Shown piece after piece: positions 1 to 50,596 of a stretch of 50,596 bases of DNA; the first letter of the stretch is position 1; each line of letters opens with the position of its first letter. The notes under the pieces were generated by a model that made no database searches, was not told where the DNA came from, and was given only the letters and a program-made list of their open reading frames with translations. A program made the position numbers and the translations under genes. This DNA is from Deltaproteobacteria bacterium (GTDB lineage: Bacteria > Desulfobacterota > Binatia > Binatales > Binataceae), in NCBI GenBank assembly GCA_021801125.1, contig JAJYYI010000131.1:74874-125469 (forward strand). Reading direction: 5' to 3'.

Positions 1-1472
1 AGGAGGCGGCCTACCAGTCCTTGCTGAGGAGCACGCGCAGGGAATACCACGCGCGCATCGCCGATGCCTTGGAGCAACACTTTCCGGACACGGTTCATAC
101 TCAGCCCGAACTGTTGGCCCACCATCTGACTAAGGCGGGCCTCGGAAAGCAGGCAGCCCGCTACTGGTATGAAGCCGCGCGCCGGTCTATCGAGCGGTCG
201 GGAAATCTCGAAGCGATAGCGCAGCTCAAGAACGGCCTGGAGGTGCTAGGCGACCTGCCCGAGACGCCGGAGCGCATCCACCAGGAACTCATGATGCAAG
301 CTTTGTTGGGCATGGCGCTGATTTTTGCCAAAGGCTACAGCGAAGGCGAGGTGGAGCGGGCTTACGCTCGGGCGCGCGCGTTGTGCGGAAAATTGGGGGA
401 GACGCCGTTGCTCTATCCGGTGCTGTGGGGACTGTGGGCCTATTATCTGGTCTGCGGTAAATACGAAGCCTCCCACGGGATCGGCAAACAATTGTTGACC
501 ATGGCCGAGCGCCAACAAGACGCCGACCTTTTGATCGAAGCCCATGCGACCCAGGGCCAAAATTCCTTTTTCGGCGGGAGTGACTTGGCCGCGGCGCGCG
601 CCCATTTCGAGCGCGTAGGCGCGCTGTACGATCTTCGCGCGCACACTTCCCATGCGCTCGTTTACGGTCAAGATCCAGGCGTGGTGGCCCTCGCCACATT
701 GAGCTGGACGCTCTGGCTGCAAGGCTACCCGGATCAGGCGCTCTCGGCTCATCTGGCGTCGCTTGAACTGGCCCAAGCGCGGTCTCATCAGTACAGCCTT
801 GCATACGCGCTTGCTTACGGCGCGACGTTTCGCCAGTTTCGCCGCGAAACGGAAGCGGCCGAAGAGCTGGCGCAGCGCGCGATCGCCTTATCCACCGAAC
901 GGGGGTTCCCGATGTGGACGATGGCTGCGACCTACACGCTCGGATGGACCTTCACGCGCGCCGGCGAGACCGAAAAGGCGACCAGCTACTTGAGCGACGC
1001 AATTCAGGCCTGGCATGCTATGGGTGCGCGGATTACGCGCCCACATCAGCTCGGCCTGCTGGCCGACGCCCTGGCTTTTTCCGGCCAGGCGGAGCAGGGC
1101 CTCGAGGTCCTCAAAAAGGCTACCGCCGAAGCATGCGCAACCAATGAGAGATATTACGAACCCGAGCTTTATCGTCTTACCGGGGAGGCGCTCTTGTTGA
1201 GCTCGGCGCCCGATGAGGAACGCGCAGGCGCTGAATTCTTGCGCGCGATCGAATGCGCTCGCGACCAGGGCGCCAAATCGTGGGAATTGCGCGCCGCGAC
1301 GAGTCTTGCGCGCCTGCGGATGCGACGCGGCGAAAACCAAGCCGCCCGCGCGATACTCGAAGACGTCTATCGACGTTTCACCGAGGGCTTCGACACCCCG
1401 GACCTCCTTGATGCCCAACGCGTGCTCGCCGAGCTGACACCGATCGCTCCCGAAGCGGGGGGTCATCGATGA
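1..1472 (+). CDS. ATPase/TPR regulatory protein, C-terminal part (5' end outside window)
   Basis: This is the carboxy-terminal part of a large multidomain regulator. The reading frame is open from the first bases, and the residues before the first possible start (TTG at 21) read EAAYQSLLRSTRREYHARIA. That is the usual junction between a STAND-type ATPase and its TPR tail in 'predictive ATPase' and class III cyclase proteins. The rest is about 480 residues of helical, TPR-like repeats, for example EAAEELAQRAIALSTERG and AGAEFLRAIECARDQG, with no membrane segment. The catalytic or nucleotide-binding half lies upstream of the window, so it cannot be said whether a cyclase or kinase domain is attached. 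The stop codon overlaps the next start as ATGA, so it is probably co-transcribed and coupled with the oxygenase that follows. Family placement is confident; its target is unknown. Confidence 0.8.
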   Translation, partial: EAAYQSLLRSTRREYHARIADALEQHFPDTVHTQPELLAHHLTKAGLGKQAARYWYEAARRSIERSGNLEAIAQLKNGLEVLGDLPETPERIHQELMMQALLGMALIFAKGYSEGEVERAYARARALCGKLGETPLLYPVLWGLWAYYLVCGKYEASHGIGKQLLTMAERQQDADLLIEAHATQGQNSFFGGSDLAAARAHFERVGALYDLRAHTSHALVYGQDPGVVALATLSWTLWLQGYPDQALSAHLASLELAQARSHQYSLAYALAYGATFRQFRRETEAAEELAQRAIALSTERGFPMWTMAATYTLGWTFTRAGETEKATSYLSDAIQAWHAMGARITRPHQLGLLADALAFSGQAEQGLEVLKKATAEACATNERYYEPELYRLTGEALLLSSAPDEERAGAEFLRAIECARDQGAKSWELRAATSLARLRMRRGENQAARAILEDVYRRFTEGFDTPDLLDAQRVLAELTPIAPEAGGHR

Positions 1473-2857
1473 GCAAGGCGCGATGGACGCCCGGTTTTTT
1501 AAGTCGGATGCGACGAACGGGAGACCGCTTGGCCGACCGAACGATCGCCATACTTTTCGAGGAGCACGGGATCGACATCGTCAACCAGGTTCTCGACGGC
1601 TTGGTCAGAAGCGATCCCGCCTCGGCAGCGAAACCACCCGGTCTCTCGACCCGTGCCAACAAAGCCTGGCGCAATTTTTTGGAGCGAAGCGCCGAACTGC
1701 CCCCCTGGACCGATCCTGCTTTAATCAAGAAAGGAGAGGCGCTTTACAGGGAGTACGGCATGATGGGCTTTTCAATCCTCGGATGCGCGAGCCTGCCCGA
1801 AGCCTACGCCACGGACTACGCCGCCCGGGTGCTCGGTCTCACGCAGCAGCTGGAGCGTCATGTTCGCCGCCGCATCTATGAGACAACTCAATTCGTGATC
1901 GACGTCATGTCAGGGGGAGGCCTGAAGCCGCGCGGCAAGGGGATACTCACGGCACAAAAGGTCCGCCTGATGCATGCGGCGATCCGGCATCTGATCATCA
2001 CCGCGCCGCCTTCTCGCGGCCGTGACACTGAGCCGCGCTCGCTCGCCGAAGTCTGCTTGCGCGTTCGCTGGCCGAAGAATTATGGCACCCCGATTCATCA
2101 GGTCGCGATGAGCATGGCTGCGCTGAGTTTCTCGTACATCGTGCTGCGCAGCCTGCATAAGCTGGGCGTCGAGCTCAGCAGCGAGCAGGAGACTGCGTAT
2201 CTGCACTGCTGGAACGTCGTAGGCTACGTGATGGGGGTGGAAAAAGACCTCCTGCTAAGCCAGCCGGAAAGCATGGACGAGGCGCGGGAATTATACGAGG
2301 CCGTGTGGCCTTCATCGATCGCCGAAACCAGCGAGGGTCGGGCTTTGGAAAGAACTTTGCTCGCATACCTCGAAAGCTTTGTTCCTTTTATAGCGTACCC
2401 GTTACGCGCGGTTCCTCGGATGCTTACGAGAGAGCTGCTCGACGAACGTACGGCGGACGTGCTGGGAGTGAGGTTGTGCTGGATGGAGCGCGTCATGCTA
2501 TGGCCGTTGGTTATCGTGCAGCGAAGCTTGGCCCACTTGGAAGACGAAGCGTTCGAAAATCTGCCGCTGGCGCGCATTGCCGCGGAGTGGTTCTTTAGAC
2601 AGATGGCGAAAGGGCTGCTGGATCGCCAACGCGGAGACGACCGGACACCGTTTAGGATTCCGACGCGCCTCGCCCACGGCAGATGGAGACTTAATCAATC
2701 AACCCGAGGCGCGCCGGGTCAACTCGGCTCGGCGCGCGCGGCATTCGCAATCCCTCGTGGAACCTGGCCAAAGTCCGAGCCCACTACAGCCATGCCAGTC
2801 CCCACGCCGACCTCTACCGCTATCTCAGTCAATGGTCAGCGACCGAAGCGTACTTGA
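1469..2857 (+). CDS. MpaB/Lcp-type haem oxygenase (DUF2236)
   Basis: This is a member of the oxygenase MpaB family (DUF2236), which includes latex clearing protein Lcp, a b-type haem dioxygenase that cleaves polyisoprene, and fungal MpaB. Most of the protein is helical and resembles that fold. Near the middle, R135 and T139 (RIYET) and H169 (KVRLMHAAIR) have the same spacing as Arg164, Thr168 and the haem-ligand His198 of Lcp as I recall them. This supports haem binding. The substrate is unknown. ATG overlaps the preceding stop by 4 bases. The last 50 or so residues, after about position 405, are Pro/Ser/Thr-rich and unlike the family. This tail overlaps, in another frame, a sequence that looks like the start of the next methyltransferase, so the natural end may be near 2690. 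See the finding on this junction. Confidence 0.8.
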   Translation: MSKARWTPGFLSRMRRTGDRLADRTIAILFEEHGIDIVNQVLDGLVRSDPASAAKPPGLSTRANKAWRNFLERSAELPPWTDPALIKKGEALYREYGMMGFSILGCASLPEAYATDYAARVLGLTQQLERHVRRRIYETTQFVIDVMSGGGLKPRGKGILTAQKVRLMHAAIRHLIITAPPSRGRDTEPRSLAEVCLRVRWPKNYGTPIHQVAMSMAALSFSYIVLRSLHKLGVELSSEQETAYLHCWNVVGYVMGVEKDLLLSQPESMDEARELYEAVWPSSIAETSEGRALERTLLAYLESFVPFIAYPLRAVPRMLTRELLDERTADVLGVRLCWMERVMLWPLVIVQRSLAHLEDEAFENLPLARIAAEWFFRQMAKGLLDRQRGDDRTPFRIPTRLAHGRWRLNQSTRGAPGQLGSARAAFAIPRGTWPKSEPTTAMPVPTPTSTAISVNGQRPKRT

Positions 2858-3657
2858 ACGTCGGCTACTCGCGAGCGAACCATAAGCACCTGCATACGAG
2901 CAGCCATCTGCGTCTTATCGATCGCTTGGCCAATAGGCTTTTCGCGCTTCATGCCAAAGGTCCTCACGCCTCCGACCGCCGTCTATTGGACATAGCTTGC
3001 GGTCGCGGAGGGCCGGCGCTTCGCGCGCGCCAACGCAAAGGGCTGGAAGTTGTCGGCGTGGACCTGACTCCTTACAACATCGTATGCGCCACGAAGAGCA
3101 ACGCCAAACCGAAGCTGCGGCCGCGCGCGCGGTTCGTCGTCGGCAGCGCACTTGCGCTCCCGTTGAAGGACGCTTCGTTTTCCCTCGCTTGGTCAATCGA
3201 ATCCCCAGCCCATTTTTCCGACAAGCTCGCCTTTCTGCGCGAGGCTGCCCGCGTGCTAAAACCCGGCGGCGCGCTTGCCTTCGCGGATCTACTGGCGGTC
3301 GACGCGGCGGTGACCGCGTCGGTCGAGAGTCGTCTAGTCTACCGGGATTTTCTTGAGACTTGGGACGTTCCGTACCTGGAGACGTATGATGGCTATAGTC
3401 GCGCGATAGCGCACGCCGGTTTCAGGTTACACCGGGTTGAGATTGCGACGAAGTATAACCTGGACATTCTACGAAGCTACTGCTGTTTCTTCTTAAGCTT
3501 GCTGCAGTTCGGGCCGCTCTACAGATGGTACCGGCGCTATGTCAAACAGCTCACCGGTGCGGAACTGGACAACGTGTACGAGCACGTCCGCAAATCCTAC
3601 CGTGCCCTGCGCGGTGGCATGATCGATTACGGGCTTTTCTGGGCGATCCGTTCGTAG
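2854..3657 (+). CDS. Class I SAM-dependent methyltransferase (N-terminus probably starts upstream)
   Basis: This is a small-molecule or lipid-type class I methyltransferase. Motif I is LDIACGRGG (the SAM glycine loop), followed by an acidic strand end (VVGVDLTPYN), motif II-like FVVGSALALPLKDASF, and the post-motif REAARVLKPGGALAFAD. The C-terminal helices (RSYCCFFLSLLQFGPLYRWY) resemble those of sterol or tocopherol methyltransferase relatives. The first standard start in frame is the TTG at 2854, overlapping the oxygenase stop. However, the frame is open back to 2695, and 2773-2853 encodes family-like sequence (VRAHYSHASPHADLYRYLSQ). No ATG, GTG or TTG occurs in that upstream part. Either a non-standard start is used or a frameshift lies near 2690. 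The context suggests it acts on the product or substrate of the adjacent oxygenase (inference). Confidence 0.8.
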   Translation: MNVGYSRANHKHLHTSSHLRLIDRLANRLFALHAKGPHASDRRLLDIACGRGGPALRARQRKGLEVVGVDLTPYNIVCATKSNAKPKLRPRARFVVGSALALPLKDASFSLAWSIESPAHFSDKLAFLREAARVLKPGGALAFADLLAVDAAVTASVESRLVYRDFLETWDVPYLETYDGYSRAIAHAGFRLHRVEIATKYNLDILRSYCCFFLSLLQFGPLYRWYRRYVKQLTGAELDNVYEHVRKSYRALRGGMIDYGLFWAIRS

Positions 3658-3678
3658 CGCGCACGGTCATGTAAGGCT

Positions 3679-3702
3679 GGCGAGCGTTGCAGCCTACTCG
3701 CC
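3679..3702. terminator. Stem-loop between convergent genes
   Basis: A six-base-pair GC stem (GGCGAG at 3679-3684 with CTCGCC at 3697-3702, 12-nt loop) lies just after the methyltransferase stop, before the convergent oxidoreductase gene. No T-run follows, so its role as a terminator is only a guess. Confidence 0.25.
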
Positions 3703-3804
3703 GACGTTCCCACGTTGATCGAAAAGGCCTTGGCAACTTCAGCGAGACAAAGGCTGGCGCCAAAGTTCAGCGAAGGGCGCGCCGCGGCTCGGAAACGGTG
3801 CGGT

Positions 3805-4812
3805 TCAAGCGGCGCCGCGCGATCTGAATTTCGGGATAATGTGGTCGCCGTATTCGGCTATTTGCCGCTCCTCCTCGCCGCACATCAGATAGACGTTGAA
3901 TTGGGTCACGCCGATCTGTTGCAGCTCTCTGAGTTTATCAACATGGGATTCTGGCGGACCGAGCATTCCAAAGCTGTCGACAATCTCGTTGCTGGGGCTT
4001 GGCGAGGATTCGACGAGGCTTTCGGCATGCTTCACGTAGTTGCGGGCCTTGCGTTCTTCTACATAGTCGACAAGGTGCTTCGGAATCGTCGGTTTATCCT
4101 TGCCGTACCGCTCCACCAAGTCGGCGACATGCCGCCCAACCATTGCCGGAAACCAGCGCGCACGCGTGCGGGCGATCTCGATGTCCCCGACCCAAGCCGG
4201 CGCTGCGACCATCACGCGAAACTTCGTCATGTCTCGACCCGCCGAGGCTCCAGCATTCTTGGCCAATTCGACGAGCCATCGCACGAGCCACGGGTCCGCG
4301 AGTTGCACGATAAGGCCGTCGCTGTATATGCCCGCCGCTCCCAGCGCCTTGGGGCCGTATGCCGCAATCCAAATCGGAAGGCTCGTGTTGGACCATGTGA
4401 GCCGAACCTCGCGCCGGCGATACGTAATTCCGTCGCCCCTGACCATCGCGCGCAGAGACTCGGCGAACTCGACCATCGTCTTCACGCTCGCGGGCTTGCG
4501 ACCCAACGCCCGCACCGAGCTTTCACCCCGACCAATGCCGGCGTCGATTCGATGGTTGCTGAACCGGCTGAGCGTGGCAAAAATGCTCGCGGCGAGCGTC
4601 CAGTCGCGCACCTGAGGATTAGTCACGCAGGGGCCCAAGCGCAGCCGCTTCGTCTCTCGCGCGCAGGCGGCGATCATGCAAAAGCATTCCTGCGCCATCA
4701 CGTGTGAATCGAAGAACCAGGCATAATTGAAGCCGACCTTTTCGGCCTGCCGACATAAGGCGATTGTTCTCTCAGGCGCTATGTCGCCCTTAAATGTAAT
4801 TCCGAATTCCAT
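3805..4812 (-). CDS. TIGR03842-type luciferase-like F420-dependent oxidoreductase
   Basis: This 335-residue protein belongs to the bacterial luciferase-like monooxygenase superfamily, in the group usually annotated as TIGR03842 F420-dependent oxidoreductases. The amino end (MEFGITFKGDIAPERTIALC), AWFFDSHV, LGPCVTNPQVRDWT and the DAGIGRGESS loop are characteristic of that group. It is a soluble TIM-barrel flavin/deazaflavin enzyme, and relatives transfer hydride between F420 and unknown substrates. ATG start at 4812, with AAGGAG (4825-4830) 12 bases upstream. It stands alone between convergent and divergent neighbours, so the context does not reveal a substrate. Presence of the family suggests the cell makes F420, but no F420 synthesis gene is in the window. 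FMN use cannot be excluded. Confidence 0.85.
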   Translation of the reverse strand: MEFGITFKGDIAPERTIALCRQAEKVGFNYAWFFDSHVMAQECFCMIAACARETKRLRLGPCVTNPQVRDWTLAASIFATLSRFSNHRIDAGIGRGESSVRALGRKPASVKTMVEFAESLRAMVRGDGITYRRREVRLTWSNTSLPIWIAAYGPKALGAAGIYSDGLIVQLADPWLVRWLVELAKNAGASAGRDMTKFRVMVAAPAWVGDIEIARTRARWFPAMVGRHVADLVERYGKDKPTIPKHLVDYVEERKARNYVKHAESLVESSPSPSNEIVDSFGMLGPPESHVDKLRELQQIGVTQFNVYLMCGEEERQIAEYGDHIIPKFRSRGAA

Positions 4813-5051
4813 CGGCCTAACACGCTCCTTGGCAGGCGATCGCTGTTGCTTGGCAATTGATCCGCAGGCCTTCGCCCGGGGTCTTTCACACAGGCCATTT
4901 TTAGCTTGGCGGCCGCCATATCGTCCACTCGAAAGCGGAGCGACAATCAGCTCTCATCGTTGTCGGCGTGCGGGCGGCCATGCATCCTCGTCTCATCACA
5001 CCAGCCCCGTCTGTGCCTCTCGGGCTTGGGTTTGCTTAGGCAGGAAGGGCC

Positions 5052-5066
5052 GGTTAAGCTTTAACC
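5052..5066. promoter_or_regulatory. Inverted repeat just before the HAD gene
   Basis: GGTTAA and TTAACC face each other across a 3-base centre, ending 10 bases before the ATG at 5077 and next to a TACAAT hexamer (5071-5076). The position would suit an operator. No ribosome-binding site is visible here. Function is inferred from position only. Confidence 0.3.
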
Positions 5067-5076
5067 TCAATACAAT

Positions 5077-5772
5077 ATGGTGTCGCTGAACCTAATCTTT
5101 GATGCCGACGACACTCTTTGGGAGTCGAACGTCCATTTTCTTCAAGCCGAAGAGGAGTTTGTCGCGGCATTGCGGGCGGCCGGATGTTCGCTGGAAGAGC
5201 AAGAAGTGCGAGCGCTGATGCGCCGGCGCGAACTCGACGTAATCAAGACGCACGGTTACGGACGGCAACCCTATATCCTGGCGCTGCAGAACTTGGTAGA
5301 AGTGCTCAACGCCGAAATAGGGCCGTTGCACGGAATGGAGGCCGAGGTCGAACGAATAGGTCAGCGCCTTTTGAGCCGCCAGTGCGAAGTTCGCCCGCAT
5401 GTTCCCGAAACGCTGGCTGAACTTGCTACACGCCATCGCCTAATTCTGTTCACGAAGGGGCAGCTGGAAGAACAAACGGCAAAGCTCAAGTCCTCGCGGC
5501 TGGAAGCTTTTTTCTCGCACGTTGAAGTCGCGGCGGAAAAAGACCTGAGCGCTTACCGCACGCTGCTGGGGACGCTCCAGTTAGCGCACGCGCATACGGT
5601 GATGATCGGCAATAGCCCTCGCTCGGACATCAACCCTGCCGTCCGGGCGGGAATCCGAGCGGTGTACATTCCCCATCCCCAGACCTGGGTGCACGAACAA
5701 GAGGAACTTGACCTGAGCGATGGTCGAGTGACCACGCTTTTGAGCTTCGCGGAGCTTCGTACGATTTTCTGA
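5077..5772 (+). CDS. HAD-superfamily hydrolase (phosphatase-like)
   Basis: This is a 231-residue haloacid-dehalogenase-fold hydrolase, probably a phosphatase of small phosphorylated metabolites. All four HAD motifs are present. Motif I is FDADDTLWE (nucleophile Asp and acid/base Asp), motif II is ILFTKG (Thr), motif III is the Lys in AAEKDLS, and motif IV is IGNSPRSDINPA. The stretch between motifs I and II is helical, as in a C1 cap. The ATG has no clear Shine-Dalgarno sequence; GTG at 5080 is an alternative. It leads a short plus-strand run with the metallophosphoesterase (17-base gap) and the SDR gene. The substrate is not predictable from sequence. Confidence 0.85.
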   Translation: MVSLNLIFDADDTLWESNVHFLQAEEEFVAALRAAGCSLEEQEVRALMRRRELDVIKTHGYGRQPYILALQNLVEVLNAEIGPLHGMEAEVERIGQRLLSRQCEVRPHVPETLAELATRHRLILFTKGQLEEQTAKLKSSRLEAFFSHVEVAAEKDLSAYRTLLGTLQLAHAHTVMIGNSPRSDINPAVRAGIRAVYIPHPQTWVHEQEELDLSDGRVTTLLSFAELRTIF

Positions 5773-5789
5773 CCGCGGCGAGATAGTCA

Positions 5790-6701
5790 ATGGCTACAGT
5801 GAATTCGATTAGCCCTGCCGAGTACCTGGCGCCCGAGGAAAGCGAGGCGCAGCGCAAGGCGGAGCCGTTCTTCCTTGCGCGCCCGCTCTATCGCCTGTGG
5901 CGGCGAACGCTTGACGAACTCGAGCTCGTGCGGCTTGAATTGCCGGTTCGCGGCTTGGCCGCCGTTCATGAGGGTCTGCGAGCATGCCAGCTAAGCGACC
6001 TTCACGTTGATCGCGACGAAGACCTGGAGCGCCTTGAACGAGCGATCGAGCTCGTCAATGAAGAGCGCCCGGCACTGATTTTTTTGACCGGCGACTACTT
6101 TTCCGACCCTCCCGCGATGCGGCGCTATTTGACGTCGTTCTCGCGGGCGCTGGGTCGCTTGAACCCGACTATTGGGGCTTTTGCGATCCCCGGCAATCAC
6201 GACAACTGGTGTTCCTTTGCGCCGATAGCCGAGCATCTCGCCAAAGCCGGCGTAAGACCCTTGCGTAATCAGCATCACCGGCTAAACTGCGGCGGCCATC
6301 CTCTGGTGGTGGTTGGGGTTGACGATCTGATGACGCGGCGTGCCGATCCCAACGGTTCCTTCAGGGGGGTGCGGCCTCACGAATGCACGGTCGTGCTGGC
6401 ACATAACCCCGACACGGCGCTCTACCTGCGCCATCTTCGACCCGGGATCGTGCTGAGCGGTCACACCCACGGCGGCGCGATCCGCTTCCCGCTTATTGGA
6501 AGCCCGCTGCGGTCGATTCTTCAGCTGGGGTCGAAGTATTATGCCGGGCTGAACCGCTACGAAGACTTTTATGTATACACGAATCGGGGGCTCGGCACGT
6601 TCTGCGTGCGCCTTCGCATAAATTGCCGCCCCGAGGTGTCGTCGTTCGTTCTCAAACCCTTCGAGCCCGCGACCCGGGCGACAGCGACCGGGCCAGCGTA
6701 G
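5790..6701 (+). CDS. Calcineurin-like metallophosphoesterase (YkuE/LpxG-like)
   Basis: This is a 303-residue dinuclear metal phosphoesterase. The metal-binding motifs are in order: SDLH, GDYFSD, GNHDNW, a histidine in LAHNPD, and SGHTHGG. Arrangement and length match the YkuE-like group, which also includes LpxG, a UDP-2,3-diacylglucosamine hydrolase used in lipid A synthesis by some bacteria. No convincing signal peptide or membrane anchor is seen; the first 60 residues are charged and proline-poor. ATG at 5790 follows the HAD stop by 17 bases, so co-expression is likely. A role in lipid A precursor hydrolysis is possible because the organism appears to have an outer membrane, but this is inference. 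A general phosphodiesterase role is equally open. Confidence 0.8.
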   Translation: MATVNSISPAEYLAPEESEAQRKAEPFFLARPLYRLWRRTLDELELVRLELPVRGLAAVHEGLRACQLSDLHVDRDEDLERLERAIELVNEERPALIFLTGDYFSDPPAMRRYLTSFSRALGRLNPTIGAFAIPGNHDNWCSFAPIAEHLAKAGVRPLRNQHHRLNCGGHPLVVVGVDDLMTRRADPNGSFRGVRPHECTVVLAHNPDTALYLRHLRPGIVLSGHTHGGAIRFPLIGSPLRSILQLGSKYYAGLNRYEDFYVYTNRGLGTFCVRLRINCRPEVSSFVLKPFEPATRATATGPA

Positions 6702-6805
6702 GATCGGCCAGCGCCCCGGCGTCGCTGAGCCTTGGGTCGCGCTGCGCCGCAAAACAGGCGACTGGCCGAATGCCGCTGCCGCTTATGTGAACGCGAATTT
6801 CGACC

Positions 6806-7726
6806 ATGGCGGAGAGCACGACGACCATTGCTATCGCGGGCGGCTCCGGGTTTATCGGTCAGGCCATAGCGCGCCGCCTTTCGCGCCTCCCAGGGTATCG
6901 AGTCCGGGTACTGAGTCGCTCGCCGAACCGCGCGCGTTCACGCCTGGAGTCGATTCGCGCCGACTTTGTCCGTGGTGATCTGACCGATCCGAATTTGCTC
7001 GAAAGCGCCGTGCGCGGGGCCGCGGTGATCGTGAACGCGGCCCAGTTCGACGGCTTTCCGGTGGAAAACCCGCGCCTGGGGCTAACCTTCGAACGCGTGG
7101 ATCACCTGGGGTGCGTGGCGCTGCTGGAGGCGGCTAAGGCGGCGGGAGCGCGCCATTTCGTGTACCTGAGCGGGCTCGGCGCCGACGAACACAGTTCTCA
7201 TCCGGCGTTTCGCGCCAAAGGGCGCGCGGAAGCAGCCATCAGGCGCTCTGGTCTGAACTACACGATCTTCCGCCCTTCGATCGTCGTTGGGCAGGGCGAC
7301 CGCGTGACGAGCATGCTGGCCAGGGCTTTGCGCTTCTCCCCTGTGATTGTGCTACCCGGCTCGGGGCAGCAGCAGTTGCAACCGGTCTGGGTGGAGGATC
7401 TCGCCGCATGCGTGGCGCTGACTATTAAGGCCCCCCAAGCACGGACCTTCGAGATCGGGGGACCTGAGCAAATGACCCTCGATGACCTGACGAGGCTCGT
7501 TATGAACGTAACCGGCTATCGTCGGCCGGTCCTGCACGCTCCGCAGTCGCTGATGAAACTGGTCGCAACGCTTGGTGAAAGGCTGCCGCGTCCGATTCTT
7601 TCCCGCGACGCCGTGAGCTTTTTGCTGGTCGATAGCGTGTGCGACACCAAACCCCTGGTGGAAGCGCTGGGAATAAGGCTCACGCCTGCGCGGGAGGCGC
7701 TGGCTTACCTCGCCACGCGGAGCTAG
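6806..7726 (+). CDS. NAD(P)-binding atypical SDR (NDUFA9-like)
   Basis: This 306-residue Rossmann-fold protein resembles the atypical short-chain dehydrogenases called complex I NDUFA9-family or NAD(P)H-binding proteins. The dinucleotide-binding loop AGGSGFIG starts at residue 11, followed by a basic patch (SRSPNRA) that would favour NADP. There is a typical strand end YLSGLGAD and a substrate-domain segment IFRPSIVVGQGD. The classical Tyr-x-x-x-Lys catalytic pair is not obvious, as in other atypical SDRs, so it may be a binding or scaffold protein rather than a dehydrogenase. ATG at 6806 is 104 bases after the phosphoesterase gene. It ends before a hairpin shared with the convergent cobU gene. 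Confidence 0.8.
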   Translation: MAESTTTIAIAGGSGFIGQAIARRLSRLPGYRVRVLSRSPNRARSRLESIRADFVRGDLTDPNLLESAVRGAAVIVNAAQFDGFPVENPRLGLTFERVDHLGCVALLEAAKAAGARHFVYLSGLGADEHSSHPAFRAKGRAEAAIRRSGLNYTIFRPSIVVGQGDRVTSMLARALRFSPVIVLPGSGQQQLQPVWVEDLAACVALTIKAPQARTFEIGGPEQMTLDDLTRLVMNVTGYRRPVLHAPQSLMKLVATLGERLPRPILSRDAVSFLLVDSVCDTKPLVEALGIRLTPAREALAYLATRS

Positions 7727-7810
7727 CTCGCTTCGCAGGAGTTTAAGAGAGCTACCACGCCCGGCGGCGACTGCCTCACTGAGCCGAGCCTCGACCGCTT
7801 CTTGAGGCCT

Positions 7811-7832
7811 CCGGTCGGTTGCTCGCGACCGG
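7811..7832. terminator. Perfect 7-bp hairpin between convergent SDR and cobU genes
   Basis: CCGGTCG (7811-7817) pairs perfectly with CGACCGG (7826-7832) across an 8-base loop. It lies between the ends of two convergent genes, where a bidirectional terminator would be expected. There is no T-run, so Rho-independent activity is uncertain. Confidence 0.4.
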
Positions 7833-7855
7833 CCCCCCTCCGGTTCGAATCCGCT

Positions 7856-8389
7856 CTATTTGACGCGCATCGGGTAGCCGGCGACCATCAGAATTAGCGA
7901 GTCGGCCGCCACGGCGAGCTGCTGATTGACTATGCCGAGCAGATCACGAAAGCGGCGCGCGAGTGGGTTTTCCGGCACGATTCCACATCCGGTCTCGCCG
8001 CTGACCACGATCGTCGGAAATGATACTGCGCGAAGCGCGGATGCGAGCTGGGCGCCCTCGCGCTTTACCCCATCGTCAGCAAGCCCGACCCCCAACAGGT
8101 TGGCGACCCAGAGCGTTACGCAATCAATCACCAACACGGCCGCCCTGCCTTCCAGGCTCCGCACCGCGGTCGAAAGAGCGAGCGGCTCTTCGATAGTTTC
8201 AAACCGCGCGGGACGGGTCGAACGATGATGCGCGATACGCTCGGCCATTTCCGTATCCCACGCCTGCGCCGTGGCCAGAAAGAAGGCGCGGCCCTCGCCA
8301 GCGAGGGCCTGCGCCAACTCAAGGGCGTGACGGCTCTTCCCGCTTCGGGCACCGCCGGTAATCAGAGTTAACCTCGACAATTCAGTCAT
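7856..8389 (-). CDS. cobU: Adenosylcobinamide kinase / adenosylcobinamide-phosphate guanylyltransferase
   Basis: CobU/CobP is the bifunctional enzyme that phosphorylates adenosylcobinamide and then attaches GMP, giving AdoCbi-GDP in the late, nucleotide-loop part of vitamin B12 synthesis. The P-loop GGARSGKS lies at residues 12-19. The guanylylated histidine is in the AHHRSTRP segment (residues 53-60). A Walker B-like strand LVIDCVTLWVANLL and a GCGIVPENPLARRFRDLLG segment follow. The length of 177 aa is usual. It follows glnE by 112 bases on the same strand. No other cobalamin gene is in the window, so it may serve corrinoid salvage or a pathway encoded elsewhere. Confidence 0.92.
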   Translation of the reverse strand: MTELSRLTLITGGARSGKSRHALELAQALAGEGRAFFLATAQAWDTEMAERIAHHRSTRPARFETIEEPLALSTAVRSLEGRAAVLVIDCVTLWVANLLGVGLADDGVKREGAQLASALRAVSFPTIVVSGETGCGIVPENPLARRFRDLLGIVNQQLAVAADSLILMVAGYPMRVK

Positions 8390-8501
8390 CTTGTTCGACT
8401 AAGCGTAAAGCGAAAAAGGTGCGGCCAAAACCAGCTTCAGGCACACCGCCGTCCAGCCGCCTGACCGGCGCCGCGCGTTCAATGCTGCATGAGTCGGACC
8501 T

Positions 8502-11500
8502 CTAAGCGACGCGGCCTGCCGCCGACGACCCGCTTGCAGGCCAAGGCGGCGCTTCACGCCGCTTCTCCTCGGCAAACCGACGGGAGAAAATTTCTCGCAC
8601 CTGAGAACGCCGAGACTCAAGCTCTTCTAATAACCGGTGGGCGCCGTAGGGCCCGTCAAAGCCCATGCGCTTGGCCAGCGGTGTCAAGTCCGCGGGATTC
8701 GTCGAGATCGCAGACGCCGGTTCGTCGCGCTGAATTCTAAGGCGATGCTCCAGCAGGGTGAGAAAGGCGTAGTGCGACTTGAGCATCTCCGCTTCGGGCG
8801 AGTCGAGCAAGCCGACGCGAGCAAGCGCGTCGAGCAAGCGTGGCGTTGCGCGCTCGCGCCTCAGTTCCGGCCTCTTGCGGGCGTAGCGCAGCGCGAGCAT
8901 CTGCGTCAGGAACTCGACGTCCACCAGGCCGCCGCGCCCTTGCTTTAGATTAAGCGAGTGCGCCGTCTCCGGGCTTATTTCACGCTCCATCCGCGCCCGC
9001 ATCCGCTCGATTTCGTCGACCTGCTCGCCAGTAAGCCCCGCGTCAAAGGCCGCGGCTTCCCGGCAAGCTTCGACCTCGTCGCCCAGGGCTTTTTCACCCG
9101 CCACCGCTCGCGCTTTGATCAGCGCTTGGCGCTCCCAGAGCGCACACCCGTCGCGGTAATACTTGCGCCAGCCGTCGCATGACGTGACCAGCGGACCAGC
9201 GTTGCCTGACGGCCTAAGTCGCAGATCAAGCTTGTAGACGTAACCCTCACGGGTCTTTGTCTCCAGCACCCCGATAAGCTTTTGCGCAACCTTAGCCGCC
9301 GCCTCATGGCTGGAAAGGGGATCAGCATTGAGCGGGTCGTAAACGAAGATCAGGTCGAGGTCAGAGTTATAGGACATCTCGGCGGCCCCCAGGCGTCCCA
9401 TGGCCACCACCGATAAGGCAATCTTTCGGGCAAGCGGGAGCCTTACACTAACCTCGTCTCGCGCCACGTTGAGCGCGAAGTGCAGCATCGTTTCGGCCAG
9501 CACCGTCAGCTCACGCTGAACGTCAGCCAGGCCGATCTGCGCGCTCAGGTCGGCGATCGCGATCCGTAGAAACTCCTGATGGCGGAAACTGCGCAGCGCA
9601 TCGAGACGGCCTTCGTAATCCGAGCACACCTCCAGCCGCTCCTTGAGCTCTTCGGAAAGCTCCGCCCTAAGGCGCGTCAGCCGCGCGAGGTCGGAACGTA
9701 CGAGGGTGTCGAGCAGTTCGGGATGGCGAATGAATAACGCCGAGAGGTACTGGCTCGAAGCGAAAAGACGCAACAGCGCCCGGCGCGTGGGCTCGTGCGC
9801 TTCAAGCAACGCCAAGAACGAGGTCCTCGCGCCCACCGCGGCGATGAACTGGGCCAGGTTGGCCAGCGCAAGGTCGGGATCGGGCTCGGCGCACATCTCG
9901 TCCAGCAGTCGCGGGCCAAGGCTGCCCAGAAGTTCGCGCCGCCGCGTGGTGATAAGCGCGTGCTCCGGCCCCCGTGCGAGCAAGACAAGCTGACTCGCAC
10001 TTTCGATCGGATTTGCAAAACCAAGCGCCTTAAGTCCCGCCGCCGATAATTCCGGATCCAGTGCGTCAAGCCAGGTTTGCCGTGCCTCGCGCGAGACCCG
10101 CTCAGCCTTGGCCTGATCGCCGCTTCCCAAAAGCTCGCTGAAAATTGCGGCGACGCGGTCGCGATGGGCGGCCAGCGTGCGCTCGAAGGCGGTCGCCGCC
10201 TCCGCGCCCTTGCCCATCCGCATGCGCGCGGCGACTATCGCCCGCGCGGACGGGTCGGCGGGCAGAGTATGGCTTTGCAGGCCCGCCGCGACCTGAAGCT
10301 TGTGCTCCACGTCGCGCAGGAACAGATACGCCTCGGTCAACTCGCACACGCGCTGCGCATTAAGGTAGCCGCAGCGGGCCAGCCGTTCCAGCGCTTCGAG
10401 AGTGCGCGGTGTCCTGATTCGCGGGTCGCGCCCGCCGTAAACGAGCGTCAGCGCTTGCACAACGAACTCCAATTCGCGAATCCCGCCACGGCCAAGCTTG
10501 ATATTGCGGGCGACCATGTCAGCGCTGCCCATTTCCAGCTCGATCTGATTCTTCATCGTCCGCAACTGGCTCAGCGTGTCAAAGTCGGAGTAGCGGCGAT
10601 AAATGAAACGCTGCAACTCGCCGAGCAGCCACTGGCTGCGTTCACGCGGTCCGGCGATCGCGCGGGCGCGCAAAAGCACGGCGCGCTCCCAAGTCTGGCC
10701 GAAGTTTTCGTAAAAGTTCAGCGCGCCGTCCAGTGAGGTAACCAACTGCGCAAAGCGCCCTCCAGGCCGTAGGCGTAAATCGATCCTGAAGCCAGCTTCG
10801 CGCAGCAGCTCCGTCGTTAGTTCGGCCAGCTTGGTCGCTGCCAATTTCTGCTCGTGGCTGTCGCCCGAACCGCTCTCGCTGCCGCCCGCTGGAGGGTCGA
10901 AAAGATAGGTGAGGTCCAAATCAGAGCTCAGATTGAGTTCTTCGGCTCCGAGCTTGCCGAGTGCCAGAACGCAGAGGTCAACCTTCGTTGCCGCGTATTT
11001 CTTACTGAAGCGTATCGCCCCCGCCAAGGCCGCTTCCACGCAACGATCGGCCAGCGCCGACATCGCCGACATCGTTTGCGTGACGCTAAAGCGCCTGAGC
11101 AAGTCGCTGACCGCAACGATAAGGAACGCCCGGCGGCGGGCTTCGCTCAGGGCGGCCCGGTACGCCCCGAGGTCGGCGATCTGGTCGAAATCGAAACGCA
11201 ACCCCGCCACGAACGAGGACAGATCCTGGCTGCGCGCCTCGCGAAACAGATCCAGCCACGCGCTGTCCGCGCCGCAAAGCGTGGTGCCGACCACCTCTGA
11301 GGAACCTAGGCAGAAGACAAGGTCGCTTGCGAGCTCTGCGTCGCACAACGCAGCGGTGACGGAACCACGCGCCAAGTCTTCGAGCTTGAGCAAAAAGCCC
11401 AGCGCAAGGCGTTCATCCGGTGCGTGATCTATCACCAGGCGCATCGTCTGATGCGCCACTGACCCGACCCGCTGCTCGAGGGCAGCCAAATCACGGTCAT

Positions 11501-11543
11501 CCGCGGTTGCGCGGCTTGTCACATCCGCCATAGCCGCCAGCAT
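8502..11543 (-). CDS. glnE: Bifunctional glutamine synthetase adenylyltransferase/adenylyl-removing enzyme
   Basis: GlnE adenylylates glutamine synthetase to lower its activity and removes AMP again, under control of PII protein. Two nucleotidyltransferase-fold domains are seen. The N-terminal de-adenylylating one has LGKLGAEELNLSSDLDL and the C-terminal adenylylating one has MGRLGAAEMSYNSDLDLIF, each with the G-S-x-D-x-D metal motif. Each is followed by its helical linker (GRGGIRELEFVVQ and GRGGLVDVEFLTQ). The frame is open back to 11672, but I chose the ATG at 11543 (MLAAMADV) because the upstream extension is low-complexity Ala/Arg. The resulting 1013 residues are close to the usual 940-1000. 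Another ATG is at 11531. It lies between an mltD-like gene and cobU, all on the minus strand. Confidence 0.93.
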   Translation of the reverse strand: MLAAMADVTSRATADDRDLAALEQRVGSVAHQTMRLVIDHAPDERLALGFLLKLEDLARGSVTAALCDAELASDLVFCLGSSEVVGTTLCGADSAWLDLFREARSQDLSSFVAGLRFDFDQIADLGAYRAALSEARRRAFLIVAVSDLLRRFSVTQTMSAMSALADRCVEAALAGAIRFSKKYAATKVDLCVLALGKLGAEELNLSSDLDLTYLFDPPAGGSESGSGDSHEQKLAATKLAELTTELLREAGFRIDLRLRPGGRFAQLVTSLDGALNFYENFGQTWERAVLLRARAIAGPRERSQWLLGELQRFIYRRYSDFDTLSQLRTMKNQIELEMGSADMVARNIKLGRGGIRELEFVVQALTLVYGGRDPRIRTPRTLEALERLARCGYLNAQRVCELTEAYLFLRDVEHKLQVAAGLQSHTLPADPSARAIVAARMRMGKGAEAATAFERTLAAHRDRVAAIFSELLGSGDQAKAERVSREARQTWLDALDPELSAAGLKALGFANPIESASQLVLLARGPEHALITTRRRELLGSLGPRLLDEMCAEPDPDLALANLAQFIAAVGARTSFLALLEAHEPTRRALLRLFASSQYLSALFIRHPELLDTLVRSDLARLTRLRAELSEELKERLEVCSDYEGRLDALRSFRHQEFLRIAIADLSAQIGLADVQRELTVLAETMLHFALNVARDEVSVRLPLARKIALSVVAMGRLGAAEMSYNSDLDLIFVYDPLNADPLSSHEAAAKVAQKLIGVLETKTREGYVYKLDLRLRPSGNAGPLVTSCDGWRKYYRDGCALWERQALIKARAVAGEKALGDEVEACREAAAFDAGLTGEQVDEIERMRARMEREISPETAHSLNLKQGRGGLVDVEFLTQMLALRYARKRPELRRERATPRLLDALARVGLLDSPEAEMLKSHYAFLTLLEHRLRIQRDEPASAISTNPADLTPLAKRMGFDGPYGAHRLLEELESRRSQVREIFSRRFAEEKRREAPPWPASGSSAAGRVA

Positions 11544-11696
11544 AACAGAAAGCCCATGCGCGCGGGGCTTGAGCCGTTGCGGCAAACCTCGCTTGCGAGC
11601 TCGCGCGCTGGGCGCCGCTGCCCGAGACCGTGCGGGGGCTGCGGAAGCTGCCCGAACGGCGCCCGCAAGCAACTTGTGCGAGGCCCGGGTGCAACT

Positions 11697-12881
11697 CTAA
11701 GCGCGAGTCGTCACGACCGTATGGCGTTTGTGATGGTGGTTGTGGTGCCGGCGGCTCGAATGATGCCCGCTTGTATGCGTACGAGCCATTGCACGATGGA
11801 CCGGAGCGTGGTGAGAGCCCGTAGCCACTGCGTAATGAAGCCGGGCAACCCTTGGCGCAGGCGGCTCGAAGCCGGGCGGCGGCGTTGCGGCGATCTCTTC
11901 TCGAATCCCCGGGAAATAATTCTCTTTGTCTCGATACACCTGCAGAGCGGCCAGGAATTCCGCGTAATAATTGCGGGAAGCAAACCCGAAGTGTGGTCCT
12001 TTGAAGTTCGTATAAATGCGCTCGAAGTCCTTGCCGTAGAAACTAACGGCTTCAGCCATGCCGGCGGGCCCGTATATATACGCGGTCATGGCCAGCGGCC
12101 AATTGCCGAAACGCTCGTAATTGAGCCGCAAGATTCGCGCGGCGGCGTCGGTGGATCGCACCACGTCGAAGCGTTCGTCGTAGTATCGTCCGACAACCAG
12201 ACTATGCTCACGGGCGGCAGAAGGCGTCAGTTGCCATAAGCCGACCGCGCCGGCATGAGAACGCGCACCCAAGTAAAACCCTGACTCAACCCCGGGGAGA
12301 ATCGCCAACTCGGTCGGGACGCCTTCTATGATCAGCTCGCGCTTGATTATCGATTCATAGAAACTCGCGCGCACCAGAGCCGCACGGAAACGGTCGCGCA
12401 TCCCCTGCTGCACACGCAGGTTGTCGATAGCTTCGAGATAGCTCGTCGGCGGCTCGCCCTGAAAAAGCGTTACCGCATGATGTTCATCATTGCCCAGCGG
12501 AGGCCATCCGCGCGCGAGATTGGAGAGAACACGCTGGTACTTCGCCTTCAGATAGGCGTTAACCCATTCCACCTGATTCGCGGATGGCTCGCCATCACCG
12601 TCGAGGTGATAAACCTCAAAGACCCTCGTTATGTGCTCTTTGTCATGGACGATAAAGTCGCGCGACGAATAGCGAGAAAAGACATCCACCCAGAAAGCGA
12701 CGTTCGGTTGAATACAGGTGGGCGTTGAGAAGGCGTCGCTTTGCGAGGCGGCCCACGCGGCGATTAGCGACAATGGGGCAATAGGCCCAACGAGCGAAAG
12801 CGGGAACCAAGCCCATCGGCGGCCGAAACAGCGCCCCCAGGCGGTTAGAAGCCTGCGAAATGTCAAACGCAGCGCGTCCAT
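11697..12881 (-). CDS. MltD-like lytic transglycosylase with His-rich tail
   Basis: This is a membrane-anchored or periplasmic murein lytic transglycosylase of the MltD/Slt fold. A hydrophobic segment near residues 24-44 (WFPLSLVGPIAPLSLIAAW) is a signal or anchor. The catalytic Glu lies in ILPGVESGF, followed by HAGAVGLWQLTP and a conserved AYIYGPAG region. It cleaves peptidoglycan between MurNAc and GlcNAc. Unlike E. coli MltD I see no LysM repeats. The carboxy end is instead a basic tail with about 12 histidines in the last 40 residues. A promoter and a perfect hairpin lie directly upstream. The next genes on the strand are glnE and cobU. The family call is firm; the exact orthologue is not. 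Confidence 0.82.
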   Translation of the reverse strand: MDALRLTFRRLLTAWGRCFGRRWAWFPLSLVGPIAPLSLIAAWAASQSDAFSTPTCIQPNVAFWVDVFSRYSSRDFIVHDKEHITRVFEVYHLDGDGEPSANQVEWVNAYLKAKYQRVLSNLARGWPPLGNDEHHAVTLFQGEPPTSYLEAIDNLRVQQGMRDRFRAALVRASFYESIIKRELIIEGVPTELAILPGVESGFYLGARSHAGAVGLWQLTPSAAREHSLVVGRYYDERFDVVRSTDAAARILRLNYERFGNWPLAMTAYIYGPAGMAEAVSFYGKDFERIYTNFKGPHFGFASRNYYAEFLAALQVYRDKENYFPGIREEIAATPPPGFEPPAPRVARLHYAVATGSHHAPVHRAMARTHTSGHHSSRRHHNHHHKRHTVVTTRA

Positions 12882-12894
12882 CGCTTCGTCACGC

Positions 12895-12923
12895 CGTCTG
12901 TCGGAGACCGCCCCCGACAGACG
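12895..12923 (-). promoter_or_regulatory. Perfect 10-bp hairpin in the transglycosylase leader
   Basis: CGTCTGTCGG (12895-12904) pairs perfectly with 12914-12923 over a 9-base loop. It ends 13 bases before the transglycosylase ATG and begins where the transcript from the promoter at 12932-12961 should start. A terminal hairpin like this could stabilise the mRNA or hinder ribosome binding. On the plus strand it is followed by CTTTT, but no plus-strand gene precedes it. Confidence 0.55.
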
Positions 12924-12931
12924 CTTTTAAG

Positions 12932-12961
12932 ATGATACGCACAGTTCAGTAAGATTTACAA
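12932..12961 (-). promoter_or_regulatory. Sigma-70-type promoter for the transglycosylase gene
   Basis: Read on the minus strand, TTGTAA (plus coordinates 12956-12961, 4 of 6 to consensus) and TATCAT (12932-12937, 5 of 6) are separated by 18 bases. The predicted transcription start is about 12925. Confidence 0.5.
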
Positions 12962-13369
12962 GGTTTTGCCTGAAATCGCATCACCTGTCGCGTTCTTTCT
13001 AGCCAGCGTCACCCTTGCTGCGCTCGACCGAACGGCGATCGTCCTCAGCTGCACCAAATTGCGCCTGACAAGCCGGTAAGCCCGAAGGCTGGATAGACAT
13101 TACCCGACCCCCGAGATTTTTCAAGAGGCGTCGCGCGTTGGCCGCGATACAGCGTTTTGCTACGACTCGCGGCAGCGGGGATCGGAAAGGTGGCATAAAT
13201 CGCGGCGGCCGAAGCGAGGGTGTTCCGTCGACGGCTCGTTCGCCACTGTTTTTCATAACCCTTCGCCACACACGCGGATCCGTCATCCAGCGTCCAAACC
13301 AAGATGTACGGCGTTTCTCGCGCCGGGGATGCCGGTATATTCATGTATATTCATGGCTACACCGGCGGC
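12962..13369. other. Intergenic region upstream of aroA
   Basis: About 400 bases with no supported gene; the short open frames on both strands have no family resemblance. Just before aroA the ten-base sequence TATATTCATG occurs twice in tandem (13336-13355). Both copies contain TATATT, which could serve as a -10 element, but no -35 element fits. Confidence 0.4.
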
Positions 13370-14656
13370 ATGAAGGACCAACCAAAAGAACTCGAGCTTG
13401 CAGCGGTCACCCATCCGCTCGACGCCGCAGTCAAGGTTCCCGGCTCCAAGAGTATCACCAATCGGGCGCTGTTAATCGCGGCAATGGCTACGGGACGCTC
13501 GACGCTCGAAGGCGTCCTTATCGCCGACGACACGCGTTATATGCTAGCCGCCTTGCGCGCCCTTGGGCTGCGGGTCGAGCTGGACGAGGTGAAGGCCGCG
13601 GTTGTAGTTGAGGGGCAAGACGGCGCGGTACCGGCCCGCGCTGCCGATCTCTTCGTAGGCGGAGCCGGGACGGCAATGCGTTTTCTGACGGGGTTTTTGA
13701 CGCTGGCACGGGGCCGGTTCCGTATCGATGGTGACGAGCGGATGCGCCAGCGGCCGATCGGCCCAATGATCGAAGCGCTGACCAGCCTCGGCGTGGACGT
13801 GGTCAGCGAGCGAGGCAACGGCTGTCCCCCGCTGATCATCGAGGCGGTTGGTCGCGATTTCAGGGGGGGCAAATGCCAGCTTGACGCGAGCCAATCTTCG
13901 CAATTTGCCTCGGGCTTGCTGCTGCCCGCACCGCTTTGGTCCGACGGGCTCGAGTTGACCGTGATTGGCGCGGTGGCGCGCCCCTTCATTGATATGACGC
14001 TTAAGCTGATGCAGCGGTGGGGAGCGCGCGTCGACAGCGCCGGCGGCGTAATACGCGTCCCCGGCCAGCAGCGTTACATGGCGATGAATTTTACGGTCGA
14101 ACCGGACGCTTCCAGTTTGAGCTACTTCGCTGCGGCCGCCGCGCTATGCGGTGGACGGGTTAGGTTGCCCGGCGTAACAGCGGATTCGGTTCAGGGCGAT
14201 CTCGAATTCCTCGGCGTATTGGAGATGATGGGCGCCGAGGTCCGCCGCGAAAACGACGGGGTCGAGGTCACCGGCCGGGGACGTCTGGCCGGCGTCGAGA
14301 TCGACATGAGCGCGATGCCGGACATGGTTCCGACGCTCGCCGCCATCGCGCCGTTTGCCAGCTCGCCAACGGCGATTCGCAACGTCGCGTTTATCCGACA
14401 CCACGAGAGCGACCGCCTAAAAGCGCTGGCAACCGAACTCAAGCGGTTAGGCGCCGACGTCACGGAAAACGACGACGGGCTTTTTATTCGCCCTTCTCAA
14501 CTGCGGCCCGCGACGGTCGAGACCTACAACGACCATCGGATCGCGATGAGCTTTGCCGTGGCGGCGCTGAAGCTCGGCGGGATAAGGATCAAAAATCCCA
14601 GCTGCGTGGCGAAGACTTATCCCGGGTTCTTCGCTGACCTCGCTTCGCTGGCCTGA
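13370..14656 (+). CDS. aroA: 3-phosphoshikimate 1-carboxyvinyltransferase (EPSP synthase)
   Basis: AroA joins PEP and shikimate-3-phosphate in the sixth step of the shikimate pathway. The substrate loop VKVPGSKSITNRALL (Lys27, Ser28, Arg32), the PEP/glyphosate loop GGAGTAMRF (97-105), SQFASGLLL, the helix-cap region SLSYFAAAAAL, HESDRLKAL and NDHRIAMSFAV are all present. The length of 428 aa is usual. The frame extends to 13304, but I chose ATG 13370 (MKDQPKELEL), which aligns with family amino ends; ATG 13343 is possible. In the PEP loop the usual Asn of LGNAGTAMRP is Gly98 and the usual Pro is Phe105. It stands alone, with gloA convergent downstream. Confidence 0.95.
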   Translation: MKDQPKELELAAVTHPLDAAVKVPGSKSITNRALLIAAMATGRSTLEGVLIADDTRYMLAALRALGLRVELDEVKAAVVVEGQDGAVPARAADLFVGGAGTAMRFLTGFLTLARGRFRIDGDERMRQRPIGPMIEALTSLGVDVVSERGNGCPPLIIEAVGRDFRGGKCQLDASQSSQFASGLLLPAPLWSDGLELTVIGAVARPFIDMTLKLMQRWGARVDSAGGVIRVPGQQRYMAMNFTVEPDASSLSYFAAAAALCGGRVRLPGVTADSVQGDLEFLGVLEMMGAEVRRENDGVEVTGRGRLAGVEIDMSAMPDMVPTLAAIAPFASSPTAIRNVAFIRHHESDRLKALATELKRLGADVTENDDGLFIRPSQLRPATVETYNDHRIAMSFAVAALKLGGIRIKNPSCVAKTYPGFFADLASLA

Positions 14657-14837
14657 ATATCGCGTCATACGGCTGCTTGCGCGGTTGCCGTTGCGAGGTT
14701 CAAGTCCGCACAGAGTCAGCCGCCCAAGAGTTACAGCAACCCATGCACGCGCTGCGCGACGGCCCCAATAGGCGTCCATGGAGCCGCGATCGAGCTCTAC
14801 CCGGCGGCTGAAGCGCGCGGCGTCTCGGCAGCGCCGT

Positions 14838-15224
14838 CTACTGCCGTTGCTCAATTAGTTCAATCTTGTAGCCGTTGGGATCTTCGATGAAGGCGATGAC
14901 CGGGCCGCCGAACTTCATTGGTCCGGGCTCGCGAACCACCTTCACACCTTTGTTTTTAAGCTCCTTGCAGGCGCTGTAGATGTCCTCCACGCCGATCGCC
15001 AAATGACCGAAGGCCTCACCGTGCGTATAGCTTGACTTGTCCCAGTTATGAGTGAGTTCGATCACCGTGGAATCCTTCTCGTCGCCGTAGCCGACGAATG
15101 CCAGCGTGAACTTCCCATCGGGATAATCCTTCTGGCGCAATATCTTCATTCCCAGCGCGTCACGGTAAAAAGCGAGAGATTCATTGAGGTTGTTGACCCG
15201 AATCATCGTATGCAAAAGTCGCAC
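14838..15224 (-). CDS. gloA: Lactoylglutathione lyase (glyoxalase I)
   Basis: Glyoxalase I converts the hemithioacetal of methylglyoxal and glutathione to S-lactoylglutathione. The 128-residue protein has the two beta-alpha-beta-beta-beta modules of the VOC fold. Its metal ligands occur at the expected places: His in RLLHTMIRV, Glu in TVIELTHNW, His in GEAFGHLAIGV and Glu in NGYKIELIEQ. The segment LAFYRDALGMKILR is typical. It is most similar in pattern to the nickel-type bacterial GloA. The gene faces aroA tail to tail and lies downstream of the cytochrome c gene on the same strand with a 41-base gap. Confidence 0.93.
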   Translation of the reverse strand: MRLLHTMIRVNNLNESLAFYRDALGMKILRQKDYPDGKFTLAFVGYGDEKDSTVIELTHNWDKSSYTHGEAFGHLAIGVEDIYSACKELKNKGVKVVREPGPMKFGGPVIAFIEDPNGYKIELIEQRQ

Positions 15225-15265
15225 GTCACTTTCCTCCCTTAAAGAGCGTTGGCCGTCAGCCGGGG

Positions 15266-15790
15266 CTAGGGTTGGCTTTGGGTGCAGAAACTCCGGATAA
15301 AGGAAACTATCGCCCGAATGTCCGAGTCGCTAACCGAGGGACTCACAGCGGGCATGCCTTCAATCCCCGCCCAACTCGCGCCGTTTCTGATGATACCAAA
15401 GAGCGTCGCATCCGACATCATTCGCATCCAGTGGCAATCGGCCAGGCTGTGCCCCGGCGTCCCGATCGGCGAGTGCGGTGCGTCCGCTCCTCTGGCACCG
15501 TGACATCTCGCGCAGTGCGCCGCGTAACTTTGAGCGCCCCGCTGCACGTCTTGGGCGTGTGCCCGGCCCGCAGGCGCCGCAAGGGTCAGGAATGCCGCGC
15601 CCAGCGCCGCACAGCCGACCGCCAGGCCGGAACTCGCTACCCTGCATGTCAGCCGGTCGGCCCTGGCGCCGTCGCGCGGATTCGGATAGCCGGGCGGCAC
15701 CGCCTGGAAACGCGAGTGGACAATCTCGCGCTTTGCTTTGGAAGGCTTGACGAAAACTCTGCTAGCCATTCCGCGCAAAGACGCTGCCAT
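15266..15790 (-). CDS. Secreted c-type cytochrome (single haem)
   Basis: This is a monohaem class I cytochrome c. One haem attachment site, CARCH, follows an export signal (ASSGLAVGCAALGAAFLTLAAPAG, ending near AHAQ). A likely axial methionine is in GMPAVSPSVSD, followed by the terminal helix AIVSFIRSF. The domain is similar in size to cytochromes that donate electrons to periplasmic oxidoreductases. The amino end is unusual: about 48 polar residues precede the signal core if the ATG at 15790 is used, or about 41 if the ATG at 15769 is used. No standard start lies nearer. The electron partner is unknown. Confidence 0.8.
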   Translation of the reverse strand: MAASLRGMASRVFVKPSKAKREIVHSRFQAVPPGYPNPRDGARADRLTCRVASSGLAVGCAALGAAFLTLAAPAGRAHAQDVQRGAQSYAAHCARCHGARGADAPHSPIGTPGHSLADCHWMRMMSDATLFGIIRNGASWAGIEGMPAVSPSVSDSDIRAIVSFIRSFCTQSQP

Positions 15791-16010
15791 CGACTCTAGG
15801 CGCCATCAACCCCGCCTTCAGCACGCGGCGCCGTGGGCAATATCATTGGGTCGAGCCGGTTCATAGCGACGTTCCGTCACGGTCATGGTATCTGCGTCTG
15901 GCGCGAAATGCGTGCAGTATGCGTCTAGCGAGCTATCGAGGCCGGCGCTACCTTCGGCGCGGGGATGCGCGGGCACCGGCCCAAACGCACGGAAACCCTG
16001 CTGAACGAGT

Positions 16011-16889
16011 TCACATGATCAGGTCACGAATCGCGCGGGCTACCTCGGCAGGAGCTTCTCGTGGAATAAAGTGGCCGCACTCCACCAGCCGCCGTTCGTA
16101 GCGGCCAGTGAAAAAATGCTCCTTGCCGGCGCTGGTCTCGGCCATCGTGGCACCGTCTTCGGTTCCATGGAGCACGATCGTCGGCGCGCTGATGGTTGGC
16201 AACGGGCAAAGTCGGCGCTCGAGCGAGTCGTAGTGCGAGTCGCCGGGAGCGAATCCCCATCGATGGCGGTACGAATGCAGCGTTATCGCGACCCAATCCT
16301 GGTTGTCCCATGAACGCGCGGTTCGTTCGAGTTCGGCGCTGCTAAAGCGCCATCGCGGCGACCACGTGCGCCAGAGAAATTCAACTAGACCGCGCCGATC
16401 GGATGAGAGCGCCTGCGCGCCCCGCTCAGTGGCGAAAAACCAATGATACCAGTAGTTTTTGGCCTGCGCGTATGAAATTTCCTGCCCGGGATCGTTGGTG
16501 CCGTAGCCGACCGAGAGCGTAAGCAGCGCGCGCACGCGGGCGGGATGTAACGCGGCGAAAATATAGGCGGCGCGTGCTCCCCAGTCGTGGCCCACCAGGA
16601 TCACCGTCTCGAGACCAAGCGCTGACGCGAACTTCTCGAGGTCGTCAGCCAGCGCGCTAAGCTGCCCGCTGCGCATCGTTTCTTCGGCTTTGAAGCGCGT
16701 CGGACCGAAGCCTCGCAGATAGGGCGCGAGAATCCGCAGCCGTTCTCCGTTTAGCTGCGCGGCAACCACGTCGAAGGCGCTAGCGTCATCAGGCCATCCA
16801 TGCACCATCACCAGCGGCACGCCGCCCGACTGGCCGCCTTCGAGATACCCGATTGAAAGTTCCGGCGTCTCGACGTGCTTAAGTTCCAT
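16011..16889 (-). CDS. Alpha/beta hydrolase, epoxide hydrolase/haloalkane dehalogenase type
   Basis: This 292-residue alpha/beta-hydrolase uses an aspartate nucleophile. The oxyanion-hole motif HGWPDD lies at 30-35, nucleophile Asp102 in VGHDWGARAAY, acid Asp245 in LHGTEDGAT and catalytic His273 in ECGHFIPREAP. The Asp nucleophile in GHDWG is typical of epoxide hydrolases and haloalkane dehalogenases rather than esterases. The cap region (NYWYHWFFATE) contains tyrosines that could act on an epoxide, which makes epoxide hydrolase the better guess. No signal peptide. It lies alone on the minus strand, and its substrate is not indicated by its neighbours. Confidence 0.82.
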   Translation of the reverse strand: MELKHVETPELSIGYLEGGQSGGVPLVMVHGWPDDASAFDVVAAQLNGERLRILAPYLRGFGPTRFKAEETMRSGQLSALADDLEKFASALGLETVILVGHDWGARAAYIFAALHPARVRALLTLSVGYGTNDPGQEISYAQAKNYWYHWFFATERGAQALSSDRRGLVEFLWRTWSPRWRFSSAELERTARSWDNQDWVAITLHSYRHRWGFAPGDSHYDSLERRLCPLPTISAPTIVLHGTEDGATMAETSAGKEHFFTGRYERRLVECGHFIPREAPAEVARAIRDLIM

Positions 16890-17209
16890 CCGCGACCTCC
16901 AACAACGCGGCGCGGAGCATCGAGAGCGTGGCCGCTTGAGCTGCTCCTCTATGCGCCGCGCGCCTCAATCTCTAACAAAAACGCCGATTCAAGAAAAACC
17001 GCGCTCTTAGCACGCGGCGGCGCGTTGCGCGCGGCCAACGCGGGCAACGGAAGCGAACCGGTCGGCTCGTATCATTGTTCGGGTTCGCGTGCGCATGGAT
17101 GGAGCACATTGACGCCTATTGACAAGCTTTGGCATCAGCGGTTAGATGGCAACTGTGGCTTAGCGCTCCCGCGAGCCGCATTCGCCGGAAGGGAGGCCAT
17201 ACACGCATT
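16890..17209. other. Intergenic region between divergent hydrolase and SCP2 genes
   Basis: No gene is supported here. It contains the plus-strand promoter described at 17119-17147 and otherwise GC-rich sequence without recognisable elements. Confidence 0.4.
17119..17147 (+). promoter_or_regulatory. Promoter upstream of the SCP2 gene
   Basis: A perfect -35 hexamer TTGACA (17119-17124) is followed after 17 bases by TTAGAT (17142-17147, 3 of 6 to consensus). The start of transcription would be near 17154, about 55 bases before the ATG at 17210. Confidence 0.45.
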
Positions 17210-17533
17210 ATGCCAGCAACATGCCGAGAGGCTTTCGAGCAGATGCCGAGCGCCTTTAACAAGGAAGCGGCCAAAGGCCTCAATGCGACCTACCAGTTCA
17301 ACCTTTCAGGCGAAGGTGGGGGACAGTGGAACGTCCTAATCAAAGACGAGCAATGTGAGGTCAAAGAGGGGGCTCACCCGTCACCAAACATTACGATCTC
17401 GATGGCAGCCGGCGACTATCTCGATATGATAAACGGGAAGCTCAACGGCCAAGTTGCCTTTATGACCGGCAGGCTCAAGATATCGGGTGACATCGGCTTG
17501 GCCTTAAAGCTTCAGGGTTTATTTAAGCAGTAG
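17210..17533 (+). CDS. SCP2 sterol-binding domain protein
   Basis: This is a single-domain SCP2-like protein of 107 residues. Such proteins bind lipids or acyl-CoA in a hydrophobic tunnel and often accompany fatty-acid or steroid degradation genes. Seen in order are an amino-terminal helix (FEQMPSAFNKEAA), strand segments NATYQFNLSG and WNVLIKDEQCEV, the ITISMAAGDYLDMINGK region, and the terminal helical segment GRLKISGDIGLALKLQGLF. That tail is characteristic of the family. ATG 17210 was chosen over the TTG at 17129, which would add a non-family extension; GGGAGG lies about 13 bases upstream. It is cytosolic, and the partner enzyme is unknown. Confidence 0.88.
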   Translation: MPATCREAFEQMPSAFNKEAAKGLNATYQFNLSGEGGGQWNVLIKDEQCEVKEGAHPSPNITISMAAGDYLDMINGKLNGQVAFMTGRLKISGDIGLALKLQGLFKQ

Positions 17534-17849
17534 ACTGACCTTTGCCGACGACGTTCTGCCTTGTGTCATCTCGGTTTTGTGCGCTGAAGTACCAAGAACG
17601 CCAGCGGGACGGCGTAGTGTAGTGGCGGTCAGTAGGGAGGGATGTCGCTGGCAACGGGTTGTCTCTGCCTGCCGACGTCCAGGGACCGCAGAATCGCACA
17701 ATAAGAAGTGCTCTTTTACCGCGTAAAGGCCGGATTCTTCTACCTGGCTTCGTTCACCCAAATAAAAGTCCTTCGATAAACAGATGGTAACGTGACCCGG
17801 CGTGGTTAACGGGGCGGCTTGTGATCCAACGAGCAGGAGAGGAAACCCA
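17534..17849. other. Intergenic region after SCP2 gene
   Basis: About 315 bases. I see no gene, strong hairpin or promoter with both hexamers. The last 20 bases hold the ribosome-binding site of the next small gene. Confidence 0.35.
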
Positions 17850-18131
17850 ATGAGTCGTCAGGAGATGAGCGACGACACCCCAACTGACAAGGTTCCCCAC
17901 AACGAAGCGACTGACGCGCTAGAGGGCGAGCTGGCCTCCAAACTCTTTCGCGAGCTTAGCGATTGGCGCCGCCAACGCGACACCGGCGACCGGAGATCGA
18001 ACGATCCTGGGGCAAAGGTTAAGGGACACGCTGAGCCCGCAAGAACGATCAAGGTTCGCGGTCACGAAACGTTAGTGATTCGCAAACCGAGGCTTGGCAA
18101 TAGGCTCGCCGGCAAGAAAGCCGACGACTAG
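17850..18131 (+). CDS. Small charged hypothetical protein
   Basis: This is a 93-residue, highly charged, hydrophilic protein starting at ATG 17850, preceded by a good ribosome-binding site (GGAGAGG at 17837-17843, 6 bases before the start). The first half is acidic (SDDTPTDKVPHNEATDALEG) with a predicted helix (LASKLFRELSDWRRQR). The second half is basic (KVRGHETLVIRKPRLGNRLA). No membrane segment, signal peptide or cysteine. I do not recognise the family. The start signal and the strong amphipathic pattern make it more likely real than not. A 9-bp hairpin 95 bases after its stop may end its transcript. Confidence 0.5.
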   Translation: MSRQEMSDDTPTDKVPHNEATDALEGELASKLFRELSDWRRQRDTGDRRSNDPGAKVKGHAEPARTIKVRGHETLVIRKPRLGNRLAGKKADD

Positions 18132-18553
18132 GTCAACGCAGCGACGCTCGGGCCGCACCGGAAGCTGTCGGAGTCCCGGCGTCTCGCTTCTGGCGCATTT
18201 AGCGCGAGCCTCGCGTACCCGGATCTGAAACCGCCCTGTCGCGGTTTCACTTTGCCCGCGCAGTTCGTCTCTCAAACGTACCCAGCGTTTGATCTCATTT
18301 TGGAGCCCGCGCGCCTAAGAGGCCCATAGCCTCGCGGCCGGTTTCACCTGCATGACTGAAATACGCGCTGAACCAAAACGCGGTAGGTAGAGGCAGCGTG
18401 GTCGGTCGCCGGGCTCCTCGCCGGCTTACCGCCGCAGCCTTACTTGACGACCGTCCAACGGACCTCCCCAGCCACATTCCGAAGGTGGAAGGTTCCCGGC
18501 GCGCAAAGACCGGGTTATCGTGGGATCTACACACCATGGGGAGGGTGCGCGCA
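18132..18553. other. Intergenic region before DUF169 gene
   Basis: About 420 bases with no supported gene. It holds the hairpin at 18226-18249. The open frame running upstream of the DUF169 start (18398-18553) encodes Arg/Ala/Pro-rich sequence without family similarity and is probably not translated. Confidence 0.35.
18226..18249 (+). terminator. Perfect 9-bp hairpin after the small protein gene
   Basis: TGAAACCGC (18226-18234) pairs exactly with GCGGTTTCA (18241-18249) over a 6-base loop. It could be a terminator or processing hairpin for the small gene upstream. No T-run follows it. Confidence 0.4.
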
Positions 18554-19369
18554 ATGAGCGACGTAAAGAGCGGCGCTGAAAATCCAAGCGTGGGAGAGTC
18601 CGCTTACAACTGGGCCGCGATTGTGGAGGATCTGAACCGGTTGTTACGACTTAAGACAACGCCGATCGGGATGAAGCTTTTCAGGACGACCGAGGAACTG
18701 GCTGCGATCCCGAAACTTCGAAGGCCGAAAACCATACATACCACCGACCAGATCGTCGCCCAAGCCGCGCGCCTCGGCTGGACCGTCGGCTTTACGATGC
18801 AGGATCTCGTCGGCGCGCAGTGCGGAGCAGTTATCGGATTGCACGCGCAGGACGAGGCGTGGCTATCGGGCAAGCATATGGCCGGGGTCTGGTTCTCAAC
18901 GGCGGCCGACGCATCCGCGCATCAGCACGCGATGGACGTGGTGCCTCATGGAAAGTACACGGCGATGGTGGTTTCACCGCTTGCAGCGGGGCGTCTCAAT
19001 CCGCCCGACATTTGCTTGATCTACGGCACGCCCGGCCAAATGATCATCTTCATCAACGGCCTCCAATGGTCAGGTTACCGAAAGTTTCAGTGGGGCGTGG
19101 TCGGCGAGTCGGCATGCGCGGACTCCTGGGGCAGAGCATTGCGAACAGGAGAGCCGAGCCTTTCGATACCTTGTTACGCCGAGCGCCGTTACGGCGGGGT
19201 GCTCGACGACGAGCTGCTGATGGCGATCAAGCCGCGGGACTTGCTCAAAGCGATCGACGGGATGAAAAAGCTTGCCGCCAATGGATTGCGTTACCCTATA
19301 CCGCAATACGGAATCCAGTCCGACGCGCGCGCCGGTCTGGCCGTGAGCTACGGGTCAAAGGAGCAGTAG
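18554..19369 (+). CDS. DUF169 domain protein
   Basis: This 271-residue member of the DUF169 family has no established function. Typical features are the opening helix (IVEDLNRLLRLKTTPIGMKLF), the segment LVGAQCGAVIGLH, and the core strand-loop PDICLIYGTPGQMIIFINGLQW. The cysteines (GAQCGA, ESACADSW, SIPCYAE) lie where many family members carry them. They could bind a metal or cofactor, but that is inference. No signal peptide. ATG 18554 was preferred because GGGAGG lies about 9 bases upstream and the family amino end begins soon after; the frame itself opens at 18398. It converges on the LolC/E-type permease gene 47 bases away. Confidence 0.82.
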   Translation: MSDVKSGAENPSVGESAYNWAAIVEDLNRLLRLKTTPIGMKLFRTTEELAAIPKLRRPKTIHTTDQIVAQAARLGWTVGFTMQDLVGAQCGAVIGLHAQDEAWLSGKHMAGVWFSTAADASAHQHAMDVVPHGKYTAMVVSPLAAGRLNPPDICLIYGTPGQMIIFINGLQWSGYRKFQWGVVGESACADSWGRALRTGEPSLSIPCYAERRYGGVLDDELLMAIKPRDLLKAIDGMKKLAANGLRYPIPQYGIQSDARAGLAVSYGSKEQ

Positions 19370-19416
19370 GGCGCGCCGCACCCTCGCGCGCGCCAAGCGC
19401 CTCCGCGGCCGGCGCC

Positions 19417-20679
19417 TCAATCCCCGCGCATCACTTCCACGGGCCGACGTCGTGATGCGCGGCGCGCCGGATAAATGCTGGCTAGCAGGCACAGCGTCAT
19501 CGCCGCCGCGGCGACCATCAGAAACTCAGACGGGACAATGGCAACCGGCACTGTCGAGGTGCCGTATATCTCCTCGGGAATGTGAATAAAGTGATACCGG
19601 GCGAGGGCCCAAGAACCGACCAGCCCCAGAGCTAAGCCGCCCAGCGTCCCGAGGCCCCCCAAGAGCCCTGCGTTGAAAAAGAAGATGAGCCTCACGGCGC
19701 GCGTTGAGGCGCCCATCGTCATCAGAATCGCCATGTCCTTGCGCTTCTCCATGCCGGTCATGATAAGCGTGGCGATTAGATTGAACGCGGCCACCCCGAT
19801 GAGCACCATCAGCACCAGCGAGTAGACCAGCTTGAGCATCGCGAAGCCGGCAGCGTAGGCCTGGTTAAGCTGGGTCCAGTTGCGCACGACGTACGGATAT
19901 GGCAACTCGTTGCGCAACGCCTCCGTAACACGCGGGGTCTGGCTTAGGTCGTCTAGGTAGACTTGGAGGCCATCGGCCTTTGGTCCGCGCCCGAAAAAAC
20001 CCTGGGCAGAAGCGAGATTCATTATGACCAAGCTGCGGTCGATGAACGAAACTCCCGAGCTATAAAGCGCCCCGACGATTACTTCACCCACCCGCACGTG
20101 CAACTGCGCTTGGTCGGTGGAGAGGATCGGGGAGATGACTCTGAGCCGGTCGCCGGCCGTTACGTTGAGCTTGGCCGCCAGCGCGCCGCCCAGCATGAGC
20201 GCACCGACCATTGGCGGAGCCCCATCGCCGGTCGCGACGGCGGGATAGCTTGCCGTCAGGCGATCTATCGACCCCGAGACCAGGCGCATGCTTTTTTGCA
20301 GCTGAGCGAGCGCGACCGGGTTGTCGAGCTGCAGCGCACGCACTAGCGCGCCGCTTAGGCCGGAGCGCGAACTCAGCATGGCCTGAGAATTCAGAAAGGG
20401 CACCGAGCCGCTTACGCCGGCGACATGATCTATCCGCTGCGCCAGGGCCTGGTAGTCCGCGATAGGCCCGCTGACGCTCGTGACCTCGATGGGCGGCGTG
20501 AGGCGCAGGACCCGTTCGCGCAAATTGGCCTCGAACCCGTTCATGACCGATATCACCATGCACAGGGCCGCCACGCCGATAGCTATCCCGAGTCCGGTGA
20601 ACACGGTGGTGACCGAGATCGAGCGGGTCTTTTGCCGCGTCATCAGGTAGCGCGCGGCGATCTGCAACTCGTAGCGCAA
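19417..20679 (-). CDS. lolE: LolC/LolE-type lipoprotein-releasing ABC permease
   Basis: This is the integral-membrane subunit of the LolCDE complex, which frees lipoproteins from the inner membrane for transport to the outer membrane. One transmembrane helix lies near the amino end (SVTTVFTGLGIAIGVAALCMVISVMNGFE), then a large periplasmic domain of about 220 residues, then three helices in the last 140. The end YPARRASRRRPVEVMRGD is typical of FtsX/MacB-type permeases. I chose TTG 20679 (second residue Arg, then YELQIAARYL), because GGGAGG (20686-20691) is 6 bases upstream; the frame also allows TTG 20685. No LolD ATPase or LolA is nearby, so the rest of the complex must be elsewhere. LolC and LolE cannot be separated by sequence here. 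Confidence 0.87.
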   Translation of the reverse strand: MRYELQIAARYLMTRQKTRSISVTTVFTGLGIAIGVAALCMVISVMNGFEANLRERVLRLTPPIEVTSVSGPIADYQALAQRIDHVAGVSGSVPFLNSQAMLSSRSGLSGALVRALQLDNPVALAQLQKSMRLVSGSIDRLTASYPAVATGDGAPPMVGALMLGGALAAKLNVTAGDRLRVISPILSTDQAQLHVRVGEVIVGALYSSGVSFIDRSLVIMNLASAQGFFGRGPKADGLQVYLDDLSQTPRVTEALRNELPYPYVVRNWTQLNQAYAAGFAMLKLVYSLVLMVLIGVAAFNLIATLIMTGMEKRKDMAILMTMGASTRAVRLIFFFNAGLLGGLGTLGGLALGLVGSWALARYHFIHIPEEIYGTSTVPVAIVPSEFLMVAAAAMTLCLLASIYPARRASRRRPVEVMRGD

Positions 20680-20776
20680 AAACAACCTCCCATAGCCGAT
20701 CGCGATTGGTAAAGCAGTCTGTGGTCGCCGGCGTGCGCGCCATTTCGGGCACGCGGTAACATCATGATGGCAACGA

Positions 20777-20785
20777 TGATATAAG
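20777..20785 (+). promoter_or_regulatory. Extended -10 promoter for rarA
   Basis: TGA directly followed by TATAAG forms an extended -10 element (TGnTATAAT type, one mismatch) 37 bases before the rarA start. No good -35 hexamer is seen, as is usual for extended -10 promoters. Confidence 0.45.
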
Positions 20786-20821
20786 ATGCAAAGCGGGTCC
20801 GGACTTTCCTTGGACTGAAGC

Positions 20822-22195
20822 GTGGCGAAGCGTAAGAGCGAAAACTTGACGCTGTTTGCCGCCCGCTCCGAGCATCGGCCGTTGGCCGACAGGATGCGGC
20901 CGCAGCGTCTCGAAGATGTGCTCGGCCAGGAGCATCTGCTCGGGCCGGGGCGCCTGCTGCACGAGATGGCTGCGGCGGGCGCGGTTTACTCGCTGATTTT
21001 GTGGGGACCGCCGGGCAGCGGCAAGACCACGCTTGCTCGTCTCATCGCGCGGCAAAGCGGCGCGGTGTTTTGCGCTTTCTCCGCGGTCAACTCCGGCATG
21101 ACCGAGTTGCGCGAGACGGTTGACGCGGCGCGCCGAGAGCTTGCGCTGACCGGCCGGCGCACGGTTTTGTTCATCGACGAGATTCACCGCTGGAACCGCG
21201 CGCAACAGGACGGCGTGCTGCCGCATGTCGAAAGCGGGCTAATCACGCTCATCGGAGCCACCACCGAAAATCCGTCATTCGAGGTGATAGCGCCCTTGCT
21301 CTCCCGCAGCCGCGTGCTCGTGCTGCATCCGCTCGGCAAAGCCGACCTCGGCACGCTCGTCAACCGCGCCCTGACCGATCGCGAAAACGGGCTGGGCCGA
21401 GCGGGGCTGAGTATTTTGCAAGAAGGGCTCGACGAGTTGATCGAGAGTGCCGCCGGTGATGCGCGCAAGCTGCTGAACACCCTCGAGGTCGCCGCTGAGA
21501 TGGCGCAGCGGGCCAAGGCGAGCGCCATCGACGCTTCGCACGTGCGCGAAGCGAACCAACATAAGGCATTGCTGTATGACCGCGCCGGCGAGGAGCATTA
21601 CAACGTAATCTCGGCCTTCATCAAGAGCATGCGCGGAAGCGATCCCGACGCGGCGCTTTACTGGATGATGCGGATGATAGAAGCTGGAGAGGATCCGCTA
21701 TTCGTGGCGCGTCGGATGGTAATCTTCGCGGCGGAAGATATCGGCAATGCCGATCCCGACGCGCTAAAGCTCGCGATCGCGGTCAAGGACGCCGTGGATT
21801 TCGTCGGCCTGCCCGAGGGCGTCATTCCGCTCGCGCAGGGTGTAACCTACTTGGCCACCGCGCCCAAGTCCAACGCCAGTTATCTTGCGATGGGGCGAGC
21901 GCGCGAAGATGTCGGACGTTTTCGCGCGCTCCCGGTTCCGTTGCATCTGCGCAACGCCCCGACCGAGTTGATGAAAACTCTGGGCTACGGCCGCGACTAT
22001 CGCTATCCACACGATTATCCGGAAGCGCTGGTCGCTCAGGACTACATGCCCGACCCGCTGAAGGGCCGGCGCTACTATCAGCCTTCGGATCGTGGATACG
22101 AGAAGCAGATTAAGCTGCTGATGGAGCTCGCGAAGCCGGCCCGCGCCGCATCGGGCGCAATTGCTCGTACGCCTCCCGGTAAAAACTCAAGATAG
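20822..22195 (+). CDS. rarA: Replication-associated recombination protein RarA/MgsA
   Basis: RarA is an AAA+ ATPase related to clamp loaders and acts at stalled replication forks. Walker A GPPGSGKT lies at 62-69, Walker B LFIDE at 116-120 followed by IHRWNRAQQD, and sensor 1 GATTENP at 145-151. An arginine-finger region, LLSRSRVLVL, follows. The C-terminal half contains the family's tetramerisation region (DPDAALYWMMRMIEAGEDPLFVARR). The length of 457 aa is usual. It starts at GTG 20822. In the Walker B extension the common HRFN is HRWN. It is divergent from the LolC/E-type gene and has its own promoter. Confidence 0.95.
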   Translation: MAKRKSENLTLFAARSEHRPLADRMRPQRLEDVLGQEHLLGPGRLLHEMAAAGAVYSLILWGPPGSGKTTLARLIARQSGAVFCAFSAVNSGMTELRETVDAARRELALTGRRTVLFIDEIHRWNRAQQDGVLPHVESGLITLIGATTENPSFEVIAPLLSRSRVLVLHPLGKADLGTLVNRALTDRENGLGRAGLSILQEGLDELIESAAGDARKLLNTLEVAAEMAQRAKASAIDASHVREANQHKALLYDRAGEEHYNVISAFIKSMRGSDPDAALYWMMRMIEAGEDPLFVARRMVIFAAEDIGNADPDALKLAIAVKDAVDFVGLPEGVIPLAQGVTYLATAPKSNASYLAMGRAREDVGRFRALPVPLHLRNAPTELMKTLGYGRDYRYPHDYPEALVAQDYMPDPLKGRRYYQPSDRGYEKQIKLLMELAKPARAASGAIARTPPGKNSR

Positions 22196-22235
22196 TCTGC
22201 GGGCCTGTTTCCTGCAGCTCCCGCGTGCTCGACTT

Positions 22236-22256
22236 CCCAGCCTTGCTTCAGCTGGG
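22236..22256. terminator. Stem-loop between convergent rarA and HU genes
   Basis: CCCAGC (22236-22241) pairs with GCTGGG (22251-22256) over a 9-base loop between the two convergent stops. No T-run is present. Confidence 0.3.
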
Positions 22257-22359
22257 GCAGCTTAGCGCCGCCGGAGCTTAGCATTAGATCCCGCAAGAAC
22301 CGGACTTGGGCCTGTTCGTGTGGCCCTAGGATGCGGCGCGTGCCGTGGAGGAGCCGGAG

Positions 22360-22641
22360 CTAGCGCGTGCCGAGCACTGCGTCCTTTAGGCTCTTGGCGG
22401 GAGTGAATCGCAGCCGCGTGCGCGCGGGAATTTTAATCTGCTCGCCAGTCGACGGGTTGCGTCCCACGCGCGCCTTGGTCTTGCGCTTGCGGAAGACGCC
22501 GAGTCCCGCCAGCTTAAGCGTCCCTTCTTTCTTGAGTTGGCGCACGACCACCGCAGTTAGCTCGTCGAGCGTGCTCTTGGTCTGTTTCTTGGTCAATCCG
22601 ACCTTCTCGGCGAGGTAGGCCGTTAATTGGGCCTGCGTCAT
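22360..22641 (-). CDS. hup: HU-family nucleoid-associated DNA-binding protein
   Basis: HU/IHF proteins are small dimers that bend DNA. This 93-residue protein has the amino-terminal helices (QLTAYLAEKVGLTKKQTKSTLDELT), the turn GTLKLAGLGVFRKRKTKARV, and the DNA-embracing arm GRNPSTGEQIKIPARTRLRF. It ends in the usual AKSLKDAV helix. The pattern fits HU rather than IHF alpha or beta. A strong ribosome-binding site (GGGAGGA) precedes the ATG at 22641. It is alone at the end of a minus-strand run after truA, with a palindrome in its upstream region. Confidence 0.93.
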   Translation of the reverse strand: MTQAQLTAYLAEKVGLTKKQTKSTLDELTAVVVRQLKKEGTLKLAGLGVFRKRKTKARVGRNPSTGEQIKIPARTRLRFTPAKSLKDAVLGTR

Positions 22642-22718
22642 GATCCCATCCTCCCTGAACGCTGTGCGCGTTAATTTTCAAATCAGGGTGAACGAAAAGC
22701 GCGTGAGTTTCAAGGGTT

Positions 22719-22732
22719 TCACAGCCCTGTGA
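22719..22732. promoter_or_regulatory. TCACAG-CC-CTGTGA palindrome upstream of HU gene
   Basis: A 14-base sequence with TCACAG and CTGTGA arms around CC lies about 78 bases upstream of the HU start. On the plus strand it is followed by an AT-rich stretch with six T (22736-22741). It could be an operator in the HU promoter region or a weak terminator on the plus strand. The half-sites are inverted relative to a CRP site. Confidence 0.35.
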
Positions 22733-22836
22733 TAATTTTTTCTCGACTGCGCAAGGCTTTTGCGGAGCAATAGCCGGCCAAACACTGTGCGCGAGCTTTC
22801 GCGTGATACCATGTGCGGTTCGCGGTCTTGCTGACC

Positions 22837-23577
22837 CTAGCTTCGCCGGTAGCGGACCTCAACCAGGAACAGGCCTCTTGCGGGCGCCGGCGCGGGCGCC
22901 GGCGCGCGATCGGCGTCGCCGAGGATCGACGCGATGGCCTCCAGGGCGAGCCGTCCGCGCCCAACCTCCACCATCGCGGCGACCATCGTGCGGACCATGT
23001 GGCGCATAAAGCTGCTGCCTTCGATGTGGTAGATTAAGAGATCGCCCGCGCTCCGCCAGGAACTTTCGTAAACGCGCCGGACCGTACTGCGCGTGGGCGA
23101 GCCGAGACTGCGGAACGCTGCGAAATCGTGCTCGCCGATGAAACACTGGGCCGCCTGCGCCATCGCATCGCGGTCAAGCGGCTGCGGCAGATGCCAGCAG
23201 TAGCGTTCGTGAAACGGCGAAGGTAAGGCGCGGTTCAGGATCTGATATTCGTAAACGCGTGAGCAGGCGTCGCGTCGGGGGTCGAAATCGTCGGTTGTCT
23301 CGCTCGCCTCCAGCACCACGATGTCGGACGGGGTAAGCGCGTTTAGCGCGCGCATCAGCTCTTCGGTCGTGAAGCGCTCCGGCGCGTTGAACGCCGCTAC
23401 CTGGCCCAGTGCGTGAACGCCGGCGTCGGTACGCCCGGCGCCGACAACGCGAATCTTAAAACCGTAAAGGCGCTCCAGCGCGCTCTCGAGGCGCCCCTGC
23501 AATGAGTCCTGACCGTCCTGCACCTGCCAGCCGCAGTAGTTGCCGCCATCGTACTGAAGTTTGAGCTTAACCCTCAT
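22837..23577 (-). CDS. truA: tRNA pseudouridine(38-40) synthase
   Basis: TruA isomerises uridines 38-40 in the anticodon stem of tRNAs. Catalytic Asp51 is in GAGRTDAGVHALGQVAAF. Other family segments are LQYDGGNYCGWQ, NALTPSDIVVLEA, ACSRVYEYQI and SSFMRHMVRTMVAAMVEVGRGR. The frame opens at 23841, but ATG 23577 (MRVKLKLQYDGG) matches the family start and gives 246 aa. Near the carboxy end a tandem 12-base GC repeat encodes an alternating Ala-Pro run just before the final RGLFLVEVRY strand. The gene is divergent from tadA, another tRNA-modification gene. Confidence 0.94.
   Translation of the reverse strand: MRVKLKLQYDGGNYCGWQVQDGQDSLQGRLESALERLYGFKIRVVGAGRTDAGVHALGQVAAFNAPERFTTEELMRALNALTPSDIVVLEASETTDDFDPRRDACSRVYEYQILNRALPSPFHERYCWHLPQPLDRDAMAQAAQCFIGEHDFAAFRSLGSPTRSTVRRVYESSWRSAGDLLIYHIEGSSFMRHMVRTMVAAMVEVGRGRLALEAIASILGDADRAPAPAPAPARGLFLVEVRYRRS
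22880..22903. repeat. Tandem 12-bp GC repeat in truA
   Basis: GCGGGCGCCGGC occurs twice back to back (22880-22891, 22892-22903). It encodes the Ala-Pro run in the TruA carboxy-terminal part. It may vary in copy number between strains. Confidence 0.7.
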
Positions 23578-23897
23578 AGTGGAGCAAAGTGGAACACATT
23601 TTAGCCCTGGAACCGATGCGCGTAGTCGCAGGACCGCAAAATTGTTGTGCCCATCGCGGGACACTCGTACTCCGAACCGCGCACAAGCCTCTAAGAAGAG
23701 TCCGCTTAAATCGTAGCGAGAGCCCAGACAACGCCGGAGAGGCCTTTTGGTTTTTCCGATGCCAAAACCTGCGGGCGCAAAGAATCCCGCGCTCTCGGCA
23801 ATTGCTGTAGAGTGATTAATAAAATGATAACACATGGGCACGGATCGGATTTTGACCCGCTCCGAAAATTCCTTCTCCGCTATCAGTTTAGAAAATC
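23578..23897. other. Intergenic region between truA and tadA
   Basis: About 320 bases between divergent genes. The tadA-proximal part is AT-rich. TTGCTG (23802-23807) and GATAAC (23826-23831), 18 bases apart, form a weak candidate promoter for tadA. No RNA gene is recognised. Confidence 0.3.
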
Positions 23898-24365
23898 GTG
23901 AGACCCAGCCAATCCGACATCGAAATGATGACCCACGCCTTGGCTGAGGCCGAGCGTGCCATGGATGCAGGCGAAGTTCCGGTCGGCGCGATCGTGGCCG
24001 TCGAAGGTCGGATTGTCGGACGCGGCCGCAATCGCGTGATCGAGCTTTGCGATCCGACCGCGCACGCCGAGATTCTCGCTATTCGGGAGGCAGCCAGAGT
24101 GTGGAACGGCTACCGGCTCGACCAAGCGACCCTCTACGTCACGCTGGAACCGTGCGTGATGTGCGTGGGGGCGATCGTTCACGCGCGCCTCGCGTCCCTC
24201 AAGTTCGGCGCATGGGACGAAAAGGCCGGAGCCGCGGGTTCCGTGTACGACGTCGGACGGGACGGCCGCCTGAATCATCGAATCGAGGTCTATCCGCAGA
24301 TCATGGCGGACCGATGCACGAATCTGCTGCGCGAGTTCTTTCGCGCAAGAAGAGGCGCCGCTTAG
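23898..24365 (+). CDS. tadA: tRNA-specific adenosine deaminase
   Basis: TadA deaminates the wobble adenosine A34 to inosine in tRNA-Arg(ACG). The zinc site is complete: His56 and catalytic Glu58 in TAHAEILAIREAA, and Cys86 and Cys89 in LEPCVMCVGAIVHAR. The downstream KFGAWDEKAGAAGS segment is also typical. The length of 155 aa is normal. GTG at 23898 is used; ATG at 23925 would trim the first helix and is less likely. No operon partner: the next gene is convergent. Confidence 0.94.
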   Translation: MRPSQSDIEMMTHALAEAERAMDAGEVPVGAIVAVEGRIVGRGRNRVIELCDPTAHAEILAIREAARVWNGYRLDQATLYVTLEPCVMCVGAIVHARLASLKFGAWDEKAGAAGSVYDVGRDGRLNHRIEVYPQIMADRCTNLLREFFRARRGAA

Positions 24366-24531
24366 GCGTCACGCTCGGCGCGCAACCGCACGCCTTTCAC
24401 CAAACCCGCAACATCCTGAATCTTTACTCAACGGATGTCGGCGAACGCGGAGAATTTATGCTTAAGCGCGACAATCCGTAGGATGGACGGGCGTCCGCCT
24501 CTGCTCAAGCCCGGCAGCCTCCATGGCGTGG

Positions 24532-25152
24532 CTAGTGGCTGTATCCTTCGGCAATGCGAACCTCGAGAAACCGCCGAAAGAGCATGCGCATCGTGTCGAT
24601 ATGTTGGATACCGGTGAACGGATAGCGACCAAACATGAAGGTTGGATATCCAAGCGCCGAAAACTCCTCGGCCTCGCGCTTGTTGGCTTCGAGCTTGGCA
24701 ACCATCTTGTGCGCTTGGAGGTCAGCCAGAAACTCGCGCGCGTCCATCCCTACGCCGGCGGCCAACTTTGCGAGCACGCTGGGGTCTCCGATATCCAGCT
24801 GAGCTTCGAAAGCGGCGCGGAACACCGCCGCGTGGTAAGTACCGAAAACGCCCGCTTCCCGCGCGAGTTCCGCGCCCTCCAACGCTGCCTGAGAATCGAG
24901 CCATCGAGACGGCGCCGTCGCGGAAATGCCGGTCTCGGCCGCCACCATCGCCACCTTGAAGCGTTGCGCCGCGGTGAGCGGCTGACCCGGCTTAATCCGC
25001 CGGTCTCGAGCGGAAATCGGTACACCCTTCCATAGCGGCACAACGTCGAGTTCACGCTGAAGCTCGCTGACTATTCGCCACGCGATGTAACATAGCGAGG
25101 AGGCATAATCGAAATAGACGGGGACTACCACCGGCATTGGTGTCACTTGCAC
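24532..25152 (-). CDS. DsbA-family (FrnE/HCCA isomerase-like) thioredoxin-fold protein
   Basis: This 206-residue protein has a thioredoxin fold with an inserted helical domain, as in FrnE-like DsbA proteins and 2-hydroxychromene-2-carboxylate isomerases. The strand-active-site segment is VYFDYASSLCYIAW. The usual CPWC of FrnE proteins is SSLC here, leaving one cysteine (Cys21). The cis-proline region is ALGYPTFMFGRYPFTGIQ, which fits the fold. With a single active-site thiol it cannot act as an ordinary dithiol oxidoreductase. A glutathione-dependent isomerase or transferase role is plausible (inference). No signal peptide, so probably cytosolic. It converges with tadA. ATG 25152 or 25137 may be the start. 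Confidence 0.75.
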   Translation of the reverse strand: MQVTPMPVVVPVYFDYASSLCYIAWRIVSELQRELDVVPLWKGVPISARDRRIKPGQPLTAAQRFKVAMVAAETGISATAPSRWLDSQAALEGAELAREAGVFGTYHAAVFRAAFEAQLDIGDPSVLAKLAAGVGMDAREFLADLQAHKMVAKLEANKREAEEFSALGYPTFMFGRYPFTGIQHIDTMRMLFRRFLEVRIAEGYSH

Positions 25153-25563
25153 CCTGCCCTGGAAGTTACCACGAGTCGGTTTTACAGCCTACCGACGGAG
25201 CATCCGAATCCACTGAAAACGACGGCATGAAACCCGATAATCATGCATAATATCCACCGTTGATCGACACGGCGCGAGCTGATGAAACACGGAGGGGCCG
25301 GCGAAAACGCTGGGACAACCATTTCTCCTCAGCGCTGCAACTCCTTGCGCAGCCAGGCCCCTCGGTGACCGGCTTCAGCCGAACTGTCTTATTCTGATTT
25401 CTTGCCCGATTCGCCCCGGCCGACGTCAGATAGCTTTCAAGAGACTCCCTAATGGCGCGGGCGGCTTCGTCTGCGATGCCAGGCGCCCCCGCGACGCCGC
25501 ATATCGGAAACTGAGCCTCTATCACAGCCGAACGCTCACCCTAGGAGGGCCCTGCGCGTACGA
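25153..25563. other. Region between two minus-strand genes, no firm gene
   Basis: About 410 bases. Only a doubtful 94-codon frame (25241-25525) is present, described separately. No promoter or RNA element was recognised. Confidence 0.35.
25241..25525 (-). pseudogene. Doubtful ORF with an SDR-like C-terminal tail
   Basis: A 94-codon minus-strand frame starting at GTG with no clear ribosome-binding site. Its last residues (ARAVSINGGYYA) resemble the carboxy end of short-chain dehydrogenases. The rest shows no Rossmann fold and includes Arg/Ser-rich text. It may be the eroded end of a dehydrogenase gene or chance. Weak evidence. Confidence 0.2.
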
Positions 25564-25767
25564 CTATTCAAATCCAATCTCATCGGGGAAAAGAAACGTC
25601 GTACTGCCGTCGTCAAAGCGAACTAGGTACATTCGCCGTCCGAGGTTCTCGACTTCGTTAATCATTCGGGCCATCTCGTTGAAGCGGATGCGGCCTGCTT
25701 TGTCTCGAATCGGTTTAACTACCCGGCAAAACTTGTCTATCGTTTCTTCTGCGCACATCGTGTTCAT
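25564..25767 (-). CDS. Small conserved hypothetical protein
   Basis: This is a 67-residue protein of unknown function. The carboxy-terminal half (ENLGRRMYLVRFDDGSTTFLFPDEIGFE) has the look of a small beta-barrel, with the sequence L-G-R-x-M-x-L-V-x-F-D-D-G that I associate with small conserved proteins in varied bacteria. The amino half is helical. No signal peptide or metal site. ATG 25767 is the probable start, with ATG 25758 as an alternative. The 180-base gap on one side and 547 on the other suggest it is expressed alone. The beta-barrel reading is inference from the residue pattern. Confidence 0.6.
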   Translation of the reverse strand: MNTMCAEETIDKFCRVVKPIRDKAGRIRFNEMARMINEVENLGRRMYLVRFDDGSTTFLFPDEIGFE

Positions 25768-26314
25768 CGTAACTCATGGCCTCAGCGGTTACGGGTTCAA
25801 GTTCTCCGTTCCTGCATTTGTCAGGCCTCGCAATAAGCATGCCTGTTATTTAGACGCCGCAGAGGGCCGAGAACTTCAATATGAACTCGCTCTTTCGATC
25901 GTTGAGAATGCGTAGGCGGGCGTCAATCGTGCCTACATTAAGCGCACGTCATCCGTAGGTTACGGATCGTTTACCGCGGGCTAGAGAAGCGCACGCAATC
26001 GGCTGGGGTTTCGGAACGCGTCAAGAACGAAACGCATGATCCTCCGACAAGCCCGCATCTGGTTGCGGCGAAATTTTGTCGCCCGTCGATCGGGGCGGCA
26101 TTTTCTTTTTTCAAAATGGCTAACTTCAGTGCAATGCGCGAAACCGGGCAAATTTTCTCGCATCAAACAACGCGAATAATCCCTCGCAAAACACTTCACT
26201 GGGGCCGCCGACGGACGTAACCGACGGTTTGCGAGTAAGGCTCTGTTTATTGGCGAAAAAGAGGCAGATTAGGTGTGTGGTTAGTTAAAAGCGATAACGG
26301 CGGCGCGCAGCAGT
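25768..26314. other. 547-base region without a supported gene
   Basis: Short frames exist on both strands (for example minus 25981-26199), but none shows a family pattern or ribosome-binding site. Base composition is less GC-rich than its neighbours, especially around 26100 and 26230-26290. I could not name an element in it. Confidence 0.35.
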
Positions 26315-28063
26315 TTACTGGGTCACGGTTTCCATCACTCGACCAGTGCCGGCATCAGCAAACTCTAACCTGAACGGTTGGTCTATGCGCCACGATTTCT
26401 TTGCCTGGTCGATCCCTTGCTTGATGTCGGAAAGAAACTTCTCTTTGACGAAGGGCGGCATCTGATCCATCGGAAAATTTTCCAACAGCACCTTAGCCTC
26501 GAGCTGCGACGGCCATTGGACATCCTTAACGCGCGGACCGGCAATCGGTATTTGGCGCAGCATATCCTCGATCGCATTTGCAAATGAGCCGGGGTCCGAC
26601 GCCGAGGCAGTCAGGGCCCGCGAAACCTGCTGTCCGGCGCCACTTGCTCCAGAACCGGCACCCATGGCCGTCAGATTGCCGCCGTTCGAATCTCCTGAGG
26701 CGGCGCTGCTTGCACCGGCGTCGTTGGCCGCCACCTGGGGAGCCTCGGCGCTGCCCGCAGAGGGACGCGGTGCGCTCGCAGCACCCGCAGAAGCTTCGCT
26801 AACCGCGGGATTTGCCGTGGTGGCGGCAAGTCCGGCGGCTTGGCCCCCTTCCCGATCGGCGCTACCTGCAGCGGCGCTCGGCGGACCGGTGGACGCGGAC
26901 TGAGCGGTCGCTGCGGAACCATTTAACGCTCCTGACCCGCCATTCGCCGTGGTAGAGGGAGCAGACGTCGCGCCGGTAACCTTCACAACCGCAAGCGCCA
27001 AGGGCCCGCCGCCCGAGCCATCTTTAGCCGCGGGCGCCGGTCCACTGGATGCGGATGGCGCGGCGGGCGCGCCCGCCTTTGCGGTCGCTTGCTGCGCTCC
27101 ACCATTTCCGCTCGGACTGACGGGTGCTGGCGAGCGCTCGAAATCCATTCCCTGTCCGGGACCGGCCGCGGCAGCCATGGGTGGCGCGCCGTTCGCCTCC
27201 GCTATCAACTGGCGCACCTGTTTGCGAGCGCGGTCGTCCGGCGCCAACGTCAGCGCTCGGTTGAGAGCCGCGAGGGCCTTCGCCGACTGCCCCAGCTGGT
27301 TGTATGCCACGCCAAGATTGAAGTACGCTTCGAAAAAGTCAGGCTTAACTCGCAGCGCCCGATCGTACTGGCGCACCGCTTGGTCCGCGTTTCCGGTGTA
27401 AAGGTAAAGCGTGCCTAAATCGGTACGGACTGCAGGATCATCGGGCTTCTGTTTAAGGTAGTGCTCGTAAGCGGCTGTCGCTTCGTCGTAATGATGGCGG
27501 TCGTAGTTGACGTTGCCGATTCCGCGCAGAGCGCCCAGATTGTCCGGGTCTCGCTTAAGGACGTGCGTATAGGCGCGGGCCGCCGCTTCGTAAAAGGTCG
27601 GATCCAAAAGCGCCGCGCGAAAGGCAACGTCGCCGAACTCATCCCATAGCGCGAGATCGTTCGGATTCTGTTCAGCCTTTTGTTTCAGCGCCTGGATAAA
27701 CTTTATCGCCTCGGCTGGCAGCTGAATCTTCGGATGATTCGCCGGCAGGCCGGCGTCGGAGGCCGCAGCGCTCTGGCTTGGGGCAGGCGTTAAAGGATTG
27801 TTCGCGACCGCGTCGAAATGTTGCTCGCGGACGATTAGAACCCACGCGATTAGCGCGCCGGCGACAACCAAACCGGAGAAGACCGAAAGAAACCCGAGGT
27901 CCGCGCTCTTGCGGGCGTTGTGGCGGCAGCTTCGCTCCGTGCTTTCGGGAAAGTCGGGCACCCTCCCCGCCGGGCGAGCCTGCATCGTCAGCTGCTGGCC
28001 GCACTGAACGCAGAACTTAGCTCCTGCAAGTAGCGGAGCGCCGCAATGCGGACAAAAACGCAT
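26315..28063 (-). CDS. Zinc-ribbon, single-TM, TPR-repeat protein
   Basis: This is a 582-residue membrane protein of unknown function. A zinc ribbon with CPHC (4-7) and CVQC (18-21) is followed by a transmembrane helix near 57-80 (LSVFSGLVVAGALIAWVLIV). Four or more TPR units then occupy about 130-290 (for example AYTHVLKRDPDNLGALRGIG and QYDRALRVKPDFFEAYFNLG). Next come about 190 residues of Ala/Gly/Ser-rich linker and a short globular end (IEDMLRQIPIAGPRVKDVQW onward). By topology the zinc ribbon would be cytoplasmic and the TPR part periplasmic. TPRs suggest a scaffold. It is the last gene of the minus-strand run after def. Confidence 0.75.
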   Translation of the reverse strand: MRFCPHCGAPLLAGAKFCVQCGQQLTMQARPAGRVPDFPESTERSCRHNARKSADLGFLSVFSGLVVAGALIAWVLIVREQHFDAVANNPLTPAPSQSAAASDAGLPANHPKIQLPAEAIKFIQALKQKAEQNPNDLALWDEFGDVAFRAALLDPTFYEAAARAYTHVLKRDPDNLGALRGIGNVNYDRHHYDEATAAYEHYLKQKPDDPAVRTDLGTLYLYTGNADQAVRQYDRALRVKPDFFEAYFNLGVAYNQLGQSAKALAALNRALTLAPDDRARKQVRQLIAEANGAPPMAAAAGPGQGMDFERSPAPVSPSGNGGAQQATAKAGAPAAPSASSGPAPAAKDGSGGGPLALAVVKVTGATSAPSTTANGGSGALNGSAATAQSASTGPPSAAAGSADREGGQAAGLAATTANPAVSEASAGAASAPRPSAGSAEAPQVAANDAGASSAASGDSNGGNLTAMGAGSGASGAGQQVSRALTASASDPGSFANAIEDMLRQIPIAGPRVKDVQWPSQLEAKVLLENFPMDQMPPFVKEKFLSDIKQGIDQAKKSWRIDQPFRLEFADAGTGRVMETVTQ

Positions 28064-28174
28064 ACTTCGAAATCCGCGCGCTTACGTCGCCGAGCATCCC
28101 GGCCGACGACCCCGCCGCCGGCATCGGCCAACCCCGTCAAAACTGCTCAAGGAGCGCTGCAAAGGTTCCATAGC

Positions 28175-28747
28175 TTAGCGGCGTCCCGCCTTGGTTGATC
28201 CGGTCTTCCTGGCGGGAGGCTCGCTTAGAGCGTACCGATGCCACTCCAGGAGGTAGCTTAGCGAGCGCAAGTCTTTCATTCGGTCGAGATAGACCATCCC
28301 GTTCAGATGATCGGTCTCGTGCTGGACGACGCGGGCATGAAAGTCGGTCGCCACGAAGTCCAGCTTATCGCCCTCGCGCCCCAGCGCGCTGACGCGCACC
28401 GACTTATAGCGCGGCACCAGACCGCGCAACTCGGGGACGCTCAAACATCCTTCCCAGTCTTCAATCGTGTGTTCGTCAACCGGAGTTACCACCGGGTTGA
28501 TCAAATAAGTGAGCGGAATTGGAGCCATCTCGGGGTAGCGCGGATGTTGCGCGACCTCCAGCACCGCCACGCGCAGCGGCACATGTATTTGAGGCGCGGC
28601 AAGGCCAACCCCTTCGTATTCGTGCATGGTCTCGACCATATCGTCGAGCAGCCGCTGAAAGTCACGGTCGCCAATTTTCTGCGGCGCAACCTCTCGCGCG
28701 ACGCCGCGCAGCACAGGATTTCCCAGGCGAGAGACCTTCAGGATCAT
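28175..28747 (-). CDS. def: Peptide deformylase
   Basis: Def removes the formyl group from the initiator methionine of new proteins. The three motifs are complete: GVGLAAPQ (Gln53), EGCLS (metal ligand Cys101) and QHETDHLNG (ligands His143 and His147, catalytic Glu144). The length of 190 aa includes a short Lys/Arg/Thr-rich tail. The neighbour upstream is the HemQ-like gene, with a 78-base gap. The more common partner fmt is not adjacent. Confidence 0.96.
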   Translation of the reverse strand: MILKVSRLGNPVLRGVAREVAPQKIGDRDFQRLLDDMVETMHEYEGVGLAAPQIHVPLRVAVLEVAQHPRYPEMAPIPLTYLINPVVTPVDEHTIEDWEGCLSVPELRGLVPRYKSVRVSALGREGDKLDFVATDFHARVVQHETDHLNGMVYLDRMKDLRSLSYLLEWHRYALSEPPARKTGSTKAGRR

Positions 28748-28825
28748 AAGCTCAATTCTCCAAAGCCAACGCTCTCAAACGGATCCGGCGCAACCAACCA
28801 GCTCTGCCGCGCGCTGCCCGCCACC

Positions 28826-29521
28826 TCAGCCCATGAGATCAACCGCTTCTTCGATCGGACGCAGAATACAAGTGAAAATAGGCGTATCGCGCAGCGTGTA
28901 ACGGCTTGCCTCAGTCTCACGGAGCTCCATGACCAGATCGAGAAAATCTGACGGCGAGTCGGTCTCGAAGGCAACGACGAACTCCTGGTCGTCAAGGCCA
29001 AAGGAATAGGTCGTGTTGAGCTTAACCGAGGGATAACGATGCCCCACCTCGATATGCTCATTCATCATTCCTTGCCGCGCGTGCCTGGTCAGCATGTACC
29101 AGTCGCGCGTCTTGACGAACGGATAAACGAAGATGTACTTGCCGCCGCCGGGCACTATCTTGAGCCTGGCGCCCTCGGAACCCGCGTGCTCATGCTGGTC
29201 GATGTACGTAGACCGCTTGGTCATCGCAAGAAAACTGTGCGCTACGCTCAGATATCGACCCAACCCGGTCGCAAGCAGCTTCGCCTGCATCTCCTGGAGC
29301 ATTTCCAGGTCATAGGCGATGCGCCACAGAAACAGGTCACAATCCGCGCGCAGCCCGACGGTCGAGTAAGAGCGCACTATCATGCGCTTGCCGTACTCTC
29401 GCACTTCGGCGACAAAGCGCTCCTTTTCAGCTGCCTTGCTTCCTTCGTCGAGACGGCGGAACTGGGGGTCAAGCTTGTAGAAGCAGAAGTTGACAAATTG
29501 CTGGCGCGGTTCATCTCCCAT
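28826..29521 (-). CDS. Chlorite dismutase-family protein, HemQ-like coproheme decarboxylase
   Basis: This haem-binding protein has the dimeric alpha/beta-barrel fold of the chlorite dismutase superfamily. The residues fit HemQ/ChdC, which oxidatively decarboxylates coproheme to haem b. Tyr133 and Lys137 lie in VYPFVKTRDWYML (radical tyrosine and propionate-binding lysine), and the likely proximal ligand is His156 in MNEHIEVG. The NTTYSFGLDDQEFVVAFE block follows. The distal arginine of true chlorite dismutases is not evident in the expected form. No signal peptide, so cytosolic. It would place the final haem step on the coproporphyrin-dependent route, unusual for a diderm (inference). Alternatives are an uncharacterised haem peroxidase of the same family. 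Confidence 0.78.
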   Translation of the reverse strand: MGDEPRQQFVNFCFYKLDPQFRRLDEGSKAAEKERFVAEVREYGKRMIVRSYSTVGLRADCDLFLWRIAYDLEMLQEMQAKLLATGLGRYLSVAHSFLAMTKRSTYIDQHEHAGSEGARLKIVPGGGKYIFVYPFVKTRDWYMLTRHARQGMMNEHIEVGHRYPSVKLNTTYSFGLDDQEFVVAFETDSPSDFLDLVMELRETEASRYTLRDTPIFTCILRPIEEAVDLMG

Positions 29522-29762
29522 GCATGCGTCCTCGTCAAAGATTGCGCTTTTGCGACGCTATCAGGCGCTCGAATGGCGCCACGACCCGTCGGCCACGCTG
29601 CCGGCTTGCGCCTTTGCGCGCGTCAGCGGCCGGCCGCGCCCCTCTCTTCAACCACGGCTCCGCTCAGCTATGACTCCGATTATAGGCCCACCGTCGGGTA
29701 AAAGCATCACGGCTAGGCCACGCCTATTTAAGCTAACCGCTCCACTTTACGTGATGGCTCCC

Positions 29763-30764
29763 TCAACTGCGACCGCGCGCGGGCGACGGTTGCTGGCCGG
29801 CCTGCGCGGCGGGGAGGATCTTGACCGCGCGCAGATAACCCGAGCCGGCGGATTCGGTGATCAAAAGCGGATCGTCGCGCAGCGTCATATGGATCACGCG
29901 TCGCTCCCGCGGCGGCATCGGCTTAAGCCTCACCGCCTTTCGCTGGCGCTTGACTTGCTCGCCGAGCGCCAACGCGGTTCGCGCCAAGCGCTGGTTGCGC
30001 CGCGCGTGATACGATTCCACGTCGAGCAGAACGGGCGCCGGATTTTCGGTGCGGCGCGCGAGGATACGATTAACTACGTATTCCAGCGCCTCCAGCGTCT
30101 GCCCGCGCCGTCCAATCAAAAGGGCCGTGCTCTCGCCCTCTAAATTGATCTCGATCGCCGCATGCTCACCAGCTTCGGTGTCGACCTCGGCGGCCGAGGT
30201 GCGCACCTGCTCGCCCATCAGCGAAAGAATTTCCTTGAGCACGGCGACCGCTTCCCGCTGCTGTTCCTCGAGCGCCTTGGTGGGTTTCGTCGCCGTCTCG
30301 GCGGGGCCGTAGCCGGCGACTTCCGCGGCGGTCGAATCCGGCGAAGTGGAAGTCAGGCCTGCCGCTACCGTATCCGCGCTTTGAGCGCCAGCGCTCTCTC
30401 CTGAGGTGAAGAGGTCAAGCTTGCGAGCGGTGCTCCGAGAGCCGGCCCCGGGCCGCGATTTCTCGCCGCCGCCCGGCTCTTTTTCGGCGCGCGCTACGCT
30501 TCGCTCGGGAGTCGCCGCCGCTTCGCCGCCGACGCCCGAAGCCGCCTTGGCGAGGCCTTGCTCACCAACCGCCGCATGATAGGAGCGGCGCGTAACTCTT
30601 ACGCGCGCCGGACGGGCGCCTAATCCCAGCAAGCCGGTCCGCGGACTTGCGATAATCTCGATTATGACCTCGTCCTCTTGGGCGCCGAGATGTTCAAGCG
30701 CCTGGCGCACGGCGGCATCAAGCGACCGTGCGGAGACTTCGATTGAGTTGACATCGTTCGTCAT
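29763..30764 (-). CDS. jag: Jag/KhpB RNA-binding protein
   Basis: Jag (KhpB, EloR) is an RNA-binding regulator linked to cell elongation. Three domains are visible. The Jag-N domain covers about residues 1-60 (SIEVSARSLDAAVRQALEHL, GLLGLGARPARVRV). The KH domain near 210-230 has LLIGRRGQTLEALEYVVNRI. The R3H domain follows, with DVESYHARRNQRLARTALAL and MPPRERRVIHMTL. About 130 residues of Ala/Glu-rich linker separate the first two. The start ATG overlaps the yidC stop as ATGA, so expression is coupled to the membrane insertase. It is the last gene of the rpmH operon on this strand. Confidence 0.93.
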   Translation of the reverse strand: MTNDVNSIEVSARSLDAAVRQALEHLGAQEDEVIIEIIASPRTGLLGLGARPARVRVTRRSYHAAVGEQGLAKAASGVGGEAAATPERSVARAEKEPGGGEKSRPGAGSRSTARKLDLFTSGESAGAQSADTVAAGLTSTSPDSTAAEVAGYGPAETATKPTKALEEQQREAVAVLKEILSLMGEQVRTSAAEVDTEAGEHAAIEINLEGESTALLIGRRGQTLEALEYVVNRILARRTENPAPVLLDVESYHARRNQRLARTALALGEQVKRQRKAVRLKPMPPRERRVIHMTLRDDPLLITESAGSGYLRAVKILPAAQAGQQPSPARGRS

Positions 30765-32428
30765 GTGGCAACGGAGGCAGCCTGTTGGAATTCGCGATTT
30801 AGAACGTACTGTTGAACCACGCCAAGCAAATTAGTGAAAAAGTAGTATAGCGTTAGGCCCGAAGGGAAATTAAGGAAAAGCAACGTGAAAGCCAGCGGCA
30901 TCCAGGTCATCATCCGCTGCTGGCTGGGGTCAACCGGCTGGGGCGCCATCCTTTGCTGCACGAATGCGCTCAAGCCCATTAGCAGCACGAGCACCGGTAT
31001 TCCGCCGCAGCTGGTAAAAGGCAGCGCCGGCATGTGGGGAATTGTCAGGCACTCGGGCGCGGACAAATCGTGGATCCACAAAATGAAGGGAGCGTGACGC
31101 AATTCGACGGCGTTGAGCAGCGCTTCATAGAGCCCGATAAAGATCGGCAGTTGAAGGAGCGTCGGCAGGCATCCGCCAAGCGGGCTGACGTGATTGCGCC
31201 GGTAAAGGTCCATCATCTCGCGGTTGAGGCGTTGCTGGTCGTCTTTATGCTTCTCGCGCAGCCGTTCAACCTGGGGCGCCAAACGCTGCATCTTTAACAT
31301 CGAGCGCTGGCTCTTTAATGAAACTGGCAACAACAGCAGCCGGATCGCGATCGTCAACAGTATGATGTCCACGCCGTAGTTGGGCGCGAAGCGGTGAAAA
31401 AAGTTAAGGGCGTGTACGAAGGGCACCGCGATCATGGCGGCCCAGCCGAAGTTAATCGAGTCGCGAAGGCGCGAGTTAACCGCTTCCAACTCGTCGAGCT
31501 TCTTAGGGCCCAGGTACGCGGTCAGGTCGGCCTGCGCCGTGGCGCCGCCGCTGACCGGAAACCAGAGCAACGCCACCGCCTGGGCGCCGTCGAGGCCCAT
31601 TTCCAGAATTCCTTGCGATGGATTGCGGGGCAGCAGAGCCGCCAGGAAATATCGATCGCCAAACCCGGCGTACGTTATCTGGCCTGACAACGGCGCCACG
31701 CCGCTGGCAAGATTACTCTGCGCTTCACTTACGGTCTTGCCATTGACTTCTGCTTCCAAAGCGGACGCGTTGCGATAGCCTTCGACGGTTCCCAGCTCCT
31801 CGGACAACTCGACTCCGAAAGCGCTGAGCTTGCCGAGATCTCCGTCCACCCGGGCGCGGAACTGGAATGCGTAGCTGTCGGCGGCGAACACCAACGTCTT
31901 GGTCAACGTCAGGCCGTTGGCACCAGGTGCGGTAAGCGTTACCGTGGCGCTCTGGCCCGGCTCGAGCACATTTTCGGGCGGCGCCTCAATCCTGTAGTTA
32001 AGCGCCGCGTCATAACTGACTTCGGTCCCGCGCCGGATAGCCAGCCCCAACGGGAAAGGTTGCCCCTGGCTGCGACGCACCATTTCAAGCGGCGGGCTCT
32101 TGGGACCGGCGGTCTCGCGGTAGTGGAGCAGCTTAAAGCTGGTCAGCCGCCCGCCCACGCTGGAAACCCGTGCGCGATAAAGCGGGGTCTCAACTTCTAC
32201 CACGTGCTCCGGACCCCTGACCGTACCGGCCTCGCCCGGCGCCGTACGAACGGGACCGTTCAGGACAGGCCGCGAGGGTGCCGTCATTTGAGCCGGCGTC
32301 GCCAACGCCGACGGCTGCGCCACGGGCTGCTTTTCTCGGGGCGGATAAAGACGCTTAAGCACGAATTCTTCATAAGCGAAGATCGTGACCAACGATATGA
32401 GAATTGCAATGAACGCGCGGCTGTCCAA
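30761..32428 (-). CDS. yidC: Membrane protein insertase YidC
   Basis: YidC inserts proteins into the inner membrane, alone or with SecYEG. The Gram-negative form is seen: an amino-terminal transmembrane helix (AFIAILISLVTIFAYEEF), a periplasmic domain of about 270 residues, then five membrane helices. The conserved arginine of the hydrophilic groove is in TIAIRLLLLPVSLKS. The cytoplasmic helical loop (QRLAPQVERLREKHKDDQQR) and the LGGCLPTLLQLPIFIGLY helix are typical. The length of 555 aa is usual. It starts with TTG at 32428, with AAAGG nearby, 4 bases after yidD. Confidence 0.95.
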   Translation of the reverse strand: MDSRAFIAILISLVTIFAYEEFVLKRLYPPREKQPVAQPSALATPAQMTAPSRPVLNGPVRTAPGEAGTVRGPEHVVEVETPLYRARVSSVGGRLTSFKLLHYRETAGPKSPPLEMVRRSQGQPFPLGLAIRRGTEVSYDAALNYRIEAPPENVLEPGQSATVTLTAPGANGLTLTKTLVFAADSYAFQFRARVDGDLGKLSAFGVELSEELGTVEGYRNASALEAEVNGKTVSEAQSNLASGVAPLSGQITYAGFGDRYFLAALLPRNPSQGILEMGLDGAQAVALLWFPVSGGATAQADLTAYLGPKKLDELEAVNSRLRDSINFGWAAMIAVPFVHALNFFHRFAPNYGVDIILLTIAIRLLLLPVSLKSQRSMLKMQRLAPQVERLREKHKDDQQRLNREMMDLYRRNHVSPLGGCLPTLLQLPIFIGLYEALLNAVELRHAPFILWIHDLSAPECLTIPHMPALPFTSCGGIPVLVLLMGLSAFVQQRMAPQPVDPSQQRMMTWMPLAFTLLFLNFPSGLTLYYFFTNLLGVVQQYVLNREFQQAASVAT

Positions 32429-32432
32429 GTCG

Positions 32433-32753
32433 CTACCTTTGTATTTTGCGTGTAGACGGCACGGCGGGCGACACCGGGTCGTATCCCCAACCCCCGCCCG
32501 GGCGGCATCGGAGCAGCCGCCTTACGGCGAGCGCGCCGCCGCGTCGCACTCCATGCTCGGCGATAGCCTCGCCGGCATATTCCGAGCAGCTCGGGGTAAA
32601 GCGGCAAGCCTGACCGCCCAGCACGACCAGGAATGGCGAGAGCGTTAACCGGTAAACGTAAAGCGCTGCAAGCGCGCCACTCTTGGCAATTAACTCAGCT
32701 TTCCCGGCAAGGCCTGGCAAGCGTGACCGTAAACTTTCCAATCTCGCTCTCAC
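32433..32753 (-). CDS. yidD: YidD membrane protein insertion efficiency factor
   Basis: YidD is a small membrane-associated protein that helps YidC-dependent insertion. The family block is complete: ALYVYRLTLSPFLVVLGG, CRFTPSCSEYAGEAIAEHG and RLLRCRPGGGWGYDPV. I chose GTG 32753, which overlaps the rnpA stop as GTGA, giving 106 aa. The longer frame to 32912 runs inside rnpA. The order rnpA, yidD, yidC, jag is the standard one. Confidence 0.92.
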   Translation of the reverse strand: MRARLESLRSRLPGLAGKAELIAKSGALAALYVYRLTLSPFLVVLGGQACRFTPSCSEYAGEAIAEHGVRRGGALAVRRLLRCRPGGGWGYDPVSPAVPSTRKIQR

Positions 32754-33349
32754 CTTCTGGTCGTCTCTTCCATCGCTCGGGTTAGTGCTTTGACGGCAGC
32801 AGTCAGTTGCTGCGCAATCGCCGCTGACCTGAGTTCCCCCGAGCCGGCGAGCCCTACCACGACCAGAGCGGCGGACGCCGGTAAGAGCGGCCGAAGCGTC
32901 AATCGAAAGCACTCGCGCACGCGCCGCTTAAGTCGGTTGCGCACCACCGCCGTACCGATCCGTCGCGACACCGTGATGCCCAGCTTAGGCCCCGCGGCGT
33001 CAAAGCCGGGGAGCATCCCAACCAAAAAATGGCGCGTACGCCGCTTGAGACCGTTGCGCTGTACGGCAAGAAAATCCGACCGGCGGCGCAGGCGATGGTG
33101 TGGCGCGAAGCCAACGCCGCCAGGCAGGCCTAGCCGGGCTGCTTGGGCGGGGTCTCCACCGTCAAGCGATGGCGGCCCTTGGCGCGCCGGCGTCTCAGCA
33201 CGTTGCGACCCCCGGGCGTCGCCATGCGCGCGCGAAAGCCGTGCGTCCGTTTGCGTCGGACATTGCTCGGTTGGTAAGTTCTTTTCATCGCCGTGACTTC
33301 GTGAGCGGTTTTGCGCGTGCCTGATATTGATTGCCGACCGCCGGCTCAA
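32750..33349 (-). CDS. rnpA: Ribonuclease P protein component, extended N-terminus enclosing rpmH
   Basis: RnpA is the protein subunit of RNase P, which trims tRNA 5' ends. The core is clear: [32 protein letters not shown] and the RNR motif in [16 protein letters not shown]. This core begins just after the rpmH stop at 33130. In the rnpA frame there is no ATG, GTG or TTG between the core and a TTG at 33349, so the shortest protein with a standard start is 199 aa and contains all of rpmH out of frame. ATG 33379, 33400 or 33454 would be longer still. A CTG near 33126 is the main non-standard alternative. The extension is Arg/Gln/Ala-rich without domain similarity. The core identity is certain; the start is not. 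Confidence 0.85.
33130..33288 (-). CDS. rpmH: 50S ribosomal protein L34
   Basis: L34 is a small, very basic protein of the large ribosomal subunit. The 52 codons begin [20 protein letters not shown] and continue through [20 protein letters not shown] to RLTV, the universal L34 sequence. A short non-conserved tail, ETPPKQPG, follows. Start ATG 33288, stop TAG 33130-33132. No good Shine-Dalgarno sequence is visible. The whole gene sits in a different frame inside the rnpA open reading frame. It is the first gene of the rpmH-rnpA-yidD-yidC-jag run. dnaA, its usual upstream neighbour, is not present here; mnmE is divergent instead. Confidence 0.97.
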
Positions 33350-33562
33350 AGGCGCCTCAACACGTCCATCCGGCGCCATATCCTCAAACACGCGGTCCAT
33401 AATCGAAACATACTCTGCGCCGGTCGGCAAGGCGGGCGCATCGCGAGCCCGCATTAGACACGTCGCTCGTGGACGACCATTAAGGCCATAAATGTCGGGA
33501 ATGAAGCGGAACTGACATATTCAAGAATTCGGGACACTGATGCTACCTGACAAGCATAGGGA

Positions 33563-34942
33563 ATGTACACATACGATACTATTGTAGCGCCCGCAAGCGC
33601 TGCCGGCCAAGGCGCGGTAGCCGTAGTGCGGCTTTCGGGCCCCTGCGCTTTGCCGATTTTGCGCCGGATATGGCATCCGGCGCGCACCGGCGCGCTTGCC
33701 CCGCGCCGGCTTTACCTGGGCACGGTCTGCGACCCCGAAAGCGGTGCGCCGATCGACCGGGCGCTGGCGGTGGCGATGCCGGCGCCGAAGAGCTTTACCG
33801 GGGAGGACGTAGCCGAAATCCATTGCCACGGCGGCGTCTTTCTCGTGCGCCGAATCGTGGCCGCCGCGCTCAACGCCGGCGCACGCATGGCCGAGCCCGG
33901 CGAGTTCAGCCGACGCGCCTTTTTGAACGGCCGCATCGACCTGACCGAAGCCGAGGCTATCGCCGACCTGATTGCCGCGCAAAGCGAAGGCGCGGTCGCG
34001 CAGGCGCTGGCTCAACTCAACGGCGCGTTGTCCGCCAAGGTGCATGCGATGCGCGAGCAGGTGCTCGCGATCGAAGCCTACCTCGAGGTGCAAATTGATT
34101 TTAATGATGAGGACCTCGCCTTGCCGGACACTAAGGAGATTGACTCGCGATGCGCGCGCTTATTCGCTGACCTCAAAAGTTTGCACGACAGCTTCGCGCG
34201 AGGCCGCCTGATGCGCACCGGCGCCAGCACCGCTATCATCGGCAAACCGAATGTCGGAAAATCAAGCCTGCTCAATCTGCTGCTCGGCGTCGAACGCGCG
34301 ATCGTAACGCCGATCCCAGGAACTACGCGTGATGTAATCGAGGATGCGATTAAAGTCGGGACTTATTCGTTGATTTTACAGGACGGCGCCGGCATCCGCG
34401 ATACCAACGACGTCGTGGAGCGTATCGGCGTCGAACGGACGCGAGCTAACGCTGAGGGAGCGGACCTGCTGATCGCTGTCTTCGACGCGTCGCGGCCGCT
34501 GGAAAGTGAGGACCGCGAGGTGCTGGAGATCGCTCGTAACCGCCCGACTTTGGCAGCGCTTAATAAGGTGGATCTTCCGAGGCAGCTTTCTCCAGGCGAC
34601 CTGCGTCGTCTAGGCTTCGCCTCCGAGATCGTCGAAATCTCCGCCACGCGCGGCGATGGACTAGATCAGCTTCGCGAAAAGTTAGCGGAAATCCTCGAAG
34701 GCCTGAGCGGCGAGCGGCAAGCCGACTCGGTTGCAATCTCGCGCGAACGCCACCGCGCGGCGCTTGATGACGCAATGTCCGCAATCGGGGCGGCGCGCGA
34801 CGCCCTGGCCCGAAAGGCCCCGCCCGAGATCGTTGCCCTCGACGTTAAAACCGCCGCCCGCTCGCTCGCCGCGATAACCGGCGAGGTAACGTCTGAGGAC
34901 GTTCTGGACGTGATTTTCCGCGAGTTTTGTATCGGAAAGTGA
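33563..34942 (+). CDS. mnmE: tRNA modification GTPase MnmE
   Basis: MnmE works with MnmG to add carboxymethylaminomethyl or aminomethyl groups to wobble U34 of certain tRNAs. The formyl-THF-binding amino domain opens with YDTIVAPASAAGQGAVAVVRLSG. The G domain has a P-loop GKPNVGKS (227-234), GTTRD (253-257), NKVD (334-337) and the carboxy-terminal C-I-G-K (456-459). The G3 motif reads D274-G-A-G rather than the normal D-T-A-G. The length of 459 aa is usual. ATG 33563 starts the plus-strand run mnmE, mnmG, rsmG, parA, parB, divergent from rpmH. Confidence 0.95.
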   Translation: MYTYDTIVAPASAAGQGAVAVVRLSGPCALPILRRIWHPARTGALAPRRLYLGTVCDPESGAPIDRALAVAMPAPKSFTGEDVAEIHCHGGVFLVRRIVAAALNAGARMAEPGEFSRRAFLNGRIDLTEAEAIADLIAAQSEGAVAQALAQLNGALSAKVHAMREQVLAIEAYLEVQIDFNDEDLALPDTKEIDSRCARLFADLKSLHDSFARGRLMRTGASTAIIGKPNVGKSSLLNLLLGVERAIVTPIPGTTRDVIEDAIKVGTYSLILQDGAGIRDTNDVVERIGVERTRANAEGADLLIAVFDASRPLESEDREVLEIARNRPTLAALNKVDLPRQLSPGDLRRLGFASEIVEISATRGDGLDQLREKLAEILEGLSGERQADSVAISRERHRAALDDAMSAIGAARDALARKAPPEIVALDVKTAARSLAAITGEVTSEDVLDVIFREFCIGK

Positions 34943-35032
34943 GCGCGAAGACCGAATATTTGCCGGAATTCGGCTAGGATGGGCGAAGTAAGATAGGCGC
35001 GGCGTCGCAGTTAATAAAACCATGTTTTGAAA

Positions 35033-35046
35033 TTAACCTAGGTTAA
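35033..35046. promoter_or_regulatory. Perfect 14-bp palindrome between mnmE and mnmG
   Basis: TTAACCTAGGTTAA is its own reverse complement and lies in a locally AT-rich stretch (about 35010-35050), 110 bases before the mnmG start. It could be an operator. No DnaA box was seen beside it. Confidence 0.4.
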
Positions 35047-35156
35047 GCAAGCTGTTTCGGGAGACAACCGCACGCTTTAGCTCTCTTGGGCATGGTTAAA
35101 AAGGCTATTCAGCACGTTTGCTTAGCAGCAAAGCTTTGCTTCTGGGAACGCAAGCG

Positions 35157-37055
35157 GTGAATTACCGAGTGATTGTCGTCGGCGCCGGGCATGCCGGGAT
35201 TGAGGCGGCGATGGCTACGGCGCGCATGGGCGAAAAGACGCTCATGCTCACGCTAAACCTCGACCATATCGGCCAGATGTCCTGTAATCCGGCGATTGGG
35301 GGAATCGGCAAAGGTCATTTGGTGCGAGAGATCGACGCTTTAGGCGGGGAGATGGGCGTCGCTATCGACGAAACGGGAATCCAGTTCAGATTTCTCAACA
35401 CTAGGAAAGGACCGGCGGTACGAGCCAGACGCGCCCAGGCTGACAAGGCGGCGTACCGCGCGCGGATGAAGCGGGTCGTCGAACGGACGCCAAACCTAAC
35501 CGTCCGTCAGGGCAGCGTCGAGCGACTCCTACTCGACGACCGTCGCGTGATTGGCGTCGAAACCCAAATCGGCGAGCAGTTCTACGGCGACGCCGTCGTG
35601 TTGACCACCGGAACGTTCTTGAGGGGCCTGGTCCATGTCGGCGACAAAAACTACGCCGCCGGGCGCGCTGGCGATTTCGCCGCGATGGGGCTAAGCGAGC
35701 ATCTGCGGGACCTCGGCATTCGGATAGGTCGGCTGAAAACTGGCACTTGTCCGCGGCTAGACGGGCGCACGATTGACTATTCGGCGCTAGAGATCCAGCC
35801 GGGCGACGAACCGCCCCCGATGTTTTCTTTCCGCAGCAAGGGAGTCACGCGCCGACAGATAGCGTGCCATCTCACCTACACGAGCCAGACGACTCACGAG
35901 ATTATTCGCGCCAACCTGACCCGGTCGCCGATGTACGCCGGAGTAATCCAGAGCCGCGGTCCGCGATATTGCCCCTCAATCGAAGACAAGATCGCGCGCT
36001 TCGCCGATAAGGAGCGCCATCAGATTTTCCTGGAGCCCGAAGGGCTGGACACCGTTGAGGTTTATCCCAACGGCCTCTCGACGAGCCTCCCGCTCGACGT
36101 GCAGGTCGCGATGGTGCGCTCGATTCCGGGTTTGGAGCGAGCCGAGATTATGCGCCCCGGCTACGCTATCGAGTACGACTACGCCGATCCGACACAGCTT
36201 ACGCCATCGCTCGAAAGCAAGCTCGTTGAGGGGCTTTTCCTCGCAGGGCAGATTAACGGCACCACCGGATACGAGGAAGCCGGTGCACAGGGCCTGATAG
36301 CCGGGATTAATGCGGTGCTGAAGCTGCGGGGCGAGCCGCCGCTCATCTTGCGCCGCGACGAGGCGTATATCGGCGTGCTAATCGACGACCTGGTCACCCG
36401 CGGGATCGGCGGCGAACCCTATCGGATGTTCACCTCGCGGGCGGAATACCGTCTTTTGCTGCGCGAAGACAACGCCGACCGCCGCCTAAGCGCGATCGGA
36501 GAGCGGCTCGGCCTGCTCGGCAGCGAGGCCGCCGAGCAAATTCGCCGCAAGGATGCCGCCGTTTCCGCCGAAAGAGAACGACTTAGCCAGGCGCTGGTGA
36601 GATCCGATGACGCCACGAATAGGATCCTGCTAAGCGTCGGTTCCGCGCCGATAAAGGAGCCGGTGCGAGCGATCGAGCTTTTGCGCCGGCCCGAGCTTTC
36701 CTACCAGTGCGTGACAGAGCTTGCCGGTGCGACGCCCGCACTCAGCGTCGACCAAGCGGCCGAACTCGAAATCGAGATTAAATATGAAGGCTACGTAAGA
36801 CGCGAGACGGAGCTTATCATGCGCTTGCGCCGCCTCGAAGAAACACCGATTCCCGAAGGGCTCGACTATCACGCGATCGCAGGCTTATCCAGCGAAGTGC
36901 GCGAACGACTGTCCCTCGTGAGGCCGAGGTCGCTTGGCCAGGCAAGCCGGACCCCGGGAATTACGCCGGCTGCGGTGTCGATCTTAGCGGTCCATCTCAA
37001 GCGCCGCAGAAGGACTGACCACGAGCGCGCGGCCGCGAGCGGCGCTTCCGAATAG
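35157..37055 (+). CDS. mnmG: tRNA uridine-5-carboxymethylaminomethyl enzyme MnmG (GidA)
   Basis: MnmG is the FAD-dependent partner of MnmE in wobble uridine modification. The FAD loop [12 protein letters not shown] is at the amino end. [20 protein letters not shown] and the cysteine segment [11 protein letters not shown] are typical, as are the NAD/FAD region [20 protein letters not shown] and the carboxy-terminal MnmE-binding helices ([16 protein letters not shown]). I chose GTG 35157 ([11 protein letters not shown]), which matches the family start and gives 632 aa. TTG 35118 would add 13 residues. It lies 214 bases after mnmE, with a palindrome between them. Confidence 0.95.
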
Positions 37056-37082
37056 AGAAGAATTGGAGTCTTTGCGGATTCC

Positions 37083-37886
37083 TTGAGCCTTTCACGAGCC
37101 CGACTTACCAAGCAACCAACCGCGCCTGACGACCGCCGGCACGCCGTGGCCGAGGAGGTCGGCCGCGAGGTTAGCGATATTCTCCGGCGCTCGCTGCCAC
37201 TAATCTGGCCCGAGTTACGCTTGGCACCGGAGTTCTTCCGGCGTATGGAGACTTTCGCGGCGCTGCTCGCGCGTTGGGGCAAGCAATTCAATCTGACCGC
37301 TCGCCCGGAGGATCCCGCGGCTCTCGCGTTCCATATCACCGATTGCGCGAGCCTTTTAGCGCTCCAGGGCAAGGCATCGTGTCTGCGCGGCTGCCTCGAT
37401 TCAGGGCGAGAGGTCGCTGATATCGGCAGTGGCTGCGGCTTTCCTGGCGTGGTGCTTGCGAGCGGATGCGCGGCGCGGGTGGTATTGTTTGAGCGCCGGC
37501 GCAAGCGCGCCGCCTTTTTGCGAATCGTAGTCGCCGCACTTAGCCTCGATAACGCCGAAGTCTCGACAACGGCGTTGCCCAATGCCCAGGTTCTTCCCCG
37601 CTTCGACGCCGCGGTCGGTCGCGCCGTGGCTCTACCAGAGGAATTCTTTAGCCTCGCGCACGGCGTGCTCTCGGAAGGGGGCGTGGCGATACTATATGCA
37701 ACACGGAATCAGGAGATCGGCCTTGCAAGGGCGCGCCGCCTCGGATTTTGCAACTCCCAGAAATTGGATTACCAGCTCGGGCCTGGGGTGAAGGAGCGGA
37801 CCGGAGCCCTCAACCAGCGCAAGACAGCGAATTCTTCCGACCGAGCACTGATTATCCGCCAAAAGGTGACGCCCTGCTTGATTTGA
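37083..37886 (+). CDS. rsmG: 16S rRNA (guanine-527 N7)-methyltransferase RsmG
   Basis: RsmG (GidB) methylates G527 of 16S rRNA. The SAM-binding loop ADIGSGCGFPGVVLASG is clear, preceded by LLARWGKQFNLTARPEDPAALAFHITD, the family's amino-terminal region. RKRAAFLRIVVAALSLDNAEV and AVGRAVALPEEFFSLAHGVL follow. The amino end is longer than usual if TTG 37083 is used (267 aa); GTG 37146 would remove 21 residues and is also plausible. The gene lies 27 bases after mnmG and is followed by parS and parA, the standard order. Confidence 0.9.
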   Translation: MSLSRARLTKQPTAPDDRRHAVAEEVGREVSDILRRSLPLIWPELRLAPEFFRRMETFAALLARWGKQFNLTARPEDPAALAFHITDCASLLALQGKASCLRGCLDSGREVADIGSGCGFPGVVLASGCAARVVLFERRRKRAAFLRIVVAALSLDNAEVSTTALPNAQVLPRFDAAVGRAVALPEEFFSLAHGVLSEGGVAILYATRNQEIGLARARRLGFCNSQKLDYQLGPGVKERTGALNQRKTANSSDRALIIRQKVTPCLI

Positions 37887-37984
37887 TACAGTTGTCGGAG
37901 CATCTTCAGTCTTATTCGGCCACAAGACGACGGTGGGTCGTCCACGCTGCGGCCGGGGCAACTACCAGGCGACCAATCAGCGAT

Positions 37985-38000
37985 CGTTTCACGTGAAACA
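37985..38000. promoter_or_regulatory. parS: parS centromere site
   Basis: GTTTCACGTGAAAC plus flanking A matches the widespread chromosomal parS consensus TGTTTCACGTGAAACA at 15 of 16 positions, with only the first base different. It lies 139 bases before parA, where ParB would load as a CTP-dependent clamp. Confidence 0.93.
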
Positions 38001-38138
38001 GAGCGGGCCGAGCGATCCGCTACCTGTGTCTTGCTTCAGGCCAAGCGCTCGCCCAGATTCGGCTCCTGTCCGGGGCTGGTTTTTTGCCACAGACCGGGCA
38101 CTTGTCTGGAACAAGACTAACCGCAGGGTGCCAAGATT

Positions 38139-38999
38139 TTGGAAAAAGTTCTTGTCGTAGCAAATCAGAAGGGTGGTGTAGGAAAAACCACTACCGCGGT
38201 AAATCTCGCCGTCGGGTTGGCTGAGCTGAAGCGCGAAATCCTCCTCGTGGATCTCGACCCACAGGCGAACGCTACCTCGGGGCTCGTACCGGACGCTTCG
38301 GTCAGGGCGTCATGGGCCGAAGCGGGGGTCACCACTTACGAGGCCATAATCGGCCAGGCGGAACTCTCCCAGATTGTCAGGGCCATTTCGCGCTCCCTGT
38401 TTCTGACTCCGGCAGGGCCAAATCTCGTAGGCGCGGAAATCGAGTTGGTGAGCGTCGCTGATCGTGAAAGGCGGCTTAAGGAAGTTCTTTCCGCGGTGGA
38501 TCACCAATACGACTATATAATTATCGATACGCCCCCGTCGCTCGGCCTGCTCACGCTCAACGCACTAGTCGCTGCGGATTCAGTGATCATCCCGATGCAA
38601 TGCGAATATTACGCGCTCGAGGGGTTAAGCGCGCTTTTAAAGACTGTCAAACGCGTCCATGATACGCTCAATCCCCATCTCAAGATCGGCGGGATCCTGC
38701 TCACGATGTTTGACTCGCGCAATCGCCTGAGCCATGAAGTGGCCCAGGAAATCCGCCAACATTTCGCTGGGCAGGTCTTCAACAGCGTGATCCCGCGCAA
38801 CGTAAGAATATCCGAAAGTCCAAGCCACGGCCTGTCCGTGCTCGATTACGAAAGCAAATCCGCCGGCGCCCAGAGCTATCGAGCACTAGCGACCGAACTT
38901 GACCAGCGCCGAAGCGCGGTTCATTCCGCGCCGGCTGGCCAACGTCAGAGCAGCTACGAAGTCGGCAACCAGCCAAAGCATCAAGGAAAGGAAAGCTAG
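38139..38999 (+). CDS. parA: Chromosome partitioning ATPase ParA (Soj)
   Basis: ParA is the deviant-Walker ATPase that moves ParB-parS complexes over the nucleoid. The deviant Walker A KGGVGKTT begins at residue 11. Walker A' LLVDLDPQANATSGL and Walker B YIIIDTPPSLGLLTLNAL follow. The 286-residue length and the absence of an amino-terminal helix-turn-helix fit chromosomal ParA (type Ib-like) rather than plasmid type Ia. It starts with TTG 38139, with AGGGTG about 10 bases upstream. Its stop is immediately followed by the parB ATG, so they form an operon. Confidence 0.95.
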   Translation: MEKVLVVANQKGGVGKTTTAVNLAVGLAELKREILLVDLDPQANATSGLVPDASVRASWAEAGVTTYEAIIGQAELSQIVRAISRSLFLTPAGPNLVGAEIELVSVADRERRLKEVLSAVDHQYDYIIIDTPPSLGLLTLNALVAADSVIIPMQCEYYALEGLSALLKTVKRVHDTLNPHLKIGGILLTMFDSRNRLSHEVAQEIRQHFAGQVFNSVIPRNVRISESPSHGLSVLDYESKSAGAQSYRALATELDQRRSAVHSAPAGQRQSSYEVGNQPKHQGKES

Positions 39000-39875
39000 A
39001 TGGTACGCAAACCGCTCGGTCGCGGTCTGGGCGCGCTGATCGAGTCCCCGCCTGCACCACCGTCGGGTCACACCGGCGCTAGTCTGCTCAACGTCCCGAT
39101 AGACCGGATCTTCCCCTCGCCTTTCCAGCCCCGCACGAAATTCGACGGCGAACGGCTGGACGAACTCGCCAGGTCGATCGAGAGCCAAGGCCTGATCGAA
39201 CCGCTCGTGGTTCGGCTCGACTCCGCCCGCAGCGATACGTATCAATTAATCGCCGGCGAACGCAGGCTGCGGGCGGCGCGTCAAGCCGGCCTTTCGGTTG
39301 TCCCCGTAGTCGTTAAGGAGCTTGACGATCGGGGCGCGCTGGAGATGTCCTTGGTCGAAAACCTCGCGCGCGAGGATCTCGGCCCAATTGACGAAGCACG
39401 CGCTCTACTGCGGCTAAGCCGCGAATTCGGACTTTCCCAAGAGGAAATCGCCCGCCGGATCGGCAAAAGCCGACCCTACGTGAGCAACTCGATTCGCCTT
39501 CTCGACCTGCCGGAGGAGATCGTGGAAATGATCGAGCGGGGCGAATTAACCCCCGGTCAAGCACGCCCGTTAGTCGCGCTTGACGACGAGCAGTCTCAAT
39601 TAGAGGCGGCCCGTCGAATCGTCGGAGCGCGAGTCTCCGCGCGTGGCGCCGAGGCGATGGCGCGCGCGATGCGCCCAGCGTCCGAGCGGTCGCCGTCCAA
39701 ACGCCCGATCGACGTTGACCTACAGGCCCTTAGCGACAGCCTTCGCGAAGCGCTCAAACGGCGCGTGCGAGTCATTACCAAGCGTGGCGGCGCCGGGCGA
39801 ATCGAGATCGAGTTTTACGACGATGCCGACCTCACGGAGTTGGCCAATTGGCTCCTCGCCATTAAACAAACATAG
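39000..39875 (+). CDS. parB: Chromosome partitioning protein ParB (Spo0J)
   Basis: ParB binds parS and CTP and spreads as a sliding clamp. The amino end [12 protein letters not shown] carries the ParA-stimulating motif. The CTPase region includes PFQPRTKFD (box I) and [13 protein letters not shown] (box II). The helix-turn-helix that reads parS is [20 protein letters not shown]. The carboxy-terminal dimerisation domain ends with [12 protein letters not shown]. The length of 291 aa is typical. ATG 39000 abuts the parA stop. The parS upstream of parA matches its expected target. A T-rich stretch follows the stop (39876-39889). Confidence 0.96.
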
Positions 39876-39903
39876 TTTTATTTTTTTTCCGAACACCTTG
39901 GTT

Positions 39904-39912
39904 GGAAGGAGG
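39904..39912 (+). promoter_or_regulatory. Strong Shine-Dalgarno site for purE
   Basis: GGAAGGAGG, close to a full anti-16S match, lies 9 bases before ATG 39922. It fixes the purE start against a longer frame opening at 39643 inside parB. Confidence 0.8.
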
Positions 39913-39921
39913 TTATCACGC

Positions 39922-40416
39922 ATGACCGCTCAGCCCACGGTGCAGGTCGGGATTCTGATGGGAAGTAAAAACGACTATGAGTATCTCTCGGCGGCCTGCG
40001 AGGTTCTGAACGAGTTTAAGATTTCCTACGAAGCGCGAGTGCTTTCGGCCCACCGCACTCCGGACTTGGCGCTCGATTACGCGACAACAGCGATCGATCG
40101 CGGACTCGAAGTGATAATCGCCGGCGCGGGCGGCGCCGCTCATCTTCCTGGTGTCGTCGCTGCCAAAACCCTGTTGCCGGTGATCGGCGTACCGATACCC
40201 TCGACCGAGCTTAAGGGAATGGATGCGCTACTGTCGATCGTGCAGATGCCCAAGGGAATACCGGTCGCCACGATGGCGATCGGGAAGGCCGGAGCGGCGA
40301 ACGCGGCGCTGTTCGCCGCGGCGATCCTATCTTCGCGCCATCCCGAGATACGCGAACGGTTGAGCGCCTACCGCAAAGCGCGAGCGGAAGAGGTGCTCAA
40401 GCAGACGCTTGCATAG
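39922..40416 (+). CDS. purE: 5-(carboxyamino)imidazole ribonucleotide mutase PurE
   Basis: PurE converts N5-CAIR to CAIR in purine synthesis. Seen are the phosphate-binding start [13 protein letters not shown], the catalytic-histidine segment [28 protein letters not shown], and [33 protein letters not shown]. The length of 164 aa is usual for class I. The start is set by a very strong ribosome-binding site. purK, its normal partner, is not adjacent. It lies 46 bases after parB, and a run of T between them suggests separate transcription. Confidence 0.96.
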
Positions 40417-40477
40417 TACTCAAGCACCCGCGCCGCCACTGGTGGCGTGGGGCATGGTCGGGGGACAACCCGCGAGA

Positions 40478-40506
40478 TTAAGCCATGCGAGAGTCTTTGC
40501 TATAAT
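40478..40506 (+). promoter_or_regulatory. Promoter for the AhpD-like/ispG/peroxiredoxin genes
   Basis: A perfect TATAAT (40501-40506) lies 17 bases after TTAAGC (40478-40483, 3 of 6). The transcript would start near 40513, leaving a leader of about 200 bases before the GTG at 40712. I could not identify a riboswitch in that leader. Confidence 0.5.
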
Positions 40507-40711
40507 GCGGCCGGCAAGACGCCACAGCGCCATTGCGAACACGTTGCCGAACAGGTTGGGCGAATACGTTCGGGTGAATCCGTCATACTCAGTCCCATGC
40601 AGTCCCATAGGCTGCCCGGAGACCCTGAGGCCAAGTAGCTAGCGCCGCAGCGGGCATTACGGATTACAGCCGGAAGCCGGGCAGCGTCAAATCGATCCGC
40701 AGGAGACAAAT

Positions 40712-41047
40712 GTGAACAACTTCTACGACGCGAGCAACGTAAAGCATCTGCGTAAGCTAAAGGAGCTGAAGCCGGACACCTTCAGGCTCTACCTCGATTG
40801 GAACAAGGAAGTCTTCAAAGAGGGGGCGCTGCCCGCCAAGACCAAGCAGTTAATGGCCGTGGTAGCGGCGGAGATCACCCAATGCCCATGGTGTATCGAG
40901 GACCATACCAAGCGCGCCAAGGACGCCGGCGCCACCGAAGCGGAGTTGGCCGAAGCGGCGTTCGTCGCGATGGCGATGCGGGCCGGCGGAGCATTCGCCC
41001 ATAGCTGCATCTCGTTCGGGGTTTTCGAAGAGCACGGACATAAATAG
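40712..41047 (+). CDS. AhpD-like/carboxymuconolactone decarboxylase-family protein
   Basis: This 111-residue protein is of the AhpD-like fold. The active-site signature is [21 protein letters not shown], with Cys58, Cys61 and His65 and a preceding Glu54. That matches the C-x-x-C-x3-H proton-relay site of AhpD rather than a true carboxymuconolactone decarboxylase. Such proteins reduce peroxiredoxins or use thiols against peroxides. GTG 40712 follows AGGAGA by 5 bases. ispG starts 35 bases downstream and a peroxiredoxin 30 bases after that, all on the plus strand, so a redox-linked operon is likely. The physiological partner is inferred. Confidence 0.85.
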
Positions 41048-41082
41048 CCGCGAAAGCGAGCAAGGAAACGCGAGGACATCAC

Positions 41083-42228
41083 ATGTCGCAAGCGGGGATG
41101 GCGCGCTCGACGCGCGCCATTGATGTTGGCGGTACGCAAATCGGCGGTGGAGCGCCGGTCGTGGTGCAGTCAATGTGCGCCACCCGCACGATGGATATCG
41201 ACGACACCGTGCGCCAAGTGCATCAGCTCGCTCAAGCGGGAGCTGGTATCGTCCGTATCGCGCTGGACAACGAAAAAGAGGTTCCGGCGCTAAAAGAAAT
41301 CCGCGCACAAAGCCCGGGCGTCGTGCTATCCGTCGATCTACAGGAAAACTATCGGATCGCGGACAAGGTTGGGCCGTACGTTGATAAAATCCGCTACAAC
41401 CCCGGCCATCTTCACCATATCGAGAAGGCCAAGTCCATCGCGGACAAGGTTTCCTGGTTGGTTTCGGTCGCGCGCGAGCATAATCTGGCGATGCGGGTCG
41501 GGGTCAACTGCGGCTCCGTGGCGCCGGATTTCCTCAGACGATATCCGGGTGATCAGCTCGCGGCCCTGATCGAGTCAGCCGTGTATCACTGCGGCCTCCT
41601 TGATGACCTGGGGTTTACGCGCTTCGTGGTCTCGCTCAAGGACTCGGACCCGGCCAAGGTGGTCGAGGCAAATCGACGCTTCGCTTCGCAGCGGCCCGAC
41701 GTCCCGCTGCATCTCGGCGTCACCGAGGCCGGGCTGCCACCCGACGGCATAATCAAGACCCGCTTGGCATTCGAGAAGCTTCTCGCCCAAGGGATCGGCG
41801 ACACGATACGAGTCTCGCTAACGCTGCCTCACGCGCGCAAGCACGAGGAGGTCTTGGCCGGGCATCAGATTTTGGCCGACGTCACCAATGGGCACTTTAT
41901 CTCGGTGCCGGACTTCGGCAAGGGGCTTAACATCATTTCATGCCCGTCCTGTTCGCGGGTTGAAAACGAAAAGTTCGTCGAACTTGCGGAACAGGTAAAG
42001 GAGCTTACCACCTACGCCGCTCAGCATCGGCTGACGATAGCCGTGATGGGCTGTCGGGTTAACGGACCTGGAGAGACCGACGACGCCGACTTGGGCCTCT
42101 GGTGCGGTCCCACCACGGTCAACTTGAAGCTTAAGAACCGTAAGCTTGGGAATTTCAGCTATGACGAAGTCTTGGCGCGTCTTCGTACGGAGCTGGATCG
42201 GCTGATCGCGGAACGTTCCGCCGCATAG
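41083..42228 (+). CDS. ispG: 4-hydroxy-3-methylbut-2-enyl diphosphate synthase IspG (GcpE)
   Basis: IspG makes HMBPP in the penultimate step of the MEP isoprenoid pathway. Its 4Fe-4S ligands are visible: Cys287 and Cys290 in ISCPSCSR, and Cys324 and Glu331 in GCRVNGPGE. The TIM-barrel part shows [35 protein letters not shown] and VSLKDSD. The length of 381 aa corresponds to the short, directly joined bacterial type. ATG 41083. It is flanked by an AhpD-like gene and a peroxiredoxin gene, which may protect this oxygen-sensitive cluster (inference). Confidence 0.96.
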
Positions 42229-42257
42229 GGCGCCATCGCCCTGACGAGGCTAGCGTA

Positions 42258-42827
42258 ATGTCGAAACCATCGGATTTTCCCCTGCCGACCGGCCTTCCAC
42301 GGCCGGTGGACGACGGTGCGTGCCGCCATCTACCGGGCACGCCCATGCCCCATGTAGTTCTTCCTTCCACCGCGGGGCGCGCGGTTGACCTTGCGGCGCT
42401 CACCGCGCCGCGAACGGTGATCTACTGCTACCCGATGACGGGGGTGCCAGGTAAACCGCTTCCCGAGGGCTGGGACATGATTCCTGGCGCTCGCGGATGC
42501 ACGCCGCAAACTTGCTCATTTCGCGACCATCACGGCGAGCTGAAGGCGCTTAAGGCCGAAGTCTTTGGTCTGAGCACGCAGACGACCGAGTATCAGCGCG
42601 AGATGGCTGACCGGCTGAATCTGCCCTTTGAAGTCCTGAGCGACGCCGAGTTCAAGCTCTGCACGGCGCTGCGCCTCCCGACCTTCGACGTGGACGGAAT
42701 GCACCTTATCAAGCGGCTCACACTGATTGTGCGCGGCGGGGCTGTCGAGCATGTTCTTTACCCGGTGTTTCCTCCGGACGAAAGCGCCGCACAGACCATT
42801 GAGTGGCTTCACGCAAATCCGCTCTGA
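42258..42827 (+). CDS. Peroxiredoxin (BCP/PrxQ-like)
   Basis: This 189-residue thiol peroxidase is of the AhpC/TSA superfamily. The active site GARGCTPQTCSFRDHH has a peroxidatic Cys81 and a second Cys86 four residues later, the C-x4-C pattern of BCP/PrxQ proteins. FGLSTQTTEYQREMADRLNL and PFEVLSDAEFKLCTALRLP are typical downstream blocks. An insertion before the active site (PMTGVPGKPLPEGWDMIP) separates it from classic BCP and fits a related subgroup of redoxins. It probably draws electrons from thioredoxin or from the AhpD-like protein encoded two genes upstream (inference). ATG 42258, 29 bases after ispG. Confidence 0.87.
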   Translation: MSKPSDFPLPTGLPRPVDDGACRHLPGTPMPHVVLPSTAGRAVDLAALTAPRTVIYCYPMTGVPGKPLPEGWDMIPGARGCTPQTCSFRDHHGELKALKAEVFGLSTQTTEYQREMADRLNLPFEVLSDAEFKLCTALRLPTFDVDGMHLIKRLTLIVRGGAVEHVLYPVFPPDESAAQTIEWLHANPL

Positions 42828-42991
42828 GCGGGCCAACAGTTCGCCGCAAATCCCCGCGTGCCATCGCCGCCGGTAGCATGACGGCGGGTACGCGAAACGC
42901 GCCGAGCGCGCGGGCGAACGACCAGGGCGCCTAGGCGCGATCGCCTCCTGCGTCAGCTCCGCATAGCGAGGTAGCTGCGCCCGTGCGCCGA

Positions 42992-44185
42992 TCAGAGGTC
43001 GTGGCGAAAGACTAGCAGCCTGGCACGGCGCGCGCGATCGTAACCGTACCATTTGGGCGGCGCGACGTCGTGCGGCGAAACCCGTCGAAAGCCTAATCGT
43101 TCGAACAAACGCGCGGCATGCGCTTCGCTCGTGCAGGCGAAAACGTAACTGAGCCGGCGCGCCCGCGCCTCTTTGAGCACCTCCTTGACCAATTCCGAAG
43201 CGACGCCTTCACGCTGAAACCGGGTGAGTGTATACAGGGCGGTGATCTCGCCGGCACGTTGGCGTTGGTACGGCTCCGTCAGGAGCGAGCAGATGCCGGC
43301 CAATTGCTCCTCGCCCAGCCGGTAGCCGACACACGACGGCAAAAGCCGCGCAACTTCCTCCCGCGATCGCTCTAATAAGGCGCCTTCTCTCTGGCCGCGC
43401 TCGATCAACGCTTGCGCCTGGTCGAATTCATCGATTGAGATGGGACACGCTGTGCCGTACGGAACCCTTGTGAAGAGCGTGCCGGTTCCGAGATAGCTGA
43501 AAAGCTCCTCGTAAACGCCGTTGGGCGTGGTGAGATTCACAGAACTCACCTCGCGATCGAGCATGCGCTTGATCGCGTTCAGCAGGCGGCGCTGCACGGC
43601 GGAATTTCGCGCCCGAAGCGTGCGGCCGATACGTCTCATCTCAAGGAAAGAGACCCGCGCGTCGCCCGCTTCGCGCAAGCCGCCGGCACGGTCGAGCAGC
43701 ACGACCTTGAAAACGCGCAGGCGACCGGCCAATGCGCCTACGAAACGCAGAAAATCAACGGGCTCGTCGCTCTCGACGCTGATTACGACCAGCGCGTTCT
43801 CACTAAGCTCCAGCCAAAGTTCGCCCAACGCCGAGTCGGGAGGGTATGGCCGGCGGGCAATCCGCCGCGTGGGAACGAAGGTATGGGACGCAAGATGCGG
43901 CTTGAGGCGAGCGGTGCGCCTTAGCACCGCAGGGATGGCGGCGCTGCCGGCGACCACGACGCAACGCGTCTGGTTGCGCTTGAGTTCGCGCAGCGTTTTG
44001 ACCAGCGCGCTGAGCTCGGAGAGTTTGCGCCCCGCAGGCGGGATCAGCGCGAACAGCAGGCTTTTCCCGTGGAACTCCTCGAGGTAAAAGCTCTTTTCAC
44101 TGAACGGCGATTTCGATTGGAGAGCTTTTGCTTCGGCCATCGCGCCGGCGGCAAGCGTCATTTCGGCAAACCGCGCCGCGCGCAA
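42992..44185 (-). CDS. ArgA-like protein: amino-acid-kinase-like domain plus GNAT acetyltransferase
   Basis: This 397-residue protein has the two-part build of N-acetylglutamate synthase. The amino-terminal part (EKSFYLEEFHGKSLLFALIP, RCVVVAGSAAIPAVLRR) resembles the amino acid kinase fold, but I cannot see the glycine-rich ATP and substrate loops of active kinases. The carboxy-terminal part is a GNAT domain: ITALYTLTRFQREGVASELV is the acetyl-CoA loop region, followed by VFACTSEAHAARLFERLGFRRV. In ArgA the kinase-like domain is the arginine sensor. The role as N-acetylglutamate synthase is likely but unproven, and no other arg gene is close. It converges with the peroxiredoxin gene and follows the acetolactate decarboxylase gene on its strand. 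Confidence 0.72.
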   Translation of the reverse strand: MRAARFAEMTLAAGAMAEAKALQSKSPFSEKSFYLEEFHGKSLLFALIPPAGRKLSELSALVKTLRELKRNQTRCVVVAGSAAIPAVLRRTARLKPHLASHTFVPTRRIARRPYPPDSALGELWLELSENALVVISVESDEPVDFLRFVGALAGRLRVFKVVLLDRAGGLREAGDARVSFLEMRRIGRTLRARNSAVQRRLLNAIKRMLDREVSSVNLTTPNGVYEELFSYLGTGTLFTRVPYGTACPISIDEFDQAQALIERGQREGALLERSREEVARLLPSCVGYRLGEEQLAGICSLLTEPYQRQRAGEITALYTLTRFQREGVASELVKEVLKEARARRLSYVFACTSEAHAARLFERLGFRRVSPHDVAPPKWYGYDRARRARLLVFRHDL

Positions 44186-44281
44186 AGGTAGCTTCTGAAA
44201 CCAGAAGCCCGAGCACCGTTAAATGACCACGGGTATGTCAAACGGCCTTTGAAAAGCCGCGATGTCGGCACTCGCACTTGA

Positions 44282-45064
44282 CTAATGATCAACCAGAACG
44301 ATTTCGATATGGCGGATCGGTTCCAGCTCGACCTTTAGCGGATTGAACTCGCAGTCCAACACATGACCGCCGTGCTTGCCGTCCGTGCTCAGGAAGTGCA
44401 AATGCAATCCTCCACCGCTCATCTCAGCCATTGCCGGCGGCGACCAGAAGCCGACCAGGGTGGCGTCAACGTCGCGCAAAGTGAACACGTGCTGCTGTTC
44501 AACCGCCTTAGCCAGCGTCGTATAGGGAGCAGTCTGCTTGGGCACGCTCCGCGCCTTGATCGAGGTAAATCTGCCCGTCAACCGCACCGCGCTATAAATT
44601 TTCTTGGAGGGCATCGAGGCCAAAATCAGCTGCTCGAGCACCTGCAAGTTCGTCGTCGTATGCACGGTTATCGTTTGAGTGGGCTTGAAGAACGTGACCA
44701 GCGCAAATGGAGTGCGGGCGGCGTCGTCAGCCAATGTCGGGGGTCCGTCGACCCTTGCCTGGTAGGCCTTGCCGTCAATGACGATCAATTCGCCATCAAG
44801 ACCGTCAAAGGTGCCCAGCCCAAAGTTGCCGTGCTTTTTCAGCGTCGAGATCTTTGGTCCGCCGTCGAATCGCCCAATCGCCATCGCCTCACGCGAGGAG
44901 ACCTGGTAGATGACGCGCGTGTCCTGAGCGTTCCCCGTTCCCGGAACAAAGCACAGGGCGACCAAGCCGAACGCACCAACCGCCAGGGCTAGCCACCAAT
45001 GGCAGCGCCGACTCACCGCCGATATTTTCCTGAACGCTAAAGGCTTCACACGAACGTTCCTCAT
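44282..45064 (-). CDS. budA: Secreted alpha-acetolactate decarboxylase, shortened C-terminus
   Basis: Acetolactate decarboxylase makes acetoin from 2-acetolactate. The zinc site HLHFLSTDGKHGGHVLD gives His221, His223 and His234, and GLDGE supplies Glu92. All four keep the spacing of the Brevibacillus enzyme as I recall it. YQVSSREAMAIGRFDGG and HGNFGLGTFDGLDGE are also family blocks. An export signal covers about residues 22-47 (WWLALAVGAFGLVALCFVPG, ending GNAQ), so the enzyme is probably periplasmic or secreted. ATG 45064 gives 260 aa; the frame opens at 45151. The protein stops about 25 residues before the usual end, so the segment with a second metal-site glutamate is missing. No acetolactate synthase gene is near. 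Confidence 0.8.
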   Translation of the reverse strand: MRNVRVKPLAFRKISAVSRRCHWWLALAVGAFGLVALCFVPGTGNAQDTRVIYQVSSREAMAIGRFDGGPKISTLKKHGNFGLGTFDGLDGELIVIDGKAYQARVDGPPTLADDAARTPFALVTFFKPTQTITVHTTTNLQVLEQLILASMPSKKIYSAVRLTGRFTSIKARSVPKQTAPYTTLAKAVEQQHVFTLRDVDATLVGFWSPPAMAEMSGGGLHLHFLSTDGKHGGHVLDCEFNPLKVELEPIRHIEIVLVDH

Positions 45065-45494
45065 TCCACTAGGCTTCCTGCGCCCGATGATACCGCATCG
45101 GCCGGCGCGCACGCGAGGTGCAAACCAACACAGGCGCGACTCCAACGGCAAGCCGCTTCCCCGGAACTATTGCGCTAGGCAACCCCCACTATACTTACCT
45201 CGCAATGATTTAACATATCCTAACTTAATCTCAGAGCATCTCGCGACCCTTTAGCTCGGCCTTTTCAAACAGCAATCACAAACACCTCTGTCGCGCCTTG
45301 CCAGCTGTCACGCAACTATGTCTCGCGAATGCCTCACTCCGGCACATGGTCGCCTACCCCGATATGCCACTAAGTAGGACGCGGCAGCCTGCAGTCGGAC
45401 GACGATAGGGAACGACGAGACTACCGAGCGAGGTTTACATGAAAAGCCCAACGTAGACCGGCCTGCGCAAGCGGCGCTCGGCGGCACTGTTTTT
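45065..45494. other. Intergenic region between divergent budA and glycosyltransferase genes
   Basis: About 430 bases, AT-richer around 45185-45235. A TATAGT on the minus strand could be a -10 for budA, but no -35 hexamer fits. No gene is supported. Confidence 0.3.
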
Positions 45495-46499
45495 GTGACG
45501 GCACAGAGGCGGGGTGACAACCATGAACGAGTTGCGGCCGGACAAACAGGGAGGGATGGGAGCGAGATTGACCCGCGCGTGGCGCCGCCGCCGGATTTTC
45601 GCGATGAACCCGAAGCTGCTCCTTCGCACGCCGGCCAAGCGGTGAGGGTTCGTGTGAGCACCCGCATACTTGGTACGCCGCCGCGCCCCGCCTGCGGTTC
45701 AAGCACGGTGACGGCCGCGCAAGGCGACGCCCTCAGGGGTATTGACGTCGCCCTCACTGAGCCTCAACCCGCGAGAACCTCCTACAGCGAGGCCTCGACG
45801 CGGGCGAAATCCGCCAAGTTCTCGGTCGTCATACCGGTCTACAATGAAGCTTCCACGATTCGCGAAGTTATTCGCCGCGTGCTAGCGACCGGCTTTGACC
45901 TCGAAGTGATCGTCGTGGACGACGGCTCTACGGACGGTACAAGCGACCATCTCGCGGCGATTAACCATCCGCAAGTCCGCTGTCTTCGCCAGACGGTCAA
46001 TCGGGGCAAAGGCGCCGCGCTGCGGCTCGGATTCGCCGCAGTCTCGCATCCTTATATTGTCGTGCAGGACGCCGACTTGGAATACGACCCTAAGGACTAC
46101 GGCGCGCTGCTCGAGCCTCTGCTGGACGGGCGCGCCGACATCGTCTTCGGCTCGCGGTTTTTGGGCGGACCCCATCGTGTGCTCTTTTTCTGGCACTTTG
46201 TCGGCAACCGTTTTTTGACCTTGCTCTGCGACATGCTGAGCAACCTGAACCTCAGCGACATGGAGACCGGTCTGAAGGCGTTCAGGCGCGATAAGCTGGT
46301 ACAATTAACCCTCTGCTCGAATCGGTTTACCTTCGAGCCCGAGATAACGATTAAGGCCGCGCGCGCTGGATGGCGCGTTTACGAAGTGCCGATTTCCTAT
46401 ACGGGCCGAACCTACGCCGAGGGCAAGAAGATCACCTGGCACGACGGCGTGGCTGCGATCTTTGCAATGTTTTATTACCGGCTGTTGGAGCAAAGGTAG
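45495..46499 (+). CDS. Family 2 glycosyltransferase (polyprenyl-phosphate sugar transferase-like)
   Basis: This is a GT2 (GT-A fold) glycosyltransferase. The opening strand FSVVIPVYNEASTIREVI, the nucleotide-binding EVIVVDDGSTDGT, VNRGKGAALRLGF and the metal motif VVQDADLEYDP are present. IVFGSRFLGG, SDMETGLKAFRRD and RFTFEPEITIKAARAGWRVYEVPISYTGR follow. This pattern is typical of enzymes that load glucose or mannose on dolichyl or undecaprenyl phosphate, but no transmembrane tail is present. The core begins near residue 107. The preceding 106 residues are Pro/Ala/Arg-rich and may not be translated. GTG 45642, 45654 or 45708 are alternative starts nearer the core. The acceptor is unknown. 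Confidence 0.82.
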   Translation: MTAQRRGDNHERVAAGQTGRDGSEIDPRVAPPPDFRDEPEAAPSHAGQAVRVRVSTRILGTPPRPACGSSTVTAAQGDALRGIDVALTEPQPARTSYSEASTRAKSAKFSVVIPVYNEASTIREVIRRVLATGFDLEVIVVDDGSTDGTSDHLAAINHPQVRCLRQTVNRGKGAALRLGFAAVSHPYIVVQDADLEYDPKDYGALLEPLLDGRADIVFGSRFLGGPHRVLFFWHFVGNRFLTLLCDMLSNLNLSDMETGLKAFRRDKLVQLTLCSNRFTFEPEITIKAARAGWRVYEVPISYTGRTYAEGKKITWHDGVAAIFAMFYYRLLEQR

Positions 46500-46513
46500 C
46501 TCGCTTTGCGAGC
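46499..46513 (+). terminator. Hairpin at the glycosyltransferase stop
   Basis: GCTCGC and GCGAGC pair perfectly around TTT, beginning in the stop codon itself. No T-run follows. Confidence 0.35.
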
Positions 46514-47070
46514 CACCGAGTGTCGGGATCCCCTCTCGCCTGCTCGCGCCATCCGCGAAAAGCCGCTGCGACACCTTCTCGTAAGGCCAAACCGAGTCGG
46601 CTTGCGCCTGATCGCTGCGCGAGTAGGGCGCCGCGCAAAACCCTGTTAAGATAGCGCCACTATAGTCTGAGTCAACGAGCGATCACCCATACGACGTTGT
46701 CCTGGCGTAAACCTAGCAGGCCGGGCCGGCGTGCCGGGTTCACACAACGGAGCGTCGGCGCTTAGGCCACCTTGGCGCGACAACGCTAACGCATCGCGAA
46801 GAGAGATTATTTTCGCGTGCTACGAACGCACCCGGTTTGAGCAAGCCTTATCCGCTGAGCGCTGAATAGCCAAGATGGGCGAGCGCGCGGAATCGGGCCC
46901 GGACTCGAGGGCTTACGCGATACGGCCGTGATGGTAGCATCTTCTTAACAAATGTCCGCGGGGTGGCTTGGCGAGATCGAACGGTCTCGCACCACGTTTA
47001 CCATAGAATAATGTCCGAGTGAAACGCGCTAGGGTTCATACGCCTGATTCCCCAGCAAGACCGGAGCATC
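46500..47070. other. 570-base upstream region of the permease gene
   Basis: No gene is supported. It contains the stem-loop described at 46963-46995. A long regulatory leader or a small RNA is possible, but I found no known motif. The c-di-AMP (ydaO-type) riboswitch consensus was looked for by eye and not recognised. Confidence 0.35.
46963..46995 (+). promoter_or_regulatory. Extended stem-loop in the permease leader
   Basis: GCGAGATC (46971-46978) pairs with GGTCTCGC (46983-46990) around a GAAC loop, with one U-G pair. GTGG (46963-46966) can extend the stem with CCAC (46992-46995) across a small internal loop. It lies about 75 bases before the ATG. Confidence 0.45.
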
Positions 47071-49158
47071 ATGGCATCCGTAAACGAACATCAGGAAAAG
47101 ACGCAAGCGCCGCCTGACGACAGCCATCCGTTGCGCGACATCATCGTGGGACCGCCGCGGGACGTTCACGATCCCACGGTGTTCCACCGCCTGTCACTGG
47201 CCGCCTTTTTGGCTTGGGTGGGACTCGGCGCCGACGGCATGACTTCCTCATGCTACGGCCCGGAGGAAGCTTTCCTCGCCCTCGGCCATCACCAGTATCT
47301 GGCTATCTTCCTGGGATTACTCACCGCACTGACAGTTTTCATCATCTCGGCATCCTACTCGCAAATTATCGATCTATTTCCGACCGGAGGCGGCGGATAC
47401 ATTGTGGCGACCGACCTCCTCGGGCCGCGCGTCGGGTTAATTTCGGGGTGCGCGCTGGTGATTGACTATATCCTGACGATCACCGTATCGATTGCCAGCG
47501 GCAGCGACGCCTTGTTCAGCCTTTTCCCTCTGCACTGGCAGCCGTTCAAGTTGACCTTTTCTCTTCTGGTGTTGGTGCTCTTGATCACTATTAATCTTAG
47601 GGGGCTTAAGGAATCGGTGACCTCAATGCTGCCGATCTTTGTAGCCTTCGTCGTGATGCATGTGGGACTGATCGTCTACGGCCTGAGCTTTCACGCAGCG
47701 CAGTTGCCCGGCGTAATCCACTCGGCGGTGCTTCAGGCTCACGCCGACATGCGCGACATTGGCGGCCTCGCTGTAGCGTTCATTTTCCTGCGCGCATACA
47801 GCCTTGGCGGCGGGACGTACACCGGGATCGAAGCGGTAAGCAACGGGCTGCCCATCCTGCGCGAGCCACGCACGGTCACCGGCAAGCACGCGATGGCCTA
47901 CATGGCGGTCTCGCTCGCCTTTCTGGCAGCCGGAATATTGTCGTGCTATTTGCTCTTCCACGTCGCGCCTGTCCCGGGCCTGACGCTAAACGCCGTGCTC
48001 TTCGACCGCTTGGCCGGGGCCTGGCACTGGCATGGCATCGCGATCGGCTCGGGAATCGTGACGTTTACCTTGCTAACGGAGGGCAGCCTTCTATTCGTCG
48101 CGGCGCAAACCGGGTTCACCGATGGTCCGCGCGTGCTGGCCACGATGGCGGCCGATCGATGGCTGCCGAGGCGTTTGGCCAACCTCAGCGTTCGCCTGGT
48201 GACCCAAGACGGCGTGTTTGCGATAGGCGTGGCCAGCGCCTTAATCCTGATCGGAACCAGAGGCGCCGTGTCAATTTTGGTGGGTCTTTACGCGATCAAC
48301 GTTTTCATTACCTTCACGCTTTCTCAACTCGGGATGAGCGTGCACTGGTGGCAGACGCGCAAACTCGGAGAACGCCGCTGGATGCGCAAGCTGGCGATCA
48401 ACGGAATTGGCTGCGTGCTAACGTCCGCGATTCTGGTGGCCACTGTGATCGTCAAATTCGACGAAGGCGCGTGGACGACATTGTTGATCACCGGCGCCTT
48501 GGTGCTGGCTTGCCAATTAGTCCGCCGCCATTACGACCGCGTAGCCGCAGCGATCGCCCGGCTCGAAGCGCAGGTACTGCCTCTGATACGCGCGGCCAAG
48601 GCCGACCACCCGCCTCCCGAGCCCGGGCCTGACGCGCCAACCGCAGCGCTGCTAGTGAATCGCTTTAACGGCTTGGGCTTGGCTACGCTGCTGAATCTAA
48701 CGCGCTTATTTAAGGGTCAATACGCTAAGGTTGTCTTCCTCGGTGTCGCCGAGGTGAATTCCCGCTCGCTCAGAGGACCAAAGGAAATTGAACGATTAGA
48801 GAGCGACCTCGCCAACGATCTGAAGGCGTATTGCCAACTCGCGATGAATATGGGATACAACGCGGAATCGCGGATGGCGGTAGCCACCGATACCGTCGAC
48901 AAGCTCCACAAGATGTGCCTGGAACTCGCCGATCAATTTCCCAATGTCGTATTCTTCTGCGGCAAATTGGTTTTCGGGCGCGACACCGAAGGCTTCCTGA
49001 GCCGTTTCTTGCACGATCAGGTGCCGTCTGAGTTGCAAAGCTTGCTCCAGGTAAGAGGTTTAAGTCTGGTCATCCTTCCGGCTCGCGCTGTCCCCGAAGA
49101 GCGGCTCGATACTTCCGGGGGTCCTCGAATCGCAGAACCTCTGGTTCGCGGGAATTGA
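47071..49158 (+). CDS. APC-superfamily permease, KimA-like potassium transporter
   Basis: This 695-residue polytopic membrane protein resembles KimA (YdaO), a proton-coupled potassium importer of the APC superfamily that is regulated by c-di-AMP in Gram-positive bacteria. The amino-terminal GLGADGMTSSCYGPEEAF matches the KimA-type first-helix signature. About 12 hydrophobic helices follow to residue 490 or so. GGGTYTGIEAVSNGLPILREPRTVTGK is another family-like block. The carboxy-terminal 200 residues form a soluble, UspA-like domain (VVFLGVAEVNS, NVVFFCGKLVFG). A structured leader precedes it. Alternatives are other APC transporters with cytoplasmic tails; c-di-AMP control is not shown. Confidence 0.75.
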   Translation: MASVNEHQEKTQAPPDDSHPLRDIIVGPPRDVHDPTVFHRLSLAAFLAWVGLGADGMTSSCYGPEEAFLALGHHQYLAIFLGLLTALTVFIISASYSQIIDLFPTGGGGYIVATDLLGPRVGLISGCALVIDYILTITVSIASGSDALFSLFPLHWQPFKLTFSLLVLVLLITINLRGLKESVTSMLPIFVAFVVMHVGLIVYGLSFHAAQLPGVIHSAVLQAHADMRDIGGLAVAFIFLRAYSLGGGTYTGIEAVSNGLPILREPRTVTGKHAMAYMAVSLAFLAAGILSCYLLFHVAPVPGLTLNAVLFDRLAGAWHWHGIAIGSGIVTFTLLTEGSLLFVAAQTGFTDGPRVLATMAADRWLPRRLANLSVRLVTQDGVFAIGVASALILIGTRGAVSILVGLYAINVFITFTLSQLGMSVHWWQTRKLGERRWMRKLAINGIGCVLTSAILVATVIVKFDEGAWTTLLITGALVLACQLVRRHYDRVAAAIARLEAQVLPLIRAAKADHPPPEPGPDAPTAALLVNRFNGLGLATLLNLTRLFKGQYAKVVFLGVAEVNSRSLRGPKEIERLESDLANDLKAYCQLAMNMGYNAESRMAVATDTVDKLHKMCLELADQFPNVVFFCGKLVFGRDTEGFLSRFLHDQVPSELQSLLQVRGLSLVILPARAVPEERLDTSGGPRIAEPLVRGN

Positions 49159-49325
49159 CTCGCAACGCCAGCCGCAGGCGAACCTGACGCCGTCCTAGCG
49201 CTAATCTCGCATGGCGAAAGTATAAAGCCAACGGGCCACCTTGCGCCGAGGCGTCCAACTCGCGCGCGCATCGAGAGTGCGTGCAGATTTCTCGCGCCAG
49301 AGCCGCAGAATGCCCCGTCCCTGAT

Positions 49326-50435
49326 TTACTGCGACGAAGCGCTGTTGTGGATGGTTGGCGCCTGCGTGGCGTTCGGAGACTTGGCAGGAGTCGTCACCAG
49401 ATTGGCCGATTGTGCTGAAGAAGAGGCGAGGTGCAACGCAACCTGAGCCCGTTTCCCCTGGCGCAGCACGTTGAGATAAACGATACCGCCGGGCTTGGTC
49501 GCGCGCAGCTCTTCGTCGAGGTCGAGCACATGGGCAGCGCGTTGTCCGTCGATCCCGATAATCAAGTCGCAGGCGTTCCCAACGCGATTCTCGTCGTTCA
49601 TTGACCAGGCCCAAAGATACAGGGCCGGCGGAAAAAATATTCCGGTTACGACCGCGACGAGCGTGAGCGCTCCTTCTCGAGAACGGTGAGGCCCCTGCTT
49701 AAGCGAGCGTAACCCAGCCTTTGCCGCGGGCGTATTCGGCTCGACGTTCACTATGGCCAAACCCTCAACCGTAAGCTGATCGGAAACCCGGCCGACGGCA
49801 GGCCGCACCTCCAGACCTAATGCGGGGACGTAATAATCCTGGTTTGAGATCTCGATAATGGGCGAGGCCTGAGACTTCTTGGACCCTTGCGGCGGGCCAA
49901 ATCCTGGTGCGACCTGGTTCGGGTATGTCTCGCCCCCGGACCCGCCACCCGGCAAAGGGGGCATCAAGATACTCGGGCCGAAGGCCAGTTCGACCGACCG
50001 CGAAGCGCTTCGCGCTCCGCGATCGGCCTCGGGTACTACGACCTGATTTAGAAACGCCATCCGAAGCGGCTTAACTGCTAATCCCTCCGCCGTCGGTTGG
50101 GCTATGAAAGCGCGGGCCCGGGGTCGGCGTTTAAGCAGAGACAGCCGGCGCTCTCGGTCACCCTCGATGGATTTAGACCCGGCGGCCGTTGCCGGCGTTA
50201 TCGAGTCGTTAGCCGTTCCCGGGGGTTCAAACGATGGGCTCTGCTCAACTGGCAGACCGATTTCAGCAGATGAGGCCCAACGATGCTCCGGAGTGAGCAC
50301 CCCGGGCACGGTGATTTGACAGAAGTTCAGCCGGGCGGCTGAAGACTTCGGCGTGACCGTAAATAGGCTTACCCAGAGCCACAGCGTCCCGCCGACTACG
50401 GATACCGCTCGACCACGCGTACCAAAGCAGCGCAT
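49326..50435 (-). CDS. Secreted or membrane-anchored PDZ-domain protein
   Basis: This 369-residue protein has an amino-terminal hydrophobic segment (VVGGTLWLWVSLFTV) that is a signal or anchor, then about 165 residues rich in Pro, Ser and Gly. The carboxy-terminal half looks like a PDZ domain: LGLEVRPAVGRVSDQLTVEG, then AIVNVEPNTPAAKAGLRS, and CDLIIGIDGQRAAHVLDLDE with YLNVLRQGKRAQVAL. Between the two PDZ halves sits a hydrophobic stretch, LTLVAVVTGIFFPPALYLWAW, unusual for this fold. No protease domain is present, so it is not a DegP-type enzyme. PDZ modules bind carboxy-terminal peptides; the partner is unknown. It converges with the permease gene. Confidence 0.65.
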   Translation of the reverse strand: MRCFGTRGRAVSVVGGTLWLWVSLFTVTPKSSAARLNFCQITVPGVLTPEHRWASSAEIGLPVEQSPSFEPPGTANDSITPATAAGSKSIEGDRERRLSLLKRRPRARAFIAQPTAEGLAVKPLRMAFLNQVVVPEADRGARSASRSVELAFGPSILMPPLPGGGSGGETYPNQVAPGFGPPQGSKKSQASPIIEISNQDYYVPALGLEVRPAVGRVSDQLTVEGLAIVNVEPNTPAAKAGLRSLKQGPHRSREGALTLVAVVTGIFFPPALYLWAWSMNDENRVGNACDLIIGIDGQRAAHVLDLDEELRATKPGGIVYLNVLRQGKRAQVALHLASSSAQSANLVTTPAKSPNATQAPTIHNSASSQ

Positions 50436-50596
50436 GGCCTCCGCCCCCTAGCGTTGCGAGAAACTGCGCTGGCGTGGCGTCTGACCGCGTGGCGCTAGCC
50501 GGATTTACAGGTTCGCCTGCGACGACTCGTACGATGATTTTGGGAAACGGATGCCCCGCCCGCGTGTCCATTAAACATTATAGGGGAAAGCTGATC

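Follow-up and report, generated by a model that had tools for sequence, protein, structure and literature searches.

A conserved, apparently exported acetolactate decarboxylase-like protein without the C-terminal glutamate segment in a Binataceae genome

Acetolactate decarboxylase (ALDC, EC 4.1.1.5) has been solved from Brevibacillus (4bt2 to 4bt7) and from Bacillus subtilis (5xne). The catalytic roles of three residues, E65, R145 and E253, are taken here as those assigned in the Brevibacillus crystal structure: E253 is taken to be catalytically important, and E65 and R145, the counterparts of E92 and R172 in the protein described below, presumably serve carboxylate chemistry. The Brevibacillus enzyme is also exported. 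A genetic link of ALDC to acetolactate synthase is common but not obligatory. A second described protein of this fold is human C11orf54 (PTD012), which, as told in PMC12435205, binds zinc on three histidines and is reported to decarboxylate 3-dehydro-L-gulonate, a 3-keto sugar acid. The same source recounts an earlier report that it hydrolyses p-nitrophenyl acetate.

The gene considered here lies in a 50,596-nucleotide stretch of a Binataceae contig, called the window; the features of the gene are collected in Table 1. Homology assigns the predicted protein to PF03306 (E 3.9e-68; 229.5 bits, cut-off 25). No other Pfam family, PF08925 (DUF1907) included, gives a match with an E of 1 or less. 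The equivalog cut-off of NCBIfam TIGR01252 is also passed (200.8 versus 180.65 bits). Both matches stop short, the first at profile position 206 of 219 and the second, also at 206, of 232. Because a counterpart of E253 was sought and is missing, the protein is not classed as a proven EC 4.1.1.5 enzyme. Its N-terminus is signal-like both by hydropathy and by eye, as the first-pass annotation had stated.

Table 1. Features of the ALDC-like gene and its surroundings, in window coordinates
Feature	Coordinates	Strand	Remarks
Exported acetolactate decarboxylase-like gene	44282..45064	-	260 aa from ATG (open reading frame of the window); start option shared with the orthologue, GTG at codon 6, gives 44282-45049
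Signal peptide, residues 1-46	44927..45064	-	By eye and hydropathy; Ala-Gln-Asp region conserved with the orthologue
Decarboxylase domain, residues 52-257	44294..44911	-	PF03306 profile positions 1-206 of 219
Glu92 (E65 of Brevibacillus)	44789..44791	-	4bt2 alignment; invariant in 96/96 rows
Thr85 (T58)	44810..44812	-	4bt2 alignment; 96/96 rows
Arg172 (R145)	44549..44551	-	4bt2 alignment; 96/96 rows
Stretch with putative zinc ligands His221, His223, His234 (H194, H196, H207)	44363..44404	-	4bt2 alignment; 96/96 rows
Loop EMSGGGL (214-220) upstream of the zinc histidines	44405..44425	-	Replaces the usual G-[VIL]-N-V-P-G-Y; identical in the orthologue
Stop codon TAG after VDH	44282..44284	-	TAA at the equivalent place in the orthologue
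Intergenic stretch at the expected place of the family tail	44186..44281	-	No tail remnant found with the tail profile

The known active-site residues are intact. A gap-free alignment to Brevibacillus 4bt2 (36% identity) places residues 45-257 on chain residues 18-230 with a constant offset of 27, and gives the equivalences of Table 1. The three zinc histidines and Glu92, named at first from the letters of the sequence, fall on H194, H196, H207 and E65. Alignment A3 has 96 rows, among them 21 of the 23 tail-less proteins surveyed below, and T85, E92, R172, H221, H223 and H234 do not vary in any of these rows; nor do six more residues. The predicted structure of the mature protein (pLDDT 95.9) has the fold of the solved ALDCs, superposing on 4bt3 at 1.2 A over 214 residues with a Z score of 34.1.

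What is missing is the C-terminus. The protein ends at the equivalent of Brevibacillus residue 233, 20 residues before E253 and 24 before the end of the 257-residue 4bt2 sequence, close to the shortfall of about 25 residues estimated earlier. The model of L043, a tail-bearing homologue (pLDDT 97.1; 0.9 A and Z 40.0 to the 4bt3 chain), aligns from residue 1 to 234 on 4bt3 21-254, and the Glu of its KVEK motif (model residue 233) falls on 253. Since the alignment of the window model on 4bt3 ends at chain residue 233, the lost segment is the one that supplies E253, as had been claimed, and E253 has no counterpart. The tail itself looks mobile in ordinary enzymes: three crystal entries contain chains whose modelled part ends before or within it (6j92_B at 236, 6inb at 245 and 6inc at 244), and for this reason it may serve as a mobile lid.

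No remnant of the tail was found after the stop in any of the six frames, in either the window or its orthologue, using a profile made from 79 family tails; the earlier remark that the following frames hold none was right. The five main controls of this profile belong to its training set and match by construction, and 11 held-out tail-bearing genes were therefore added, 9 of which score at least 19.9 bits and the other two 4.2 and 2.2 bits. A tail hidden in another frame is rejected on this result. Two candidate traces were also discarded: i) an "AF" similarity past the stop, seen by eye in both species, gives no match to the tail profile in that frame; and ii) a PF03306 match running five positions past the TAG of the window gene, to profile position 211, is unsupported as a tail by the same profile. 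Nor do the C-termini of the tail-less homologues share, by eye, an acidic residue in place of E253, and the idea raised at the outset that another residue supplies the missing glutamate finds nothing in them.

The early end is conserved. An orthologue encoding a 74% identical protein occurs in Deltaproteobacteria bacterium isolate FK3.bin127 (G030), the sole other genome of the genus in a search of 41 family genomes. Both proteins end at the same VDH, followed by TAG in one and TAA in the other, and synonymous changes run right up to the stop. When the DNA is compared without gaps, identity drops from 0.76 ahead of the stop to 0.38 over the next 120 bases. The gene order is common to both genomes (GNAT, glycosyltransferase, amino-acid permease and the redoxin/GcpE side); in G030 some of the blocks are set apart by additional DNA. 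At the other end of the gene, the ATG of the window frame is absent from the orthologue, and the GTG at codon 6, present in both, is a possible start. Over the 213 codons of the mature part, differences at codon positions 1, 2 and 3 number 33, 24 and 107, and dN is 0.13 against a dS of 1.85, which is near saturation. The mature protein is under strong purifying selection. A sequencing error creating the stop, which the first-pass annotation had allowed for, is excluded short of a parallel error in two assemblies, and a pseudogene is likewise rejected on the orthologue's identical end, the selection and the lack of a remnant. Its suggestion that the protein may be inactive is made unlikely by the same three results.

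The gene is an extra copy in its genome, because the same genome has a complete cytosolic decarboxylase with a full tail, on contig C29, beside a synthase-type gene. A TPP_enzyme_N match starts 80 bases after the C29 decarboxylase match, near the contig end; this family is of the acetolactate synthase type, and a match to it does not separate other thiamine enzymes. None of the six TPP_enzyme_N matches of the genome lies on the window's 125-kb contig, in line with the first observation that no acetolactate synthase is nearby. The second copy in G030 (L014) is tail-bearing, its match beginning at query residue 120, and by eye it is followed by a synthase-like frame. Of the 41 family genomes searched, 10 gave a decarboxylase match of any kind, and the exported tail-less form occurs in this genus alone, in both of its two genomes. 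The GNAT neighbour, by contrast, occurs in 39 of the 41, mostly without this gene. Given that the tail-less form is confined to the genus and the GNAT neighbour is so widespread, the ALDC-like gene was probably either gained at this site by the genus or lost from other lineages. No gene linked to the locus points to a substrate, since the GNAT neighbour mostly occurs without the ALDC-like gene.

Two further observations concern the surroundings and the cytosolic copies. The GNAT gene (window 42992-44185, minus strand) has a long N-terminal part without a Pfam match, and its layout, judged by eye, is presumably like that of N-acetylglutamate synthase. The cytosolic full-length decarboxylases L001 (on C29, extension at 1366-1500) and, from family relatives, L005, L006, L009, L010 and L011 have some 45 additional residues at the N-terminus, which resemble a ribbon-helix-helix DNA-binding domain: RHH_1 scores 19.4 bits in L009, 18.9 in L006 and 15.5 in L005, against a cut-off of 20.5, RHH_5 matches weakly in L010, and L001 and L011 give no RHH match. 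The extension of L006 has no match in the PDB under E 0.5. If it is a real ribbon-helix-helix domain, these proteins would be decarboxylases fused to a regulator; PutA is a comparable case of an enzyme fused to a regulator.

Tail-less homologues were surveyed in a set of 113 proteins, of which 33 come from genomes of the phylum and the family, while the other 80 are the best of at least 561 confirmed matches in the species collection. The phylum search gave a match in 61 of 395 genomes, and 30 of the matches were given loci. L004 and L042 are one gene, and L004 was removed; L002, L007, L008, L012, L013, L015 and L019 were omitted as duplicates, near copies or a fragment. The tail was called by a text pattern, Ala, Val, Ile or Thr followed by Glu 41-48 residues past the third zinc histidine. 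By this rule 90 homologues have the ordinary E253 tail and 23 do not, the latter including the window pair and the fusion protein L048; the set favours relatives of the query, and its counts therefore do not stand for population frequencies. A full alignment shifts some of the calls. L021, L096 and L048, all called tail-less by the pattern, have a Glu in its E253 column, and L029 has one three residues off that column; L024 and L034 have Val there with a Glu nearby, and L118, counted as tail-bearing, also has Val. With L021, L048, L096 and L029 removed, the strict tail-less count is 19 of 113. The trait is thus not unique to the window gene. No description of tail-less acetolactate decarboxylases was found among the papers listed in searches of the open-access literature.

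The six named active-site residues are kept in all 23 proteins without the ordinary tail. They are also kept in the 90 tail-bearing rows, except for a gap at T85 and E92 in L014, and the E253 column is Glu in 89 of these 90. The tail-less proteins end in various ways (LVLP in L078, LMEPPAK in L056, ALSESG followed by an in-frame TAG in L044 and L066), and ten or so retain part of the F..DL half of the tail without the Glu. By a crude hydropathy threshold, an export stretch is present in 21 of the 23 tail-less and 70 of the 90 tail-bearing proteins; put the other way, 21 of the 91 rows with a detected stretch and 2 of the 22 rows without one are tail-less. Two tail-less proteins are exceptions: the locus of L067 begins shortly ahead of the match, and in L069 a hydrophobic start precedes an extra domain.

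Several tail-less genes are of interest in themselves. L048 (5992-7896, from an Anaerolineae MAG) encodes an ALDC-like domain without the ordinary tail fused to Peripla_BP_6, with an export-type start. L069 (91-1188, from a Peptococcaceae MAG) has a tail-less ALDC-like domain behind a Cu_amine_oxidN1 domain. In L063 (5884-7502) and L077 (5884-7499) the tail-less gene lies, in both genomes, directly 5' of a PF04199 cyclase-family gene that by eye has a signal-like start. The related Clostridia MAG loci L044 and L066 have a common in-frame TAG at the tail (at about 6670 and 5827, respectively). By eye a few residues resembling the ordinary tail follow this TAG, and the PF03306 match runs through it to position 218 of 219, but the tail profile gives the region only -0.6 bits. 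The TAG may reflect truncation, readthrough or TAG recoding, and the two look like a separate, recent loss of the tail.

The cores of tail-less and tail-bearing proteins were compared column by column; many columns were tested and the p values are uncorrected. The strongest differences are at hydrophobic positions, 62, 188, 196 and 217, and none of them is a new acid that could replace E253. The best acid difference among the 30 top columns is at position 136 (12 of 23 versus 13 of 90), a place taken by Thr in the window protein. Position 62 is aliphatic in 86 of 90 tail-bearing and 8 of 23 tail-less proteins, and position 217 is aliphatic in 86 of 90 and 7 of 23; the window protein and its orthologue have Ala and Gly, respectively. 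With kinship ignored, the difference at 217 has a p of 3e-10 when L042, a near copy of the window gene, is left out (86/90 versus 7/22), and of 8e-10 in the strict tail-less set (5 of 18 aliphatic). With kinship taken into account, there are only four independent pairs on supported branches; on average the quick tree has 1.9 of them agreeing in direction (p 0.5) and the careful tree 2.8 (p 0.25), and no pair goes the opposite way. Tail loss thus appears to go with replacement of the hydrophobic residue at 217, an association that is suggestive and not significant after kinship, and, by counts that ignore kinship, it appears to go with such a replacement at 62 as well. The two positions may line the pocket or form the base on which the lid rests.

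Several independent losses of the tail are likely. Nine changes of tail state are counted on both the quick and the careful tree, four of them forced by supported branches, and none of 200 bootstrap trees has a single change, in a bootstrap that had not settled. A single tail-less clade is nevertheless not rejected by the AU test, with p 0.517 on the quick tree, where the constrained search was 1.5 log units better, and p 0.12 on the careful tree, where it was 40 log units worse. A long stem (0.95 and 0.86 changes per column) carries the window pair, whose place in the trees is tentative, and the loss in the window gene could be one that it has in common with other old lineages lacking the tail. 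The pair departs at otherwise conserved places, N155K, G201A, V217G and P258V among them.

Since the other known active-site residues are kept and the flap glutamate is lost, the window gene probably encodes a working enzyme with altered requirements, not a broken gene. The preferred reading, held with a little better than even confidence, is of a working exported zinc decarboxylase of the ALDC fold that has lost the C-terminal lid with E253 and acts in the envelope as an extra copy. The most likely course of the reaction would be that zinc holds the substrate oxygens and polarises the keto group of a 2-hydroxy-3-oxo acid, with release of CO2. R172 would hold the carboxylate, and E92 together with solvent would take care of protonation, the site being more open. 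Since a complete decarboxylase sits beside a synthase-type gene in the same cell, the extra copy probably acts in the envelope, on a leaked or external substrate. This substrate may be larger than acetolactate, for A62 and G217 are small residues at places where large aliphatic ones are usual. If E253 is as important as it is taken to be, its loss should impair the turnover of acetolactate. The long stem and unusual residues of the window pair, the lack of a linked substrate gene and the non-significant coupling with position 217 also speak against the preferred reading. Changed chemistry and action on another 2-hydroxy-2-acyl acid, both raised by the first-pass annotation, are possible, and they gain weight from the cytosolic decarboxylase beside the synthase-type gene and from the changes at 62 and 217. 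A bolder version is put forward tentatively: the exported tail-less proteins would form a separate group of envelope enzymes, in which the E253 lid was given up for larger 2-hydroxy-3-oxo acids, e.g. sugar-derived 3-keto acids, and small side chains at 62 and 217 would open up the pocket. The case of C11orf54 supports decarboxylation by this fold of substrates beyond acetolactate.

An altered enzyme has to be weighed against an ordinary one. The window protein might simply be an envelope acetolactate decarboxylase to which E253 and the lid are dispensable, and which makes acetoin from leaked acetolactate or acetohydroxybutyrate. The TIGR01252 cut-off is passed, the other known active-site residues are kept, the tail is unmodelled in some crystal chains of ordinary enzymes and exported full-length relatives are common, yet near-universal retention of E253 in the tail-bearing rows implies that it has a function and the loop before the zinc histidines is changed in the window pair; this account is possible, though doubtful. 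A protein of the envelope that binds a ligand with little or no catalysis is improbable. The fusions of L048 to a substrate-binding domain and of L069 to Cu_amine_oxidN1 would suit it, but in such a protein the zinc ligands, E92 and R172 would be expected to drift; all of them are retained across the 23 tail-less rows, and selection acts on the window pair. More improbable again is a move of the fold to other chemistry, such as ester or lactone hydrolysis by zinc-bound water once the lid carboxylate had gone. The esterase activity of PTD012 recounted in PMC12435205 and the position of two closely related tail-less homologues, L063 and L077, directly before a cyclase-family gene speak for it; against it, the same source now gives C11orf54 as a decarboxylase of a 2-hydroxy-3-oxo acid. 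The retained E92 and R172, whose counterparts serve carboxylate chemistry in the known enzyme, also argue against hydrolysis. An origin of the gene by decay or mis-assembly of a full-length one is scarcely credible, for although the short exported form occurs in only two of the 41 family genomes and its tail is missing, two species share the same end with different stop codons, under purifying selection and with no six-frame remnant of a tail.

The working but altered exported decarboxylase preferred here bears on annotation. The NCBI equivalog model would name the window protein acetolactate decarboxylase despite the absence of a presumed catalytic residue, and, because that residue may be absent, inferring a pathway from matches of the TIGR01252 type is unsafe. 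If the tail-less proteins are a separate group, its members would be annotated as acetolactate decarboxylase wherever current models are passed. The natural set of about 20 proteins that lack the lid glutamate but retain the other known active-site residues offers a direct test of the need for E253 in decarboxylation, stereocontrol or substrate size. It also gives human C11orf54, newly assigned as a decarboxylase, a bacterial protein group to be compared with.

Set beside known systems, the window protein is closest in structure to the ALDCs of Brevibacillus (4bt2-4bt7) and B. subtilis (5xne), with a predicted fold at Z about 34 and 1.0-1.2 A, the zinc histidines, the equivalents of E65, T58 and R145, and the PF03306 and TIGR01252 matches in common. 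It differs from them in having neither the C-terminal tail nor E253, in the change of the NVPG loop to SGGG, in Ala62 and Gly217 where aliphatic residues are usual, and in the lack of linkage to a synthase gene. With exported full-length homologues of the same phylum (such as L043/L015 and L017) it shares the signal peptide and the core domain, at 42-44% identity over the aligned part, but these keep the tail LPxxxxFxxxDLxxDxxxELxKVEK, whose Glu in L043 falls on residue 253. The other tail-less proteins (L078, L056, L069, L063, L077, L109, L113, L065, L114 and others) resemble it in the export-type N-terminus of nearly all of them and in having the six active-site residues intact with E253 absent; their C-termini are diverse, and several retain the first half of the tail. 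C11orf54/PTD012 (DUF1907, PF08925) has the same fold (1xcr, Z 15.2, 3.6 A over 209 residues), but at 11% identity it belongs to another, mainly eukaryotic, Pfam family.
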